Part shown: positions 1 through 64,000 of the stretch, in pieces
Position numbering within the stretch: position 1 is the stretch's first letter
Layout of the letters: every line of letters begins with the position of its first letter
NCBI GenBank assembly: GCA_034522055.1
Contig: JAXHLS010000002.1
Span: 620,001 to 684,000 of the forward strand
Direction of reading: 5' to 3'
From: Gammaproteobacteria bacterium
Lineage (GTDB): Bacteria; Pseudomonadota; Gammaproteobacteria; JAABTG01
Length of the DNA: 64,000 bases
The notes under the pieces: generated by a model
What the model was told of the DNA's origin: nothing
Seen by the model: the letters and a program-made list of their open reading frames with translations, nothing else
Databases searched by the model: none
Translations under genes and position numbers: made by a program

Positions 1-224
1 GGATGGGGCGGCCGCAACCGCCGGCCGAGGGGACGACCCATCGTCACACTGAATACCTCGTCCCGGGTTGGACACGGCGCGGAGTCCAGTCCTCGAAGCA
101 AGTGCCCACCCGCTCGGGCTCCGGCAGGCAACATGACGGCATCGGTCTTCACGATGACGGTTGTCCCGGGTATGGATCGTGGCTATCGACCCTGGATGCG
201 GATGGGCGCTGGCGTGACGACGGC

Positions 225-360
225 CCCGTAACCATCATGTCGGGCCTGCAGGGCCCGGCCCAACAAGTGGCGGGCGGTCTCGATCAGGTCGGCGGTGCGC
301 ACGGTGATGACGTTGGGCGCCACCGCGGCCACGGCACCGTGCCTTTGCATCATGCCGGGG
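225..360 (-). other. possible CBS-domain-like remnant; rest of 1-455 holds nothing recognised
   Basis: Between the left edge and the first clear gene there is no convincing complete gene. One minus-strand frame reads a short stretch containing APNVITVRTADLIETARHLL, which resembles the start of a CBS domain, and it stops soon after. It has no start, no partner half and no second CBS motif, so it is at best a scrap of a gene that continues outside the window or has decayed. The match is short and could be chance in GC-rich DNA. Confidence 0.18.
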
Positions 361-455
361 CCGGCGGCATCATCGGTCCGTACCGGGCCTGCGGGCGATG
401 GCGCCCGCCGGACGCCGGCACCATGGTCCCCTCACGAGCGGCTAACCTCTTCGCC

Positions 456-1226
456 ATGCCTGGTCTGCCGGATATCACCCTCGCCCTCTACCTGGCCCTG
501 CTGGGCATCGTGCTGTTCGCCGGGCTGGTACACGGCACCCTGGGCCTCGGTTTTCCCATGGTGGCCACGCCCCTGCTGGCGTTGCTGACGGACGTGCGCA
601 GCGCCATCCTCATCACCCTGTTGCCCACCGTGGTGGTGAACGTGGTGAGCATCGCCCGGGGCGGGCGCTGGCGGGACAGCGTGGGACGCTACTGGCCCCT
701 GGCGGTCTTCGTGGCCGTGGGCAGCCTGGCGGGCGCCTCCCTGCTCGTGACCGGTGACCCCGACCCCTTCCGCCTGGTGCTCGCCGGCCTGGTGCTCCTC
801 TATCTCAACGTCGAGCGCTTCGCCGCCATCGACCTGGGTTGGATGGTGCGGCGACGCTGGGTGGCGATGGTGGTGTTCGGCACCGTGGCGGGCTTCATGG
901 GGGGCGCGGCGAACGTGATGGTGCCGGTGCTCATCATCATGTTCCTGCAACTCCAGGCCGACACCCGGGCCACGGTCCAGGTGTTCAACATGTGCTTCCT
1001 CACGGCCAAACTGGTGCAGATCGGAGTGTTCGGCCAGGCCGGGCTCCTCACGCCCGGGGCCATGGCCACCACCGGGCCCCTGGCCCTGGCGGCCCTGGCG
1101 GCGCTGCTGGGGGGCATGGCCCTGCGGGACCGCATCAGCGCCATGACCTACCGGCGCTGGCTGCGCCGGCTGCTGGCGGTAATGGCGACCGTATTGATCC
1201 TCCAGTACGTGGCCTCCGTATATTAA
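456..1226 (+). CDS. TSUP-family (TauE/SafE) sulfite/sulfur-compound exporter
   Basis: A 256-residue inner-membrane protein made almost entirely of hydrophobic helices (about eight). It has the glycine-rich helix starts typical of the TSUP/TauE family, with LGLGFPMVATPLLALL near the N-terminus and a matching second-half motif FMGGAANVMVPVLIIMFL. The family moves sulfite, sulfoacetate or related anions out of the cell; the substrate here cannot be told. The open frame extends much further upstream, but that part is arginine- and histidine-rich noise. The ATG at 456 begins the first hydrophobic segment and gives the usual family length. It stands alone, with a hairpin-forming repeat downstream. 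Confidence 0.85.
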   Translation: MPGLPDITLALYLALLGIVLFAGLVHGTLGLGFPMVATPLLALLTDVRSAILITLLPTVVVNVVSIARGGRWRDSVGRYWPLAVFVAVGSLAGASLLVTGDPDPFRLVLAGLVLLYLNVERFAAIDLGWMVRRRWVAMVVFGTVAGFMGGAANVMVPVLIIMFLQLQADTRATVQVFNMCFLTAKLVQIGVFGQAGLLTPGAMATTGPLALAALAALLGGMALRDRISAMTYRRWLRRLLAVMATVLILQYVASVY

Positions 1227-1363
1227 CGTGAAAGTCGCGAAGCACGATCTCCCCCTCTCCCTCTGGGACAAATCCGTCGGGAACGGATTTGAACGCGCCT
1301 TGGCGCGGCCCGCAGGGCGAAGGGCAGGATGCCCGGAGTACAGGGATGGGGTGAGGGAACGAA

Positions 1364-1415
1364 CATGGCGATACGCGCTCCTCTTTCATCATCTTGGGCG
1401 GCGCGTATCGCCATG
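1364..1415. repeat. perfect 15-bp inverted repeat (hairpin) between convergent genes
   Basis: The arms at 1364-1378 (catggcgatacgcgc) and 1401-1415 are perfect reverse complements separated by 22 nt. The hairpin lies between the 3' ends of the TSUP exporter and yceH, which converge. It lacks a clean T-run on either side, so it is more like a repeated palindromic element or a factor-dependent 3'-end structure than a textbook intrinsic terminator. Confidence 0.6.
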
Positions 1416-1423
1416 AGAGGTAA

Positions 1424-2092
1424 CTATGAACCCGCGGGCCCCTCCAGCCGTGCCCGCAGGGCCTCCACCTCGGCCTCCAGGCGCTCCACCCGTTCGACCA
1501 GCTCCGCCAGGTCCGTCCGCCGGGACCCGCCGGCGGAGGGGGCCGCCGCGACTTCCCGGGCGCGGGCCTCCACATCCACGGGGCCGCCGAAGAGATGCAT
1601 GTACTCCGAGTCCTTGCGGCCCGCCGTACGGGGCAGGCGCACCACCACGGCGGGGCCCTCGTCCTCCGCCATGAGTCCGTTGAGGGCGTCCACCACCGCC
1701 TCGTTATGGGCGAAGGCGTGGAGGCGCCCGCTGCGGGCCCGCAGCTCCCCCGGGGTCTGGGGCCCGCGCAGCAGCAGCAGGCAGACGATGGCGAACTGGG
1801 CGGCGTCGAAGTGGAAATCGTTGTAGGTGGTGTTGCACAGGCGCTGCTTGTATTTCTCCTGCCCGGTCTTGAAGTTCTCCTCGATGTGCACGAGGTTCTT
1901 GTCCCGCAGGCCGCGGGCGGTATGCTGGACCACCCCGGGGTCCAGGGACATCACCGGGTCGCGCGCGGACTTCTGGTTGCAGGCGTTGGTGAGGGCATTG
2001 AGGGTCAAGGGATACTGGTCCGGCGTGACCACGGATTTCTCCATCAGGCAGCCGATGATGCGGGCTTCGGTAGGGTCCAGATTGGGTAGCAC
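1424..2092 (-). CDS. yceH: YceH/UPF0502 (DUF480) family protein
   Basis: A 222-residue protein that begins MLPNLDPTEARIIGCLMEK and continues with PDQYPLTLNAL and NQKSARDPVM, the hallmark of the DUF480/YceH family. The family folds as two tandem winged-helix domains; here they cover roughly residues 5-170. Residues 190-220 form a short coiled coil (VERVERLEAEVEALRARL). YceH proteins are cytoplasmic and their biochemical role is not settled, although the fold suggests nucleic-acid or protein binding. The ATG follows directly on the usual N-terminal motif, so the start is secure. No partner gene is adjacent. The 261 bases upstream hold nothing recognised. Confidence 0.93.
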   Translation of the reverse strand: MLPNLDPTEARIIGCLMEKSVVTPDQYPLTLNALTNACNQKSARDPVMSLDPGVVQHTARGLRDKNLVHIEENFKTGQEKYKQRLCNTTYNDFHFDAAQFAIVCLLLLRGPQTPGELRARSGRLHAFAHNEAVVDALNGLMAEDEGPAVVVRLPRTAGRKDSEYMHLFGGPVDVEARAREVAAAPSAGGSRRTDLAELVERVERLEAEVEALRARLEGPAGS

Positions 2093-2353
2093 GGCGGTTC
2101 CTCTCTCGTGGTGTAGTGGAGAGTATACCCAGCCCCCCTCCCAACGGGGTCAGGTTTCCCATCCCGGCAGGGCCGGCCTGTAGCCCCTGCGGGGGGCAGG
2201 GACGGACCATGCAAGCTACCATGAAACGGTGGGGGCCAAAGACCCCGCGCGCGCCGGGGAACCAGCGGCGGCCGCTTCTACGGCAAGACGGGGCTGTTTT
2301 GAAGGGAACGCCAACGACGGGCGTTTGGGCCCGTAACGCAGGACGGCTATGAT

Positions 2354-2668
2354 ATGCAGGGTATGAAACGGCGCGGCATCAATCTGAAGTTCCTGGAGGA
2401 CGGCGATCCCGGCCTGGAGGAGCTGTTGACCTCCGATCTGTGCCACCCGGAGACCGAGGAGGCGGAACTCTTCGACCCCTACGAGGAGGACCTGGAGCCG
2501 GCCTTCGGAGACGTGGTGGACGAGGTACAGGAGGCCCTGGAGGACGCCCTCAAGTTCCTCGACGAGGGGCTGGCCGCCGTGCGCACCGTGGTCTCCCCGC
2601 CCACGCCGTCTGAGGACGATGCCTCACGGCCGGCCGATGATCAGCTCTCCCTCAAACTCGATCCCTGA
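2354..2668 (+). CDS. small acidic hypothetical protein
   Basis: A 104-residue protein rich in Asp and Glu (for example ETEEAELFDPYEEDLEP) with a predicted helix around residues 52-75 (EVQEALEDALKFLDEGL). It has no signal peptide, no membrane segment and no motif I recognise. The codon pattern is the strong G/C third-position bias of the neighbours, which supports it being coding. The length and acidity would suit a small regulatory or adaptor protein, but no function can be assigned. The 226 bases between it and the next gene contain no further gene. Confidence 0.6.
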   Translation: MQGMKRRGINLKFLEDGDPGLEELLTSDLCHPETEEAELFDPYEEDLEPAFGDVVDEVQEALEDALKFLDEGLAAVRTVVSPPTPSEDDASRPADDQLSLKLDP

Positions 2669-2894
2669 GGACCGGCACCCGTAGATCACCACGTCCACCC
2701 CCTGGGGGTGCCGGCGAGGCGTCAGTCCGTGAACCTCTCCGCGAAAAAAACCTTCATCGCCGTCCAGGAGCGGTGATCTGCCGTGGCATCGTATAGAAGA
2801 AAAAACGTTGGAGTAACGTCGGGATTTCGTCGCAACTCCGGCCCGCGATCGCCCTATACCTGTCATTGAGACCACCGCCACCGGAGCAGACGCC

Positions 2895-4355
2895 ATGGGC
2901 CCGAGCATCACCCGTTTCATTCTAGTCCTGTCCGTGCTCCTCGCGGATACCCACCCCGCCGCCGCGCCATCCACATCCGTTGCCCTCGGCCCCACCGAGT
3001 TGATGGCGGCGGTGGAACGGGGGGAAGTCGCGGCCATGGACCGGCTGCTGGGCTCCGGTGCGCCTCCCGACGCCGCTAACCGGCAGGGTGAAACCGCCCT
3101 GCATCTCGCCACTGCACAACCACTGGCCATCACCGAGCGACTCACCGCCGCCGGCGCCAACATCGACGCCCGCGACGCGGGCGGTGTATCCGTTCTCATG
3201 CGGGCGGCGGGACGGGGCCGCAGGGACTTGGTGGAGCATCTGCTGGCGGCCGGCGCCCGGCTCGACTTCAAGGACTACGAGGGCGCCTCGGCCGTGCACT
3301 GGGCCGGCCGCGCGGGTCACCGCGAACTCGCGCGCTTCCTTACGGCAAGGCTCGAGGCGCAGCCCTCGCCCGCCCATGTCCCAGACCGCCACGAGTTTGC
3401 CGAGGACGTGTTCGTCGATGTCGAGTTTCCGGACTGGTTCAAGGAGAGTTTCCTCGACCTCGACGTGAACCTCGGGGAGGCGCTGGACGCCCGCAAGCAG
3501 GGCATCATGCTCTTCGTCAGCACCCGCCGGTGCAGCTACTGCAAGGCCTTCCTCGACAAATCCCTGAGCCGGCAGGACATCAGGCAACGGCTGACGGATG
3601 CCTTCGACATCATCGGACTGGAGATCTTCGACGATTCCATGATGACGGCCGTGGACGGCACGCGCTATAGGGTCAAGGAGTTCGTGAAGGCGGAGAAGGC
3701 GAGCCTGACCCCCACTCTGATCTTCTACGGCGAGGGCGGCAGGCGCTTGCTCAAGATCGTCGGCTACTATCCGCCCGAACGGTTCCGCCAGGTCCTTGAC
3801 TATCTCGAGGGCGGACACCATCGGCACATGACGCTGCGCAGCTTCATGGCGGCTCGGCCCTCGCCCACCGTGTCCTCGAAGACACGACCCGCCCTCGCGG
3901 AAGACACCCTGTTCGCCACGCCGCCCCACATTCTCGACCGCCGGGGGGCGGCCAGCGACCGGCCGCTGATGGTGTTGTTCGAGGAGCGGGACTGCCCGGC
4001 CTGCGCCCGCTTCCACCGCCGCGTGCTCGCCGACGAGGCCATACGTGGCCTGCTGGAGGAATATGAGGTGCGGCGACTCGAGATCGGCGATCGCGAGACC
4101 CCCGTCATCACCCCGACCGGTGAGGGCACCACGGCAGCGGCATGGTACGGGACGCTGGGCTTGTCCTACGCTCCGGCGGTGGTGCTGTTCGACCGTCAGG
4201 GTCGCGAGGTCATGCGCATCGATTCGGAGACCCTGCGCTTCCGCATGGAAGGGTCCCTGCAGATGGTGCTGGAGGATACCCCTCCGGAAGACCCCCAGTT
4301 GCAGCGCTGGCGACGCGACAAGGCCATCCGGGCCCGCACCGCCGTATCCCGCTGA
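2895..4355 (+). CDS. secreted ankyrin-repeat protein with two thioredoxin-like domains
   Basis: A 486-residue protein. Residues 1-24 look like a Sec signal peptide ending near THPAAA, so it probably works in the periplasm. About three to four ankyrin repeats follow (residues 33-155; GETALHLAT, GVSVLMRAA, GASAVHWAG). A first thioredoxin-like domain carries a C213-S-Y-C216 motif and a second carries C367-P-A-C370. The first resembles SoxW or thioredoxin-fold 'thiol:disulfide interchange' domains. The combination suggests a protein-bound redox enzyme whose ankyrin part recruits a partner. Both CxxC pairs are intact. The start gives a clean signal peptide directly. It stands alone, facing an old CTERM gene remnant. 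Confidence 0.8.
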   Translation: MGPSITRFILVLSVLLADTHPAAAPSTSVALGPTELMAAVERGEVAAMDRLLGSGAPPDAANRQGETALHLATAQPLAITERLTAAGANIDARDAGGVSVLMRAAGRGRRDLVEHLLAAGARLDFKDYEGASAVHWAGRAGHRELARFLTARLEAQPSPAHVPDRHEFAEDVFVDVEFPDWFKESFLDLDVNLGEALDARKQGIMLFVSTRRCSYCKAFLDKSLSRQDIRQRLTDAFDIIGLEIFDDSMMTAVDGTRYRVKEFVKAEKASLTPTLIFYGEGGRRLLKIVGYYPPERFRQVLDYLEGGHHRHMTLRSFMAARPSPTVSSKTRPALAEDTLFATPPHILDRRGAASDRPLMVLFEERDCPACARFHRRVLADEAIRGLLEEYEVRRLEIGDRETPVITPTGEGTTAAAWYGTLGLSYAPAVVLFDRQGREVMRIDSETLRFRMEGSLQMVLEDTPPEDPQLQRWRRDKAIRARTAVSR

Positions 4356-4371
4356 TCGCCGGCGGGTCCGC

Positions 4372-4602
4372 CTATGCCCGGGCCTCAATAAAGGTTCCGA
4401 CCCGCCGGCGTCCCAGCAGCACCAGGGCCGACACCATCAAGACCCAGGCGGGCGGGAGGGGCACCGCGGCCACGTCATAGCCTATGAGGTCCAGGGCCCG
4501 CAGATCAGCCGCCGTCACCTCGAAGACCTGGCCCAAAGCCAGGGTGGGGTCGAGGATGCCGATGTGCTCGACGCCGCTGAAGGCATCGTCCTTGAAATGG
4601 CA
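4372..4602 (-). pseudogene. 3' remnant of a VPLPA-CTERM (exosortase-sorted) secreted protein
   Basis: The minus strand encodes about 75 residues ending in DLRALDLIGYDVAAVPLP, a hydrophobic stretch, GRRR, a short tail and a stop. DLRALD-IGYD followed by VPLP, a transmembrane helix and an Arg cluster is the classic end of PEP/VPLPA-CTERM proteins, including secreted metalloprotease-like ones. These are cleaved and sorted by an exosortase. There is no start codon or N-terminal domain: the frame runs upstream into the end of the ligD polymerase gene. It is therefore a truncated leftover. It implies that this genome has, or had, an exosortase system. Confidence 0.6.
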
Positions 4603-4624
4603 TGGCGACCCTGAAGGACGGCCA

Positions 4625-5551
4625 TCACCGCCCGCCGTCGAGACGTTCCCTCGCCCTCGCCACTGCGACGCGGTGGCGGTTCATGTCCCGCCACGGGTCC
4701 TGCTTCTGGCCGAGACGCTGGCGCAGGTTGCCGAGATGGTAGCGCTGCGGCCCTAGCTCCGATCGGTCCAGCTCGTCCCAGTCCAGGGGCGTGGCCACCG
4801 GTGCCCCCGGCAGGGGCCGCAGGGCGTAGGGCACCACCGCGGTCTGGCCATAGGCGTTGCGCATCACATCGAGATAAAGGCGGCCCTCCCGCTTATCCTT
4901 GCGTTGCTCGGTGGTGAGTTCGTCGGGATACTCGCGCGCCAACCGCGCGGCCATGGCATGGGCGCAGGCCCGGGCGGCATCGAAGTCGCCACTACCGTCC
5001 AGCGGGGCCACCACGTGGAGGCCCCGCGAGCCGGTGGTCATCACGAAAGGGGTCATGCCGAGGTCGGTCATGAGCCCGGCAACCCGCCGGGCCGCGGCCC
5101 TGACGGGGGTGAAATCGTCACCGGCGGGGTCGAGGTCGAACACCAGCCGGTCGGGATGGTGAGGCTGCCCGGCGCGGGACAGCCAGCCGTGGAAGGTGAT
5201 GACGCCCTGGTTGGCGAGGTAGACCAGGGTCGGGGCGTCGCCACACACGATGTGGTGCACCTTATCGTCCCCGCCACCGGCACGCGGCAGAGACACCCCC
5301 TCGACCCAGGCGGGGAAATAGTCCGGCCGTTGCTGCTGATAAAAACCCTCGGCGTCGATGCCGTCTGGGAAGCGCTGCAGGGTCAGGGGGCGTTCCGACA
5401 GGTGCATCATCATGATGTCGGCGAGGTCGAGATAGTAGTCCACGACGTCCCCCTTGGAGATACCGGCGTCGGGAAACCATACCTTATTCAGGTTTTTGAG
5501 CTCGATGTCCCGCCCCCCCACCATGATGCGCTTCATGGACGACTCCGCCAT
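4625..5551 (-). CDS. ligD: LigD-type primase-polymerase domain protein
   Basis: A 308-residue protein matching the polymerase (Pol/primase) domain of bacterial LigD. It has LNKVWFPDAGISKGDVVDYY at the start, the two metal-binding aspartates in FDLDPAGDDF, and TTGSRGLHVVAPL. In non-homologous end joining this domain fills gaps and adds ribonucleotides at breaks held by Ku. Here it is a free-standing gene just 7 nt after the phosphoesterase gene, so the two are almost certainly co-transcribed. The ATG at 5551 was chosen because a longer frame would run into the upstream gene and adds only low-complexity sequence. No ligase domain and no Ku gene are visible in the window. Confidence 0.9.
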   Translation of the reverse strand: MAESSMKRIMVGGRDIELKNLNKVWFPDAGISKGDVVDYYLDLADIMMMHLSERPLTLQRFPDGIDAEGFYQQQRPDYFPAWVEGVSLPRAGGGDDKVHHIVCGDAPTLVYLANQGVITFHGWLSRAGQPHHPDRLVFDLDPAGDDFTPVRAAARRVAGLMTDLGMTPFVMTTGSRGLHVVAPLDGSGDFDAARACAHAMAARLAREYPDELTTEQRKDKREGRLYLDVMRNAYGQTAVVPYALRPLPGAPVATPLDWDELDRSELGPQRYHLGNLRQRLGQKQDPWRDMNRHRVAVARARERLDGGR

Positions 5552-5558
5552 ACCATGA

Positions 5559-6161
5559 TCAGGCACCGTCCTCTTCGTCAGCCACGTCTTCGAGTCCGCG
5601 TCCCGTCTGCACCGACTCCGGCTGGGTGCTGGTGGGCCGCCGGCGGGCGTCGGCCTCGTCGTCATCCATCTTGATGAGCAGCCATTGAGGCTTGTGGCCG
5701 CCGCGGATGCGCTTCAGAGCATACCCCCCCTTAAGCTTGTCCCCCTCCAGCCACACCTCCACCAGCCCCTCTTCGAGGGCCCCGGCCATGTCCGTCCCAT
5801 CGTCGTCTTTCTCCGCCCGCAGGTTGCGGTACTCGCCCTGGTCCCACACCAGCACCGTACCGGCGCCATATTCGCCCTCCGGGATGACGCCCTCGAAGGT
5901 GGCGTAGTCCAGGGGATGGTCTTCGGTGCGAATGGCGAGGCGGCGGGTACGCGGATCCGTGGACGGTCCCTTGGGCACCGCCCAGGACACCAGCACGTTG
6001 TCCACCTGCAGGCGAAAGTCGTAGTGGAGGTTGCGGGCGGCGTGCTTCTGGATGACGAAGCGGCGGCCGCCTTGGTGCGGCGTATCGTCACCCGCCGGCT
6101 CCGCCGTCTTGCGGAAATCCCGCTTGCCGCGGTAGGCCTTGAGTTTGTCGGACATAACCAT
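5559..6161 (-). CDS. ligD: LigD-type 3'-phosphoesterase domain protein
   Basis: A 200-residue protein with the LigD 3'-phosphoesterase (PE) signature: FVIQKHAARNLHYDFRL near residue 40, then SWAVPKGPS, HPLDYATFEGVIPEGEYG and GYALKRI. The PE domain trims 3'-phosphates and ribonucleotides from DNA ends during end joining. In many bacteria PE is fused to ligase and polymerase; here it is a separate gene directly upstream of the Pol gene. The C-terminal 30 residues are acidic and low complexity. Translation may start at the first ATG or two codons later (MSDK); neither has an obvious ribosome-binding site. Confidence 0.9.
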   Translation of the reverse strand: MVMSDKLKAYRGKRDFRKTAEPAGDDTPHQGGRRFVIQKHAARNLHYDFRLQVDNVLVSWAVPKGPSTDPRTRRLAIRTEDHPLDYATFEGVIPEGEYGAGTVLVWDQGEYRNLRAEKDDDGTDMAGALEEGLVEVWLEGDKLKGGYALKRIRGGHKPQWLLIKMDDDEADARRRPTSTQPESVQTGRGLEDVADEEDGA

Positions 6162-6353
6162 GATTCAAGCAAGGAAGGCGGCCATTGTCACCTCGCAGAA
6201 GAGACAGGGCCGCGCAACCACGACCCGTGCGGCGGGGCGCGGCGGCGCGGCCGCCTCCCATCGCGGCGCGGGCCATCGGGTGGCCGGACCCGCGCCCCGG
6301 CGGCGCAGGCTGGGCTATGATGCCGCCCTCAATCCCAATGTGCGCACCTACCG

Positions 6354-7661
6354 ATGTATCACAAGAGCCGCATCGAGAGCCTCTACGACCTCATCAGCGG
6401 GGATGAGGACGCCCGGGTCTGCAAGGACATTCCGGACTCCGCCTGCAATCACCAGCCCCATAATTTCTTCACCTACCTGGGCGCCAACCTCCTCAGCAAG
6501 GTGGCGGACGAGATCGCCAGCGCCCGGCTGGTATTGCCCTGGCTGTTGGGGGTGCTGGGCACGCCGGCGGTGTTCATTGGCTTCCTGGTGCCCATCCGCG
6601 AGGCGGGAGTGCTGATACCCCAGCTGGCCGTGGCCGCCTATATCCGGGGCCTGGCCATTCGCAAGTGGGTATGGGTAGCCGGCGCCGCCCTGTCGGCGGT
6701 GGCCCTGCTGCTGATGGGGCTGGCGGGACTCGTCCTGGAGGGCACCACGGCGGGCTGGGCCGTCACCGCCACCCTGGTGATGTTCAGCCTCGCCCGCGGC
6801 CTGTGCTCGGTGGCAGCCAAGGACGTGCTGGGCAAGGCGGTCTCCAAGAGCCGGCGCGGGCGCCTCATGGGCCTGGCCACCTCGGCGGCGGGGCTGGCCA
6901 CCCTGGCCATCGGGCTGGTGGTGGAATTCCAGGCCCGGGGCGACGGCGACCAGTTCCTGGTGGCGGGCCTGCTGCTGCTGGCGGCCGCCATGTGGCTCCC
7001 GGCTATCGGCCTGTTCGCCGCCATCCGCGAGGCCCCCGGGGCCACCAGCGGCGGCGGCAACGCCCTGGGGGAGGCCCTGCGCAACCTCGCCCTGCTGAAG
7101 ACCGACCCGGTGTTCCGGCGTTATGTCATCGGCCGCATCTGGCTGCTGGCGGTGGCCCTGGCCGCGCCCTTCTATGTGCTGCTGGCCCAATCCCGCACCG
7201 ACGGCGAGGTGAGCGGCCTCGGCCTGCTGATGATCGCGGGCGCTTTAGCCGCCAGTATCAGTGCCCCCGTGTGGGGCTGGCTGGGGGACCTCTCCAGTCG
7301 CCGGGTGATGGCCGCCGCCGCGGCCCTGGCCGGCGTACTGGGTATCGGCACGTGGTTTCTGGCCGCCACGCCGTGGCTGGATCATGGCTACGTCCATGCC
7401 GCCCTGTTCCTGGTGCTCAACGTGGCCCACAGCGGTGTGCGCCTGGGGCGCAAGGTCTATCTGGTGGACCTCGGCTCCCAGGACAACCGCGCCGCCATGG
7501 TGGCGGTGAGCAACACCGTCATCGGCATCGCCATGCTGGGGGCCGGGGCGGTGGGCCTGCTCGCCGACGTGGTGGGTACGGCGGAGGTGATCCTGCTGCT
7601 GGGGGTGCTGTCCCTGGTGGCCGCCGCCTATACCCTGCGACTGCCCGAGGTCTCCGACTGA
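6354..7661 (+). CDS. MFS-family permease
   Basis: A 435-residue membrane protein with about 50 soluble N-terminal residues, then 11-12 hydrophobic helices and a charged loop in the middle (residues 230-255), the usual 6+6 layout of the major facilitator superfamily. The loop SKSRRGRLMGLATS resembles the family's conserved positively charged loop between helices. The N-terminal part, with ISGDEDARVCKDIPDSAC, recurs in a class of MFS proteins of unknown substrate. The gene is intact and stands alone. Its last codons and stop lie inside the left member of a 31-bp direct repeat pair, so an insertion downstream seems to have landed exactly at the gene's end. Confidence 0.85.
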   Translation: MYHKSRIESLYDLISGDEDARVCKDIPDSACNHQPHNFFTYLGANLLSKVADEIASARLVLPWLLGVLGTPAVFIGFLVPIREAGVLIPQLAVAAYIRGLAIRKWVWVAGAALSAVALLLMGLAGLVLEGTTAGWAVTATLVMFSLARGLCSVAAKDVLGKAVSKSRRGRLMGLATSAAGLATLAIGLVVEFQARGDGDQFLVAGLLLLAAAMWLPAIGLFAAIREAPGATSGGGNALGEALRNLALLKTDPVFRRYVIGRIWLLAVALAAPFYVLLAQSRTDGEVSGLGLLMIAGALAASISAPVWGWLGDLSSRRVMAAAAALAGVLGIGTWFLAATPWLDHGYVHAALFLVLNVAHSGVRLGRKVYLVDLGSQDNRAAMVAVSNTVIGIAMLGAGAVGLLADVVGTAEVILLLGVLSLVAAAYTLRLPEVSD

Positions 7662-7682
7662 CGGGGGCCGCCCGGGCGGTCA
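7652..7682. repeat. left copy of a 31-bp direct repeat bounding a 4.9-kb block
   Basis: The sequence from ctccgactgacgg through the palindrome ccgcccgggcgg to gtca recurs at 12519-12549 in the same orientation with three differences over 31 bases. This copy overlaps the last codons and stop of the MFS gene. It may be an attachment-site duplication or the result of recombination between repeats. Confidence 0.6.
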
Positions 7683-7765
7683 AGGCCCCGCCGTGGATGA
7701 TCTCAGAACGCGTGTCTCTGACCCCGGAGCACAACACCCCCCACCGCCTGTTCCTTCGGCACGAA

Positions 7766-7868
7766 TGTAGGTCGGGATTCATCCCGACAATCAAACCCGC
7801 CGCGCATACCGCGCGCCGGGTCGGTACCACCCGCCAGCGTTGGGTGTCGGACTGAAGTCCGACCTACA
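7766..7868. repeat. REP-type doublet: two hairpins in opposite orientation
   Basis: The left unit 7766-7789 contains gtcggga..tcccgac as a hairpin. The right unit 7845-7868 contains gtcggact-ga-agtccgac as a perfect hairpin. Their flanks (tgtag on the left, ctaca on the right) make the units inverted copies of each other, and a partial third copy follows to about 7890. This is the usual form of a REP doublet. The remaining bases to 8138 contain no gene. Confidence 0.65.
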
Positions 7869-8138
7869 GCCCGACCTACAGCCCGACCTTGGTCTTGGCG
7901 AGAGGCAATTCTTCATCTCCATACCCACGAATTCTGCTGATGAGCCTGAAGAATAATGGGCCATATCTCCATCGCCGGCCAGTTGAGTGGCCGCGCCAGC
8001 GTGCCCCGGCCATTGGTCGCCAGACGGTTGGATAACCGTCGGACTTTGGTTGCATCGGCGGCCGCCCGCGCTGCTAAACATTAAGTCAAGCCCCGACAGG
8101 GGGGCGACATTGCAACTCTCAAAGACAGGAGATGGATC

Positions 8139-8420
8139 ATGAAAACACGATGGATTCGCCTGGCAACCATCCAGGCACTGATGCTGACCGGCGTTCTGGC
8201 AAACGCATCGGAGGTCGACGAATTCGCGCTGGAACCGTGTATCAACGGTGGCGTGTCGGCCAGCGGCCTGTTTGCCAGCCAGGCCGAGGAGGACCGCTAT
8301 CACGCTGAACAGCTGGCGCTCGAACTCGAGCCCTGCATCAACGGCGATGTTTCGGCGACCGGCCTGTTCCTCAGCCAGGCTGAAGAAGACACTCTGCTGC
8401 ATCGGCTAGCCGGCAGCTGA
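8139..8420 (+). CDS. small secreted protein made of two EPCING repeats
   Basis: A 93-residue protein with a signal peptide (residues 1-23, ending LANA). The mature part is essentially two copies of a 22-residue unit at residues 31-52 and 63-84: LEPCING-x-VSA-x-GLF, then x-SQAEED. The spacing is 32 residues and there is one cysteine per unit (C34 and C66). The two Cys could bridge to each other or to another chain. A good ribosome-binding site (aggaga) precedes the ATG. The next gene, 132 nt away on the same strand, is also exported. I do not recognise the family, so no function is assigned. Confidence 0.75.
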   Translation: MKTRWIRLATIQALMLTGVLANASEVDEFALEPCINGGVSASGLFASQAEEDRYHAEQLALELEPCINGDVSATGLFLSQAEEDTLLHRLAGS

Positions 8421-8552
8421 CACGATATCGGCCGGGGGGGGCCGCGGTCGCCCTGCCCGGTCCGGACGACGTCCGCTGCGCCTGCGCCGGGACGGTTTCG
8501 GCCGGCCGGCGTGCAGCACAAGAGCAACGATGAACGATCGGAGATACACGCT

Positions 8553-9485
8553 ATGAAAATATCAATTCTGGCCGGCATTCTTGCCGTCTCGCCCTACCTC
8601 GTCCAGGCCGCTACGCCGGTGCAGCCGCTGGTCGACGGGAATTGGATCAAGGCTAATGGCTGCAATGCCGGCGTGGTCGTACTGGACATCCGCAGCGAGA
8701 AGATCGACGGCCAATCGGCCGGCGACTATCGCAAGGGCCATGTACCCTGCGCGGTTCACACCGACTACCATACCGCTGGCTGGCGGACCAAGGTCGACAA
8801 TGTGCCCGGCATGCTGGCGCCGGTCGACAAGCTGGAGGCGCTGATCGGCGCTCTGGGCATCGACAACGACACCCATGTCGTCATCAGCCCGCGCGGTAAC
8901 AGCGCAAAGAGTATGGGTGCGGCGACCCGCGTTTACTGGACCCTCAAGGTGCTAGGCCACGACCCGGTCTCGATCCTCGACGGCGGTACCGAGAGTTATG
9001 CCGCCAACAAGACGAACGTGCTCGAACCGGGTGAGCGCAAGCCGCAACCCAAGAGCTTCAGGGCCACGCTGCGCAGCGATATGCTGGTCGGCCGCGACGA
9101 GGTGCAGCGCGCCCTGGCGGAGCGCACCGGCCTGGTCGACTACCGCGGGCCGGACCAGTTTCTCGGCATCAACCGCCACGCCAAGGTCAAACAACGCGGC
9201 ACATTGCCCGGCGCGGCCAACCTGCCGATCGAGTGGCTGACGATCGACAACACCGGCCGCTATCGCAGCACGCGTGGTCTGGAGGAGGTCTATCGCTTGG
9301 CCAAGGTGCCAACGGACGAGGGCCACATCGCGTTCTGTAACACCGGCCACAACTCGGCGATGGGCTGGTTCGTCGCCAGCGAACTGCTCGGCAACAAGGA
9401 CGTGCGCGCCTACGACGGCTCGATGGCGGACTGGACGCGCCAGGACCAGCCGGTGGTCGATCGGCGGATAAACGTTGCCGACTGA
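8553..9485 (+). CDS. periplasmic two-domain rhodanese (thiosulfate sulfurtransferase-like)
   Basis: A 310-residue protein that begins MKISILAGILAVSPYLVQA, a signal peptide, so the ATG at 8553 is preferred over an in-frame ATG 14 codons earlier. Two rhodanese domains follow: the first (about residues 20-150) has VVLDIR..EKIDGQSAGDYRKGHVPCAVH, and the second (170-305) ends with the active-site loop F-C262-N-T-G-H-N-S. The first domain's loop (SPRGNSAKS) lacks the cysteine, as in other tandem rhodaneses where only the C-terminal half is catalytic. It should carry sulfane sulfur on C262 in the periplasm. Its neighbour is the EPCING-repeat secreted protein. Confidence 0.85.
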   Translation: MKISILAGILAVSPYLVQAATPVQPLVDGNWIKANGCNAGVVVLDIRSEKIDGQSAGDYRKGHVPCAVHTDYHTAGWRTKVDNVPGMLAPVDKLEALIGALGIDNDTHVVISPRGNSAKSMGAATRVYWTLKVLGHDPVSILDGGTESYAANKTNVLEPGERKPQPKSFRATLRSDMLVGRDEVQRALAERTGLVDYRGPDQFLGINRHAKVKQRGTLPGAANLPIEWLTIDNTGRYRSTRGLEEVYRLAKVPTDEGHIAFCNTGHNSAMGWFVASELLGNKDVRAYDGSMADWTRQDQPVVDRRINVAD

Positions 9486-9502
9486 TTGGCTCGCAGACCA
9501 GT

Positions 9503-9567
9503 AAGAAAAATCGCCGAGGGGCTCAGCTCCTACCGAAATCCACCGTAGCCGAGCTCCCTCGGCGATT
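9503..9567 (-). terminator. intrinsic terminator reading leftward
   Basis: Arms aatcgccgaggg (9509-9520) and ccctcggcgatt (9556-9567) pair perfectly for 12 bp, with partial pairing further in. On the minus strand the stem is followed by tttttctt. It would suit the minus-strand regulator gene ending at 10573, from which it is now separated by the intron remnant. Confidence 0.65.
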
Positions 9568-9611
9568 CGTCCATGATAGGGGTCGGGAAGGAGTGACCCT
9601 CCCCGCCCTCC

Positions 9612-9644
9612 GAACCGTGCATGCGGTTCTCCCGCACACGGCTC
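9612..9644 (-). ncRNA. group II intron domain V
   Basis: The minus strand reads gagccgtgtgcgg, a gaga-type loop, then ccgcatgcacggttc. This is the canonical domain V hairpin with the invariant AGC near its base. Domain VI follows immediately (9575-9611). The intact domain V is the best evidence that this is a group II intron. Confidence 0.8.
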
Positions 9645-9661
9645 TCCAGTCGGTGGTTACC

Positions 9662-10142
9662 TCATCGGGATTGGCTCGCCAACGTCCGGGCTTCGGTCAT
9701 GGTGAAAAGCCCAGCCGCAGCGAAGAACGCGTTCGGCCAGCGGAGATGGTCGGACTGACAATGACCCGCTCCCGGGCGCTTCTGCTGCTTGCGCAACAGC
9801 GCCCGTAATCGACGTCGGACAAAACCGTCCACGCGAGGAAAGGTCCACGGGTGCGCGTGCTGGAAATACACGAACCAGCCACGCAGCATCGGGTTCAGGT
9901 CGGCCACAATCCGCGCCAGCGAATCCCACGCACCTGCGCCGGGTTTTGGCCCGGACCCGGTCGTAAAGGGCCTTGCGGCTCTTCTTGCGTACCCACCGCC
10001 GTCCCGCTTCAAACCGGTACCCGAGAAACTCAAAGCCTTCCCCGGGCTGCCGGCAATCCCGCGCTTTCCCGGCACCACCCACGGTTTTAGGCGGAGGACG
10101 CCCTCCAGCTCTTGGGTCCGCGTTTCCGCAGCACCTCGCCAT
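9662..10142 (-). pseudogene. C-terminal remnant of group II intron reverse transcriptase/maturase
   Basis: One minus frame carries FEFLGYRFEAGRRWVRKKSRK and then a second frame carries LNPMLRGWFVYFQHAHPWTF followed by VDGFVRRRLRALLRKQQ. Together these are the typical maturase domain (group II intron maturase-specific domain). They are separated by a frameshift near 9950. The catalytic reverse-transcriptase core (the YADD region) is missing, so the product cannot be functional. Confidence 0.75.
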
Positions 10143-10572
10143 GACCGCAGCAGAACCGTTCAGTACTACGAAGGCTCTGACTCCTGCCCACCGTCACCAC
10201 GGCGGTCAGGTCTCCCCGCTTCTCTCGCATTTCCTTCCCAGCGTTCCGTCTCCAACCACGGAGGGGACCCGAATGTCGCTTTCCACGCCAATCCCAGCGC
10301 ATCCGATGAGTTTCAGGCTTCACCTTCTCCTAGCGGGCTCGCCGTCCCGTACCGCCGAATCGAGTTCGTCATCCTACGGACCGCCAGTTCGCCTCCGGTT
10401 GCTCTCCACCCCGCCTCGCGACGACGCAGTTACCTTCGACTACGGGGCCTTGGCTTACCCCGACACGGACTCTCACCGTGCAGAAAAATGCGCCTCCACG
10501 GACGCACTAGGAGCCCAGCCTCTGGGCGATTGCCGGCGAGGGAACCGGCAACGTCACCTACCTTCCAAGGGC

Positions 10573-12331
10573 TCACCGCTCGGCCAGACCCGCGCGCGCC
10601 AGGTCGTTGAGGAAGCGCTCCCGATACTGCGGGTCGCGGATCGGAAAGCCATAGTCGAGATCGAGTGCGAAAGCCGGATCCAGGGCGCGGATCTCCTCGA
10701 CCTGCCAGCGCGCGGCATCCAACTGGCCGGTCGCGGCGTAAACCGCAGCCAGAAACAGGCGGGTGAGCAACAGGTCCGGGTTGATTCCGACCGACTCCTC
10801 AAGCAACTGCAACGCCTGCTCCAACTGCCCCAATTCGTAATGCAGTGCGGCCTTCACCGTGCGGTAGAGGGCAGGCACCCGCGGGTTCAGTGCAATCGCC
10901 TGGCTCATTGCCTCCAGGCCTTCAACGGGGCGCCCGGCGAAGTGCAGGATCCAGGCCAGCAGCGCGTGGGCGTCGGCATAGCTCGGCCGCAGCTCGAGCG
11001 CGTGTGACACTTCGGCGATGGCTGCCGCCGGATTGCCCTTGTACAGCTCGACTGTCGCGAGCGCATAGCGCAGCTGCGGCAGATTACCGTCGATCGCCAG
11101 CCCCTGGCGCGCGACCGCTTCGGCGCGCGCGAGCGACTCTGTCACCCTCGCCCCGTGGCCATAGACCGCGTGCAGCGCGTAGGTCAGCGCCAGCCCGGCA
11201 TAGGCCCGGGCAAAACGCGGGTCGAGTTCGATCGCCCGCTCGAAATGTGCCCTGGCCTGCAGGTTGTCCGCGCTCGCGCGGCGGCCCAGCAAATCAAGCC
11301 CGCGCAGCAACTCGTCGTAGACCTCAACGCTCGTGGCGTACCGCCGGATCACGCGTTGCCGCTCCCCCGGGGCCAACTCGATCTGCAGTGCCGCGACCAC
11401 CTGCGCGGTGATCTCGTCCTGGATGCGGAAAATATCGGCGAGTTCGCGGTCGTAGCGCTCGCTCCAGCGGTTGTGTCCCTCGACCACGTCGACCAGGTTC
11501 ACGTTGATGCGCAGCCGCCTGCCGGCACGCTGCACGCTACCCTTGACGATGAAGCGCGCCCCGACTTCGCCTCCGATGACGCTTTCCGATTCGGCGCTGC
11601 CGCGATAGGCGAGCACCGAATTGTGCGCCATCACCTGCAACTCCGAGAGCTTGGAAAGATTCGGTGATCAGATCCTGGGTGATGCCATCGGCGAAATAGT
11701 CCTGTTCCGGATCCCCGCTGAGATTCTCGAACGGCAGCACAGCGATCACCGACCGTTCGGACGGCGCAGCGGTCACATGCTCAGGCTCCATCTCGCGGCC
11801 GATCTCGGGGGAGCGCGTCCCCAACCAGACGAGCACCAGCGCGATCACCAGGGCCGCCATCATCAGCGACAGCAGGAAGCGCCGATTTACCGGTCCAGTA
11901 CTGTGGGAAGCGGGGGATGTCACACCCACCGAGTGTTCCGGGGGTGCGCTTGCGGGTAATTCGGCGACGGGCTCGACATCGGCCAGCAGCCGGTAGCCAG
12001 ACTTGGAGATGGTCTCGATATACCTTGGATTGCGCGCAGCGTCACCGAGCGCCTTGCGCAGTTTGATCACGGTGTTGGTGAGGGCATCGTCAGTGACGAT
12101 CATCCGCGGCCAGACGTTCGCTTCCAGATCATGGCGCGACACCACCTGGCCGCGCCGCTCGACCAGGAAAGTCAGCACCCGCATCACCTTGGGTTCGAGC
12201 CTGATCTCCTGATCGCCCTGTAACAGACTGTGTCTGGGCGGATCGACCAGCCAATCACCCAACCGGAACGGCCGGTCGGCAAGCGCGGAGCGATTTTCAG
12301 TCTCAGAATCGGCGCCTTTTTTCCCCTCCAT
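10573..12331 (-). pseudogene. CadC/ToxR-like membrane regulator with TolB-like and TPR region (one frameshift)
   Basis: Read in order from the ATG at 12331 (preceded by gagga): a winged-helix transcriptional domain (residues about 25-125; LEPKVMRVLTFLVERRGQVVS, VIKLRKALGDAARNPRYIET), a transmembrane helix (RRFLLSLMMAALVIALVLVW), then the TolB-like motif VLPFENLSGDPEQDYFADGI. After one extra base near 11655 the other frame continues with the expected SKLSELQVMAHNS and several TPR repeats to the end. Removing one base restores about 585 residues. Such proteins bind DNA from the membrane in response to periplasmic or TPR-mediated signals. It may control the divergent rhodanese locus, but nothing shows this directly. 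Confidence 0.75.
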
Positions 12332-12518
12332 CGATCCTCGGTCCCTGATCTGGCCAGCCTGATTCCCGGCCCGGTTGAACCAAAGCATAGCCCCTTTCCG
12401 AAAGGTTGGAAATCGGTTGGCATACCAACGCAACACTTTCTTGGCACTGGTCAGACCCTACCCCAAAGGGGCGGTCACCGGCCGTATGGAGAAACCACCT
12501 GGGATGGACCACCGCTCC

Positions 12519-12549
12519 CTCCGACTGACGGAAGCCGCCCGGGCGATCA
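12519..12549. repeat. right copy of the 31-bp direct repeat
   Basis: Same orientation as 7652-7682, with three mismatches. This copy ends with the stop codon of the DUF4250 gene. Joining the sequences outside the two repeats would place the MFS gene and DUF4250 as convergent neighbours sharing one copy. Confidence 0.6.
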
Positions 12550-12738
12550 GCGGAACTGCTTCAGGGCCGCGTCGAAGTGGAAGCCATGGGCGGCCAGATG
12601 GCCCTCCAGTTCGCCCCGGTCGAGCCTCAGGGCGCGGACGAGGTCGTCGAGGTCCCGGTAGTCGTTGCGCAGGCGGGTGTTGACGAGGCTGTAGAGCATG
12701 GCGGGATCCATGGTCCGATAATCCTTGAGTCCCGTCAT
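12547..12738 (-). CDS. DUF4250 domain protein
   Basis: A 63-residue protein with the DUF4250 pattern: MDPAMLYSLVNTRLRNDYRDLDDL near the N-terminus and a C-terminal ELEGHLAAHGFHFD. The family is small, cytoplasmic and of unknown role. Its ATG overlaps the TGA of the upstream DUF2061 gene (ATGA), so the two are translationally coupled. Confidence 0.85.
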   Translation of the reverse strand: MTGLKDYRTMDPAMLYSLVNTRLRNDYRDLDDLVRALRLDRGELEGHLAAHGFHFDAALKQFR

Positions 12739-12948
12739 GCCGCCACCACCCCCGTCCCGGGGAGCTGCGGCCGGCGGCGCGTCTCGAAGCGTTTCCAGGC
12801 CTTCTCATGGAAGAAGAAGGCCACGGTGTTCACCAGGGGCTCCACCAGGGCCACGGTCCCCCCCCACCACCACGTCCCCCGTGAGGGCCCAGGCGACGCC
12901 GAAGGCCACCGTGAAGTGCATCACCGCGAAGGTCGCTGTCTTGGTCAT
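12735..12948 (-). pseudogene. DUF2061 small membrane protein (frameshift in a run of eight C)
   Basis: From MTKTATFAVMHFTVAFGVAW the frame runs to a run of eight Cs (+ strand, about 12858-12865). A one-base correction there gives TVALVEPLVNTVAFFFHEKAW and a short tail ending in TGA inside the next gene's ATG. This is the DUF2061 pattern: two membrane helices with HF near the start and HEKAW after helix two. The break lies in a homopolymer, so a sequencing error or phase variation is more likely than true loss. A ribosome-binding site (ggagac) precedes the ATG at 12948. Confidence 0.75.
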
Positions 12949-12987
12949 GGTCGTGTCTCCATCATGTCTCGTGTTCATATGGGACAT

Positions 12988-13009
12988 GATGATAATGATT
13001 TCTATTTAT
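12988..13009 (-). promoter_or_regulatory. AT-rich promoter region with a Fur-box-like half site
   Basis: Upstream of the DUF2061 gene the minus strand reads aaatagaaatcattatcatc. The half aatcattatc matches the right half of the Fur consensus, but the left half is poor. The surrounding 100 bp is strikingly AT-rich against the GC-rich background and contains -10-like taatat. Iron regulation is a weak suggestion only. Confidence 0.3.
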
Positions 13010-13167
13010 ATTAGAAGGCAATTATTTCTATGTTTTTAATAGTTTTTCACTATTCGAAGGCGCCGCCATCCGGCTGTCTCCACTCCCCACTATCCACCGT
13101 GGTTTCCGCGGGGCACCCCGGCCGGGATAATCGCGACTGATCCCTTCGCCGAACCGAGACAGAAATC

Positions 13168-13690
13168 ATGGGCCCGCATATCGTCTTCACCTGGGAGCTG
13201 GGCAGCGGCTACGGCCACATCGCCGGCTTCCTGCCCCTGGCCCGGGAACTCTCACGCCTGGGCTGCACCGTTTCCTGCATCCTGCGGGACCTGTCCAATG
13301 TGGGGCGTTTCGAGCTGCCCCGGGGCAATCGAGTCTTCCAGGCTCCCATCTGGCTGTCCCGTAAAGGCGACTACCCGCCGGTGGGCAACTACTCGGAACC
13401 CGCTGTTCCGCCAGGGTTCATCTCGAACCCGAGGCGCTGCTCGGCGTGACCCGGGGCTGACAGGGGGCCTTCCGACCTGCTGGATCCCGACCTCATCATC
13501 TGCGACCACTCCCCCACCGCCCTGGCGGCGGCCCACGGCATCTCCACGCCGGCGGGCCTTCCTGGGCACGGGCTTCTTCTCACCGCCCGATGCCAGTCCC
13601 TGGCCCAGCCTGCGACCCGGAGAGGGGTGGCGCCAGAGCGCCTCTCGGTGCCGCAGGGGACGAAGGACATTGCTTGGCAGCGAAAAAGCA
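13168..13690 (+). pseudogene. broken glycosyltransferase (MurG/UGT-like) N-terminal part
   Basis: The ATG at 13168 starts MGPHIVFTWELGSGYGHIAG, then LPLARELSRLGCTVSCILRD, the N-terminal Rossmann motif of MurG-like/UDP-glycosyltransferase-fold proteins. A frameshift follows near 13410. Other frames then carry DPDLIICDHSPTALAAAHGI and LGTGFFSPPDASPWPSL in the expected order. There is no C-terminal nucleotide-sugar-binding half: the similarity fades before the adjacent transposase region. It is a truncated, frameshifted gene. Confidence 0.65.
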
Positions 13691-13891
13691 AAGGTCTTTG
13701 GGATCAGAGCGCTCTCGTGCCGCTTCCAGGAACGGGGGGCGAGACTACCTCCAGGAGGTAAAGATTGTTCGGCCCCAGCCGTTAGGTGATCTAATTGGTC
13801 GGTATCGGCATAAAAACTGTACGTCGACGGCCACGAGGGTAAGATCTGGGAGCCAATGCCCGGAAAGAGTTTGAACACGGAGGAGGCTTAT

Positions 13892-14134
13892 ATGCCCTTG
13901 CAGCAGGTTTTACACGCCCTGGTGCCAGAAGAATCTGGATCTCTGCAGGAGACGCTGCAGGAAGTGGTCCGATCAATGCGCAAACACCTTTATATGCTCA
14001 TGAGTCCCGACTTCTCGTCAGGACGCGAGTCGGAACATGCTGATTCTTTCAGTGTCCTGCCGTTCGGTGATGAATTTTGCCAGGGAATGGGTTTTGGCGG
14101 AACTCAAGAGAAATTCCGGCAGCGTGTTGCGTAG
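13892..14134 (+). CDS. small hypothetical ORF running into the IS end
   Basis: An ATG with a strong ribosome-binding site (aggagg, 5 nt upstream) opens an 80-residue frame: MPLQQVLHALVPEESGSLQE, then LQEVVRSMRKHLYML. The first 40 residues look like normal protein. The rest overlaps the transposase gene's 3' end on the other strand and is probably not native, so the original gene may have been cut by the insertion. No family recognised. Confidence 0.3.
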   Translation: MPLQQVLHALVPEESGSLQETLQEVVRSMRKHLYMLMSPDFSSGRESEHADSFSVLPFGDEFCQGMGFGGTQEKFRQRVA

Positions 14135-15418
14135 CGCATGAGTGACGACGAGTTCCGATGGGGGAATACCGGGTCGGATGGTCCGCAGCCACGAGCCGAA
14201 GGAATTCCAGATGAGCTGCGGGAAAACCACCGAGAGATACTGAAGCAAGCCTTGAGCGACGACGCCGGCCTGCATGAAGACGTGGTAGGCGTGGATCTTG
14301 CGTTTGACGTTCTCGCGATACCTGAGCGTTTCCCGGTGCAGGTATTGATTGCCGTTGCGGCGTTTGAGCGGCTTCATGTCCTGCATCCAGAAGTGATAGG
14401 CGAAGGTGCCGATCTGTCGGACGGCCTGCTTGAAGCTGTGCTCGATCTTGAAGCGCAGGCCGTAGAGGCGAATGATCTCGACGGCGTCCAGGGCGACGTC
14501 GGTGCACATCAGCAGGGAAGAGCCTCTGGTCGGGTGGATGACGGCGACGAAGCGCACGAGCTGTCCGGCGGGCCGCCAGAGCAGGTCTCGGACCTGGTAC
14601 CGAATCGTGACGTTGTCCTCGCCGTAGACGGGGCTTGGCGCGGATTGGAAGTCGTTCGTGTCATTCAGCAGTGACCTGAGATTGAGCTTCTTCCCGTAGC
14701 GTCTCGGCCGGCCCCTTTTCCTCGGGCCGCGCTGGCGATAGGGGGTGTAAGCGACGGCATTGGATCGGACGCGGGTGACGAGATGGTTGCCCTCGGCGAT
14801 GAGGCCGCGCACCATCTTGCCGGCGGCGTAGTAGGCATCGGCAACGTAGTAGAAGGGTTCCGTGATGGCCACGGTCTGAATCAGGGCGAGCATCTTGTCG
14901 AGCAGGGTGCGCCGGTCGCGATTGGAGAAGACGAGGCCCTCGTGGATGCGCACGGCGAGGGGGACAGCGAAGACGCTTTGGTCGGCCTCAACCAGCAGGC
15001 TCACCGCCTGAAGGGAGTGTCCCATGATGTATTCGGGCTTGGTGTTGGCGTCGGACTGCTGATGCAATAGCTTCACGGCGGGCATCTTCTTGCCGCGCTT
15101 GGGGACTTTGATCCCGTCCCCGACCATGACGCGGCGGCCGTTGACGAGCAGCGGCGCGGGAAAGAGCCGCAGCACGGCCTGGGTCCACAGCGCCGCGAGC
15201 CGCTCGAGCTTGATGGCGCGGCTGTGGAACGAATCCAGCAGGTTGTCGTAGAAGCGGGGCTTGAGGGCGAGCGCCCGCACGAGGCTGGTCACGCCTAAAA
15301 GATCGCCTCGCACGGTGAGACCGGCCACGGCGGTGGCGAACCACAGGAAGGTGCGCAGGCGCGAGAACGCCGGACGCAGCAGCCAGATTGCTTTCCACCA
15401 GGACTCCCATAGCGACAT
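14018..15418 (-). CDS. IS4-superfamily DDE transposase
   Basis: A 466-residue transposase with the acidic triad in order: D101 (VMVGDGIKVPKRG), D194 (YYVADAYYAAGK) and E326 in the IS4-like stretch YGLRFKIEHSFK. It has a basic insertion between the second D and E (RKRGRPRR). The ATG at 15418 has a strong ribosome-binding site (gggagg). The open frame continues upstream, but that part is the shadow of the methylase gene. I could not find clear terminal inverted repeats or a target duplication, so the limits of the element are unknown. Confidence 0.85.
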   Translation of the reverse strand: MSLWESWWKAIWLLRPAFSRLRTFLWFATAVAGLTVRGDLLGVTSLVRALALKPRFYDNLLDSFHSRAIKLERLAALWTQAVLRLFPAPLLVNGRRVMVGDGIKVPKRGKKMPAVKLLHQQSDANTKPEYIMGHSLQAVSLLVEADQSVFAVPLAVRIHEGLVFSNRDRRTLLDKMLALIQTVAITEPFYYVADAYYAAGKMVRGLIAEGNHLVTRVRSNAVAYTPYRQRGPRKRGRPRRYGKKLNLRSLLNDTNDFQSAPSPVYGEDNVTIRYQVRDLLWRPAGQLVRFVAVIHPTRGSSLLMCTDVALDAVEIIRLYGLRFKIEHSFKQAVRQIGTFAYHFWMQDMKPLKRRNGNQYLHRETLRYRENVKRKIHAYHVFMQAGVVAQGLLQYLSVVFPQLIWNSFGSWLRTIRPGIPPSELVVTHALRNTLPEFLLSSAKTHSLAKFITERQDTERISMFRLAS

Positions 15419-15474
15419 CGTCCACCTCCCATGAAGTGAATGAAACGGTGATCTGGCCCGCCGCGCGGGGCCGG

Positions 15475-16164
15475 TTATGGAGAAGGCGTGCCGGGCTCGG
15501 GCTCCTGGACTTCCACGGCCATCACGGCCGAGAGCACCGCCAGGCGCTCGGCGGGCGGCAGGGCCTCGTAGCGGCGGGCCCAGCTCACCGCCTTGCGCTT
15601 GATGCGTTGGCGGTCCGTGAAGTTCTTGCCCGCATAGCGCGCCCAGTGCAGGCGCTCGACGCTGAAGTTGAACCACAGCTTCTCGGTGACGACGCCCGCC
15701 TGGTTCATCACCTGAAGCTCGAGGCTGCGCCACCCGGCCAGCCGCTCGTCGTAGAGCGCCGAGGGGTAGCCGGAGAGGATCACGTGACAGGGCAGGCGCT
15801 TGAGCAGCTCGAGCAACGCCACGTGGTCGTGCTCTTCGTAGTCGAAACGGTATCGGCGCTCGCCGCGGCGGGTCGGCTGCAGATAGGGCGGGTCGCTGTA
15901 GATGAGCTCTCGCCCCCGATACGCATACTCGGCCAGGAATCGGTGCGCGCAGCCATGCACCAGCTCGACCGGATAGGGGCACTCGAACTTCGCGAGCGCT
16001 CGCCGATTGCGGTCGATGCCGATGTTGACGAGCGCCGGCGGCTTGCGCTGCATGATCGCCCCGCCGCCGAGGTGGCTCTCGATGTAGGTGTCGTGGGGCG
16101 GCATCAGGGCGATGATCGCCTGGCACAAGCCCGACGTCGCCTTCGATCCGAAGTAGCTGCCCAT
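15475..16164 (-). CDS. D12-class DNA adenine N6-methyltransferase (Dam-like)
   Basis: A 229-residue protein with the order of motifs of D12-class adenine methylases: an N-terminal YFGSK..LCQAI..LMPPHDTYIE, motif I-like ESHLGGGAI, and the catalytic SDPPYLQ near residue 113. The family transfers methyl groups to N6 of adenine. There is no restriction endonuclease next to it, so it is an orphan methylase, perhaps part of a mobile element or phage remnant. It lies 57 bases upstream of the transposase on the same strand. The gene is intact. Confidence 0.85.
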   Translation of the reverse strand: MGSYFGSKATSGLCQAIIALMPPHDTYIESHLGGGAIMQRKPPALVNIGIDRNRRALAKFECPYPVELVHGCAHRFLAEYAYRGRELIYSDPPYLQPTRRGERRYRFDYEEHDHVALLELLKRLPCHVILSGYPSALYDERLAGWRSLELQVMNQAGVVTEKLWFNFSVERLHWARYAGKNFTDRQRIKRKAVSWARRYEALPPAERLAVLSAVMAVEVQEPEPGTPSP

Positions 16165-16296
16165 CGCTGCCGATCCGTGTCCGTGACGACCAGCAGATTA
16201 GCTTCATTCAGCTAGGGTGTCAAACGACATCGATGACTCGGCGGCAGCGCCTTGCGTACCTGATGATCGAACGTCCGCCAGTGTTATGCTATCGAC

Positions 16297-16650
16297 ATGA
16301 GTGAGAAGCATCCCTTCGTCGGCGGGCTACTCGACTACATGGGCTCGCCCCAGGGCCAGCGCTCCATCGAAGTCTCAGACGCTCTCTGGGCGCTCATGGA
16401 CGGCGTGCAGCTCGATCCCGGACGACGCGAGATCATCTGGCCCGAGGCCCAACGCCTCAGCTTCGATCAGTCCATCGAATGCATACAGAAGGCGTATCCG
16501 GACTTCCCTCGTGAGCGTATTACGAGCTTCCTGATCTCCTGGCTCGAGCACTACGCCCCGGAAGATTACTCCCGGGAACAACTAGACGAACTCGATGCGC
16601 TCACCGAAGACTGGCTCGACGAGCTCGAGGGTCAGCACGGGGCGCAATAA
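16297..16650 (+). CDS. conserved-looking hypothetical protein (117 aa)
   Basis: A 117-residue soluble protein, MSEKHPFVGGLLDYMGSPQG, with several helices and an acidic C-terminus (LDELDALTEDWLDELEG). There is no signal peptide or metal motif. It is transcribed divergently from the methylase with 132 bases between the starts. The codon use is normal for the region. I do not recognise the family, so the role is unknown. Confidence 0.6.
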   Translation: MSEKHPFVGGLLDYMGSPQGQRSIEVSDALWALMDGVQLDPGRREIIWPEAQRLSFDQSIECIQKAYPDFPRERITSFLISWLEHYAPEDYSREQLDELDALTEDWLDELEGQHGAQ

Positions 16651-16678
16651 GCGCCGAGAACTCGGGACTCTTGAGGAT

Positions 16679-17790
16679 ATGGATGTCGCCTTCTTATCCG
16701 AATTTACCGACGGTAAACGAGTGTTTCGCTATGTCGACGCCGGCGTCGAACCAAGTCCATCGGGCCCGGGGATTGGGACCCGCTGGAAGAAAGTTTCTGT
16801 CAACGCATCGTAGATGGTCGGCTGCCCCAGCTCATCAAGGATACCTCGCAGGTTGCATCCGCGGCAGAGCTGCCGGTAGCAGGTACACTCAAGATCGCCA
16901 ACTACCTGGGCGCGCCTGTCAGACTTTCGGACGGGAGCGTGTACGGTACCTTCTGTTGTTACAGCAACACGGTCGATGAGACCCTCTCAGATCGGGACCT
17001 CAAAACCCTGAACGTCTTTGCGGACTTTGCGGGTACCTTGGTTGATCGGCAGCTGAAACATGCGCGGGCCCGGGAGCAGATTGCCAGGCGGATAACCTCC
17101 ATCCTCGAAGCTGGCGCGTTTGGCCTTGTTTATCAGCCCATAAACCATCTCGGTCAGGGGACGCATCATTGGATTTGAGGCACTGACCCGCTTCACGGCC
17201 CATCCACCCCGCAGCCCGGATGTCTGGTTCGACGAAGCCGCAGGGTGGGCGTGGGAGAAGAGCTGGAGATGGCCGTCATCGACAGGGCCCTGCGCGAGTT
17301 CGAAGGGATGCCGGCGGGAGTCTATTTGGCCCTCAATGTATCGCCTGAACATATCATTAGCGGTGCTGTCGCAAGAGCCTTCACAGGCCGGTCCCTTGAG
17401 GGCCTCGTGCTTGAAGTAACCGAGCATGCCCCGATCCCCGACTACGAATCATTCAATGCGGCCCTTGCAGAACTGCGCAGCAGCGGGCTGCGTCTCGCCG
17501 TAGACGATGCCGGAGCCGGATATGCAAGCTTCCGGCACATTCTTAGTATCAACCCGGATATCATCAAGCTCGATATCACTTTGATCCGCGGCATTCACGC
17601 CGACGCGTCACGGCGCGCACTGGCCGCGGCTCTCATAACCTTCGGCAACGAGACGGGGGCCCGGGTCGTGGCCGAAGGCGTGGAAACCAGTGCAGAGTTG
17701 GAGGAGCTTCAACGCTTGGGCGTGACGAGCGTGCAAGGATATCTGTTAAGCAGGCCCATACCGATCGCGGATGCCCTGGCCTTGTTGTAA
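16679..17790 (+). pseudogene. GAF-EAL cyclic-di-GMP phosphodiesterase-like gene, frameshifted and 5'-truncated
   Basis: Reading across three frameshifts (near 16770, 17160 and 17235) gives a GAF domain (MDVAFLSEFTDGKRVFRYVD, then VYGTFCCYSNTVDETLSDRD) and an EAL domain (IGFEALTRF; ALNVSPEHI; LEVTEHA; VDDAGAGYASFRHIL; KLDITLIRGIH; VAEGVET). The EAL residues needed for c-di-GMP hydrolysis appear present. The N-terminus is missing: the frame begins right at the stop of the upstream gene. The shifts sit near G or C runs, so some may be sequence errors. It converges on the REC-EAL gene. Confidence 0.7.
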
Positions 17791-17814
17791 GCAATTGCGG
17801 GGGCACTGTAGCCA

Positions 17815-19038
17815 TCAAATACCGGCAATCACCGTGTCCCGTCCGCCGTGCGCCCATGACTCGATCCAGATCGGCACATCGAGGGCAGGCATAGGCCGGG
17901 CGATGAAATAGCCCTGGGCCAGGTCGCAGTCCATGGTGCGCAGGAGATCCCAATCCTCGCGGTCCTCCACGCCTTCGGCCACCGTGCGAAGGCCCAGTCG
18001 GCATGCCATGTCGAGGCTGGCCTCGAGAATGACCCGCAGGGAAGCCGACCGGGAGGCACCATGGACGAAGCCGCGGTCCACCTTGAGTTCGCTGAAGGGG
18101 ATGTCCCGCAACTGCACCAGGGAGGAGTGGCCGGTGCCGAAGTCGTCGATGGACAGGCCGATGTGCTTCGTCCGAGGCGGGTGAGGACGTCCAGGGCGGC
18201 CAGCCGATCCTTCATCAGGCGACTCTCGGTCACTTCCAGCACCAGGACGGCGGGTGGAACGCCGGCTCGCTTCAGCTCCCCGGCCACGCCATCTGCAAAC
18301 TCCAGGGAGGTAAGACTGTCCATGGAGACATTGACGGCCATATGCCAATCGAGGCCGATGTCGGCCCAACGACGGGTCTGGGCCAGGGCCATACCGAGCA
18401 CCTCCCGGGTCAGGGTATCGATCAGGCCATGGTCCTCGGCGGTGGGGATGAACTGGTCGGGATAGACCAGGCCGTCCCGGGGATGGGCCCAGCGGACCAG
18501 GCTCTCGAACCCCCACCACGGCCCCGGAGGCCACTTCCACCTTGGGCTGGTAGTGCAGCACCAGCTCACCGCTGGCAATTGCCCGGTCCAATTCCTCGGG
18601 CCCGTAGACCGTGCGTGGTCGCAGGGGCCCCCGGAGGACGACACGCCCGACGGCGACCACGCCAGCACTTGGCGCAGCTGCTCCAGGGATATGGGCTTCG
18701 TCAGAGGTTCCCAGTACCTGGAGGCGATGGGCCCGGGCCAGGGTGTCGGCGGTGTGGAGGATGCGCTGGTTTTCCCCGCTCATGAGCACCAGACCCTGGT
18801 CGTAGCCCAAGCGCACCAGGTGCCTCACGAACTCCACGCCATCCATGCCGGGCATCTGGAGGTCGCACAGGATCACCGAGAACGCCGCCGGGTCCGCCTC
18901 CAGCACCGCCAGGGCCTCTGCCGCCTGGTCCATGGCCGATACCCGGGTGAAGCCCAGTCGGGTGAGTTGATGGCCCATCAGCCTGAGCACGAAGGGATCG
19001 TCGTCCAGCAATAGGATTGGGGTGGCGTCCGCTGTCAT
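17815..19038 (-). pseudogene. REC-EAL response regulator (c-di-GMP phosphodiesterase type), frameshifted
   Basis: The N-terminal receiver domain (residues 5-120) has ILLLDDDPFVLRLM and the phospho-acceptor in ILCDLQMPGMDG. An EAL domain follows, whose core (GFESLVRWAHP, AVNVSMDSL, LVLEVTESRLM) sits in a second frame, and whose end (IGLSIDDFGTGHSSLVQL, VAEGVE) returns to the first. About four compensating shifts exist between 18180 and 18710. The signature is ESL in place of EAL. The gene starts 4 bases after the hybrid kinase stop, so it is the likely output of that phosphorelay, similar in layout to Pseudomonas RocR. Confidence 0.75.
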
Positions 19039-19042
19039 GCCC

Positions 19043-22000
19043 TCAGTCCGCGCCGGCGGCCAGGTGGCGTTCCACGGCCGCCTCGGCCGCCTCCCGGGCG
19101 GCGTTCAGCTGCGCCAGGGGCTCCGCGACGTCCGCCGCCGCCGCATCCTCCGCCCTGGCCGCCTGTTCCACGCCCTCACAGGCCGCACCCAAGTCCGCAG
19201 CACCGACCGCATGGGCGGCCGACTTGAGCCGGTGGGCGACCGCCCCGACACGGCCCACATGCGCCGCGGCGAAGGCCTGTTCCAACTCCGCGGCTGAGTT
19301 CCGGGCGCTCTCCAGGAAACTCACCAGCACGCTGCGCACGGCATCCGCGTCGTCCCCCACAAGCCTCTCCAGGACAGTGATATCGACGGCCGCCGTCATC
19401 TCCCGACCGCCGGCGGCCGAAGCCGGAAGCCATGTCTCCAGGGCGTGGCGCAACGCCGCCAGGGTCAGGGGCTTGGTGAGGTAGTCGTCCATGCCGGCGG
19501 CGCGGGCGCGGTTGGCCTCGCCGCGCAGGGCATTCGCGGTGAGAGCCAGGATGGACGCCCGTTGCCCCGCCTTCTCTTCCTGTCGTATGGCCCTTGCCAG
19601 ATCGTAACCATCCATCTCGGGCATGTGGAGATCGGTAAGCACCAGGGCATAGCGGCCCTCCCGCCACATACGCAGGGCCTCTGCACCATCTCCCGCTATC
19701 TCGGCCGCATAACCGAGCAATTCCAGCTGCTGGCGGATCACCCGCTGATTGATCTCGTCGTCCTCCGCCACCAGGATCAACCGTCCCTGGGAACGGGCCT
19801 CGGCCACGCTCGGCGCAGGCGCCGCGGGGTCCGGCACGTCCCCCGCCTCACCGGGTCCCTGGAAGACCTCCGGCGAGGCCCGGCCGGCGGCCACCGCGAT
19901 GGCCCGCACCAGGGCCTGGCGGCGTACCGCGTTGCCGTCCAGGGACACCAGATCGTCGGATTCCACCCGGGCCCGCCGGCGCCGCCCCCGGGTGATGACC
20001 AACTGGCCCACACCCTCTACTCCCTGCAAGGCGGGCTCCGGCGCCGGTTTCTGCGCGCCCTGGTAACTGATCACCACCGCCGGGCCGCCTTCTCGCGCCC
20101 CCTCCAGGGCCTCTTCCATTCCTGTCGCGACGTCCAGCCTCGCCCCGGCGTGCTCCAGGTAGGCCCGCAGATCCGCCGCTTCGAGACGGGGATGGTCCAC
20201 CAGGATACACCGCAGGCCGGTGAGCTCGACGGCGGGCGCCGGCGGCGTCGCATCGACGACCTCGAAGGGTAGGGTGGCGGTAAAGGTGGCCCCCTCTCCG
20301 GGTGCTCCCTCGGCCCGGATCTCGCCGCCCATGGTATCCACCAGCAGCTTGCAGATGGCGAGGCCGAGGCCCGTGCCGCCGAAGCGTCTCGTGGTGGATA
20401 TCTCGGCCTGGGTGAAGGGCGTGAACAACTGCTCCAGGGTCTCCGGGGCGATGCCGATGCCGTTGTCGGCCACCGCGAAGGACACCCGCAGCGGATCCCT
20501 CGCTACCGCCTCCACCCGCACCCTTACCCGCCCCTGGCGGCCCTCCTGCCCGCCGGAGAACTTTATGGCGTTGCCCACCAGGTTATAAAGCACCTGGCGC
20601 AACCGCGTTCCATCGGCGGACACCCGGGACGGGATGAGCGGCGAGACGAAGAGTTCCACTTCCACGCCCTTGGCGGCGGCCACCGGCACCAGCGAGCCGC
20701 ACACACCCTCCACGACGTCTTCGATGGATACGGGCAGGGGTTCCAATTCCAGCCTGCCGGCCTCGATCTTGGAGAAGTCGAGGATGTCGTCGATGATGGT
20801 GAGCAGGTTGGTGGCGGCATCCCGGATGGTGTTCACCAGCTCCCGCTGGTGGGCGTTCAACGCGCTCTGACACAGCACCTCCACCATGCCGAAGACGCCG
20901 TTCATGGGGGTGCGGATCTCGTGGCTCATGGCGGCCAGGAAGGCCGACTTGGCGCGGTTGGCCTGCTCGGCGTCCCGCCGGGCCTGCTCCAGTTCCACCG
21001 CCGCGTTCCGGCGCTCGCTCACGTCCTGTAGCATCACCAGGGCGCCATGGCAGCCGTCGTAGACGTAGGGCACCGCGGTGGCCTCGCCGTAGAAGGTGGA
21101 GCCGTCGAAACGGCGCCAGCGCTCCTCCAGGGCCGGCACCGATTTGCCTTCCTTGTTCAACAAGCGCATGCGGGCGGCCACCACCGCGCGATCCCGAGGA
21201 TCGATGAAATCGAGCACTCGACGGTCCACCAAGTGATCCTGGGACGGTGCACGCAGCAGTTCCATGGCCTTCGGGTTGGCGTAGACGAACTGATCCCGGC
21301 ACTGGACGAATATCCCGAGGGGGCGGATTCCGTGAACTGGCGGTAGCGCGCCTCGCTGGCCACCAGGGCTATTTCCGCCGCCCGCTCGTGGCTGATGTCC
21401 CGGAACACGAGCACCACGCCGTGGAGGGTCCCGTCCTCGTCGCGGATGGGGGCGGCGCTGTCGGCGACGGGATACTCGCTGCCACCCCGGGACACCAGCA
21501 CCGTATGGTTGGCGAGGCCCTGGATGGTGCCGAACTCCAGCACGGCCTGGACCGGCGACGGCGCCGGCTGGCGGGTCTCCTCGTTGATGATATGGAACAC
21601 CTCGGACAGGGGCCGGTCGCGGGCCTCTCCCTGCCGCCAGCCCGTCAAGGTCTCGGCCACGGGGTTCATGCGGGTGACCCGCCCCTCGGCGTCGGTGGTC
21701 AGCACCGCGTCGCCGATGGACCTGAGGGTGATGTCGAGGTCCCGCTCCCGCGCCCGCAGGGCGGCCGTGCGGGCGACCACCACCGCCTCGGTGGCGGCCT
21801 GGCGGCCGGCTGCAGCGAGGGCCGCGAAGCTCACCAGCAGCGCGGCCAGGACCGCGAATCCGAAGTAAACCAGGGCGCGCTGGCCGGCCTCGGGTACCTC
21901 GAGGTCATTGCGGGGGATCAACTCGACACGCCACGACCGATCGGCGAAAGGCAGGTCCCGCTGCCAGGCCCCTGCCGCCGCGGCCGTGGGTGCGCCGGCC

Positions 22001-23439
22001 AGGAGGGTCGGGACCCCATCCTCAGGGGCGTCCCACACCCTCAGGGCGAACCCCCTCCGGCGCGCGAACTGCATCGCCGGCTCCAACAACGTGCCAGTAT
22101 CCAGCACACCGACGATGAAACCCCGCAAGGCCTGGCGGCGCTCATCGATGCCGGCGGCATCGGCATCGAAACTCGCAGGATAGACGGCATTGAACACCAG
22201 CACCGCACGCCGCTCGGTACGCAGCAACCGGACCACCGGCGCCGCCGCCATGGCACCAGCCTCCACGGCGCGGATCATGGCCTGGCGCCGCGGTGCCTCG
22301 AAACCATGGTCGAGCCCCAGCACCTCCCTGCTGGCGCCTGCAGGCTGCGCAAAGCGCACCGGGAAATACTCCGGCCGCCAGGTCAGCGGACGGGCGCGTG
22401 CATCCGCGCCCAACTCGAAGATACGGTAGCCCGGCAGGCCTTCCTCCTGCTGGGCCGTCTCGAAGACCTGGCGCTCGCCGGCCGGCAGGCGCGGCGCCCA
22501 ATCCAGGGCCAGGAGGCCGGTCCGTTCCAGGGCCAGGGACGCGAAGATGGCGAACTCCTTCCGGGTCACTTCCTCGCTGGCGGCAAAGAAGCGCTCCAGC
22601 CCGCGCAGGGGCTCCGTAGCACCCGCGGTCGCCAACAGGACCCTGCGGTGGACCTCCTCGGCGGCGTCATCCACCAACCCCTGCAGCCGGGCCTCCTCGA
22701 TGCGCTGAAAACCCCAGTGGCCCACCGTCAGCAGCAGGGCGGTAACCAGCAGCGGCAGGGCCACGCGCTGGCGGCGCCGGCCCCACTTCCCATCCCGTCC
22801 GGGCCAGGCCAGGATCGCGAGGGGGGCAAACAGCACGACTCCGAGGGCGTCCCCCGTCCACCACAGCAACCAGCGGTAGGGCGCGTCGGATCCCGGGAGC
22901 TGGCCAACGGCCTGCAGGGTCACGATACCGGCGGTGGCCGCCACCCCGCAGGCCACCGGACCACCCAGCAACAGGAAACCCCAGATGTGGGACTCGCGGG
23001 AGATGGGCGCATCGCGGGTGACGAAGCGCCGCGTGAGGAGGGCCCCGAGGAGGGCCTGCAGGGTGGCGCCCGCCGCCACCAGGGCCGCCACCGCGGTCCC
23101 CTGGGTCGTGGGCTCCACCGTCAGGGCGGCGGCGAAGGCCCCCAGCCAAACCGCCGGCCAGCAGCGCAGGCCGCACATGAGCAGGGCCGCCAGGGCCAGC
23201 CCGGCGGCCGGCGCCAGGGGCGGGGCATAGGGCTCGGCCAGGGGGTTCTGCCCCGCCACCAGGGCCAGCGCCATATAGGCAAGGGCGACGAGGGCCATGG
23301 GCACCAGCGGGAAGATCGAAGAACCCTCTACGGCCGTGCCCGTTGCGGGCGACCCGGCGACGCCGGAAGGGCCGCCTGGGGTGTCGCGCCGGCTCAAGCC
23401 GCCCCCTGCCACGCCATGGCGGTCATCCCTCGCGGGCAA
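19043..23439 (-). pseudogene. hybrid sensor histidine kinase MASE1-CHASE-PAS-PAS-HK-REC-HPt (one frameshift)
   Basis: About 1,465 residues. In order: a multi-helix MASE1-type membrane sensor (residues 40-260), a CHASE-like periplasmic part (GLERFFAASEEVTRKEF, LALDWAPRLP), two PAS domains (SIGDAVLTTDAEGRVTRMNP; the second from AMELLRAPSQDH), H-box SHEIRTPMNGVFG, the ATPase (NAIKFSGG, DNGIGIAPE, GGTGLGLAI), a degenerate receiver-like stretch, a receiver with VLTDLHMPEMDG, and a C-terminal HPt (VAHRLKSAAHAVGA). One base is missing in a G run near 21320. Restoring it joins the first and second halves (SAPLGIFVQCRD). It is co-transcribed with the REC-EAL gene. Confidence 0.85.
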
Positions 23440-23684
23440 CGGTGCCCACCCGTCATGGACACAGCCCCCGGGCGGAGCACTCCGAGGACCCTAACCCACG
23501 GACAGGGCTCGGCGCGCCAGGGGGCGCCGCCAAACGTAAAGGGTGCCGGGGAAGAGTTCGGAGTCCACGACCGGGGATCACATGTTCGTCCATGATGGCG
23601 AGTCTCGCTCAAACCCTGCGGCTTCTATAGTAATCATTCTAGACCCCTCCTGCCGGCAACGTAACGCCGCCCCGCCCCCCTCCC

Positions 23685-23740
23685 TTCACTATTCACTATT
23701 GTCTATTCACTATTCACTATTCACTATTCACTATTCACTA
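23685..23740. repeat. tandem heptamer array (ttcacta), eight units
   Basis: Eight consecutive 7-bp units, seven of them ttcacta and one ttgtcta. The array sits in the 555-bp region between the kinase and cioA starts, which otherwise contains no gene that I can support. The same heptamer recurs near 33241 and 33366. The AT-richness contrasts sharply with the flanks. Confidence 0.85.
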
Positions 23741-23994
23741 TCTTCAAGCTTAACCCCCCTCCCCCGTCACCATTCACCAATCGAACCTTCCCCGGGCCGG
23801 CCGACCCCATGAACTTCGCCGACTGCCAGGAAGCGACAGCCCCCCCGCGAGCATGTAGACTGCGCCCGTAGGCCCGCCGCACCACCATCATCCGCGGCGC
23901 TTCCTCCGCGAGGAAGGCATGGCCACCCGGCGCCCTCCATGCCGGGCACGGCTATGGGCCAGGGGACCTGCACCGCAACCCGGAGGAGGGCGAC

Positions 23995-25368
23995 ATGGCG
24001 GAATCCCTCGACATGCTGCTGCTGGCACGCCTGCAGTTCGCGTTCACCATATCCTTTCACATCATCTTCCCGGCCTTCAGTATCGGCCTCGCCAGTTACC
24101 TGGTGATGCTCGAGGCCCTGTGGTTGAAGACCGGCCGCGATACCTACATGGGACTGTACCGGATGTGGGTGAAGGTGTTCGCAGTGACCTTCGGCATGGG
24201 CGTGGTGTCGGGGCTGGTTATGAGCTACCAGTTCGGCACCAACTGGAGCCTGTTCTCCGAACAGACGGGCAACGTCCTCGGTCCACTGCTGGGCTACGAG
24301 GTCCTCACGGCCTTCTTCCTGGAGGCCTCCTTCCTCGGCATCATGCTGTTCGGTGTCAACCGGGTCGGCCGCTACATGCATTTCATCGCCACCACCGTGG
24401 TGGCCATCGGCACCCTCATCTCCGCCTTCTGGATCCTCGCCGCCAACAGCTGGATGCACACGCCGGCGGGCTATGAGCTGCGGGACGGGGTGTTCTATGC
24501 CACGGACTGGCTGGAGGTGATATTCAACCCCTCCTTCCCCTATCGCTTCGTGCACATGGTCTTGGCGGCCTATCTCACCACCTCCCTGGTGGTCGCCGCC
24601 GTGGCCGCCTTCCATCTGCTGCGCGGCACCCACCGCGAGGCGGCCCGCACCATGATGTTCATGGCCCTGCCCTTCATCACCATCGTGGCCACCCTGCAGG
24701 TGATCGCCGGCCACGAGCACGGCGTCAACGTCCACGAGTACCAGCCGGCCAAGCTGGCCGCCATGGAGGGGGTGTGGGAAACGGAGCGCGGTGCGCCCCT
24801 GCTGCTCTTCGCCCTGCCCAGCGAGCGGGACGAGCGCAACCACCTGGAGGTGAAGGTGCCGAAGATGGCGAGCCTGGTGGTGACGGGCGAGCTGGACGGC
24901 GAGATCCGCGGCCTCAAGGAGTGGCCCGCCGATGAGCGCCCGCCGGTGGCCATCGTCTTCTGGAGCTTCCGCGTCATGGTGGGCCTGGGCCTGCTGATGC
25001 TGGGCCTGGGTCTCGTGGGCAGCTGGCTGCTGAAGACCGGCCGCCTGGAGTCCTGGCGCTGGTTCCTGCGGGCCACCGTGGCCATGGGTCCCAGCGGTTT
25101 TATCGCGGTGCTGACGGGCTGGATCACCGCCGAGGTGGGACGCCAGCCCTACACGGTCTACGGCCTGCTGCGCACCGCCGATTCCGTGTCGCCGGTGACC
25201 GCGGGTGCGGTGGGTATGTCCCTCATCGTGTTCATCTTCGTGTACGGCGTGGTGTTCTCGGCCGGCACCTACTACATGCTGCGGCTGATGGCCCAGGGGC
25301 CCGATACCCCGGAGGAGTCGCCGGCGCCCGCGGACGGCAACAGCCCACAGTTGGCAACGGAGGGATGA
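23995..25368 (+). CDS. cydA: cytochrome bd-type quinol oxidase subunit I (cyanide-insensitive type)
   Basis: A 457-residue inner-membrane protein with the CydA/CioA signature: RLQFAFTISFH22 (heme ligand), a long run of helices, FFLEASFLGIMLFG, and GWITAEVGRQPYTVYGLLRT. The quinol-binding loop is short (HGVNVHEYQPAKLAAMEG, with no long insertion), which marks the CioA subgroup that lacks the E. coli-type Q-loop extension. Together with subunit II it oxidises ubiquinol and reduces O2 to water. A good Shine-Dalgarno (ggagga) precedes the ATG. Subunit II begins 4 bases after its stop. No cydX-like small gene is visible. Confidence 0.95.
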   Translation: MAESLDMLLLARLQFAFTISFHIIFPAFSIGLASYLVMLEALWLKTGRDTYMGLYRMWVKVFAVTFGMGVVSGLVMSYQFGTNWSLFSEQTGNVLGPLLGYEVLTAFFLEASFLGIMLFGVNRVGRYMHFIATTVVAIGTLISAFWILAANSWMHTPAGYELRDGVFYATDWLEVIFNPSFPYRFVHMVLAAYLTTSLVVAAVAAFHLLRGTHREAARTMMFMALPFITIVATLQVIAGHEHGVNVHEYQPAKLAAMEGVWETERGAPLLLFALPSERDERNHLEVKVPKMASLVVTGELDGEIRGLKEWPADERPPVAIVFWSFRVMVGLGLLMLGLGLVGSWLLKTGRLESWRWFLRATVAMGPSGFIAVLTGWITAEVGRQPYTVYGLLRTADSVSPVTAGAVGMSLIVFIFVYGVVFSAGTYYMLRLMAQGPDTPEESPAPADGNSPQLATEG

Positions 25369-25372
25369 CACC

Positions 25373-26401
25373 ATGGAAAGCCTGAATCTGCCCCTCATCT
25401 GGGCCGGTCTGCTGGCCCTGGCGGTGTTCATGTACATACTCCTGGACGGCTTCGACCTGGGGGTGGGCATCATGTTTCCCTTCGCCGAGCACGACGAGGA
25501 CCGGGACATCATGATGAACTCGGTGGCGCCGGTGTGGGACGGCAACGAAACCTGGCTGGTGCTCGGCGGCGGCGGCCTGTTCGCGGCCTTCCCCAAGGCC
25601 TACGCGGCCCTGATGCCGGCGGTCTATATGCCCATCGGCTTCCTGTTGACGGCCCTCATCTTCCGCGGCGTGGCCTTCGAGTTCCGTTTCAAGGCGACGG
25701 GGGCGGCGCGGCGCCTCTGGGACCAGGCCTTTCACTGGGGCTCGGTGGTGGCCACCTTCGCCCAGGGCCTGGTGCTGGGGGCCGTGGTCCAGGGCATCCA
25801 CCTGGAGGACGGGCGTTTCGCCGGCGGCATGTTCGACTGGCTCACCCCCTTCAGCTTCGTCACCGGCTGCGCCATGGTGTGGGGCTACACCCTGCTCGGC
25901 GCCACCTGGCTGGTGATCAAGACCGAGGGCGAACTGCAGGCCTGGAGCCGGCGGGTGGCCATGCTCGCCGCCGTGGTGGTGGTGGCCATGATGGCGGTGG
26001 TGAGCCTGTGGATACCCCTGCTGGACTTCACGGTAGCGGCGCGTTGGGGGCTCTCCTATCCCGATATCCGCTGGGAGCGGCTGGCCCTCTTCAGCCCGGT
26101 GCCCCTGCTGGTAGCCGTCGGCTTCGTATTCCTGATGCGGGGTCTGTGGCGGGGCGCCACCTACGGGCCCTACCTGTGGTCCGTGGGTCTCTTCCTGCTG
26201 GGCTTCGTGGGCCTGCTTATCAGCATCTATCCCCACATCGTGCCCTTCGGGCTCACCATCCAGGAGGCCGCCGCCGCCCCCAATGCCCAGGGCCTGCTGC
26301 TGGCCGGCACCCTGGTGCTGCTGCCGGTGATCCTCGGCTACACCGCCTACGCCTACTGGGTATTCCGCGGCAAGGTGCAGGCCGACGCCGGCTATCACTG
26401 A
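25373..26401 (+). CDS. cydB: cytochrome bd-type quinol oxidase subunit II
   Basis: A 342-residue membrane protein with typical CydB/CioB features: LLDGFDLGVGIMFPF near residue 25, VWDGNETWLVLGGGGLFAAFP, and an otherwise helical body. It completes the bd oxidase encoded with cydA. A roughly 100-bp piece of this gene (25625-25720) is duplicated about 1.8 kb downstream, in front of mntA. The gene itself is intact. Confidence 0.95.
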   Translation: MESLNLPLIWAGLLALAVFMYILLDGFDLGVGIMFPFAEHDEDRDIMMNSVAPVWDGNETWLVLGGGGLFAAFPKAYAALMPAVYMPIGFLLTALIFRGVAFEFRFKATGAARRLWDQAFHWGSVVATFAQGLVLGAVVQGIHLEDGRFAGGMFDWLTPFSFVTGCAMVWGYTLLGATWLVIKTEGELQAWSRRVAMLAAVVVVAMMAVVSLWIPLLDFTVAARWGLSYPDIRWERLALFSPVPLLVAVGFVFLMRGLWRGATYGPYLWSVGLFLLGFVGLLISIYPHIVPFGLTIQEAAAAPNAQGLLLAGTLVLLPVILGYTAYAYWVFRGKVQADAGYH

Positions 26402-26625
26402 AGCGGCGGGACGGAGGCACGGAGAAGAGAGATGGATGCACCTGAATGGCGGCTTTGGCTTCGTGGTTAGAGCCCGCCACCACGCCCCCCACCGCCGAAG
26501 GTCACCCTCGACACACAACGCAGGTTCGGCGCGACCCATGATCTCAGTGCCTTAAGTGCCTCCGTGAGAGATAATGCTTTTTCCGTTGGGGCTCGCAAGC
26601 AGATCCCAATCTACCAGCTTGCTTG

Positions 26626-26655
26626 CTCCCATTTTGGGAGGGGCTATAATCCCCA
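26626..26655 (+). promoter_or_regulatory. promoter/operator of higBA
   Basis: A perfect -10 (tataat, 26645-26650) lies five bases before the higB ATG. About 16 bases upstream is a ttgctc -35. The inverted repeat ctccca-ttt-tgggag (26626-26640) fills the spacer and is a natural operator for the HigA antitoxin. The very short distance to the ATG suggests a leaderless or nearly leaderless mRNA. Confidence 0.55.
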
Positions 26656-26949
26656 ATGAGAGTGATCGCAAAAAGGACATTGCGGGAGTTCTACGAACTG
26701 GCCTCACACCAGGATGCCAGGGGACCGCTGGAGGCATGGCACGCCGAGGCCACCAAAGCTATCTGGCAATCACCGCACGACATCAAGGCGCAGTATGGCA
26801 ATGCCAGCATCATCAGTGATGAAACAGTGGTGTTTAACATTGCGGGAAACAAATACCGACTGGTGGTGAATCTGGATTATGGTCGCCAGACAGCCTACGT
26901 GAAGTTTGTCGGTACCCATGAACAGTACGACAAACTCCAATTGAGGTAG
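26656..26949 (+). CDS. higB: HigB-type mRNA interferase toxin
   Basis: A 97-residue RelE-superfamily protein of the HigB type: MRVIAKRTLREFYE, HAEATKAIW, VFNIAGNKYRLVV, VKFVGTHEQYDKL. These toxins cleave mRNA on the ribosome. As usual for higBA, the toxin gene comes first, with the antitoxin 18 bases downstream. The base composition is lower in GC than the neighbouring cydAB genes, in keeping with acquisition by transfer. Confidence 0.92.
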   Translation: MRVIAKRTLREFYELASHQDARGPLEAWHAEATKAIWQSPHDIKAQYGNASIISDETVVFNIAGNKYRLVVNLDYGRQTAYVKFVGTHEQYDKLQLR

Positions 26950-26967
26950 TTAAGCGAGGATGGAACG

Positions 26968-27351
26968 ATGGATATTCGCCCTATCAAAACAGAACAGGAC
27001 TACGATGCGGCGCTGGCTGAGATTGAACAGCTTTGGGGCGCAGAGGCAGATACGCCCGAAGGCGATAAACTCGATATCCTGATCACGCTGGTCGAGGCCT
27101 ACGAGGAGCGAAACCACCCTATTACGCCGCCCGATCCGATTGAGGCGATCCTGTTCCGCATGGAACAGGGAGGGCTTGATCGTAAGGCACTCGAACCCTT
27201 CATCGGGAAGAGCGGTCGCGTCTCTGAGGTGCTTAACCGTCAGCGTCCACTCTCGGTCAATATGATCCGCAAGCTTTGGGAGGAGTTGCATATCCCACTG
27301 GAAAGCCTGATCCAGCAAACCAATCACAACAACCATCACCACCAAGCATAA
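26968..27351 (+). CDS. higA: HigA-type antitoxin
   Basis: A 127-residue protein beginning MDIRPIKTEQDYDAALAEIE, the typical start of HigA antitoxins. A C-terminal HTH follows (SGRVSEVLNRQRPLSVNMIR) that should bind the operator in front of higB. A His/Asn-rich tail (NHNNHHHQA) follows. It neutralises HigB and autorepresses the operon. Confidence 0.92.
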   Translation: MDIRPIKTEQDYDAALAEIEQLWGAEADTPEGDKLDILITLVEAYEERNHPITPPDPIEAILFRMEQGGLDRKALEPFIGKSGRVSEVLNRQRPLSVNMIRKLWEELHIPLESLIQQTNHNNHHHQA

Positions 27352-27430
27352 AAGCAAGACACGCCATCTCCCGCCCCGTACACCCACCGCGCAAAACGAA
27401 CGCCGCACCCTTCGCTCTATATCCTGCAAC

Positions 27431-27530
27431 CGGATCTACATGACCATCGGCTTCCTGTTGACGGCCCTCATCTTCCGCGGCGTGGCCTTCGGATTCCGTT
27501 TCAAGGCGAAGGGGGTGGCGCGGCGACATG
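27431..27530 (+). pseudogene. internal fragment of cydB, in frame with mntA
   Basis: Around 27431-27530 the sequence matches cydB 25625-25720 with only a few differences (atcggcttcctgttgacggc is shared). It encodes MTIGFLLTALIFRGVAFGFR, part of one membrane helix. The frame continues without a stop into mntA. The fragment is same-strand and stands alone, with no other cydB sequence beside it. Confidence 0.75.
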
Positions 27531-27580
27531 GGTTTACGCTGGTGAAGGCGAGCTTGCGCCCTCCTGCCACGTGCCACACT

Positions 27581-27997
27581 ATGAAAACCATGCGCAACCA
27601 CCCCACACCCGAAATCCGCGAGCAAATCCGGGCCGCTCTGGCCGCTTTCCCGGAACTGGAGCTGGTGATCGTGTTCGGATCGTTCGCAAAGGGTACTGAA
27701 CGCGCCGACAGCGACATTGATGTCGCCGTTCAAGCGCCTCGACAGCTCACCGCCGATCAACGCATTGCCCTGATGGAAACTCTTGCCCTGCGCTTTAACC
27801 GTCCCGTCGATCTGATCGACTTGCGAACCGTGGGCGAACCCCTGCTTGGCCAGATTGTTTCGGAGGGTATTCGGGTACATGAAACGCCAGGCGAATGGGG
27901 CCGGCTGCTGTTCCGCAACATCATGGACAACGAAGACTTTCTACCTTTGCAGGAACGCATCCTGAGGGAACGAAGAGAAGCATGGCTCAACAACTGA
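27581..27997 (+). CDS. mntA: MntA-type nucleotidyltransferase antitoxin
   Basis: A 138-residue minimal nucleotidyltransferase with the polymerase-beta motif G33-S-F-A-K-G and S44-D-I-D-V. MntA adds AMP to the HepT toxin and blocks it. The start used is MKTMRNHPTPEIREQ at 27581. The frame is open further upstream through the cydB fragment, so a longer, membrane-anchored product is formally possible. It overlaps hepT by 16 bases. Confidence 0.9.
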   Translation: MKTMRNHPTPEIREQIRAALAAFPELELVIVFGSFAKGTERADSDIDVAVQAPRQLTADQRIALMETLALRFNRPVDLIDLRTVGEPLLGQIVSEGIRVHETPGEWGRLLFRNIMDNEDFLPLQERILRERREAWLNN

Positions 27998-28389
27998 TTA
28001 ATCAGAAATTGGAGTCACTTCGGCGCGGCCTTGCCCGGATCGAATCCCGCCTTCCTGAAACACCGCAGCAGCTTCATGAAGACCTCGATGCCCAGGACAT
28101 CATCGCATTGAATCTCACCCGCGCCATCCAGACCTGTGCCGATATGGCTACCCAATGCATTGCCGGCCACCCGGAAATCACCGCGCCCCAAACCCTCGGT
28201 CAGAGTTTCGAGCGGCTGGCCCAGGCAGAGATCATCTCCGAAGAACTGGCAATCAACCTACGAAAAGCCGTGGGGTTTCGCAATATCATGGTCCACAGTT
28301 ACCAGGATATTGACTGGAACATCGTGTTCTCGCTCTGCCGGGATCGATTGGACGATTTCAAAGCCTTTGCCCGGGCCATGAGCGCCTGA
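27982..28389 (+). CDS. hepT: HepT-type HEPN ribonuclease toxin
   Basis: A 135-residue HEPN-domain protein. The catalytic motif R100-N-I-M-V-H105 (R-x4-H) is present, followed by SYQDIDWNIVF, the usual end of HepT/DUF86 proteins. It is an RNase toxin inactivated by MntA. It starts inside the mntA reading frame (overlap 16 bases), so the two are translationally coupled. Confidence 0.9.
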   Translation: MAQQLINQKLESLRRGLARIESRLPETPQQLHEDLDAQDIIALNLTRAIQTCADMATQCIAGHPEITAPQTLGQSFERLAQAEIISEELAINLRKAVGFRNIMVHSYQDIDWNIVFSLCRDRLDDFKAFARAMSA

Positions 28390-28430
28390 GCCGGATTGGC
28401 ACCGATGGTTGCCGGAACAGCAGACGCATT

Positions 28431-28617
28431 TCAGCCGGCCCGAACCCCCTTGACCCAGTAGTCTGTGCGGTAGCTGGGTGCCACCGGCAGGCTGTCGGAC
28501 AGGCTTTGCAGGACACGGTCGGTGTCGCGGATTGCATACCAGACCCCGGTTGCCAGCATTCTGCATCAGTACCTGGAAGGCCGGCTGCACGAAAACAACG
28601 GCTGACAAAGCGCTCAT
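28431..28617 (-). pseudogene. unidentified C-terminal gene remnant
   Basis: A minus-strand frame from MSALSAVVFVQPAFQVL runs about 20 codons, then a frameshift leads to VWYAIRDTDRVLQSLSDSLP and SYRTDYWVKGVRAG before a stop. The end looks like real protein (regular hydrophobic pattern, good codon use). I cannot name the family. It is flanked by hepT and the HDOD gene and is probably what remains of a gene cut by the toxin module's insertion. Confidence 0.35.
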
Positions 28618-28647
28618 GCCGTTCGTCGGGCGCCGACTCGGCGGGGC

Positions 28648-29940
28648 TCAGCCCGCCAGCAGGCTTCGCGCCTCCTCGATCCGCCCCCTGGCCTCGGCCA
28701 GCACGGCGAGGCTGGTCTCCGGGTCGAGCCCTCGCCGCGCCGTGACCTTGCGAAAGGCGGGCAACTGCACCATGGGCGGCACGTCGGGGGCGTCGGGGCG
28801 GCCCATCCAGGCGTGGAGCTGGGCCACGATCACCAGGTCGGCATAGTCCGGGGCGGGCGCCGGGTCGCGCCACCAGTCCTCGGCCTCGCGGGCCGCCGTC
28901 ACCAGGGTGTCGGGGAAGTTCCAATCGGCCAGCAGGCGCGCGCCCAGTTCGCCGCGGCGGCCGGTGACGAGTTCGTCCAGGATGGCGTCGTCGGCGGCCA
29001 ACTCCGGGTCGTCGGCCGCCAGGTTGTAGATGGGCACGCCGCCGATGTCGTGGAGCAGTCCCGCCACCATGGCCTCCTCCGGTTCCAGGCAGCGCAGTTC
29101 GCGGCTCAACACCATGGCGATGGCGGCCACCTGAGTGCTGTGCTGCCACAGGGCTTCGAGACGTCGGCGCACAGCCGGGTTCGTGGCCTTGAACAGTTCG
29201 CCCATGGCGAAGGCGACGATGAGCTGGCGGGCGGTCTTCATGCCCAGGCGCACGATGGCCTTGTCGCAGTCGTTCACCGAAGTCAGGCCATGGAACAGGG
29301 GGCTGTTGGCGGCACGGATGAGCTTGGCAGTGATGGGCGGGTCGTTGATGAGGATGGCCGCCAGATCCCGCGGGTCGGCCTCGTCGCGGTCGATGGCACG
29401 CACGGCATCCATGGCGATATGGGGCAGGCTGGGGAGGCGAAAATCCCCCTTGTCCAACAGGGCCTGGTAGCGCCCCACCAGTCCCCCGCTGGCTCCCTCG
29501 CCATGATGGCTCACCTCTTCCACCACGTACTGGGACGCCCGATCTACGGGCTCCAGGCGGCCCAGGCCCGAGACGTCCACCCGCAGGCAGGTGACGGCGG
29601 TCGCCGCCACCGCTCGATAATGGCGCGGTTGCAGCTGGGCCAGGGGTTGCCGGGCCGCCCGGGTGCCGCCATCCACCACCCGCGCGCGGCCGTCGGCGGC
29701 CACCAGCCTCACGGTGCCCTCCACCACGAAGTACATCCACGGGTCGCTGTCACCCAGTTCGAACAGCACACCCTTGGCCTTCAGGCCGAAGAGTTCGCTA
29801 CGGCTGGCGAGCACCAGGAGGTCGTCCTTGTCGAAATGGGCGAAGGGCTCCAGGGTACCGAGGAGGGTGCTCAACTCCTGTCCGTCCACGGTGACGGCCC
29901 GGTGTTGATGGGGGCTCGATGATGAGAGGCGGGACTGCAT
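28648..29940 (-). CDS. cyclic-nucleotide-binding-like plus HDOD domain protein
   Basis: About 430 residues from the ATG at 29940. Residues 15-120 resemble a CRP-type cNMP-binding domain (LLGTLEPFAHFDKDDLLVLA; DSDPWMYFVVEGTVRLV). Residues 175-375 are an HDOD domain (PSLPHIAMDAVRAI, DLAAILINDPPITAKLIRAANS, VAGLLHDIGGVPIYN). HDOD proteins are signalling relatives of HD phosphohydrolases and usually lack enzyme activity. The open frame extends upstream to other ATGs (30000, 29964). I chose 29940 because ggagag lies just before it, but the choice is uncertain. It stands alone. Confidence 0.8.
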   Translation of the reverse strand: MQSRLSSSSPHQHRAVTVDGQELSTLLGTLEPFAHFDKDDLLVLASRSELFGLKAKGVLFELGDSDPWMYFVVEGTVRLVAADGRARVVDGGTRAARQPLAQLQPRHYRAVAATAVTCLRVDVSGLGRLEPVDRASQYVVEEVSHHGEGASGGLVGRYQALLDKGDFRLPSLPHIAMDAVRAIDRDEADPRDLAAILINDPPITAKLIRAANSPLFHGLTSVNDCDKAIVRLGMKTARQLIVAFAMGELFKATNPAVRRRLEALWQHSTQVAAIAMVLSRELRCLEPEEAMVAGLLHDIGGVPIYNLAADDPELAADDAILDELVTGRRGELGARLLADWNFPDTLVTAAREAEDWWRDPAPAPDYADLVIVAQLHAWMGRPDAPDVPPMVQLPAFRKVTARRGLDPETSLAVLAEARGRIEEARSLLAG

Positions 29941-30083
29941 TGCGGGATCTGGCTCTCCGTGCATAGTGTGTGTTGGGAGACATCGTAATGATCGGGTCAT
30001 CCTACCCAGGTTAGCGGCCCGACGCCCCACCGCTTGACATAGGGCACGCGTGGATTCTCGCAGGTCACTTAGCCTTGGCTGCC

Positions 30084-30160
30084 ATGGATCGCTTCGAAGC
30101 GTTGACCGCCCTGCTGCGCACCTGCTGGCGGTGGCGGACGCCCATGGTCTGGCGCTATTC
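30084..30160 (+). pseudogene. possible LysR-type regulator N-terminal scrap
   Basis: From the ATG at 30084 the frame reads MDRFEALTALL. A second frame at once continues LLAVADAHGLALF and stops. MDRFEALTA..VA..G is the typical start of LysR-family HTH domains. Nothing else of the gene remains, and the match is short. Confidence 0.22.
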
Positions 30161-30267
30161 TAGGCGTCGGGCAAACAACCGGCCACATCGTCTCTCGTGC
30201 TTGCGGCCATACCAGCGCACCACCCGACTCCCGGGAAACCTGAGCCACGTCCTATAGCCTCCGTCCC

Positions 30268-30810
30268 ATGGCCGTCCATTCCAGCCTCACCCGCACCATC
30301 ACCCGTTGTCACCGGGAGTTGGACGAGATGTTCCTTGATCCACCAGGAGGCCCTGGTGATGGGGCGCTTCCATGATGCCAGGATACTACTCGACTGCTAC
30401 CAGGGGCCCCATGAGCTCCACAAGACCTTCGAGGACGACCACCTACTGCCCCGGCACGCCACCCTGGAACGACCGGTGCAGTGGCAGAGTTCGCTCTACG
30501 ACCACGAGCACCGGCGCATCGGCCGCCTGATGGAACGGCTGGTGGAGCGACTGGACACGCTCGAGGACTGCCGGATGGCGGCCGGTCCCCGGCGCCGGGC
30601 CATCATCACGCTCCTTGAGGAGGAGAAGACTCTTAAGGGCATGGTGGAGCACCACCAGGAACGGGAGGAGAAGGGCTGCTGCCGGAACTGGATGGCGCCA
30701 CCGGCGATGACTGGCGGGCCGCGATCCTGGCCCCCTTCGGCGCCGCCTGGGAGGCCGCCCTGGACCACAGCCGGAGCATCGCCGGCGGGATCGATCTGCC
30801 CGAGCCATGA
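30268..30810 (+). pseudogene. hemerythrin-like (HHE) domain protein, frameshifted
   Basis: Starts MAVHSSLTRTITRCHRELDE. A shift occurs near 30335, after which the expected sequence continues: FEDDHLLPRHATL, YDHEHRRIGRLMERL, MVEHHQEREEKG. A second shift near 30680 leads to LLPELDGATGDDW and a stop at 30810. The spaced His and Glu residues are those of HHE/hemerythrin-like four-helix proteins that bind iron or O2. Its stop overlaps the start of the MarC-like gene (ATGA), so the two form an operon. Confidence 0.65.
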
Positions 30811-31384
30811 CCCTGCTCTCGGCCAGTATCCTGCTGTTCCTGGTGATGGATCCCTTCGGCAACATCCCTTTCTTTCAAGTGGTCCTGGGGCCCATCGCCG
30901 CCGAGCGCGGCGGCGTGTCATCGCCCGGGAGATGCTCATCGCCCTGGCGGTGCTGGTCCTCTTTCTCCTTGCCGGACCACGTTTCCTGGCCCTGCTGAAT
31001 ATCTCCGAGATGGCCCTGGAGATCGCCGGCGGCATCATCCTGTTTCTCATTGCTCTGCGCATGATCTTCAAATCGCCGCGGGAGATGTTCTCCGACGATC
31101 TGGAAGGAGAGCCCCTGGTGGTACCCCTGGCCATACCCTCGGTGGCCGGACCATCGGCGGTGGCGGTGGTGCTGGTGCTGTCGGCCCAGGAACCGGAACG
31201 CTGGGGCGATTGGCTGCTGGCGCTGCTGCTGGCCTGGGCCGCCACGGGGCTCATCCTGCTGGGGTCCTCGAACCTGGGCCGCATCCTCGGGGAGCGGGGA
31301 CTCATGGCCCTGCAGCGCCTCATGGGGCTGCTGCTCACCACCATCGCCGTGGAGATGTTCATCCGCGGCCTGAGGGATTTCTGA
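30807..31384 (+). pseudogene. MarC/UPF0056-family membrane protein, one frameshift
   Basis: MTLLSASILLFLVMDPFGNI, then PFFQVVLGPI, is the MarC-family start. After a one-base shift near 30915 the second frame gives VIAREMLIALAVLVLFLLAG, GGIILFLIALRMIF, VPLAIPSVAGPSA and LGERGLMALQRLMGLLLTTI. These six-helix inner-membrane proteins have no settled substrate. One base change would restore a protein of about 192 residues. Confidence 0.75.
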
Positions 31385-31422
31385 AGGCCGGCCGGTGCCC
31401 TGCCACAGGAGCTGACATCTTC

Positions 31423-33193
31423 ATGGACTTCGCCGCTTGGTTCACCCTCGGCACCGTGGTGTTCACCGCCACCCTGCTCATCGCCACCCGGGTGGCGGCG
31501 GACCTCATCCTGGTGGGCGGCCTCACCCTGCTCATCCTGGCCCGGGTCATCACCCCCGCCGAGGCCCTGGCGGGAGTGGCCAACCCGGGGCTGGCCACGG
31601 TGGCCGTGCTCTATGTGGTGGTGGCCGGCCTGGTGGACACCGGCGGCATCCACGCCCTCGGCAGCCGCCTGCTGGGACGGCCGCGCACCGTGGCTGCCGC
31701 CCAGACCCGGCTCATGCTGCCGGTGGCCGCCATGAGCGGCTTCCTCAACAACACCCCGGTGGTGGCCATGCTGGTGCCGGTGGTGGAGGACTGGGCGCGG
31801 CGCACGGGCCTGTCGGTGTCGCGTCTCATGATCCCCCTGTCCTACGCCGCCATCCTCGGCGGCACCCTCACCCTCATCGGCACCAGCACCAACCTCATCG
31901 TCCACGGCATGCTGCTGGAGCATTCCGACCTCGGCCCCATGGGCTTCTTCGAGATCGGCGCCGTGGGACTGCCGGTGGCCATCATCGGCCTGTTGTTCAT
32001 CCTCGGACCCGGGCGCTGGCTGCTGCCGGAGCGCCGCCCGCCCCTGCGCATCCCCGGGGACGCTCGGGAATACGCCGTGGAGATGCTGGTGGCCGGCGGC
32101 AGCCCCCTGGTGGGGCGCAGCATCGAGGAGGCCGGCCTGCGCCAGCTGCCCGGCGCCTTCCTGGCGGAGATCGAGCGCGGCGACACCCTGCTGCCGGCGG
32201 TAGCCCCCAGCGAGCGCCTGCGGGCCGGGGACCGCCTGTTGTTCGTGGGGGTGGTGGATTCCATGGCGGAGTTGCTGCGCATCCGCGGCCTGATGCCGGC
32301 CCCGGACCAGCTCTTCAAGCTGGACACCCCGCGGCCCGAGCGCCGCCTCTACGAGGTGGTGGTGGCGGACCACTGCCCGGTGCGCGGCACCACCATCCGC
32401 GACGGCGGCTTCCGTTCCCGCTACGAGGCAGTGGTGATCGCGGTAGCGAGGAACGGCGAGCGGCTGAGGGGCAAGGTGGGCGACATCACTTTGCGGGCCG
32501 GCGACACCCTGCTGCTGGAGGCCCGGCCTTCCTTCGCCGAGCGCCAGCGCCACTCCCGGGACTTCCTGCTCATCCACGAGCTCTCCGGCCATGCCGTGCC
32601 GCGCCACGACCGGGCCTGGATGGCCCTGGTGGTGCTCGGGCTGATGGTGGGTGCGGCGGCCACCGGCCTGGCCACCATGTTCGAGGCGGCCCTGGGGGCG
32701 GCGGCCCTCATGATCCTCAGCCACTGCACCACCCCGGCCTCGGCCCGGGCCAGCATCGACTGGTCCGTGCTCACGGTGATCGGCGCCTCGCTGGGCATCG
32801 GTCAGGCACTCATCGTGACCGGTGCCGCGGCCACCGTCGCCCACTGGTGGCTGGCCACCGCCGGCGACGAATCCGTGGCTGGCCCTGGTGGCCATCTACG
32901 CCCTCACCAGCGTGTTCACCTCCCTGGTGACCAACAACGCCGCCGCCGTGTTGATCTTCCCCATCGCCGATACCGCCGCCGCCTCCCTGGGGGTGAGCCT
33001 GATGCCCTTCGTGGCGGCCATCATGATGGCCGCCTCCGCCAGCTTCGCCACCCCCATCGGCTACCAGACCAACCTCATCGTCTACGGCCCGGGCGGTTAT
33101 CGCTTCTCCGACTACCTGCGCATCGGCCTGCCCATGAACATCCTGTTGGGGCTGGTGGCGGTAGTGTTGATTCCATGGGTGTGGGCGTTCTGA
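31423..33193 (+). pseudogene. SLC13-type anion permease with two TrkA-C domains, one frameshift
   Basis: The ATG at 31423 has a ribosome-binding site (aggagc). The N-terminal membrane half (GFLNNTPVVAMLVPVVEDW, ILGGTLTLIGTSTNLIVHG) is the DASS/SLC13 signature. Two TrkA-C-like soluble domains follow (SPLVGRSIEEAGLRQLPG; AGDRLLFVG; RGTTIRDGGFR; AGDTLLLEA). The C-terminal membrane half then has LVTNNAAAVLIFPIA and ATPIGYQTNLIVYGPGGY. A shift at about 32870 separates the last 100 residues. Such proteins take up sulfate or dicarboxylates with Na+ or H+; the substrate is unknown here. Confidence 0.8.
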
Positions 33194-33240
33194 GGGGAGA
33201 GCCTGCCGCAAATGGCGGGTGGGTGAATAGGGGAAGAGCG

Positions 33241-33270
33241 AGTGAATAGTGAATGGTGAATAGTGAATAG
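33241..33270. repeat. heptamer repeat, minus orientation (tagtgaa), four units
   Basis: Four 7-bp units (agtgaatagtgaatggtgaa...). Together with 33366-33393 it is an inverted pair that could base-pair as a long stem. It lies at the 3' end of the SLC13 gene. Confidence 0.75.
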
Positions 33271-33365
33271 AAAAAACGGCAGCCGTGGTGTCGAATAACG
33301 TGAATGTCTTCGGCTTACGGTGAGGGCTGGCGCCTTCTGTCGGTCGCGATCGAGCTTCTAAACCG

Positions 33366-33393
33366 TTCACCATTCACCATTCACTATTCACTA
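33366..33393. repeat. heptamer repeat (ttcacca/ttcacta), four units
   Basis: Four 7-bp units: ttcacca twice, then ttcacta twice. It is inverted relative to 33241-33270 and lies at the end of the convergent PQQ-dehydrogenase gene. The same unit as at 23685-23740. Confidence 0.75.
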
Positions 33394-33403
33394 AGCGTCC
33401 TCC

Positions 33404-34575
33404 TCACCGCCTCTCCAACGCCGGCCCCAAGCGATACAGCCCCCCGTCATCCTCGTCCGTCAGCAGATCGACCAGGCCGTCGGGGCCCTGGCGCACGTCG
33501 CGGATGCGGCCCAGGTCGCCCTGGAGCAGGCGCTCCTCGTGCACCACTTCCTCGCCGTCCAGTTCCAGGCGCACCAGGGTGGCGAACTTGAGGGAACCGA
33601 CGAGGAGGTCGCCCTGCCAGCCGGGGATGCGGTCGGCGGTGTAGAAGGCCATGCCCGAGGGGGCGATGGAGGGGTCCCGGTGGTACAGGGGCTGGGCCAT
33701 GCCCTCCTTGTCGGTGCCCTCGCCGATGGCGGTGCCAATGCCATAGTTCACACCGTAGGTGATCACCGGCCAGCCGTAGTTCACCCCGGCGCGGATGATA
33801 TTCACTTCGTCGCCGCCCTGCGGTCCGTGCTCGTGGGTCCACAATTCGCCGGTCTCGGGATGGAGGGCGGCCCCCTGCACGTTGCGGTTGCCGTAGCTGA
33901 AGATCTCCGGCCGGGCATCCGCGCGGTCCACGAAGGGGTTGTCGCCCGGCACGCTGCCGTCGTCATCGATGCGGATCACCGAGCCGGCGTGGTCGCCCAG
34001 ATCCTGGGCCCGCGGCCGCTCGCCCCGGTCCCCCAGGGTCACGTAGAGCCGCCCGGCACGGTCGAACACCAGCCGCGAGCCGAAGTGCTGGCGCGCCCCC
34101 GACTTGGGCTCGAGGCGAAAGATCACCTCGGTATCCTCGAGGTCGCGGCCGTTCCAGCGGCCTCTGGCCACCTCGGTGCCGACGCCGCCGTCACCGGGCC
34201 CGGCGTAGGACAGATAGACCCAGCGGTTCTCCTCGAACTCGGGGTGCAGGGCCACATCCAGCAGCCCGCCCTGGCCGTGGGGCTTGATGTCGGGCAGGCC
34301 CGCTACCGGCCGCCGGTTACCGCCATCGGCATCCAGCACGTAGAGGCGCCCACCCCGCTCCGTCACCAGGAACCGCTCGTCGGGCAGAAAGGCGAGGCCC
34401 CAGGGGTGGGACAGCCCGCCGGCGATGCGTTCCACCTTGAGAGTGGCCTCCTGACTCACCTCAATCTGCTCGGCCCCGGCCATGCCCGCGGCAAGCAGGG
34501 CGAGAACACCCGCGATCGGCCCGACGACAGGCCCGGGGCGGGACGGTAAGGTGTACTCGAAGCCTTTGGAATCAC
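33404..34575 (-). CDS. PQQ-dependent sugar dehydrogenase (soluble aldose sugar dehydrogenase-like)
   Basis: About 370 mature residues of the beta-propeller glucose/sorbosone dehydrogenase family (YliI/Asd type): GGLSHPWGLAFLPDERFLVT, GQGGLLDVALHPEF, FGSRLVFDRAGRLYVTLGDR, SYGNRNVQGAALHP, ELWTHEHGPQGGDEVNI and NYGWPVITYG. A signal peptide is visible (VVGPIAGVLALLAAGMAGAEQ region), so it is periplasmic. The start is doubtful. The best candidate, GTG at 34575 with a perfect aggagg in front, is one frame off the signal peptide. No ATG lies in frame near it, so a small indel is likely in the first 20 codons. Confidence 0.85.
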
Positions 34576-34785
34576 GGTGAAGCCTCCTTGTTATGGTCGA
34601 CGTGAATAAGCCTAGGACAACCGGACGACCGGTCCCGTTCCAGATCCTCGCCGGCGCCCTGCAACACCGGTGTCCGATCCTCACACTGGCGGAGTTCGCG
34701 AAAAGGCTTTGATACGGTGCCAAAGTGGCCTGTTCGACCCTTCTGTTGGTAGACTGGACGGGCCAGAAACCGGAGGAGAACGAGC

Positions 34786-36894
<2,109 letters not shown>

Positions 36895-36939
36895 GTTTTG
36901 ACCGGAGAACGCCCCCCTGGCCCGGGGGTCCCATGCCCG

Positions 36940-39900
36940 ATGGAACCGTTCGTCTTTCATCCCGCCGTCGCCGCCTGGCTCACCGTTACCTTCGGCACCC
37001 CCACGCCGGCGCAGCGCCAGGCCTGGCCCGCCATCGCGCGGCGCGACAACACCCTCATCGCCGCGCCCACCGGTTCGGGCAAGACCCTCGCCGCCTTCCT
37101 CGCGGCCATCGACGCCCTGGTGCGCGAGGGCGTGGAGCGGGGGCTCGCCGACGAGACCCGGGTGCTCTACATCTCGCCCCTGAAGGCGCTCTCCAACGAT
37201 ATCCGGAAAAACCTGGAGCAGCCCCTCGCCGGAATCCGCGAGACCCTGTTCCAACAGACCCTGAGGGACGTGGAGATCCGCGCCTGGGTGCGCAGCGGCG
37301 ATACGCCCCAGGGCGAACGGGCGCGCATGCGCCGCCGGCCCCCTCATATCCTGGTGACCACGCCGGAGTCCCTGTTCATCCTCCTCACCTCGGCCTCGGG
37401 GCGGGAGATGCTGCAGACCGTCGGCACGGTGATCGTGGACGAGATCCACGCCCTGGCGGACAGCAAGCGCGGTGCCCACCTGACCCTGTCCCTGGAGCGC
37501 CTGGCCGCCCTGTGCGAGGACCACCAGGGCCGGCGCCCCAACCGCATCGGCCTGTCGGCCACCCAGAAGCCCGTCGAGCTGATGGCCCGCTACCTCACCG
37601 GCCCCGGCCAGCCCTGCACCATCATCGACACCGGCCACGTACGGCGGCGCGACCTGGCCCTGGTGGTGCCGGACTCGCCCCTGGAAGCGGTGATGGCGGC
37701 CGAGGTGTGGCAGGAGATCTACGACCGTCTGGCCGAACTGGTGGAGGCACACCACACCACCCTGATCTTCGTGAACACCCGGCGCCTGGCGGAACGGGCG
37801 GCGCGCTTCCTGGCGGAGCGCCTGGGGGAGGACAGCGTCACCGCCCACCACGGCAGCCTGGCGCGGGAGCACCGCCTCGACGCCGAGCAGCGCCTGAAGG
37901 GCGGCCGGCTGCGGGCCTTGGTAGCCACGGCGTCGCTGGAACTCGGCATCGACATCGGCGACGTGGATCTGGTGTGCCAGCTCGGCTCGCCGCGCTCCAT
38001 TGCCACCCTGCTGCAACGGGTCGGGCGTTCCGGCCACGGCGTGGCCGGGCTGCCCAAGGGACGCCTGTTTCCCCTGTCCCGGGACGACCTGCTGGAGTGC
38101 ACGGCGCTGCTGGACGCGGTGCGCCGCGACGAGCTGGACCGCATCCCCATGCCCGAGGGGCCGCTGGACGTGCTGGCCCAGCAGATGGTGGCGGAGGTGG
38201 CCGGGCGCGACTGGCGGGAGACGGCCCTCTACGACTGCTTCCGCCGCGCCTGGCCCTACCGCGACCTCGACCGCGAGGCCTTCACGGCGGTGGCGCGCAT
38301 GCTGGGCGAGGGCTTCTCCACCCGCCGCGGCCGGCGCGGCGCCTATCTCTACCGCGACGCCATCAACGGCTGGCTGCGCCCCCGCCCCGCCGCCCGTCTC
38401 ACCGCCATCACCAACGGCGGCGCCATCCCCGACCTCTTCGACTACGACGTGGTGCTGTCGCCGGAAGGCCATTCCATCGGCAGCCTCAACGAGGACTTCG
38501 CCTTCGAAAGCCTGCCGGGGGACATCTTCCAGCTGGGCAACACCTCCTACCGCATCCTCAAGGTGGAGCAGGGCAAGGTCCACGTCGAGGACGCCCACGG
38601 CCAGCCGCCCAACATCCCCTTCTGGTTCGGCGAGGCACCGGGACGCACGGACGAGCTGTCCCTCGCCGTGTCCCGGCTGCGCCAGGAGGCCGCCGCCCAG
38701 CTGGAGCAGGGTCCGGAGGCCACCGCGGCGTGGCTGGCGGATGATCTGGGGCTGGCGGCCGGCGCGGCGCGCCAGCTCACCGACTACCTGGGGGCGGCCA
38801 AGGCGGCCCTGGGGGCCCTGCCCACCTTCGACACCCTCATCTTCGAGCGCTTCTTCGACGGCGTGGGCGACATGCACTTCGTCATCCACTCACCCTTCGG
38901 CTCACGCATCAACCGCGCCTGGGGCCTGGCCCTGCGCAAGCGCTTCTGCCGCAAGTTCAACTTCGAGCTCCAGGCCGCCGCCACCGAGGACAGCATCATC
39001 CTGTCCCTGGGCCCGACCCACAGCTTCCCCCTGGAGGAGGTGGCGGCCTACCTCAAGGCGGCGACGGTGAAGGACGTCCTGGTCCAGGCGCTGCTGGCCG
39101 CGCCCTGTTCGCCACCCGCTGGCGCTGGAACGCCAACATCGCCCTGGCGGTGGCCCGCAACCGCAACGGCAGGCGGGTGCCGGCCCAGTTCCAGCGCTCC
39201 GATGCCGAGGACCTGCTGGCCGTGATATTCCCCGACCAGCTGGCCTGCGTGGAGAACATCGCCGGCGACCGCGAGATACCCGACCACCCCCTGGTGGACC
39301 AGACCCTCCACGACTGCCTGCACGAGGCCATGGACATCGATGGCCTGAGGGCCGTGCTGGAACGCCTGGAGCGGAGCGAGATCCGGCTCGTCAGCCGTGA
39401 CCTCACCACCCCTCGCCCCTGGCCATGGAGGTGATCGACGCCCGCCCCTACGCCTTCCTCGACGACGCTCCGGCGGAGGAACGCCGCACCCTGGCCATCC
39501 AGCAGCGCCGCTACCTCGACCTCGGGTCGGCGGCGGACATCGGCCGCCTGGACCCGGCCGCCATCCAGCGGGTGCGCGAGGAGGCCTGGCCCGATGGCCA
39601 CGGCGCCGACGAGCTCCACGACGGCCTCGTCCTGCTGGGCTTCATGAGCGAGGACGAGGCGCGCCACGGCCCGCCGGCGGGCGCGGCGGGGGCGCCTGAA
39701 TCCGGCTGGCCGGCGCTGCTGGATGCCCTGAGCGCCGAGGGCGCGCCACCCGGCTGACCTTGGACGGCGGGCGGCGGATGTGGGTCGCCGCGGAGCGCCT
39801 GGGGGAAGTGCTGGCCCTCTTCCACGGCGGCACTGGAGCCGCCCATAGCCCCCTGCCTGGTCGGCGGCGAGGGGTCCCCGTCCGCGGAGGAGGCCTTGCG

Positions 39901-41301
39901 CGAACTCATCCGCAGCCGCCTGGAAGGCCTGGGGCCGGTGACGGTGGACACCCTGGCGCAGCCCCTGGGGCTGGCCGCCGAGCCGGTGGCCCGCGCCCTG
40001 CTCGAACTGGAACAGGAAGGCATGGCCATCCAGGGCCGTTTCACCCCCACCCCGGCGGCCACCGAGTGGTGTGACCGGCGCCTGCTGGCGCGCATCCATC
40101 GCTACACCCTGAAGCGCCTGCGCAGCGAGATCGAGGCGGTGGCGCCCGCCGATTACATGCGCTTCCTGCTCGACTGGCAGGGACTGGAGGATCGCGGCGA
40201 GGGCCAGGAGGCCCTGGCCGGCGTGCTGGAGCAGCTGGAGGGCTGCGCCCTACCCGCCGTGGGCTGGGAGCAGGAGATTCTGCCGGCGCGGCTTGCGCGC
40301 TACAGCGCCGACATGCTGGACGCCCTGTGCCTGTCGGGGCGCATCACCTGGCTGCGTCCCGATCCCCGGCCGCGGGGGACGGCGTCGAAGGCCGCAAGGC
40401 GGCGCCGGTGCGCATCACCCCCATCGCCCTGGTGAGCCGCCGGCACGCCCGCCACTGGCGCCGGCCACAGTCGGGCGCCCGGCGGAGCCGCCGCACCTGT
40501 CCCATCCGGCCCGGCGCGTGAAGGAGGCCCTCGAGGGCCACGGCGCCTCCTTCTTCATCGACCTGGTGCAGGAAACCGGGCTGTTGCGCACCCAGGCGGA
40601 GGAAGCCCTGGCGGAGCTGGTGGCCCGCGGCCTGGTGACTTCCGACGGCTTCGCCGGCTTGCGGGCACTGATCACGCCCCACAACCGCCGCCCCGGCTTC
40701 GGCCGCGGCCGGCGTCGCCACCGCGCCACCGGGGCGGCGGTTGACGACGGCGGGCGCTGGTCTCTGCTGCGCCCCGCGGCCGCGGCGCTGGAGTACGACG
40801 CCCCCGCCCGACCCGCCGACGACGAGGCGGTGGAGCACATCGCCCACACCCTGCTGCGGCGCTACGGCGTGGTGTTCCGCAAGGTGCTGGAGCGGGAGGC
40901 CAACCTGCCCCCGTGGCGCGAACTGCTCCCTGTCTATCGGCGCATGGAGGCCCGCGGCGAGCTGCGCGGCGGGCGCTTCGTGCAGTCCTTCAGCGGCGAG
41001 CAGTTCGCCCTGGCGGGGGCGGTGACCCGCCTGCGCGCGGTCCGCAAACGCAAGAAGCGGGGCGACCTCGTGGCCCTGTCCGCCATCGAGCCCCTCAACC
41101 TGGTGGGCATCATCGCCCGGGGCGCCGCGTCCCGCCCAGATCAACAACCGTATCCTGCTGCGCGACGGCGTGCCCGTGGCCGCCCTCGTCGCCGGCGAGG
41201 TGGAGGTCTTCTCGGATCTAGACGACCGCCAGCGCGCCCAGGCGCGCCAGATGCTGATCCGTAAAGCACCGGGGCAGGTGCTCCAGTTCCAGGCCTCCTG
41301 A
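36940..41301 (+). pseudogene. lhr: Lhr-type large ATP-dependent helicase (several frameshifts)
   Basis: The ATG at 36940 starts [14 protein letters not shown]. The first 720 residues are continuous: [13 protein letters not shown] (Walker A), [13 protein letters not shown] (DEIH), [45 protein letters not shown]. Frameshifts then occur near 39110, 39405, 39745, 39850, 40380 and 41120. Between them the frames carry the expected long Lhr C-terminal extension. The end is IINNRILLRDG..VFSDLDDRQRAQ and a stop at 41301. Lhr enzymes unwind DNA/RNA hybrids in repair. The 3' third (from 40828) is duplicated downstream. Confidence 0.8.
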
Positions 41302-42392
41302 ATCGCTGTTCCGAAATGTCGATCACCGAAGGTCTCGGAGGTGAGCGCACTCGATCCAGTCCCCTGCACCGTCGACGCGGCGACCCGGCTGTGGGCCACC
41401 CGGAAGGCACCGGGCCGGCCGGCGCTGCCAGGGCAGACAGCATCGAGGATAACGGGCTAACCTACCGCCACCATGCCTGCCCACCCGCCCCTGCCCAGAT
41501 GGCCGACCCTGACCCTCGAGCGCGAGTTCCAGGGACGGGTCTGCGGAGTGGACGAGGTGGGCTATGCCCCCTCGCCGGGCCGCTGGTGGCCGCCGCGGTG
41601 GTGCTGCCGGGCGGCGCCAAGCCGCGGCAGCTGCGCGGCCTGACCGATTCCAAGCTGCTGTCGGCGGCTGAGCGGGCCCGCTTTGCCGCCATCATCCAGC
41701 GCATCGGCGAGGTGGGCATCGGCATGGCCACGGTGGAGGAGATAGACCGGCTGAATATCTTTCACGCCGACATGCTCGCCATGGGGCGCGCCGTCGAGGC
41801 CCTGGGGGCCTCCCCGGACGCCGCCCTGGTGGACGGGCGGGCCGCACCGCCGCTGTCCTGCACGGTGAGGCCGGTGGTCAAGGGCGACCGCCGTTCCCTG
41901 TCCATCGCCGCCGCCTCGGTGGTGGCCAAGGTGACCCGCGACCGCCTGATGCAGGAACTCGCGGTGCGCTGTCCCGGCTACGGCTGGCATACCAACGTCG
42001 GCTACGGCACGGACGCCCACTACCTGGGACTGCTGCGCAAGGGCCCGACGCCCCACCACCGCCAGAGCTTCGCGCCCCTGACCACCCTCTTCGGCCCCGA
42101 CGGCCCGCCCCTGGCGCGGTTCCGCTACCGCGCCCTGGCCGGCCGGCCCGACGTCCGCGGCCTGGAGCTGCTGCAGTTGCGCCACGATCTGCACGCCGTG
42201 TTCGACGGCGCGGGCCATCACCTCGGCCAGGTCAAGAACCTGCGGGGACGCTGGACCTTCCAGGCGGTGGGCTACGGCAACGATGCCGAGCCGGTGAACG
42301 GCGCCGGCCCCTGTGCCTGCTGCCACGGCGAACGGCTGGACGCACCGGAACGTCGCGCCCTCATCAGCCTGATGACGAGCATGCTCGGCTGA
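40828..42392 (+). repeat. first copy of a 1.57-kb duplication (lhr 3' end and rnhB)
   Basis: The region from gtggagcacatcgcccacac in lhr to the end of rnhB recurs at 43571-45154 in the same orientation. Most of it is near identical, with scattered substitutions and single-base indels. The two rnhB copies diverge in their last 30 bases. Confidence 0.85.
41473..42392 (+). pseudogene. rnhB: RNase HII-like gene, copy 1 (one frameshift)
   Basis: From MPAHPPLPRWPTLTLEREFQ the frame gives VCGVDEVGYA, then a one-base gap relative to copy 2 at about 41570, then VVAAAVVLPGGAKPRQLRGL, DSKLLSAAERARF, ALVDGRAAPPL and SIAAASVVAKVTRDRLM. These are RNase HII motifs, the enzyme that removes ribonucleotides from DNA. 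Two oddities: the usual GRG after DEVG is GYA, and about 95 extra residues follow the normal end, including CACCHGE. Restoring one base gives about 306 residues. Confidence 0.8.
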
Positions 42393-42634
42393 GGGCGGTT
42401 TGACCGCGCCCAGGCCCGGGCTCAGAGCGACGATTAGAAAATGCTTCCAAGTACTCGGAATGTGCCGATTAAACGCAGCGGCGCGGCGGCCTGGGCCACC
42501 TTCCGGGCTCAGGCGTCCACGTGTATCCCTCCTGCTCCCGCGAGTAATGTCAATGCACCACAAATACAATGATTGATAATCTTTGTATGCCCACCTAAGA
42601 TTCTTTGCGGGAATGTCTATCCTTGGAGGTCATT

Positions 42635-42892
42635 ATGCATGTATCACTCACTCCCGAACTGGAATCTCGCGTTAAAGCCAAAGTGGAAACTGGCATGTAC
42701 AACAATGCCAGCGAAGTCATCCGTGAAGCACTACGGTTCATGGAGACCCACGAAGACTGGATTCACGAGATCAAACTGGCTCGCCTGCGTGAGCAGCTGA
42801 AAGCCGGTACAGAGCAACTGGATCATGACAAAGGTATCGCAATCGAATCGAAAGTGGCGCTTGAGGCCTTTTTCGACGATATCAAGCGCTGA
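42635..42892 (+). CDS. parD: ParD-type antitoxin
   Basis: An 85-residue CopG/ParD-type antitoxin: MHVSLTPELESRVKAKVETG, then MYNNASEVIREALRFME, with a C-terminal toxin-binding helix. An excellent ribosome-binding site (ggaggt) precedes the ATG, so this start is preferred over an upstream one in the same frame. The sequence is lower in GC than its surroundings, suggesting horizontal transfer. parE follows after 5 bases. Confidence 0.9.
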   Translation: MHVSLTPELESRVKAKVETGMYNNASEVIREALRFMETHEDWIHEIKLARLREQLKAGTEQLDHDKGIAIESKVALEAFFDDIKR

Positions 42893-42897
42893 CCTTC

Positions 42898-43195
42898 ATG
42901 ACATCTCATCAGCTCGTCATTGCGCCTGCCGCCCAGAATGACCTCAAAGAGATTTATCAATACGGCCTGCGCCAGTGGGGGCAGGCCCAATCCGAAAGCT
43001 ATCTGGCCAAGGTAAAGGATCAGTTCTGGTTACTGACCCAGCAGCCACTTATGGGTACCGAACGCCCCGAACTCCTGCCTGACGCCAGAAGCCTCCCATC
43101 AAAGCCACACCCTGTTTTACCGTGTGACCGCCAACAGGGTTGAAATCATCCGTGTACTGCATGGCCGCCAGGATCCACAACGTCACCTGAAATAG
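42898..43195 (+). pseudogene. parE: ParE-type gyrase-inhibitor toxin, one frameshift
   Basis: MTSHQLVIAPAAQNDLKEIY, then GLRQWGQAQSESYL, is the RelE/ParE start. After a one-base shift near 43100 the second frame gives HTLFYRVTANRVEIIRVLHG, the normal ParE end. It sits directly behind parD. With the shift the toxin would be dead, but the shift could also be a sequence error. Confidence 0.75.
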
Positions 43196-43271
43196 CCATA
43201 CGCAAATCATTTAACTGCCGGAAAAATAGCTGATGCCAGTCGGTGCCAGGCATTGCCCGCCAATGCCGGTC

Positions 43272-43303
43272 ACTCCCACTCGATGGTGGCCGGGGGCTTG
43301 CCG
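43272..43303 (-). repeat. 32-bp guaA 3'-end fragment (attachment-site-like)
   Basis: These 32 bases (actcccactcgatggtggcc, then gggggcttgccg) are identical to the last coding bases of guaA at about 63521-63552. They also match 53897-53928 with one difference. Nothing else of guaA is present here. The size and position at the gene's 3' end fit an attachment core left by site-specific integration. Confidence 0.7.
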
Positions 43304-43424
43304 AAATTACGGTGACACTTTGCCCATTACACCAATTTCGAAATTACGGTGAATTACGGTGGCACTTTACCCATTACACCAATTTCGAAATTACGGTGGC
43401 ACTTTACCCATTACACCAATTTCC
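43302..43424. repeat. three palindromic units next to a REP-associated transposase remnant
   Basis: Three tandem units share cgaaattacggtg at the left, caccaatttcg at the right and cactttacccattaca between. The outer parts are imperfect inverted repeats. The middle unit is 10 bp longer, by local duplication of attacggtga. A fourth, inverted and diverged copy lies at 43555-43580. The transposase remnant lies between them. Confidence 0.7.
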
Positions 43425-43526
43425 TGCCGCGCCGCGTCACGGTTCATCGGCTTTCGGCCGCGCTTGCCCCGCTGCGTAATGATGCGGGACGCCGGGGACA
43501 CTGATGCGGGGCAGGGCGCGGGGCAT
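43425..43526 (-). pseudogene. N-terminal remnant of a REP-associated (Y1, IS200-like) transposase
   Basis: From the minus-strand ATG at 43526: MPRALPRISVPGVPHH, the typical start of RAYT/Y1 transposases (…PG-PHH-TQRG). A one-base shift then gives ITQRGKRGRK. Only about 30 residues remain and the catalytic part is absent. Confidence 0.55.
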
Positions 43527-43582
43527 GGCGCCAAGCTACGACAGGACGGCGGTAGTACAATTGGTAAGGTGTCACTGTAATA

Positions 43583-44059
43583 GGTGGAGCACATCGCCCA
43601 CACTGCTGCGGCGCTACGGCGTGGTATTCCGCAAAGTGCTGGAGCGCCGAGGCCAACCTGCCCCCGTGGCGCGAGCTGCTCCATGTCTACCGTCGCATGG
43701 AGGCCCGCGGCGAACTGCGCGGCGGGCGCTTCGTGCAGTCCTTCGGCGGCGAGCAGTTCGCCCTGGCGGGGGCGGGTGGCCCGCCTGCGCGCGGTCCGCA
43801 AACGCAAGAAGCGGGGCGACCTCGTGGCCCTGTCCGCCATCGAGCCCCTCAACCTGGTGGGCGTCGTCGCCCCGGGGCGCCGCGTCCCGCCCAAATCAAC
43901 AACCGTATCCTGCTGCGCGACGGCGTGCCCGTGGCCGCCCACGTCGCCGGCGAGGTGAAGGTCTTCTCGGATCTGGATGACCGCCAGCGCCCCCAGGCGC
44001 GCCAGATGCTAGATGCCGGCAAGGCACCGGGGCAGGTGCTCCAGTTCCAGGCCTCCTGA
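43583..44059 (+). pseudogene. duplicated 3' end of lhr
   Basis: Corresponds to the last 158 or so codons of lhr (RYGVVFRKVLE, RMEARGELRGGRFVQSFGGE, LRAVRKRKKRGDL, QVLQFQAS). It carries its own set of shifts (near 43600, 43650, 43775 and 43875). With no start and no helicase core, it is a gene fragment. Confidence 0.85.
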
Positions 44060-44231
44060 ATCGCTGTTCCGAAATGTCGATCACCGAAAGTCTCGGAGGT
44101 GAGCGCACTCGATCCAGTCCCCTGCACCGTCGACGCGGCGACCCGGCTGTGGGCCACCCGGAAGGCACCGGGCCGGCCGGCGCTGCCAGGGCAGACAGCA
44201 TCGAGGATAACGGGCATAACCTACCGCCACC

Positions 44232-45154
44232 ATGCCTGCCCACCCGCCCCTGCCCAGATGGCCGACCCTGACCCTCGAGCGCGAGTTCCAGGACGGGTCT
44301 GCGGCGTGGACGAGGTGGGCTATGCCCGCCTCGCCGGGCCGGTGGTGGCCGCCGCGGTGGTGCTGCCGGGCGGCGCCAAGCCGCGGCAGCTGCGCGGCCT
44401 GACCGATTCCAAGCTGCTGTCGGCGGCTGAGCGGGCCCGCTTTGCCGCCATCATCCAGCGCATCGGCGAGGTGGGCATCGGCATGGCCACGGTGGAGGAA
44501 ATCAACCGCCTGAATATCTTCCACGCCGACATGCTCGCCATGGGGCGCGCCGTCGAGGCCCTGGGGGCCTCCCCGGACGCCGCCCTGGTGGACGGGCGGG
44601 CCGCACCGCCGCTGTCCTGCACGGTGAGGCCGGTGGTCGAGGGCGACCGGCGTTCCCTGTCCATCGCCGCCGCCTCGGTGGTGGCCAAGGTGACCCGCGA
44701 CCGCCTGATGCAGGAACTCGCGGTGCGCTGTCCCGGCTATGGCTGGCATACCAACGTCGGCTACGGCACGGATGCCCACTACCTGGGGCTGCTGCGCAAG
44801 GGCCCGACGCCCACACCACCGCCAGAGCTTCGCACCCCTGACCACCCTCTTCGGCCCCGACGGCCCGCCCCTGACGCGGGTTCCGCTACCGCGCCCTGGC
44901 CGACCGGCCCGACGTCCGCGGCCTGGAACTGCTGCAGCTGCGCCACGATCTGCACGCCGTGTTCGACGGCACCGGCCATCGCCTCGGCCAGGTCGAGAAC
45001 CTGCAGGGGACGCTGGACCTTCCAGGCGGTGGGCTACGGCGACGACGCCGAGCCAGTGAACGGCGCCGGCCCCTGTGCCCGCTGCCACGGCGAACGGCTG
45101 GTGGCACCGGAACGCGACGCCCTGCTCCGCCTGCTGGCTGGCACTCTCGGCTGA
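44232..45154 (+). pseudogene. rnhB: RNase HII-like gene, copy 2 (several frameshifts)
   Basis: Same motifs as copy 1: VCGVDEVGYARLAGPVVAAA, DSKLLSAAERARF, SIAAASVVAKVTRDRLM. The copy lacks one base near 44292 (before the catalytic DEVG) and has extra bases near 44815, 44880 and 45008, different places from copy 1. The GYA variant is shared, so it predates the duplication. Neither copy is intact as read, which is unlikely to be true for both at once. Confidence 0.75.
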
Positions 45155-45236
45155 AGACGGCGCTTTTGCGACGCATGCCCGTATCCCTGGTCGCCGCCCG
45201 ACCGAGCCGTCCGGTAGCGGGCCGTGGCCGCCGCCC

Positions 45237-46541
45237 TCAGGCGATGAGCAGCACGGTGGCGATGGCGAGGAAGCTGGAAGACCCGCCACGTCGGTCACCG
45301 TGGTCAGCACGATGGACGAGCTCTGGGCCGGGTCCTGCTTGGCCAGGGTCAGGAGCAGGGGGATGCCGGCCCCGGCGATGCCGGCGATCATCATGGACAG
45401 CACCATGGAGATGGCGATGACGGCGGCCAGGGTGGTAGAACCGCTCCGCAGCCACACCCCGCCCCGGTGGTCAGCGCGATGGCCAGGCCGTTCCATAACC
45501 CCGCCAGGGCCTCCTTGGTGACCACCCGCAGCCAATGGCGCATGCGGATCTCCCGTAGCGCCAGCCCGCGCATGGTGACGGCCAGGGCCTGGGCCCCGGT
45601 GTTGCCCGACTGGCCAGCCACCACCGGCAGCAGCACGGCCAGCGCGGTGTTGGCGGCTATGGTGTCCTCGAACAACCCCACCACGGCGGCCGCCAGGAAG
45701 GCCGTGGCGAGGTTGATGTGCAACCACGGCAGACGCTTGCGCACGGCGAAGCCGACGCCGGACAGGGCGCGCTCGTCGCGGCTCACGCCCACCATGGTCT
45801 GGATGGCGGCGCTGGCCTCGTCCTCGGCCGCCGCCACCAGGTTCTGGGGCCGTACCGCGCCCACCAGGCGGCCGTCCAGGTCCACCACCGGCACGTCGGT
45901 GAGTCGATGCTGGTCCAGCAGTTCCACCACTTCCTCGCGGGAGGCCATGACGTTCACCGCGGCCTTCACCGGGCGCATGATCTCGTCGAGGGTGGTGGTG
46001 GAGGCCGAAGTCGGCCAGGTCCTGCACGTCCACCGCCCCCTCCAGCGCCTTGTCGGCATTGACCACGAACAGCACCCGGATACCGCGCCGGCGCAGCTGG
46101 CGAACCCGGTTCAGGGCCTCGTTGACGGTGGTATCGAGCGCAAGCAGCAGTACCTTGGGGTCCATCATGGCGCCGGCGCTGTCCACCGGATAGCTCAGCA
46201 GCAGCCGCAGCTCACCGGCGGCCTCGGGTGCCATGGCGTCGAGGTAGGCCGCGCGCCCCTCGTCGTCGCACAAGGCCAGGAGGGGCACCGCCTGCTCGGG
46301 CTCCATGGCCGCCAGCAGGCCCGCCGCCCGGTCCTCGGGCAGGACGGCCAGGGCGCGCATGGCCACGTCGGGGACCACTTCCAGGTGGGGATGGCGTCGG
46401 CGTCGTCCAGCCCGGCCGAGCACGCTCGGCCACCGCCTCGTCGGGCATGCGTTCCAGGGTCTGGGCCGCGTGCCGGGGAAGCCGCTGACGAAGTCCTCGG
46501 CGCAGCAGGTCCATGGTGGGGGGCGGGGTCATGTCAGTCAT
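45237..46541 (-). pseudogene. mgtE: MgtE-type magnesium transporter, several frameshifts
   Basis: In order across frames: MTDMTPPPTMDLLRRGLRQR (N domain), LLLSYPVDSAGAMMDPKVLL, CBS pair (GRLVGAVRPQNLVA), then the membrane part (RLPWLHINLATAFLAAAVVG, LLPVVAGQSGNTGAQALAVT, a Gly-rich helix, and LSMMIAGIAGAGIPLLLTLA). The QSGNTG..AL motif is the MgtE selectivity region. Shifts lie near 46400, 46010, 45450 and 45280. It begins inside the end of the neighbouring MgtE-N/CBS gene (8-base overlap). Confidence 0.8.
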
Positions 46542-47367
46542 CTCTCCTGTCCACCGGGGGTTGCGGGGTCGCGGGGGCCAGCAGCGAGCCCACCGCGAGC
46601 CAGAAGATGTCGGCCAGGGCGGTGCGGGTGCGGCCGAACTCCCGCTCCGAGGAGATGCCCGACAGCAGCGAGCGCCCCTTCCGGCGGATGGCCTCGCGCC
46701 GCAGCACGCCCTGGAAGGTGCCGCGGCGGTCCACCACGGGCAGGCTATCGAACTCGAGCCAGATGTCCAAATCCTCGGCGGTGTGCAGCGGTGCTCGGGC
46801 GTTCGATGTCAGGGGCGCCGGCTGCACCAGCCGCGACAGCGGCGTGCGCTCGCGGGCAGCGATGAGGCGGGTGAGTTCCACGTAGCCAATGAGGCGGCGC
46901 TCCCCGGTCACCATGTAGAGTTGGTGAGACACCCGCTGGCGCCCGCCGCGCATCAGGCGCAGGGCATCGGCCACCCGCTGCTCCGGCAGCAGGCTGACGG
47001 CGTCGGGGTCCACCAGGCTGCCGATGAGGGCCTCGGGGTAGCGCATCTGCACCCGCAGGCGCAGGGCCGAGGCGCGGGGCATGGCGCGAAACAGGCCGTT
47101 GTGGAGGGCACGGGGCAGGGCCCGCATCACCAGCACCGCCGTCTCGTTGGGCATGCGGAACAGGATCTCGGCAGCGACCGCCGTCTCCAGCCGGGCCAGG
47201 GTATCGGCGGCAATGGCCGGCATCATGTTCGGCCAGCACGTTGGCCGCCAGGCGCGGGATGGCGCCAGGAACCCGGCGGTGGCGGCGGCGTCCAGCTGTG
47301 CCAGGCTCGTCGCGGCGGCACCGGGGTGATCCTCCAGATAGGCCTCCACCAGCGGATCGAGCTCCAT
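46534..47367 (-). CDS. MgtE N-domain plus CBS protein without a channel
   Basis: A 277-residue soluble protein resembling the regulatory half of MgtE: an N-terminal superhelical domain (ALPRALHNGLFRAMPRASAL, RYPEALIGSLVDPDAVSLLP) and a CBS pair (VTGERRLIGYVELTRLI; EFDSLPVVDRRGTFQGVL). There is no membrane domain: only a short hydrophobic end (ALADIFWLAVGSLLAP). It overlaps the start of mgtE and follows the MscS-like gene, so these three are one operon. It may be a Mg2+-sensing partner for MgtE; that is an inference from position. Confidence 0.75.
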   Translation of the reverse strand: MELDPLVEAYLEDHPGAAATSLAQLDAAATAGFLAPSRAWRPTCWPNMMPAIAADTLARLETAVAAEILFRMPNETAVLVMRALPRALHNGLFRAMPRASALRLRVQMRYPEALIGSLVDPDAVSLLPEQRVADALRLMRGGRQRVSHQLYMVTGERRLIGYVELTRLIAARERTPLSRLVQPAPLTSNARAPLHTAEDLDIWLEFDSLPVVDRRGTFQGVLRREAIRRKGRSLLSGISSEREFGRTRTALADIFWLAVGSLLAPATPQPPVDRRDD

Positions 47368-48206
47368 CCACGTCCTCCGGCTCCAGGATCACCGCGCCCT
47401 GCTCCCAGCAACACGCGGGCCGGCACGAATTGCTGGCCCTCCTCGGTCTCCGGCAACACCCCCACCGCGGTGAGCTCCAGGATCTCCCCTTCCTGGCCCC
47501 CCACCCGCACCAGCAGTCCGGGCTGGTACATGCGCCGCAGGTAGTGGGAGGCCATGATGTTGCGGACGGCATCGGCGCCGCCCATGCCGAAGGCCAGGGC
47601 GGTGCCGCCGAAGAATGCGGCGAACGCCAGCACGATGATGTTCTTCAGCGAATCCACGTCCAGGCCCAGCTGGTCCAGCGCCAGCAGCAGGGCGAAGGCC
47701 AGCACCAGGCCGGACACCACCTGGGCCAGCAGCTGGCCGTGCTGGAGGTCGCGGGCCCCGGCCAGGTCGAGCATGAGTTCGCGCATGCCGCGGCTCACCA
47801 GGTAGCCGATGAACAGGATGGCGGCGCTGATCAGCAACCGCGGCAGGTAGCTGAGCAGTTCCTCCAGCCAACTCGCCAGCAGCAGCAGCCCAGGGTCTCC
47901 GAGGCGCCGATGACGCCGAAGGCGATTACATCCAGAACGCCAGGTTGGCGACGATGGCGGTGATGGACCAGCGGGAGCGCTGGCTTGGCGCCGGGGAGCC
48001 CTGGTGGATGGTGGCCAGGAGCGTGTCCAGGCCCCGTCCGAACGCAGGATCGCCACCCGCGCCAGGCCCGCGCCCAGCCACCCTGCCAGCAGCAGCACCA
48101 CGGCCAGCAGCAGGCTGGGCAGGAAGGCATGACCGCGGCGTAGGCGCCGGTCATGGCATCGGTGGCCCAGGCCGCGGATCGGTGGGAGGTGGGCGTCGGT
48201 GTTCAC
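47362..48206 (-). pseudogene. MscS-type mechanosensitive channel, frameshifted
   Basis: N-terminal helices (FLPSLLLAVVLLLAGWLGAG; LLLASWLEELLSYLPRLLIS), then the pore region (IIVLAFAAFFGGTALAFGMG, GADAVRNIMASHYLRRMYQP), and the beta domain (VRVGGQEGEILELTAVGVLP). The G/A-rich helix three is characteristic of MscS channels, which open under membrane tension. Shifts occur near 48130, 48030, 47900 and 47410. The likely start is the GTG at 48206. The exact 3' end near 47362 is uncertain because of the last shift. Confidence 0.7.
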
Positions 48207-48263
48207 ATGCAAACTATAGCGTCACGATTGGTATAAATGGAGTGAACGCCTTCTTCAGCCCAA

Positions 48264-48501
48264 TGCAGCAGCAGATGACCCTGTTGACCCCTGATGACCG
48301 TTCGATGGCCATGGATCCGGTCCCGCGGAGATGGTGGCCGCCGCCCCCCTGCAGGTGACGGTGGGACCCTCGCCATGGCGGAGGCCGACTACCACCGGCT
48401 GTCCCAGCGGACCTTCGTGGATCGCCAGGGCAAGGTTGGCTGGCCGGGAGGAAATGGAGCTGCGGTGGGCGGCGGTCCTCGTCCGCGTGATGGGGTTCTG
48501 A
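48264..48501 (+). pseudogene. possible small hypothetical gene, frameshifted
   Basis: Fragments that fit one small protein appear in three frames in order: MQQQMTLLTPDDRSMAMDP, AEMVAAAPLQVT, MAEADYHRLSQRTFVDRQGK and EEMELRWAAVLVRVMGF with a stop. I do not recognise it. The rest of 48207-48584 holds nothing else. Confidence 0.3.
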
Positions 48502-48584
48502 GCCTGCCGCTGCACCCGTTACCCCTTTCTATCTGCCGTCCCGCCGTGGGATCATTGGCGCTCCAAATCATCGAGAACCGCTGA

Positions 48585-49962
48585 ATGCGCTATCTCAGTA
48601 CCCGCGGAGGAGTCGAGCCCGTGGGCTTCGCCGCCGCCGTGATGATGGGGCTCGCCGACGACGGCGGGCTGCTGGTGCCCGAGTCCATCCCCCGCGTCGA
48701 TGCCGACACCCTGCGCCGCTGGTGCGGGCTCGGCTTCCGTGAGCTGGCGGCGGAGGTGATGGGGCCCTTCGTGGGCGACGACGTCGGGCGCGACGAGCTC
48801 GCCGACCTGGTGACGCGCTCCTGCGCCACCTTCGACCACCCGGAGGTGACGCCGCTGGTGCGGGTGGGCGACCACTGGATCCTGGACTCTTCCACGGCCC
48901 CACCGCGGCCTTCAAGGACGTGGCCCTGCAGTTCCTTGGCAACCTGTTCGAGCACCTGCTGGAGCGTGACGGCGGCCACCTCAACATCATCGGCGCCACC
49001 TCCGGCGATACCGGATCGGCGGCCATCTACGGCGTGCGCGGCAAGGAGCGCATCCACATCTTCGTCCTCCACCCCAGGGGCCGGGTGTCGCCCGTCCAGG
49101 AACTCCAGATGACCACGGTGCTGGACGCCAACGTTCACAACGTGGCCCTTCACGGCTCCTTCGATGACGCCCAGGACATCGTTCAAGGCCCTGTTCTGTG
49201 ACCTCGACCTCAAGCGCCGCCTCAAGCTCGGCGCGGTCAACTCCATCAACTGGGCCCGCATCCTCGCCCAGGTGGTCGACTACTTCTACGCCTGGGGCCG
49301 GGTGAGCGGCGACCCGGCACGGCCGGTGGCCTTCGCCGTACCCACGGGCAACTTCGGCGACGTCTTCGCTGGCTGACGTGGCGCGCCGCATGGGGCTGCC
49401 GGTGGAGCGCCTCGTCGTGGCCACCAACCGCAACGATATCCTCACCCGCTTCGTCAACGAGGGTGTCTATGCCGTGGGCGAGGTCCATCCCACCCTCAGC
49501 CCCTCCATGGATATCCAGGTGGCCTCCAACTTCGAGCGCTACCTCTATTACCTGCTGGGCGAGGACCCGGCGGCGGTGCGCAGGCACATGGCAGGACTGA
49601 AGGCCAAGGGCGCCATCGAGCTCACGGCCGCCGAGCAGGTCCCGGGCCCGCGAGGACTTCGCCGCCGTGGCGGTGACCGAGGAGCAGACCCTGGCCCGCA
49701 TTCGCGCTACCTACGAGGCCACCGGCTATATCCTGGACCCCATACCGCCGTGGGTGTGGAGGCCGCGGCCGGGCACCCGGACACGGTGTGCCTGGCCACC
49801 GCCCATCCCGCCAAATTCGGCGCCGCCGTGAAACAGGCCATCGGCCGCGAGGCCCCGCCGCCGTCGTCACTCCAGGGCCTGATGGAGCGCGAGACCCGCT
49901 GCACCGAACTCGCCGCCACGCCCGGGGCCGTGCGTCAGTTCATCGCGGAGACCCTGGCCTGA
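48585..49962 (+). pseudogene. thrC: threonine synthase, several frameshifts
   Basis: MRYLSTRGGVEPVGFAAAVM and DDGGLLVPESIP start the protein. The PLP-lysine motif lies in GPTAAFKDVALQFLGNLF. IIGATSGDTGSAAIYGVRGK, GAVNSINWARILAQVVDYFY, FAVPTGNFGDVFAG and LSPSMDIQVASNFERYLYYL follow. All belong to threonine synthase, which converts O-phosphohomoserine to threonine. Single-base shifts occur near 48895, 49180, 49370, 49640 and 49735. The gene is normally essential for prototrophy, so read errors are the likelier cause. The next gene starts 2 bases later. Confidence 0.85.
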
Positions 49963-49964
49963 CC

Positions 49965-51502
49965 ATGGCACCCGCCATCCAGATCCTCGACACCACTCTG
50001 CGCGACGGCGAGCAGACCCGCGGCGTTCTCGTTCTCGCCCTCCGAGAAGCTCAACATCGCCCAGGCCCTGCTACTGCAGCTGAAGGTGGACCGGGTGGAG
50101 GTGGCCTCGGCGCGGGTGTCCCGCGGCGAGCAGGAGGCGGTGGCCAATATCATCGAGTGGGCCGAGCTCCACGACCTCGCCGACCGTGTCGAGGTGCTGG
50201 GCTTCGTGGACGGTGGCCGCAGCGTGGACTGGATCCGCGAGGCCGGCGGCCGGGTGCTAAACCTGCTGGCCAAGGGCAGCCGCGAGCACTGCGTCAGGCA
50301 GCTGGGCAAGACCCCGGAGGCCCATGCCCGGGACGTTCATGACGCCATCATCCACGCCCGCGACCAGGGCCTCGCGGTCAACCTCTATCTGGAGGACTGG
50401 TCCAACGGCTACCGCGACGACCCGGACTACGTGTACCGGCTGATGGCCCGCCTCGCCGAGTTCGGCGTCGGCCACTTCATGCTGCCCGACACCCTGGGGG
50501 TGATGCGCGCCGGATCCAGGTTTATGCCGCCGTCAGCGATATGGGGGAACGCCATCCGGGGCTCGCCTTCGACTTCCACCCCCACAACGACTATGGCCTG
50601 GCCACCGCCAACGCCGTGATGGCCGCCAAGGCCGGGGCGGCGGCCATCCACTGCACCGTCAACTGTCTGGGCGAGCGCGCCGGCAACGCCTCCCTGGCCG
50701 AGGTGGCGGTGAACCTGCGCGGACCATCTCGGCGCCCGCCTGGCCATCGACGAGCGCCACATGTTCCGCATCAGCCGCATGGTGGAGAACTTCTCCGGCA
50801 AGCGGGTGGCGGACAACGCCCCCGTTGTCGGCGCCGACGTCTTCACCCAGACCGCCGGCATCCACGCCGACGGCGATTCCAAGGGCGGCCTGTACCAGAC
50901 CGGTCTCAAGCCGGAACGGTTCGAGCGCCGCCACAGCTATGCCCTGGGCAAGCTCGGCCGGCCGGGCGTCGCTCAGGAAGAACCTGGAGCAGCTGGACAT
51001 CAGCCCTGGAAGAGGACGACATCGAGAAGGTGCTGGCCCGGGTGGTGGAGCTGGGGGATTCCAAGAAGACCGTCACCTCCGACGACCTGCCCTTCATCAT
51101 CGCCGAGGTGCTGGAGACCCGCGACTACGACCACGTGGAGCTGCTCAACTGGACCACCTCCAGCGGCATGGAGCTCGAGTCCACCGCCAGCATCCGCCTG
51201 CGGGTGGACGGCCGCGTCCACCTCGCCACCGGCATGGGCAACGGCGGCTTCGACGCCTTCATGCACGCGGTGCGCCAGGTGATGCCCGAGCACGGCGTCC
51301 GGCTCCCCGAGCTCAGCGACTACGAGGTGCGCATCCGCGGGGCGGCCACACCGACGCACTGACCGAGTGCATCATCACCTGGGAGGCCGACGGCCGGACC
51401 TTCCGCACCCGCGGCGTCCATGTCGACCAGGTCTACGCCGCCATCCGCGCCACGGTAGCCATGCTCAACCGGCAGGTGCAGAAGGAATCGGCCGGTCGCT
51501 GA
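49965..51502 (+). pseudogene. 2-isopropylmalate synthase-like (alpha-IPMS/citramalate family) enzyme, frameshifted
   Basis: MAPAIQILDTTLRDGEQT opens the DRE-TIM barrel. [70 protein letters not shown] and [20 protein letters not shown] follow. The C-terminal domain resembles the LeuA regulatory domain ([18 protein letters not shown]). The family condenses acetyl-CoA with a 2-oxo acid. Which acid (isopropylmalate, citramalate or another) cannot be told. Shifts occur near 50020, 50510, 50730, 50970, 51010 and 51345. It is probably an operon with thrC. Confidence 0.8.
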
Positions 51503-51599
51503 CCAGGGCAGCCCAGGCTGTCATCGTGTAATCCGTGGCCCCCACCATGCGCGCTCAAGATGAACCGGAGATGGCCTCCCCCTCGCGGCAGCAGGTCGC

Positions 51600-51843
51600 A
51601 CATGTCAGTGTTGAAAACACGTTACAGGCGCTACGCCCAGCTCATCGATGCCCGGCAGCTCAGATGCCGCAGACGCCGATCGAGGACCGGAATGCCTGCC
51701 AGCGCCGGTCCTCCCACTCAATCATCAACGAGCACGACAACGTTGCTGTGCCCGTCATCGACCGCATCATCCACCACTCACACATCTTCATGATGGGCGG
51801 AGAGAACTATCGGCTAAAGCAGGAAGAGAACCACCTAAAATGA
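51600..51843 (+). pseudogene. C-terminal remnant of an IS21 IstB-like protein
   Basis: The frame ending at 51843 reads VPVIDRIIHHSHIFMMGGEN, then YRLKQ, which matches the end of IstB (…DRL-HH-H-…G-SYRLK). Earlier parts are degraded. It is a relic of a second, different IS21-family insertion. Confidence 0.5.
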
Positions 51844-51924
51844 GCGAAAATCTTGATCGTCAGAGTCAGCATCGGATTTGGGCACCAGAGAAATAATACC
51901 GGTCAAGCGGAACAGGCTCATACT

Positions 51925-52527
51925 TCATATCGAATCGCTTGCCGATTGTCGCATTGTTTCCACCACTCGAGCAGTTTGCTGACTATCTATCTCCGCCCCG
52001 TGCAACCCGCCCTCTTTGGCTCTGAAATTCTCAACACCGAACATCTCCGCCAAGGTATCCAGCGATGGGCCTCGGCGACTGCTCGGAATGTTCACTGCCT
52101 GCGCCCAGGGAATGGCTGCTTTCTGACTGCAAAACACACCTTGAATTGACGGTATCGTTAAGTCGTATCGGCGCCCGTGATCCAGCAGGATGGGCCAGTC
52201 ATAACTGGCATTGTGAATCACGATGAGGTGATGCTTCAGGTATTCGGTAATCTGGCTCCATTGGGAATCAAAGGAAGCGAACTCTGCCGCCTCATCATTG
52301 GTAATGCCGTGTATCGCTTGCGCCTCATCTGAAATGCGTTTTCGTGGTCGTGTTTTAAACTCGACGGATTCTGCAATCTCTCGATTCCTTACCACAGTGA
52401 GGCCAAGCGTCACGATATCCGGCGAGCCGCTTTCGTCAGGGAGCCCGGTGGTTTCGGTATCGAGAACGATGTAGTCGTCCGGCAGTTGGGTAAAGATCCA
52501 AAGCAGCTCGTTGTACATGACCTTCAC
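51925..52527 (-). CDS. DnaQ-like 3'-5' exonuclease (DEDDh)
   Basis: A 200-residue exonuclease with all five catalytic residues: D23-T-E25 (VLDTETTGLP), D110 (VIHNASYDWPILL), H176 and D181 (GLHGAEIDSQQTARVVE). This is the DEDDh arrangement of DnaQ/epsilon-type proteins, which trim 3' ends of DNA or RNA. It is the third gene of a tightly packed operon: its start overlaps the RES gene's stop (ATGA). No polymerase domain is attached. Its function next to a toxin pair is unknown. Confidence 0.85.
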   Translation of the reverse strand: MKVMYNELLWIFTQLPDDYIVLDTETTGLPDESGSPDIVTLGLTVVRNREIAESVEFKTRPRKRISDEAQAIHGITNDEAAEFASFDSQWSQITEYLKHHLIVIHNASYDWPILLDHGRRYDLTIPSIQGVFCSQKAAIPWAQAVNIPSSRRGPSLDTLAEMFGVENFRAKEGGLHGAEIDSQQTARVVETMRQSASDSI

Positions 52528-53219
52528 CTCCTGCCACTGCCGTCCAGGGATTCAACATTGACGATTGATCCCTGGTCATAGTGGTAACGCAGATAGCGCC
52601 AGTGAATGGCGTCAGTGAGTGCCCGGGCCCGCATCACCCCGTAGCACTCTCCTTTTGCTCTCACGCTTTGGTAGTGAACGCCGAAACTTTTGGCATTTCG
52701 TAACGCGTAACCGAACTGCTGGGCTTCAGCGTAGTCATCGGGGTGGTAAATGGGATGCCCTTCAAGCTGTCGTATATCATGCAGGGTGACAGGCCCCAGT
52801 TGCGCGCGGATTACGCGCATCTCCTGGGTGGTCTTGTCGATTCTGGATTCTCTCAGGAAACGTGCCCGATGGAAGGAGGATTCGGCGATGGCGACCGTCT
52901 CATCTGCGGCGCAGTAATAGATGCCGAAATCCCGGTTGAAGCGACCGCCGCAACCATCTACCGGCGGGTGGGTGAAGGCCGCCATGATCCAGGACGCACC
53001 ATCGCCATAGACTCGGTCTTCCGGTGGCACCAGTCGAATGTCACCGACTTCATCTCGCAGCCTGGGGTTGGTGAGGGACTCCACGGCATAGAGCACGTCC
53101 CAATCCTGTGGATTTGAAACGCGCTCGAACAGGTGGATCTGGGGATAGCGCGACAGAATGACCCGATAGACCGATTCATTCACCTCGCTAACGGGTAAAG
53201 TCGCGATATCGATCACCAA
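52524..53219 (-). CDS. RES-domain toxin (NAD+-degrading type)
   Basis: A 231-residue RES protein: G91-G-R-F-N95 (GGRFNRDFGIYYCAADETVA), then IAESSFHR with E113. These match the RES family active site, whose members break down NAD+ when not bound by antitoxin. The start overlaps the Xre gene's end by 7 bases and the end overlaps the exonuclease gene's start, so all three are coupled. Confidence 0.9.
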   Translation of the reverse strand: MVIDIATLPVSEVNESVYRVILSRYPQIHLFERVSNPQDWDVLYAVESLTNPRLRDEVGDIRLVPPEDRVYGDGASWIMAAFTHPPVDGCGGRFNRDFGIYYCAADETVAIAESSFHRARFLRESRIDKTTQEMRVIRAQLGPVTLHDIRQLEGHPIYHPDDYAEAQQFGYALRNAKSFGVHYQSVRAKGECYGVMRARALTDAIHWRYLRYHYDQGSIVNVESLDGSGRR

Positions 53220-53614
53220 CCACCCCGCTCCGCATCGAGGAAGTCCCTAACGACGGCCAGGTCTGTCACCTGCCCGGCCAGCAAGCGATCCAGCGGCGCT
53301 GAGCCGTTGAACAGCGGATTGTCATTGGGGGTAACCAGCCACTTGTCGGCCAATGCCTGATCGGGCAACAGGATTTGCAAGGACTTATAGATCCCCAGGA
53401 TATAGCTGGCCCGCTCCAGTAGATCCCGTGTCAGCTTGGCCTTTTCCGGCTGGCTCTTCCAGTTATAGAGGGTCTTCTCGTTGCTGAGCCCCAATAGGGT
53501 CATCTGCTGGGCACCGGTCAGGCGCCATTGGCTTAAGATATTGAAAATCGCCGGCAGCAGTGAACTGTTGACACTGGAACCACGTCGCAGCAGTTGTTCG
53601 GCTTGAGCGATCAT
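53213..53614 (-). CDS. Xre/MbcA/ParS-type antitoxin of the RES module
   Basis: A 133-residue antitoxin with an N-terminal HTH-like part (LTGAQQMTLLGLSNEKTLYN) and a C-terminal toxin-binding part: ASYILGIYKSLQILLPDQAL, then WLVTPNDNPLFNGSAPLDRL, the signature of the Xre/ParS toxin-binding domain. A strong ribosome-binding site (aaggaggt) precedes the ATG. It should neutralise the RES toxin and repress the operon through the repeats at 53680. Confidence 0.9.
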   Translation of the reverse strand: MIAQAEQLLRRGSSVNSSLLPAIFNILSQWRLTGAQQMTLLGLSNEKTLYNWKSQPEKAKLTRDLLERASYILGIYKSLQILLPDQALADKWLVTPNDNPLFNGSAPLDRLLAGQVTDLAVVRDFLDAERGGW

Positions 53615-53679
53615 GCGTACCTCCTTTTCAATCTCTTTACTTCACTGTATTGTTATGGTGCTTAAATACAGCCTAGCAA

Positions 53680-53700
53680 ACTGTACTCTTACAGTCAACT
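53680..53700 (-). promoter_or_regulatory. operator/promoter of the Xre-RES-exonuclease operon
   Basis: The inverted repeat actgta-ctct-tacagt (53680-53695) is perfect, and further ctgta/tacag half sites lie on both sides (53644, 53668 and 53699). On the minus strand a ttgact -35 overlaps it, about 17 bases ahead of a tatt-containing -10 region. This is the expected layout for autoregulation by the Xre antitoxin. Confidence 0.5.
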
Positions 53701-53822
53701 GTAACAGAGATACTTTTTGAGTGTGCTGGCGGTGATAGTGACCGCGAACGCAAATACTGCTTGCCGTTGCTTGCAACTGCCCGTCAGTGCCAAGTCAAAA
53801 ACCAGAATCACCCCTGAAACGC

Positions 53823-53852
53823 AAAAAACCCGGCATTGACGCCGGGTTTTTT
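53823..53852. terminator. bidirectional intrinsic terminator
   Basis: The arms aaaaaacccggc and gccgggtttttt pair perfectly (12 bp, loop attgac) with A- and T-runs in the stem, so it works from either side. It lies between the guaA fragment and the Xre operon promoter. Confidence 0.9.
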
Positions 53853-53894
53853 GATATTGATGCCTGTTGTTACTAGACAGTGCCAGACGCCTTC

Positions 53895-54455
53895 CTACTC
53901 CCATTCGATGGTGGCCGGGGGCTTGCCGGAGATGTCGTAGGCCACGCGGGAGATGCCATCCACTTCGTTGATGATGCGGTTGGCCACCCGGGCGAGGAAC
54001 TCGTGGGGCAGGTGGGCGTAGCGGGCGGTCATGAAGTCCAGGGTCTCCACGGCGCGCAGGGCCACCACGTAGTCGTAGCGGCGGCTGTCGCCCATGACCC
54101 CCACGGAGCGCACCGGCAGGAACACGGCGAAGGCCTGGCTCACCTTGTCGTAGAGCCCCTGGGCCCGCAGCTCCTCGATGAAGATATGGTCGGCGCGGCG
54201 CAGCAGATCGGCGTATTCCTTCCTCACGGCGCCGAGGATGCGCACTCCCAGGCCGGGCCCGGTGAAGGGGTGGCGATAGACCATGTCGAAGGGCAGGCCG
54301 AGCTCGGTGCCGAGCTTGCGCACCTCGTCCTTGAACAACTCCCGCAGGGGCTCCACCAGTTTCATCTTCATGCGTTCCGGCAGGCCGCCCACGTTATGGT
54401 GGGACTTGATGACGTGGGCCTTGCCACCCGCGCCCGCCGACTCGGCCCCCCCGGA
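53895..54455 (-). pseudogene. duplicated 3' part of guaA (GMP synthase), no 5' part
   Basis: Encodes the last 185 or so residues of GMP synthase: [50 protein letters not shown] and [20 protein letters not shown], ending PPATIEWE. It has no start and no glutaminase or ATP-pyrophosphatase N-terminal domains, and the frame breaks upstream at ESAGA. By eye it differs from the copy at 63519 by about eight substitutions in 480 bases and no indels. Confidence 0.9.
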
Positions 54456-54461
54456 GAGTAA

Positions 54462-54779
54462 GCGATCGCTGCTTGGCAACGAGCCTGATCAGCAGATTCG
54501 CGAGATTCTTGTTCGGTCCGTTGTCGGTACTCAGCATCCGATTGTTCGCGCCATCGCAGGTTCTCCACCCGCTGGCGTTCAACGCTCGCCCGATCGGATT
54601 CCGATTTGCTTCTTGATCCATCCCAACGACTGCTGTCGGGCATGGTTTCCTTGGAAACAGTCAGCGGTGTATCTGCATCATTGAGCTTGCTCAGTGACTC
54701 AATGAAGCTCGCTGGATAGTCTCCGCGGATTAGCTCGAGTGGGTGAAAACTCTTGGCTGGTACCGTTAAATCAATCGAT
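54462..54779 (-). pseudogene. unidentified gene fragment between truncated dgkA and the guaA fragment
   Basis: An open minus frame reads IDLTVPAKSFHPLELIRGDY, then SFIESLSKLNDADTPLTV and a highly charged, Arg/Glu-rich stretch (RASVERQRVENLRWREQS). It has neither start nor stop of its own: at both ends it joins other gene fragments. I do not recognise it. It is one tile in a mosaic of broken genes. Confidence 0.45.
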
Positions 54780-55071
54780 TGGGCTTGGCGCGCGCCGACA
54801 GCGGGTGGCGCTCGTCGCCGAAGCGGTCGATGGCCGCCTCCACCGCCGAATTGAGCAGCTCCACCACCAGGACCAGCAGCACACTGCCCACCAGCAGCGC
54901 GCGCTCCACCCGGGTCTGCCCCAACCCCATTGCCAATGGCACGGCGATCGCCACCAGAACAAGCTCCTGGCGAAGTGCCGCCTCGTGGCGCAGGGCAGCC
55001 CGCAACCCGCGCCCGGAGTAGACCCACGCGCGCAGGATGCGTCGAAAGCCCGTGTTACCGCTTGCGGCCAT
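54766..55071 (-). pseudogene. dgkA: diacylglycerol kinase, truncated at its 3' end
   Basis: The first 95 residues are DgkA: GFRRILRAWVYSGRGLRAAL, RHEAALRQELVLVAIAVPLA and VVELLNSAVEAAIDRFGDER. Then, after HPLSARAK, normal sequence stops and PNRLI plus a stop follows. The third membrane helix, needed for the trimer, is missing. The break coincides with the start of a foreign fragment at 54780. The kinase would phosphorylate diacylglycerol in lipid recycling. Confidence 0.85.
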
Positions 55072-55131
55072 TTCCCTGTCTCCCGCTGGATGCCTCGCGC
55101 ATGCTCGCCCCGACCGCTCGGGGAGAGCCCG

Positions 55132-56762
55132 TCACTCCGCCCGGCCACCAGTGCCCGGGTCTACCTCGACCCGGTTACGGCCCGCGCCCTTGGCTCGATA
55201 AAGGGCCTCGTCCGCACGCCGGACCAGCTCCTTGCGCGGCTCGTCCCCACGGTACTCGGCCACCCCCAGGCTGATGGTGACTGCACCGGCCTCGGGAAAG
55301 GGGGTTTCCGCGACCCGGGCACGCAGAGTCTCCGCCACCTCGGCCCCACTGGTCGCGTCAGTAGCCGGCAGCAACACCATGAACTCCTCCCCGCCCCAGC
55401 GGCCCAGTACGTCGGAGTCGCGCAGGCGCGAGGCTACCCGATCCGTAACCCCCTTCAGCACCTCGTCGCCGACGTTATGACCAAAGGTGTCGTTGACCTG
55501 CTTGAAGTGATCCAGGTCGAACATCACCAGCACGAACGAGCGGCCGTGGCGATCCACGCGACGCATCTCGCGCTCCAGCACGTCCTCGAAGTAGCGCCGG
55601 TTGGACACCCCGGTCAGACGGTCGTACAGCGCCTCGCGCTCCAGTTCCGCATTGCTGCGTTCCAGCTCGAGCTGGGTCTGCTTCAGGTCGGTCACGTCCA
55701 CCGCCGTGCCGGCTACCCGAGTATCACGACCTTCGGAGTCCTCCACCGGGTAGCAATGCGCATGGATCCAGCGCAGCTCGCCATCCGGTCGGAGGATCCG
55801 GAAGGTCGTGTCGGAGTCGCGCTGCTTCAAACCCCCGGCCAGGAACAGTGCCTCGACCTGTTCGCGATCCTCCGGATAAACGGCCTCGAGCATCGCAGCC
55901 GGATCCCGGTACAGCTCCTCCTGGCTGCGCCCCCAGATCCGTTCGTAGGCGGGATTCACGTACAGGATCGCGCTGTCGTCACGCAGCCAGAACACCTCAT
56001 TCACGCTGGCCGCCAGTTGGCGGAAGCGGGTCTCGCTCTCGCGCAGCGACTCCTCCACCCGAACCTGATCCGAGATATCCACCAGCACCCCGTACCAGAC
56101 GATGGTGCCATCGTCGCGCGCCTCCGGCGTGGACCGGCCTTCCACCCAAAGCGTCCCGCGCACCGGGTGGCAGACGCGAAAGCGCAGCTGCCATGGGCTC
56201 AGGGCGTGCGCCGACTCCTCGATACTCGCCTCGAGTCGGACCCAGTCACCGCCGTGCACCCGATCAAACACGGCCTCCGGATGATCCCGGGCCTCGTCCG
56301 GGGTCATCCCGAACACCCTCTGGACCCCCTCGGTGAATAACGGAAAGGCCATGCGACCGTCCGGATACCGGCGGAACATGTAGATCGCGCCCGGCAACTC
56401 ACTGGCCGCTCGGGTCAATCGGCGCTCGCGCTCGGCATGCAGGCCCAGGTCCTGGAACGACACCACCACGCCATCCACCGCACCCCCCGGATCCTGTACC
56501 GGTGCGGCATACACCCGCACCGGCATCGAGGTCCCGTCGGTGCGCCAGAAGTGGTCATGCCAGGCCGCCAGCGATTCGCCGGTAGTCAGCACCCAATAGA
56601 TCGGACATTCCTCCTCCGGATACCGCGTCCCATCGAGACGGGTATGATGGGACGCCTCGTGCGAGTTCAGCCCCAGGGCCTCGGCCTCGCTGGCGAACCC
56701 CAGCAGCCGGCAGGCGGCCGGGTTCAGGAAGGTGTAGCGGCCCTCGCGATCCAGCCCGAACA
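55132..56762 (-). pseudogene. 3' half of a PAS-GGDEF diguanylate cyclase, cut by IS21
   Basis: Begins in mid-gene right at the IS21 end (VFGLDREGRYTFLNPAACRL). It carries three PAS-type domains and a C-terminal GGDEF domain: VLMVMFDLDHFKQVND-like (FVLVMFDLDHFKQVNDTFGH) and GRWGGEEF. The GGEEF motif is intact, so the enzyme would make c-di-GMP. Joined to the 5' half at 60131 it would give about 920 residues with no frameshift. It is now silenced or at best a truncated protein. Confidence 0.9.
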
Positions 56763-56905
56763 CCCCCTGTTAGCGGCTGAGTAAATCCGCGCATAAATGG
56801 CGAAGGTCGCAGTCGCAGGTTCAGGCGGCGTGACTCGGCCTCAGCGCGGATAGGTCGCCTCGACTCAAGCCAGGTCACGCCGCCGGTGTGGGTTTAAGGG
56901 TCGGC

Positions 56906-57082
56906 TCAGAAGGTCAAGTCATCGTCGTCGACTTCAAAGGTCGTTATGCGTTCTTGTTGCATGAGCTCGACCAGCTGCCGATCGTATCGGCTCCAGATGG
57001 CATCGCGGAGGTCGTCGATAAAGTCATAGACTGCCAATGCCTGCTCTGGCGTCCAGTAGTCCGGTATCGGGGGACGGGTCAT
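56906..57082 (-). CDS. small IS21 passenger gene
   Basis: A 58-residue acidic protein, [20 protein letters not shown], then FIDDLRDAIWSRYDRQLVEL and an Asp-rich end. Its ATG overlaps the istB stop (ATGA), so it is translated with it. No known domain. Its place inside the element, in frame and intact, argues that it is a genuine part of the IS. Confidence 0.6.
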   Translation of the reverse strand: MTRPPIPDYWTPEQALAVYDFIDDLRDAIWSRYDRQLVELMQQERITTFEVDDDDLTF

Positions 57083-57852
57083 GATTGGGCCCCTTTGTTG
57101 GATTTGGCGGCGGCTCGGCGCCGCTGTGCCTGTTGCTGCTGTCGCTCCTTGGCCTCCTTGAGCCGGTAGGATTCACCTTCGATAGTGAGGATCTCGGAGC
57201 GGTGTACCAGCCGGTCCACGAGGGAGACCACGCAGGAGGCGTTGGGAAAGACTTCACCCCATTCGGCGAAGGGCCGATTGGTGGTGACCAGGGTGGATTT
57301 CTCCTCGTAGCGGCGGGAGACGATCTCGAACAGCAGATCGGCATGGCGATTGGAGTAGGCGAGATACCCCACCTCGTCGACCACCAGGAGTTGAGGGCGG
57401 GCGTAGCGGGCGAGGCGCCGCTTGAGGGCGCTGTCGCCGTCCTGGGCGGCCAAGTCATTGAGCATCTGGCCGGCGCTGGTAAAGAGGACGCTGTGGCCGG
57501 CCAGCACCGCTTGATGGGCGATGTTGCGGGCCAGGGTGGATTTGCCCACCCCGTTGGGTCCCACCAGGATGATATTGACCGCCTCGGTGAGGAAGTCGAG
57601 GCGCATCAGCTCACTGACCAGTTCCCGGTCGCAGCGGCTGGGCCAGCCCCAGTCGAAGTCGGCCAGGGGTTTGAAGCGGCCCAGCCGCGCCCCTTTCATG
57701 CGCCGCTCGAGGCTGCGGTGGGCGCGTTCCTCCTCTTCCCACTGGATCAGGGACTCGACCCAGCCAGCGTCGGCGCTCTCCTCCCAATGGCTCAGCAGGC
57801 CATGGAGCTTGAGGGCCGTGGCCCGTTCTTTCAGGGATGCGTTAGGGATCAT
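57079..57852 (-). CDS. istB: IS21 helper ATPase IstB
   Basis: A 257-residue AAA+ ATPase related to DnaC: Walker [12 protein letters not shown], Walker [14 protein letters not shown], and the C-terminal sensor region ([20 protein letters not shown], then [19 protein letters not shown]). It works with IstA to choose target sites. Its ATG overlaps the istA stop (ATGA), and its own stop overlaps the next small gene. The gene is complete. Confidence 0.95.
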
Positions 57853-59378
57853 TTGGGCTCCTCCTGGGTATCGTCTTCGGTTTCGGGCGGGGTGGACTGC
57901 AAGGCGTCGTAGCCGCCCAGATCATGGGTGCGTACCACCAGCCCTCTGGCACGCGCGTGGTCGATGCGTACCCCCACCCGGGGCGGCTGGTTTCTCGCCT
58001 CGCGTCTACGCTGCAGGGCGATACGCACGCCATTGGGGTGGGCCACCCCCTGGGCCAGGCTCTCCTGGATGGCCGCTTCCAGCTCGGGGGCGCCGTAGGC
58101 ATCGAGGAGGCGCAGCAGGGCTGCGGTGATGGCGCCGAGGTTGTCGCCGCGCTCGGCGGCCTGGACCAGTAACTGCCGGCTGGCCGGTGCGGCCTGGGCC
58201 AGGTGGTCCTGGCCGCGATGATGTCGGGCCTGGCGTTTGATCTGGACCAGCGCCTCGATGTGTTCCGGCTGTTCGATCTGCCGGCCCTTGTCGTAGCTGC
58301 GCGGGTGGCGGGCGATGACGTCCCCGCCGTCGAGGATCCGCACCTCGGTGGGGGAGGCCGAAGCGGTGAGGGTGCGGCGCACATGGGTGTGGGGCACGCT
58401 GTAGTCGTTGCGCTCGAAGCGCGCGTAAGGGGTCTTGCCGATGTGGACCTCGACCCGCTCGTCGGTGGGATAGGGGTTATGGGGCAGCGCCAGCAGGGGC
58501 TCCTGCTCAAAGGCCTGGCGCACCGAGAGGGCACGGTCCTCCGGACAGGGCCGGTCCATGGCCCAGCCGTTGCACCAGGCCTCGGCCTGGGCGTTGAGAT
58601 CATCGAGATCGGTCCATTGGCGCGCCGCCCAGAAGTTATCGCGTACCGTACGGATGGCGCGCTCCACCCGCCCCTTCTCGTTGCCCCGGGCCACCGCCAC
58701 CGGACGGGGCTCGAAGCGGTAGTGGGCGGCGAACTCGAGCAAGGTGGGATGGAAACGGATGGCCTCACCCTGGCGCTCCAGCACGGCGCTTTTGAGGTTG
58801 TCGTAGAGCAGGACCTTGGGCAGGCCGTTCCAGGCGGTGAAGGCCGCCTCGTGGCCGCGCAGGAAGTTGGCCATCTTGGCACCGAGGAAGAAGCGTACAA
58901 AGATCCGCCGGGAGTAGCTGAGCACCATGACAAAGGCCATCAGGGCATGGGTTGCGCGGCCGATGGTGAGCTTGCCGAAATGGCCCCAGTCGACTTGGCT
59001 CTGTTCGCCAGGGAGGGTCTTCAGGCGCAGAAAGGCCTCGGGCTGGGGGCGTGGCCGGTAACAGGCGAGCTGGTGGCGGAAGTGGTCGGGGCCACCGGGG
59101 TAGCCCCGTTCACGCACCATGCCGTAGAGGCGGCTGGCGGTGAGCCTGGGGAACTGGGCCAGGGTGTCGGTGATGAACGGCAGATAAGGATCGATCATCG
59201 ACGCCTGCGCAGTCCGCTCGACCTTCGGCATGCCGGCCTGGGAGAGCACCCGATTGACGACGTTGTGATGTACGCCCAACTGGCTGGCAATGGTGCCCAC
59301 CCGCCACTTCTCGACGTAGTGATAGCGCAGGATCTGCGCCTCTTGTTCTTTACTGATGGCCAATGTGTTTCTCCTCAT
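57849..59378 (-). CDS. istA: IS21 transposase IstA
   Basis: A 509-residue protein. The N-terminal HTH reads [20 protein letters not shown], then [18 protein letters not shown]. The DDE integrase core is present: D in [15 protein letters not shown] in [14 protein letters not shown] and E in [17 protein letters not shown]. The ATG at 59378 ([12 protein letters not shown]) was chosen because earlier in-frame sequence is Pro/Arg-rich and overlaps the Cys-rich gene. It looks intact, so the element may still move. Confidence 0.93.
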
Positions 59379-59394
59379 CTCGTGGCCGGGCGGC

Positions 59395-59856
59395 TCAAGG
59401 GGGCTGAGCCCGGGCGCCTGGTGGCCCCTGTCGGGTGACTGTTCCGAGCGCAGCGGCGGCGGTGGCGCGATGAAGCGGGCCGGTACGCAGGAAGGGCCCG
59501 CACTCACGGCCGCAGAAGTGGCAGTGAATGTGCGCCCTCATCGGCGCGCCATCCGCACCGCGGCGGCCAGCCGGCCTCGCCGGAACGGGGGGTAGTGGAT
59601 CATGAGGGGACGGGGCCGGGGAACCCTGATGCGTCACTTTCTGCCTTCTCGCCCGGTAGCGGCGTTGCCGCGCGGCATGCTTGTGCCGGCCATTGCGGCT
59701 CTGCTGGTAGCGCCAGCCGGCGGCCCGCAGAGACGCGCTTCGTGCCGCCTGCGCACACCCCTCAGGGCAATAGATGTTGCCGCGGTCACAGCCACTGCAA
59801 ATCATCACCTGACGATGACAACGGGCGCAGTTGTACAGGCGTGCAGGGTTCTCCAT
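59395..59856 (-). CDS. cysteine-rich putative zinc-binding IS21 passenger
   Basis: A 153-residue protein with a Zn-ribbon-like N-terminus ([20 protein letters not shown], then [10 protein letters not shown]), a basic middle ([14 protein letters not shown]) and a Pro/Ala-rich C-terminal part with a further CHFCGREC. It lies upstream of istA on the same strand inside the element. I know of no defined function. The C-terminal half could be a different frame in the real protein. The 271 bases between it and the IS end hold no gene. Confidence 0.5.
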
Positions 59857-60130
59857 CGGCGATCCAGGCCGATGAGGACTTGATTGTCAGGGGAAAACGA
59901 GAAATAGTGTGCGGGCACGTGCTCTGCACGGCCCGGGGTGCGATACCGGGGTCGACGGCCAAGTCAATTACACCCGGTATCGCACCTGTCTCAACGGCCC
60001 CTCTTCATCTACCCGATTCCGGCACTCTTGTCACCGGTTGCTTGCCGCCGCACGCCTGCCGGCTCAGCGACTGGTTGGCCTGGCAATCAATCCTTCGCCA
60101 GATATGCGCGGGTTTTTACAGCCAGCTACA

Positions 60131-61274
60131 CCCCCTCGGCCACCGCGGTCAGCAAGCGGGAGCGGAACAGCTCGCTGGCATGCGCCGCGCTGACATCCTC
60201 GATCACCCCGTCGAATACCGTCCGACCCTCGGCATCCTGCATGCGGTGGGCACTGAGGCGCGCGCGGAGCGGGCGCCCCCGGAGGGTGCACAGCGACAGC
60301 TCGCGCCCGTTGACCCGGCCTTCCTGCTCCAGCTCCCGGCTCAGCGCCTCGCGCGCATCCGGATCCATATACAGTTTGCGTGCCGGGGTCGCCCGCAACT
60401 GTTCTTCGGAATCTGCATCGAACAGCTCGAGCATCGCGGGGTTCAGGCGCAGGAAGTGGCCGTCCGGTCCCGGGGTGTTGCGGTAGACCCCCACCGGCAG
60501 GTTGCGGAACAGCTCGCTGTAGAACTCCAGCTCGTGCTCGTAGCGCCGGGTCTCGGTCGCATCGTGGATGATCGAATACAGGTAGGTCCGGCCATCCAGT
60601 TCGACCGGCCCGGAATATACCTCCACATCCAGGATCGCTCCACTGCGCACACGATGACGGAAGCGAAAGAAACGCCGGCTCTCCGAGGCCGCGCGCGCCA
60701 TCTCGGTCTGCACCGCTCCCGGCGACAGCGTATTGATCTCCTGGATCCGCATCCGGCGCAGTTCGTCCACAGCGTATCCGTACATGGCCTCAGCCGCCGG
60801 ATTGGCATCCACGATCGCACCGTCGTCCGGGTCAATCAGCAGCTTGGGCGCGGTGTTGCGGGTGAAGGTCTGGGCGTAGACCGCATGCCCCGCGTCTGCG
60901 CCCGGCGCGGCCTGCACGGTGGCCAGCACCTCGGCCTCGCTGCCCTCGCCCGGCGAGATCCCCAACTCGACAGCCCGGGGCTCGCATTGCGGATCCTGCG
61001 GGCGCAGCCGGAGGCCCGATACGCTCGTCGGCTCCGAGCGCCCGAGCGCGCCGCGCAGGCGCGCGACATCGCCGGTCAGCCACGCCTCCGGCGCCAGCCC
61101 GGCCAGCACCTCCGGCGCGCAACCCAGCCACGCCGCCAGGCAGCGATTGCCGCGAAGAATGCAGCCGTCCTCCGGATCCAGCAGCGCCAGCCCAGTGTGT
61201 ACACGGTCAAACAGGGTCATGCCGTAATTGTCGACCAAGGCGCCGGCGGACGCGAATCCGCTCATTTTTCCCAC
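60131..61274 (-). pseudogene. 5' half of the PAS-GGDEF diguanylate cyclase
   Basis: From MGKMSGFASAGALVDNYG the sequence has three PAS-like domains (FDRVHTGLALLDPEDGCILR; DPDDGAIVDANPAAEAMYGY; FYSELFRNLPVGVYRNTPGP) up to LLTAVAEGV. At 60130 the IS begins and the frame ends after one further codon. The codon join AEG-VFGLDRE with 55132-56762 is exact once one copy of the ccccc duplication is removed. The GGDEF output is on the other side of the IS. Confidence 0.9.
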
Positions 61275-61562
61275 GGGCAGTACTCATGGATTCCGCGGAT
61301 CGGAAGACTCCTGGAGCACCCGATCACACCCCGCCCGCTTGTGTGCATACATCGCATCGTCCGCAGCTTGAAAGTATAGGAAGAATAAACGCCCTTTTCA
61401 CCCAAGTCACCAATAGTGGATTGCTAATGACCACCTGACACCCATTCAATATCCCTGATATCTGGCCTGCATTGCGCTACTATCACCGAAAACCCACCCA
61501 CTTTTTCTCCGCATACGGTTCCATTCCGGCCAACCGGCCTTGGCCAGGGCGGCGGGATCGCT

Positions 61563-61688
61563 TTACAACAACAGGGCCTCGATCTCGTCGCTCAATTCCG
61601 GATAGTTCAGATAGAGATCAAGAATGAAATCCTGCAACGTGGCAGCGTCGATGTCAGCCAGTTGTTGTTTGAGTTGTTCGATATTCAT
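61563..61688 (-). CDS. small hypothetical protein downstream of AbiE
   Basis: A 41-residue protein, MNIEQLKQQLADIDAATLQD, then FILDLYLNYPELSDEIEALL. It is mostly helical and acidic. It starts 17 bases after the abiEii stop on the same strand, so it is likely the third gene of that operon. No family recognised. The 288 bases up to the diguanylate cyclase start contain nothing else. Confidence 0.5.
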   Translation of the reverse strand: MNIEQLKQQLADIDAATLQDFILDLYLNYPELSDEIEALLL

Positions 61689-61704
61689 AACAGGGGTTGG
61701 AGTT

Positions 61705-62565
61705 TCATTTTCCACCAAGCCTCTCATTTAATTGGTCAAGCTTGTGCAGATAAAATCGCTCACTCCAGAGCTGCAGGCTCTTCTGTTCGATTGGCTTTAA
61801 AAACCGCGCCACATCCGCGGCGGCATCCCGCCAGTCAATCGATGTCATTTTGTCCCGCAAGGCATTGACCAGCCAGGCACGATCCACATTCACATCCTGG
61901 CCCTGCCAGGGCCCATACTGCATTAGCGCGTTCTTTAACAATTCCATTTTCGGCGTAATGCCCTGGGCGATGTACCAGTTTAAGTCATACCAGTCCCGGC
62001 CCTTGAGATAGAGCCGGCATAACAGGGCATGCATTTTCAAGGCAAAATTACTGCTCAGGTCCTGGTGGCAAACCTCATAATCCACGGGAAAACTTAAATA
62101 GGTATATTCAAAACCTGAACCTGCCGGTGGATTGGCATCAATTTCCAGTTTGATCGTCAGTTTCTTGCCGCGCTGCTGGTTGTAAAAACGTAAATTCAAC
62201 TGATTCGCAATGGAAGTATCCTTAATCAAGGCGGCCTTTACGTTGTTATCCATGCGCTGTTTATCCAGCACCTCCAGCGCGATGCCGAATTCTTCACAGG
62301 TCTCGGCAATATCGTCCAGATAGGGCTGCCAGTGAAATTCCGGGTTCGGTTCACGCAAGACAAAGTCGATATCTTCCGAGAAGCGGTTCAGGCCATGCAA
62401 AATCCGCAAACTTGTCCCGCCCTGAAAGGCCGCAACCTCAAAAAAACCAGTGCGCCACAGGGCAAATAGGACAATCTCCTGCACGATTTCCTTGAGCGCA
62501 TTCTCTTCCTCAATCTGATTGGAGACGCTGTATTTGTCCAGGCGCTTTTGAATCAGATCAATCAT
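61705..62565 (-). CDS. abiEii: AbiEii-type nucleotidyltransferase toxin
   Basis: A 286-residue protein with the DUF1814/AbiEii motif F-Q-G49-G-T-S (FQGGTSLRILHGLNRFSEDI) and the D65-I-D67 metal site. AbiEii toxins are nucleotidyltransferases that arrest growth, and AbiE systems abort phage infection. Its ATG overlaps the abiEi stop. GC content is clearly lower than that of the chromosome around 20-50 kb, consistent with acquisition. Confidence 0.93.
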   Translation of the reverse strand: MIDLIQKRLDKYSVSNQIEEENALKEIVQEIVLFALWRTGFFEVAAFQGGTSLRILHGLNRFSEDIDFVLREPNPEFHWQPYLDDIAETCEEFGIALEVLDKQRMDNNVKAALIKDTSIANQLNLRFYNQQRGKKLTIKLEIDANPPAGSGFEYTYLSFPVDYEVCHQDLSSNFALKMHALLCRLYLKGRDWYDLNWYIAQGITPKMELLKNALMQYGPWQGQDVNVDRAWLVNALRDKMTSIDWRDAAADVARFLKPIEQKSLQLWSERFYLHKLDQLNERLGGK

Positions 62566-63212
62566 AAGCCCAGTGACCTTCGCAGTTCCGTAAGGAACGC
62601 CCGCTCCCGCCTGCCTTTGTACACATCTTGTAGTCTCGTAATATCCAACCCGGTGACTGACCGCAGTTGCTGCTCATCGATGCGCATGCCACTTGTTAAA
62701 AAACCAAATCCTTGCCATTCCAGCTTGCGCAAATAGACCAGGTCCAGCAGAGCCCGCAGCGGCTCGGCAATCAACGCCGCTTGTTGCTGCAACTCATGCC
62801 TGGTAACCGACTGCAGGAAATAACCGGTATGGGTCGTCATGCGCCGAAACTCGAACTTGCCCAGTTGCGCGTGCTCGTAGGTGACCGACTTGCCGCCATG
62901 GGTCATGCTCAACACGCTGTGCACCGATTCGGGAATCCAGCCATGAAAACCCAGCGCCGATTCGGCTGAGACATAACTGCAGGGCAGCATTTGCTGGGCC
63001 AGCACAAACGGGTGCAGGGCTTGCTTCCGGTACACGGGATTCAAGACATACAACCCCCGGCGGGGTTTGATCAACTCACCCGCCTTGAGGGCACGATTGA
63101 CCTGGCCGTAGCGGCGCGCATCACTACCACCCAGCAGGCGGTCTACTTGGCTGGACGACAGAGGCCGGTCCGCAAGACCAGCTTTGAAGATCTGTTCCGT
63201 AAGAGGCGTCAT
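62562..63212 (-). CDS. abiEi: AbiEi-type antitoxin
   Basis: A 216-residue protein with an N-terminal winged-helix part (VDRLLGGSDARRYGQVNRAL, then KAGELIKPRRGLYVLNP) and the AbiEi C-terminal domain (SYVSAESALGFHGWIPESVH, LRALLDLVYLRKLEWQGFGF). It represses its own promoter by binding inverted repeats and antagonises AbiEii. It is the first gene of the operon. Confidence 0.93.
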   Translation of the reverse strand: MTPLTEQIFKAGLADRPLSSSQVDRLLGGSDARRYGQVNRALKAGELIKPRRGLYVLNPVYRKQALHPFVLAQQMLPCSYVSAESALGFHGWIPESVHSVLSMTHGGKSVTYEHAQLGKFEFRRMTTHTGYFLQSVTRHELQQQAALIAEPLRALLDLVYLRKLEWQGFGFLTSGMRIDEQQLRSVTGLDITRLQDVYKGRRERAFLTELRRSLGL

Positions 63213-63225
63213 GCTGATAATTTAC

Positions 63226-63252
63226 AGAAACTTCCATATTATGCAAGTTTCT
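63226..63252 (-). promoter_or_regulatory. abiE promoter with palindromic operator
   Basis: agaaactt (63226-63233) and aagtttct (63245-63252) are perfect inverted arms around an AT-rich centre. The centre includes cataat on the minus strand, a likely -10. AbiEi antitoxins repress by binding inverted repeats in this place. The 266 bases beyond, up to guaA, hold no gene. Confidence 0.55.
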
Positions 63253-63518
63253 ATAAATATTTATGATGGATTCTGAGTAACCCAATACAGAAATACCCGC
63301 TTGATGTCGGGCTCACCCTGCGGGCGCGCTGCGCGCATCCTCAGCTCTACATGAATTTCCTTGCACGCCAATGTATCTGTCACATCGATACCATGACCAC
63401 CCAAAAAATTCCGACATGGTATTTATGACCGGCGCTGATTCCTGGCCGAAAATACCATGAAAAATACCATTGATGATGCGGATTATATTGTTAATTTTCA
63501 ATATGTTACGAATTCGCC

Positions 63519-64000
63519 CTACTCCCACTCGATGGTGGCCGGGGGCTTGCCGGAGATGTCGTAGGCCACGCGGGAGATGCCATCCACTTCGTTGATGATG
63601 CGGTTGGCCACCCGGGCGAGGAACTCGTGGGGCAGGTGGGCGTAGCGGGCGGTCATGAAGTCCAGGGTCTCCACGGCGCGCAGGGCCACCACGTAGTCGT
63701 AGCGGCGGCTGTCGCCCATGACCCCCACGGAGCGCACCGGCAGGAACACGGCGAAGGCCTGGCTCACCTTGTCGTAGAGCCCCTGGGCCCGCAGCTCCTC
63801 GATGAAGATATGGTCGGCGCGGCGCAGCAGATCGGCGTATTCCTTCTTTACGGCGCCGAGAATGCGCACCCCCAGGCCGGGCCCGGGGAAGGGGTGGCGA
63901 TAGACCATGTCGAAGGGCAGGCCGAGTTCGGTGCCGAGCTTGCGCACCTCGTCCTTGAACAACTCCCGCAGGGGCTCCACCAGCTTCATCTTCATGCGTT
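63519..64000 (-). CDS. guaA: GMP synthase (glutamine-hydrolysing), 3' part; runs off the window
   Basis: Encodes the C-terminal dimerisation domain of GMP synthase from [20 protein letters not shown] to PPATIEWE and stop, open through the right edge. The enzyme converts XMP to GMP using glutamine and ATP. Of the copies in the window this is the only one that can still be attached to a full gene. The sequence is intact as far as visible. Its last 32 bases occur again at 43272 and, nearly, at 53895. Confidence 0.9.

Follow-up and report, generated by a model that had tools for sequence, protein, structure and literature searches.

The small protein EPCING, encoded in the window (the whole 64,000-nucleotide stretch of gammaproteobacterial DNA analyzed here), belongs to an apparently undescribed and narrowly distributed family of small, predicted exported proteins, some of whose genes lie divergent from or near genes for CadC-like transmembrane transcription regulators. 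The recurrent context points to an undescribed envelope gene cluster and not to a fixed sulfur-transfer pair. We tentatively favor the reading that EPCING proteins may be periplasmic partners or targets of these regulators in a sulfur or thiol setting.

Results

A small protein with two near-identical units

The 93-aa translation of the window's EPCING gene, whose ATG has an AGGAG just 5′ of it (by eye), begins with a hydrophobic stretch that is compatible by hydropathy with a Sec signal and continues with two tandem units (Table 1). These start exactly 32 residues apart, are identical at 18 of 21 amino acids and at 48 of 63 nucleotides, and contain one Cys each (Cys34 and Cys66). Because 10 of the 18 identical residues are specified by different codons in the two units, their likeness appears to be kept at the protein level. 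The initial annotation had described a small exported protein with two nearly identical units at this spacing and one Cys in each, and that description is borne out, with units of 21 residues.

Table 1. Coordinates of features in the window
Feature	Positions	Strand	Detail or basis
Ankyrin and double thioredoxin protein, likely exported	2895..4355	+	Ankyrin repeats, then two thioredoxin-like domains
EPCING protein gene	8139..8420	+	93 aa, likely exported, two tandem units
EPCING unit 1, EPCINGGVSASGLFASQAEED	8232..8294	+	Residues 32-52; unit comparison
EPCING unit 2, EPCINGDVSATGLFLSQAEED	8328..8390	+	Residues 64-84; unit comparison
Tandem-domain rhodanese, likely exported	8553..9485	+	Loop CNTGHNS in domain 2; Pfam, loop search
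Group II intron remnant	9576..10142	-	Domain V 9576-9646 (Rfam); maturase C-terminal fragment 9657-10142 (by eye)
CadC-like transmembrane transcription regulator	10576..12436 (outer frame limit 12457)	-	Winged-helix frame 11540-12457; TPR frame 10576-11667

Chance similarity was ruled out because homologues are present in other genomes, with an E value of 2.4e-14 when the window protein served as a single query and values down to 6e-18 with a profile of the unit. In the family libraries, the window protein matched only DUF3833 of Pfam, below threshold, and nothing in NCBIfam or PHROGs (PHROGs cut-off E ≤ 0.01); its relatives in loci L014 and L018 had no Pfam match above the curated cut-off. 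The predicted structure of the protein (pLDDT 68.6, pTM 0.36) has no confident fold, each unit being modeled at low confidence as a loop plus a helix, and the family alignment matched no solved structure at E ≤ 1. A phage origin was also considered and rejected: one scan with a four-sequence alignment found no relative in viral contigs, and a PHROGs search with four proteins gave no match at E ≤ 0.01, with the L014 EPCING protein reaching one PHROG at E 0.014.

EPCING proteins form a narrowly distributed family in which the Cys varies

The unit profile, built from 19 units, recovered 29 EPCING genes in 29 loci of 23 genomes (E ≤ 0.01). Paralogues exist within genomes; the window's genome carries two further EPCING genes besides the one in the window. 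Of 210 genomes in the order that contains a Thiohalocapsa MAG (an order taken as Chromatiales), 19 carry the family. A sample of 369 genomes from the window's class gave six with a match; two of the six show marginal fragments, and one (G292) belongs to a family outside the window's. Two weak class-level matches of 15-17 residues (G177 and G127) were left out of the member count. With the window protein as a single query, three of five genomes of the window's order matched, and a less sensitive four-sequence profile found the window's genome alone among 398 genomes of a phylum sample. By name, the carriers include Chromatiaceae, Sedimenticola, Thiohalocapsa, Candidatus Thiosymbion, and a 'Thiotrichales' MAG. 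We call this family undescribed, together with the GDIGP family introduced below, on the basis of the family libraries and of a literature search by title or abstract start, which returned no paper describing either one; the string 'EPCING' anywhere retrieved one unrelated paper.

A hydrophobic N-terminal stretch is present by hydropathy in all 29 members, from which we infer export. The shared motif reads roughly L-E-P-C-x-N-G-x-V-S-x-x-G-[LI]-[YF]-x-[TS]-Q-x-x-E-D. Two full units were present in 5 of the 29 members by our own reading of the matches, and three of those five have two Cys. The motif Cys is kept in 23 members and replaced by Ala in five (as in a natural relative from G292, locus L014) and by Ser in one, and the six Cys-less members otherwise keep the motif. 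An invariant Cys is ruled out by these replacements, so the family lacks the invariant acceptor Cys that would mark a sulfur-carrier protein. In the window's genome, sulfur might pass directly onto the EPCING cysteines, but such transfer cannot account for the family as a whole.

The adjacent rhodanese is not a fixed partner

The rhodanese gene follows the EPCING gene on the same strand after a gap of 132 nt; a simple scan found no terminator-like site between them, and co-transcription is possible on this layout. The most likely start is the ATG at 8553 (310 aa), with a GTG at 8511 as an upstream alternative. The protein matches the Pfam Rhodanese domain PF00581 in two stretches (E 1.6e-19), and a catalytic-type loop was found in domain 2 only, as is usual for tandem rhodaneses. 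A likely exported rhodanese with its active Cys confined to the second domain, as first annotated, is thus what we find. Its score against the NCBIfam equivalog for 3-mercaptopyruvate sulfurtransferase (PRK11493) was 104.2 against a cut-off of 250 bits, and it also fell below the cut-off of the ExtH equivalog in NCBIfam.

The initial annotation had further proposed that the two EPCING cysteines could accept or hold sulfur from this rhodanese, and had named homologues found widely without a rhodanese or other sulfur-metabolism neighbor as the finding that would speak against it. No window-type rhodanese was detected in the 28 other EPCING loci (phmmer E ≤ 1e-5; flanks up to about 6 kb, shorter at contig ends), and no EPCING unit was detected in 22 other rhodanese loci. 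A fixed EPCING-rhodanese pair is ruled out by these counts, and the pairing fails as a general one because the annotation's own test gives 0 of 28 and 0 of 22. At the level of whole genomes, the window rhodanese has no match at E ≤ 1e-8 in 7 of the 23 EPCING carriers. Apart from the window's genome, only four carriers (G752, G785, G906, and G908) have a rhodanese of 50-57% identity, each on another contig than the EPCING gene (these are MAG contigs, which do not give the true distances).

We therefore regard it as quite improbable that EPCING acts as a sulfur carrier in the periplasm, its cysteines accepting or holding sulfane sulfur supplied by the adjacent rhodanese. The uninterrupted same-strand arrangement in the window would suit such a role, as would the Cys in 23 of 29 members, the naming of several hosts as sulfur bacteria, and the presence of distant rhodanese orthologues at the same loci as relatives of a Sulf_transp protein (L141); but the arrangement occurs in the window only, the Cys-less members retain the rest of the motif, and close rhodanese relatives are scarce among the carriers and lie on other contigs.

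The regulator resembles CadC and ToxR in sequence and predicted fold

Beyond the rhodanese, the window regulator is split over two frames, with the frame change somewhere in 11540-11667. This copy may be inactive; a sequencing error and decay would both fit the split. The regulator family combines PF00486 with TPR stretches and has weak FlgO or TolB_N matches, mostly below cut-offs. The window's winged-helix frame and the four other regulators that were scanned all score above the PF00486 cut-off, which gives the family an N-terminal winged helix of the OmpR/PhoB type, and the regulator in L017 is a BTAD variant. By hydropathy, all 18 relatives analyzed have a hydrophobic stretch at about residues 124-155, as expected for a single membrane helix; the L189 regulator barely passes (1.66 against a threshold of 1.6), the L013 regulator has a second, weaker stretch, and the window regulator lies outside this set, its stretch having been read by eye.

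Among solved chains, the CadC and ToxR DNA-binding domains were the leading winged-helix matches by sequence. The model of the L013 regulator (pLDDT 84.6, pTM 0.69) had the CadC periplasmic domain as its best match (Z 22.4, rmsd 4.1, 296 aligned) and also matched the ToxR DNA-binding domain (Z 18.7, rmsd 1.3, 103 aligned), so that, by way of this relative, a periplasmic sensor of alpha-beta plus TPR architecture is predicted for the window regulator as well. The cut-off of the CadC equivalog (NCBIfam PRK10153, 400 bits) was not reached, the scores being 105.6 for the L012 regulator and 34.5 for the window's TPR frame.

Some EPCING genes lie divergent from or near CadC-like regulators

An all-against-all comparison of flanks returned a winged-helix and TPR regulator as the neighbor shared by the largest number of loci. 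In ten EPCING genomes, which together hold 21 such regulators at E ≤ 1e-30 (22 profile matches, the window copy having been counted as two), 6 of the 15 EPCING genes have a regulator within 3 kb where 0.048 would be expected (Poisson P 1.5e-11). Because these genomes were picked for carrying EPCING and four of the loci supplied the seed for the regulator profile, the cautious figure is the one obtained when those four loci are left out, with two EPCING genes near a regulator and P 1e-3 at the same expectation. The window's genome has only two regulators at E ≤ 1e-30, and both lie within 3 kb of EPCING genes. A large neighbor in L021 that clustered with the regulators was missed by the profile and left out of the count. 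Flank genes were called with a simple codon-bias script, and MAG contigs end near several loci.

The EPCING and regulator genes are divergent in L013, L017, L023, and L077, which represent four genomes, with about 180-230 bp from the likely EPCING start to the first recognizable part of the regulator (starts unmapped). In the window, the regulator is instead downstream and convergent, beyond the rhodanese, and since it belongs to a rhodanese-linked clade (see below) its nearness to EPCING may be a chance juxtaposition. A search of 15 intergenic regions for a shared operator motif gave no dyad or k-mer above the maxima of 60 Markov resamplings, with some k-mers equaling them.

In the available flanks of all 29 EPCING loci, a regulator was seen in 6 and absent from 23, so the link is not obligate; all six members near a regulator keep the Cys. 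Other EPCING loci hold Crp-type regulators (L016 and L069 by Pfam; L018-L020 by BLAST clustering), sensor kinases (L022 and L078 by Pfam; L024, L064, and L076 by clustering), and a GGDEF-EAL protein (L014). A locus resembling GlyA-NrdR-RibD was noted by eye in four related genomes, and the EPCING gene is divergent from an EncFtn-like ferritin gene in L064 (Pfam E 1.6e-45) and, by likeness, in L068. Such diversity, with the patchy occurrence in one order and the paralogues within genomes, would be expected if EPCING proteins were general secreted envelope or surface proteins encoded by genes that move about, their nearness to regulators and sulfur genes arising only because islands of genes for small exported proteins are shared. 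We consider this rather unlikely, since the excess near CadC-like regulators goes beyond chance, albeit in genomes picked for EPCING and with a profile seeded from four loci, and since the divergent layout recurs in four genomes.

TPR domains commonly bind short peptides, and EPCING could be a short-motif ligand of the groove in the regulator's periplasmic TPR domain, with each unit as one binding module and the number of units tuning sensor occupancy; it would then play the part of ToxS or VtrC as a soluble, secreted protein. The low-confidence loop-plus-helix models of the units and the alpha-beta plus TPR model of the regulator's periplasmic part are compatible with this, but the 23 loci without such a regulator make it improbable, as does orientation: in the available text of PMC9214523 the known co-components lie downstream on the regulator's strand, whereas EPCING is divergent.

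The same regulator family lies beside rhodanese genes

In the five best-scoring of the 22 rhodanese loci (L100, L101, L147, L148, and L149; 56-57% identity), the regulator lies tail-to-tail downstream of the rhodanese, with a gap of about 30-85 bp in four of them and about 330 bp in L101. This arrangement was not seen for the sixth orthologue (L150, 56%) or in the other 16 rhodanese loci. Gene order in the window is the same, with the group II intron remnant in the roughly 1.1 kb that separates the two genes. On its TPR frame only, the window regulator falls into a clade with the five rhodanese-linked copies and L136 (FastTree 0.997, ultrafast bootstrap 99), the contig that carries the L136 regulator being 3.9 kb long and lacking a rhodanese match. 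The window regulator shares 47-53% identity with the five rhodanese-linked copies and 38-40% with the EPCING-linked regulators of L013 and L023. Because the window regulator groups with the rhodanese-linked copies, the window appears to join a rhodanese-regulator cassette to an EPCING gene. The sulfur reading of the initial annotation thus survives in part: the fixed rhodanese pair does not stand, and a looser sulfur link finds some support, in that a CadC-like regulator is common to the relatives of both genes.

Further proteins bridge the two settings. One is GDIGP, a second small and unnamed exported protein, in which two Cys are invariant across five sequences. Its gene comes after the EPCING gene in L013 and L023 and is present in the rhodanese-regulator loci L100, L101, and L147 as well; it was not found in the window. 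A search with its own sequence matched 22 of 210 genomes. Five of these loci were already known and 15 were newly examined, so that 20 of the 22 were covered, the matches in G890 and G891 (one with an internal stop, one in a 50-residue frame) being left out. Eleven of the 15, two of them with regulator fragments only (L187 and L200), have a CadC-like regulator at a distance of about 1 kb or less, and the other four do not. Neither an EPCING unit nor a window-type rhodanese was found in these 15 loci. GDIGP loci include L186-L195, L013, L023, L100, L101, and L147, and a CadC-like regulator often adjoins.

The window's ankyrin and double thioredoxin protein has relatives of the same build adjoining regulators in L132 and L138, and double-thioredoxin relatives without the ankyrin part adjoin the rhodaneses of L149 and L150. 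A further set of 15 regulator loci includes four with a neighbor of sulfur or thiol type, namely two ankyrin-double-thioredoxin proteins, one DsrE (L135), and one Sulf_transp (L141), relatives of the last also lying near the more distant rhodanese orthologues; none was seen among the neighbors scanned in the remaining 11.

Two side observations concern the same stretches. A further unnamed family of small exported proteins (GRITIYDGL...MMFVRTR in L012) sits near EPCING, regulator, or rhodanese genes (L012:4317-4655, L016:7067-7489, and L150:578-1090). In the window, ORFs at 4625-6161 on the minus strand lie in two frames that overlap and resemble by eye the polymerase and phosphoesterase parts of LigD.

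Discussion

The best-supported link is at the gene level, between some EPCING genes and CadC-like regulators. Our tentative reading of EPCING as a partner or target of these regulators would work as follows. The regulator's cytoplasmic winged helix would switch neighboring envelope genes, and secreted EPCING would be made from the promoter region that it shares with a divergent regulator. EPCING would then act in the periplasm, the compartment of the regulator's predicted alpha-beta/TPR sensor domain, where it may either feed back on the sensor or perform part of the response. Because EPCING in the window adjoins what would be a second cassette of the same regulator family, comprising a periplasmic rhodanese and a tail-to-tail regulator, sulfane-sulfur or thiol handling in the envelope would be the likely theme of the response. 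What suggests a sulfur or thiol signal is the identity of the gene neighbors.

A bolder version holds that CadC-like regulators of sulfur-cycling Gammaproteobacteria sense periplasmic sulfane sulfur or thiol state through small secreted Cys-bearing partners (EPCING and GDIGP), which periplasmic sulfurtransferases like the window rhodanese would charge. We think this very improbable; if true, it would be a soluble-partner, sulfur-fed variant of ToxR-type signaling.

Comparison with known systems

Exported tandem rhodaneses that act as thiosulfate or mercaptopyruvate sulfurtransferases have, like the window protein, two PF00581 stretches and a catalytic-type Cys in the second domain. The differences are the loop of the window rhodanese and its relatives (CNTGH[NKW]), scores below the MST and ExtH equivalog cut-offs, and, in one clade, the pairing with a CadC-like regulator. 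The regulators share with CadC and ToxR the OmpR/PhoB-type winged helix, the one membrane helix, and the predicted periplasmic alpha-beta plus TPR domain. They differ from CadC in scoring far below its equivalog cut-off and in their neighbors, which are genes for secreted small proteins, rhodanese, DsrE, Sulf_transp, and thioredoxin-type proteins.

ToxR-type systems with small partners, ToxS and VtrC, are known from the available portions of PMC9214523 and PMC10269533, and in the former the co-component genes of ToxR/ToxS and VtrA/VtrC immediately follow the regulator gene in the same orientation. As far as these portions show, the EPCING loci are alike in that a ToxR-like regulator adjoins a gene for a small exported protein. 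By the same portions, EPCING is unlike ToxS and VtrC in being divergent and not obligate and in having no confident model and none that is lipocalin-like. None of the EPCING genes near regulators that we could place had the downstream, same-strand position: they are divergent in L013, L017, L023, and L077, and in the window the regulator is convergent beyond the rhodanese.

The SoxT/YeeE sulfur import and signaling units of a sulfur oxidizer, as presented in the available part of PMC11582611, also have sulfur-handling genes adjoining transcription regulators; there the regulator is the repressor SoxR, whereas here it is a CadC-like membrane protein. That part of PMC11582611 calls the sensing of external sulfur by regulators of sulfur oxidizers poorly understood. 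CadC-like membrane regulators beside secreted proteins and sulfur-transfer genes offer a concrete and testable candidate for such sensing, and two unnamed families, EPCING and GDIGP, gain a first genetic context.
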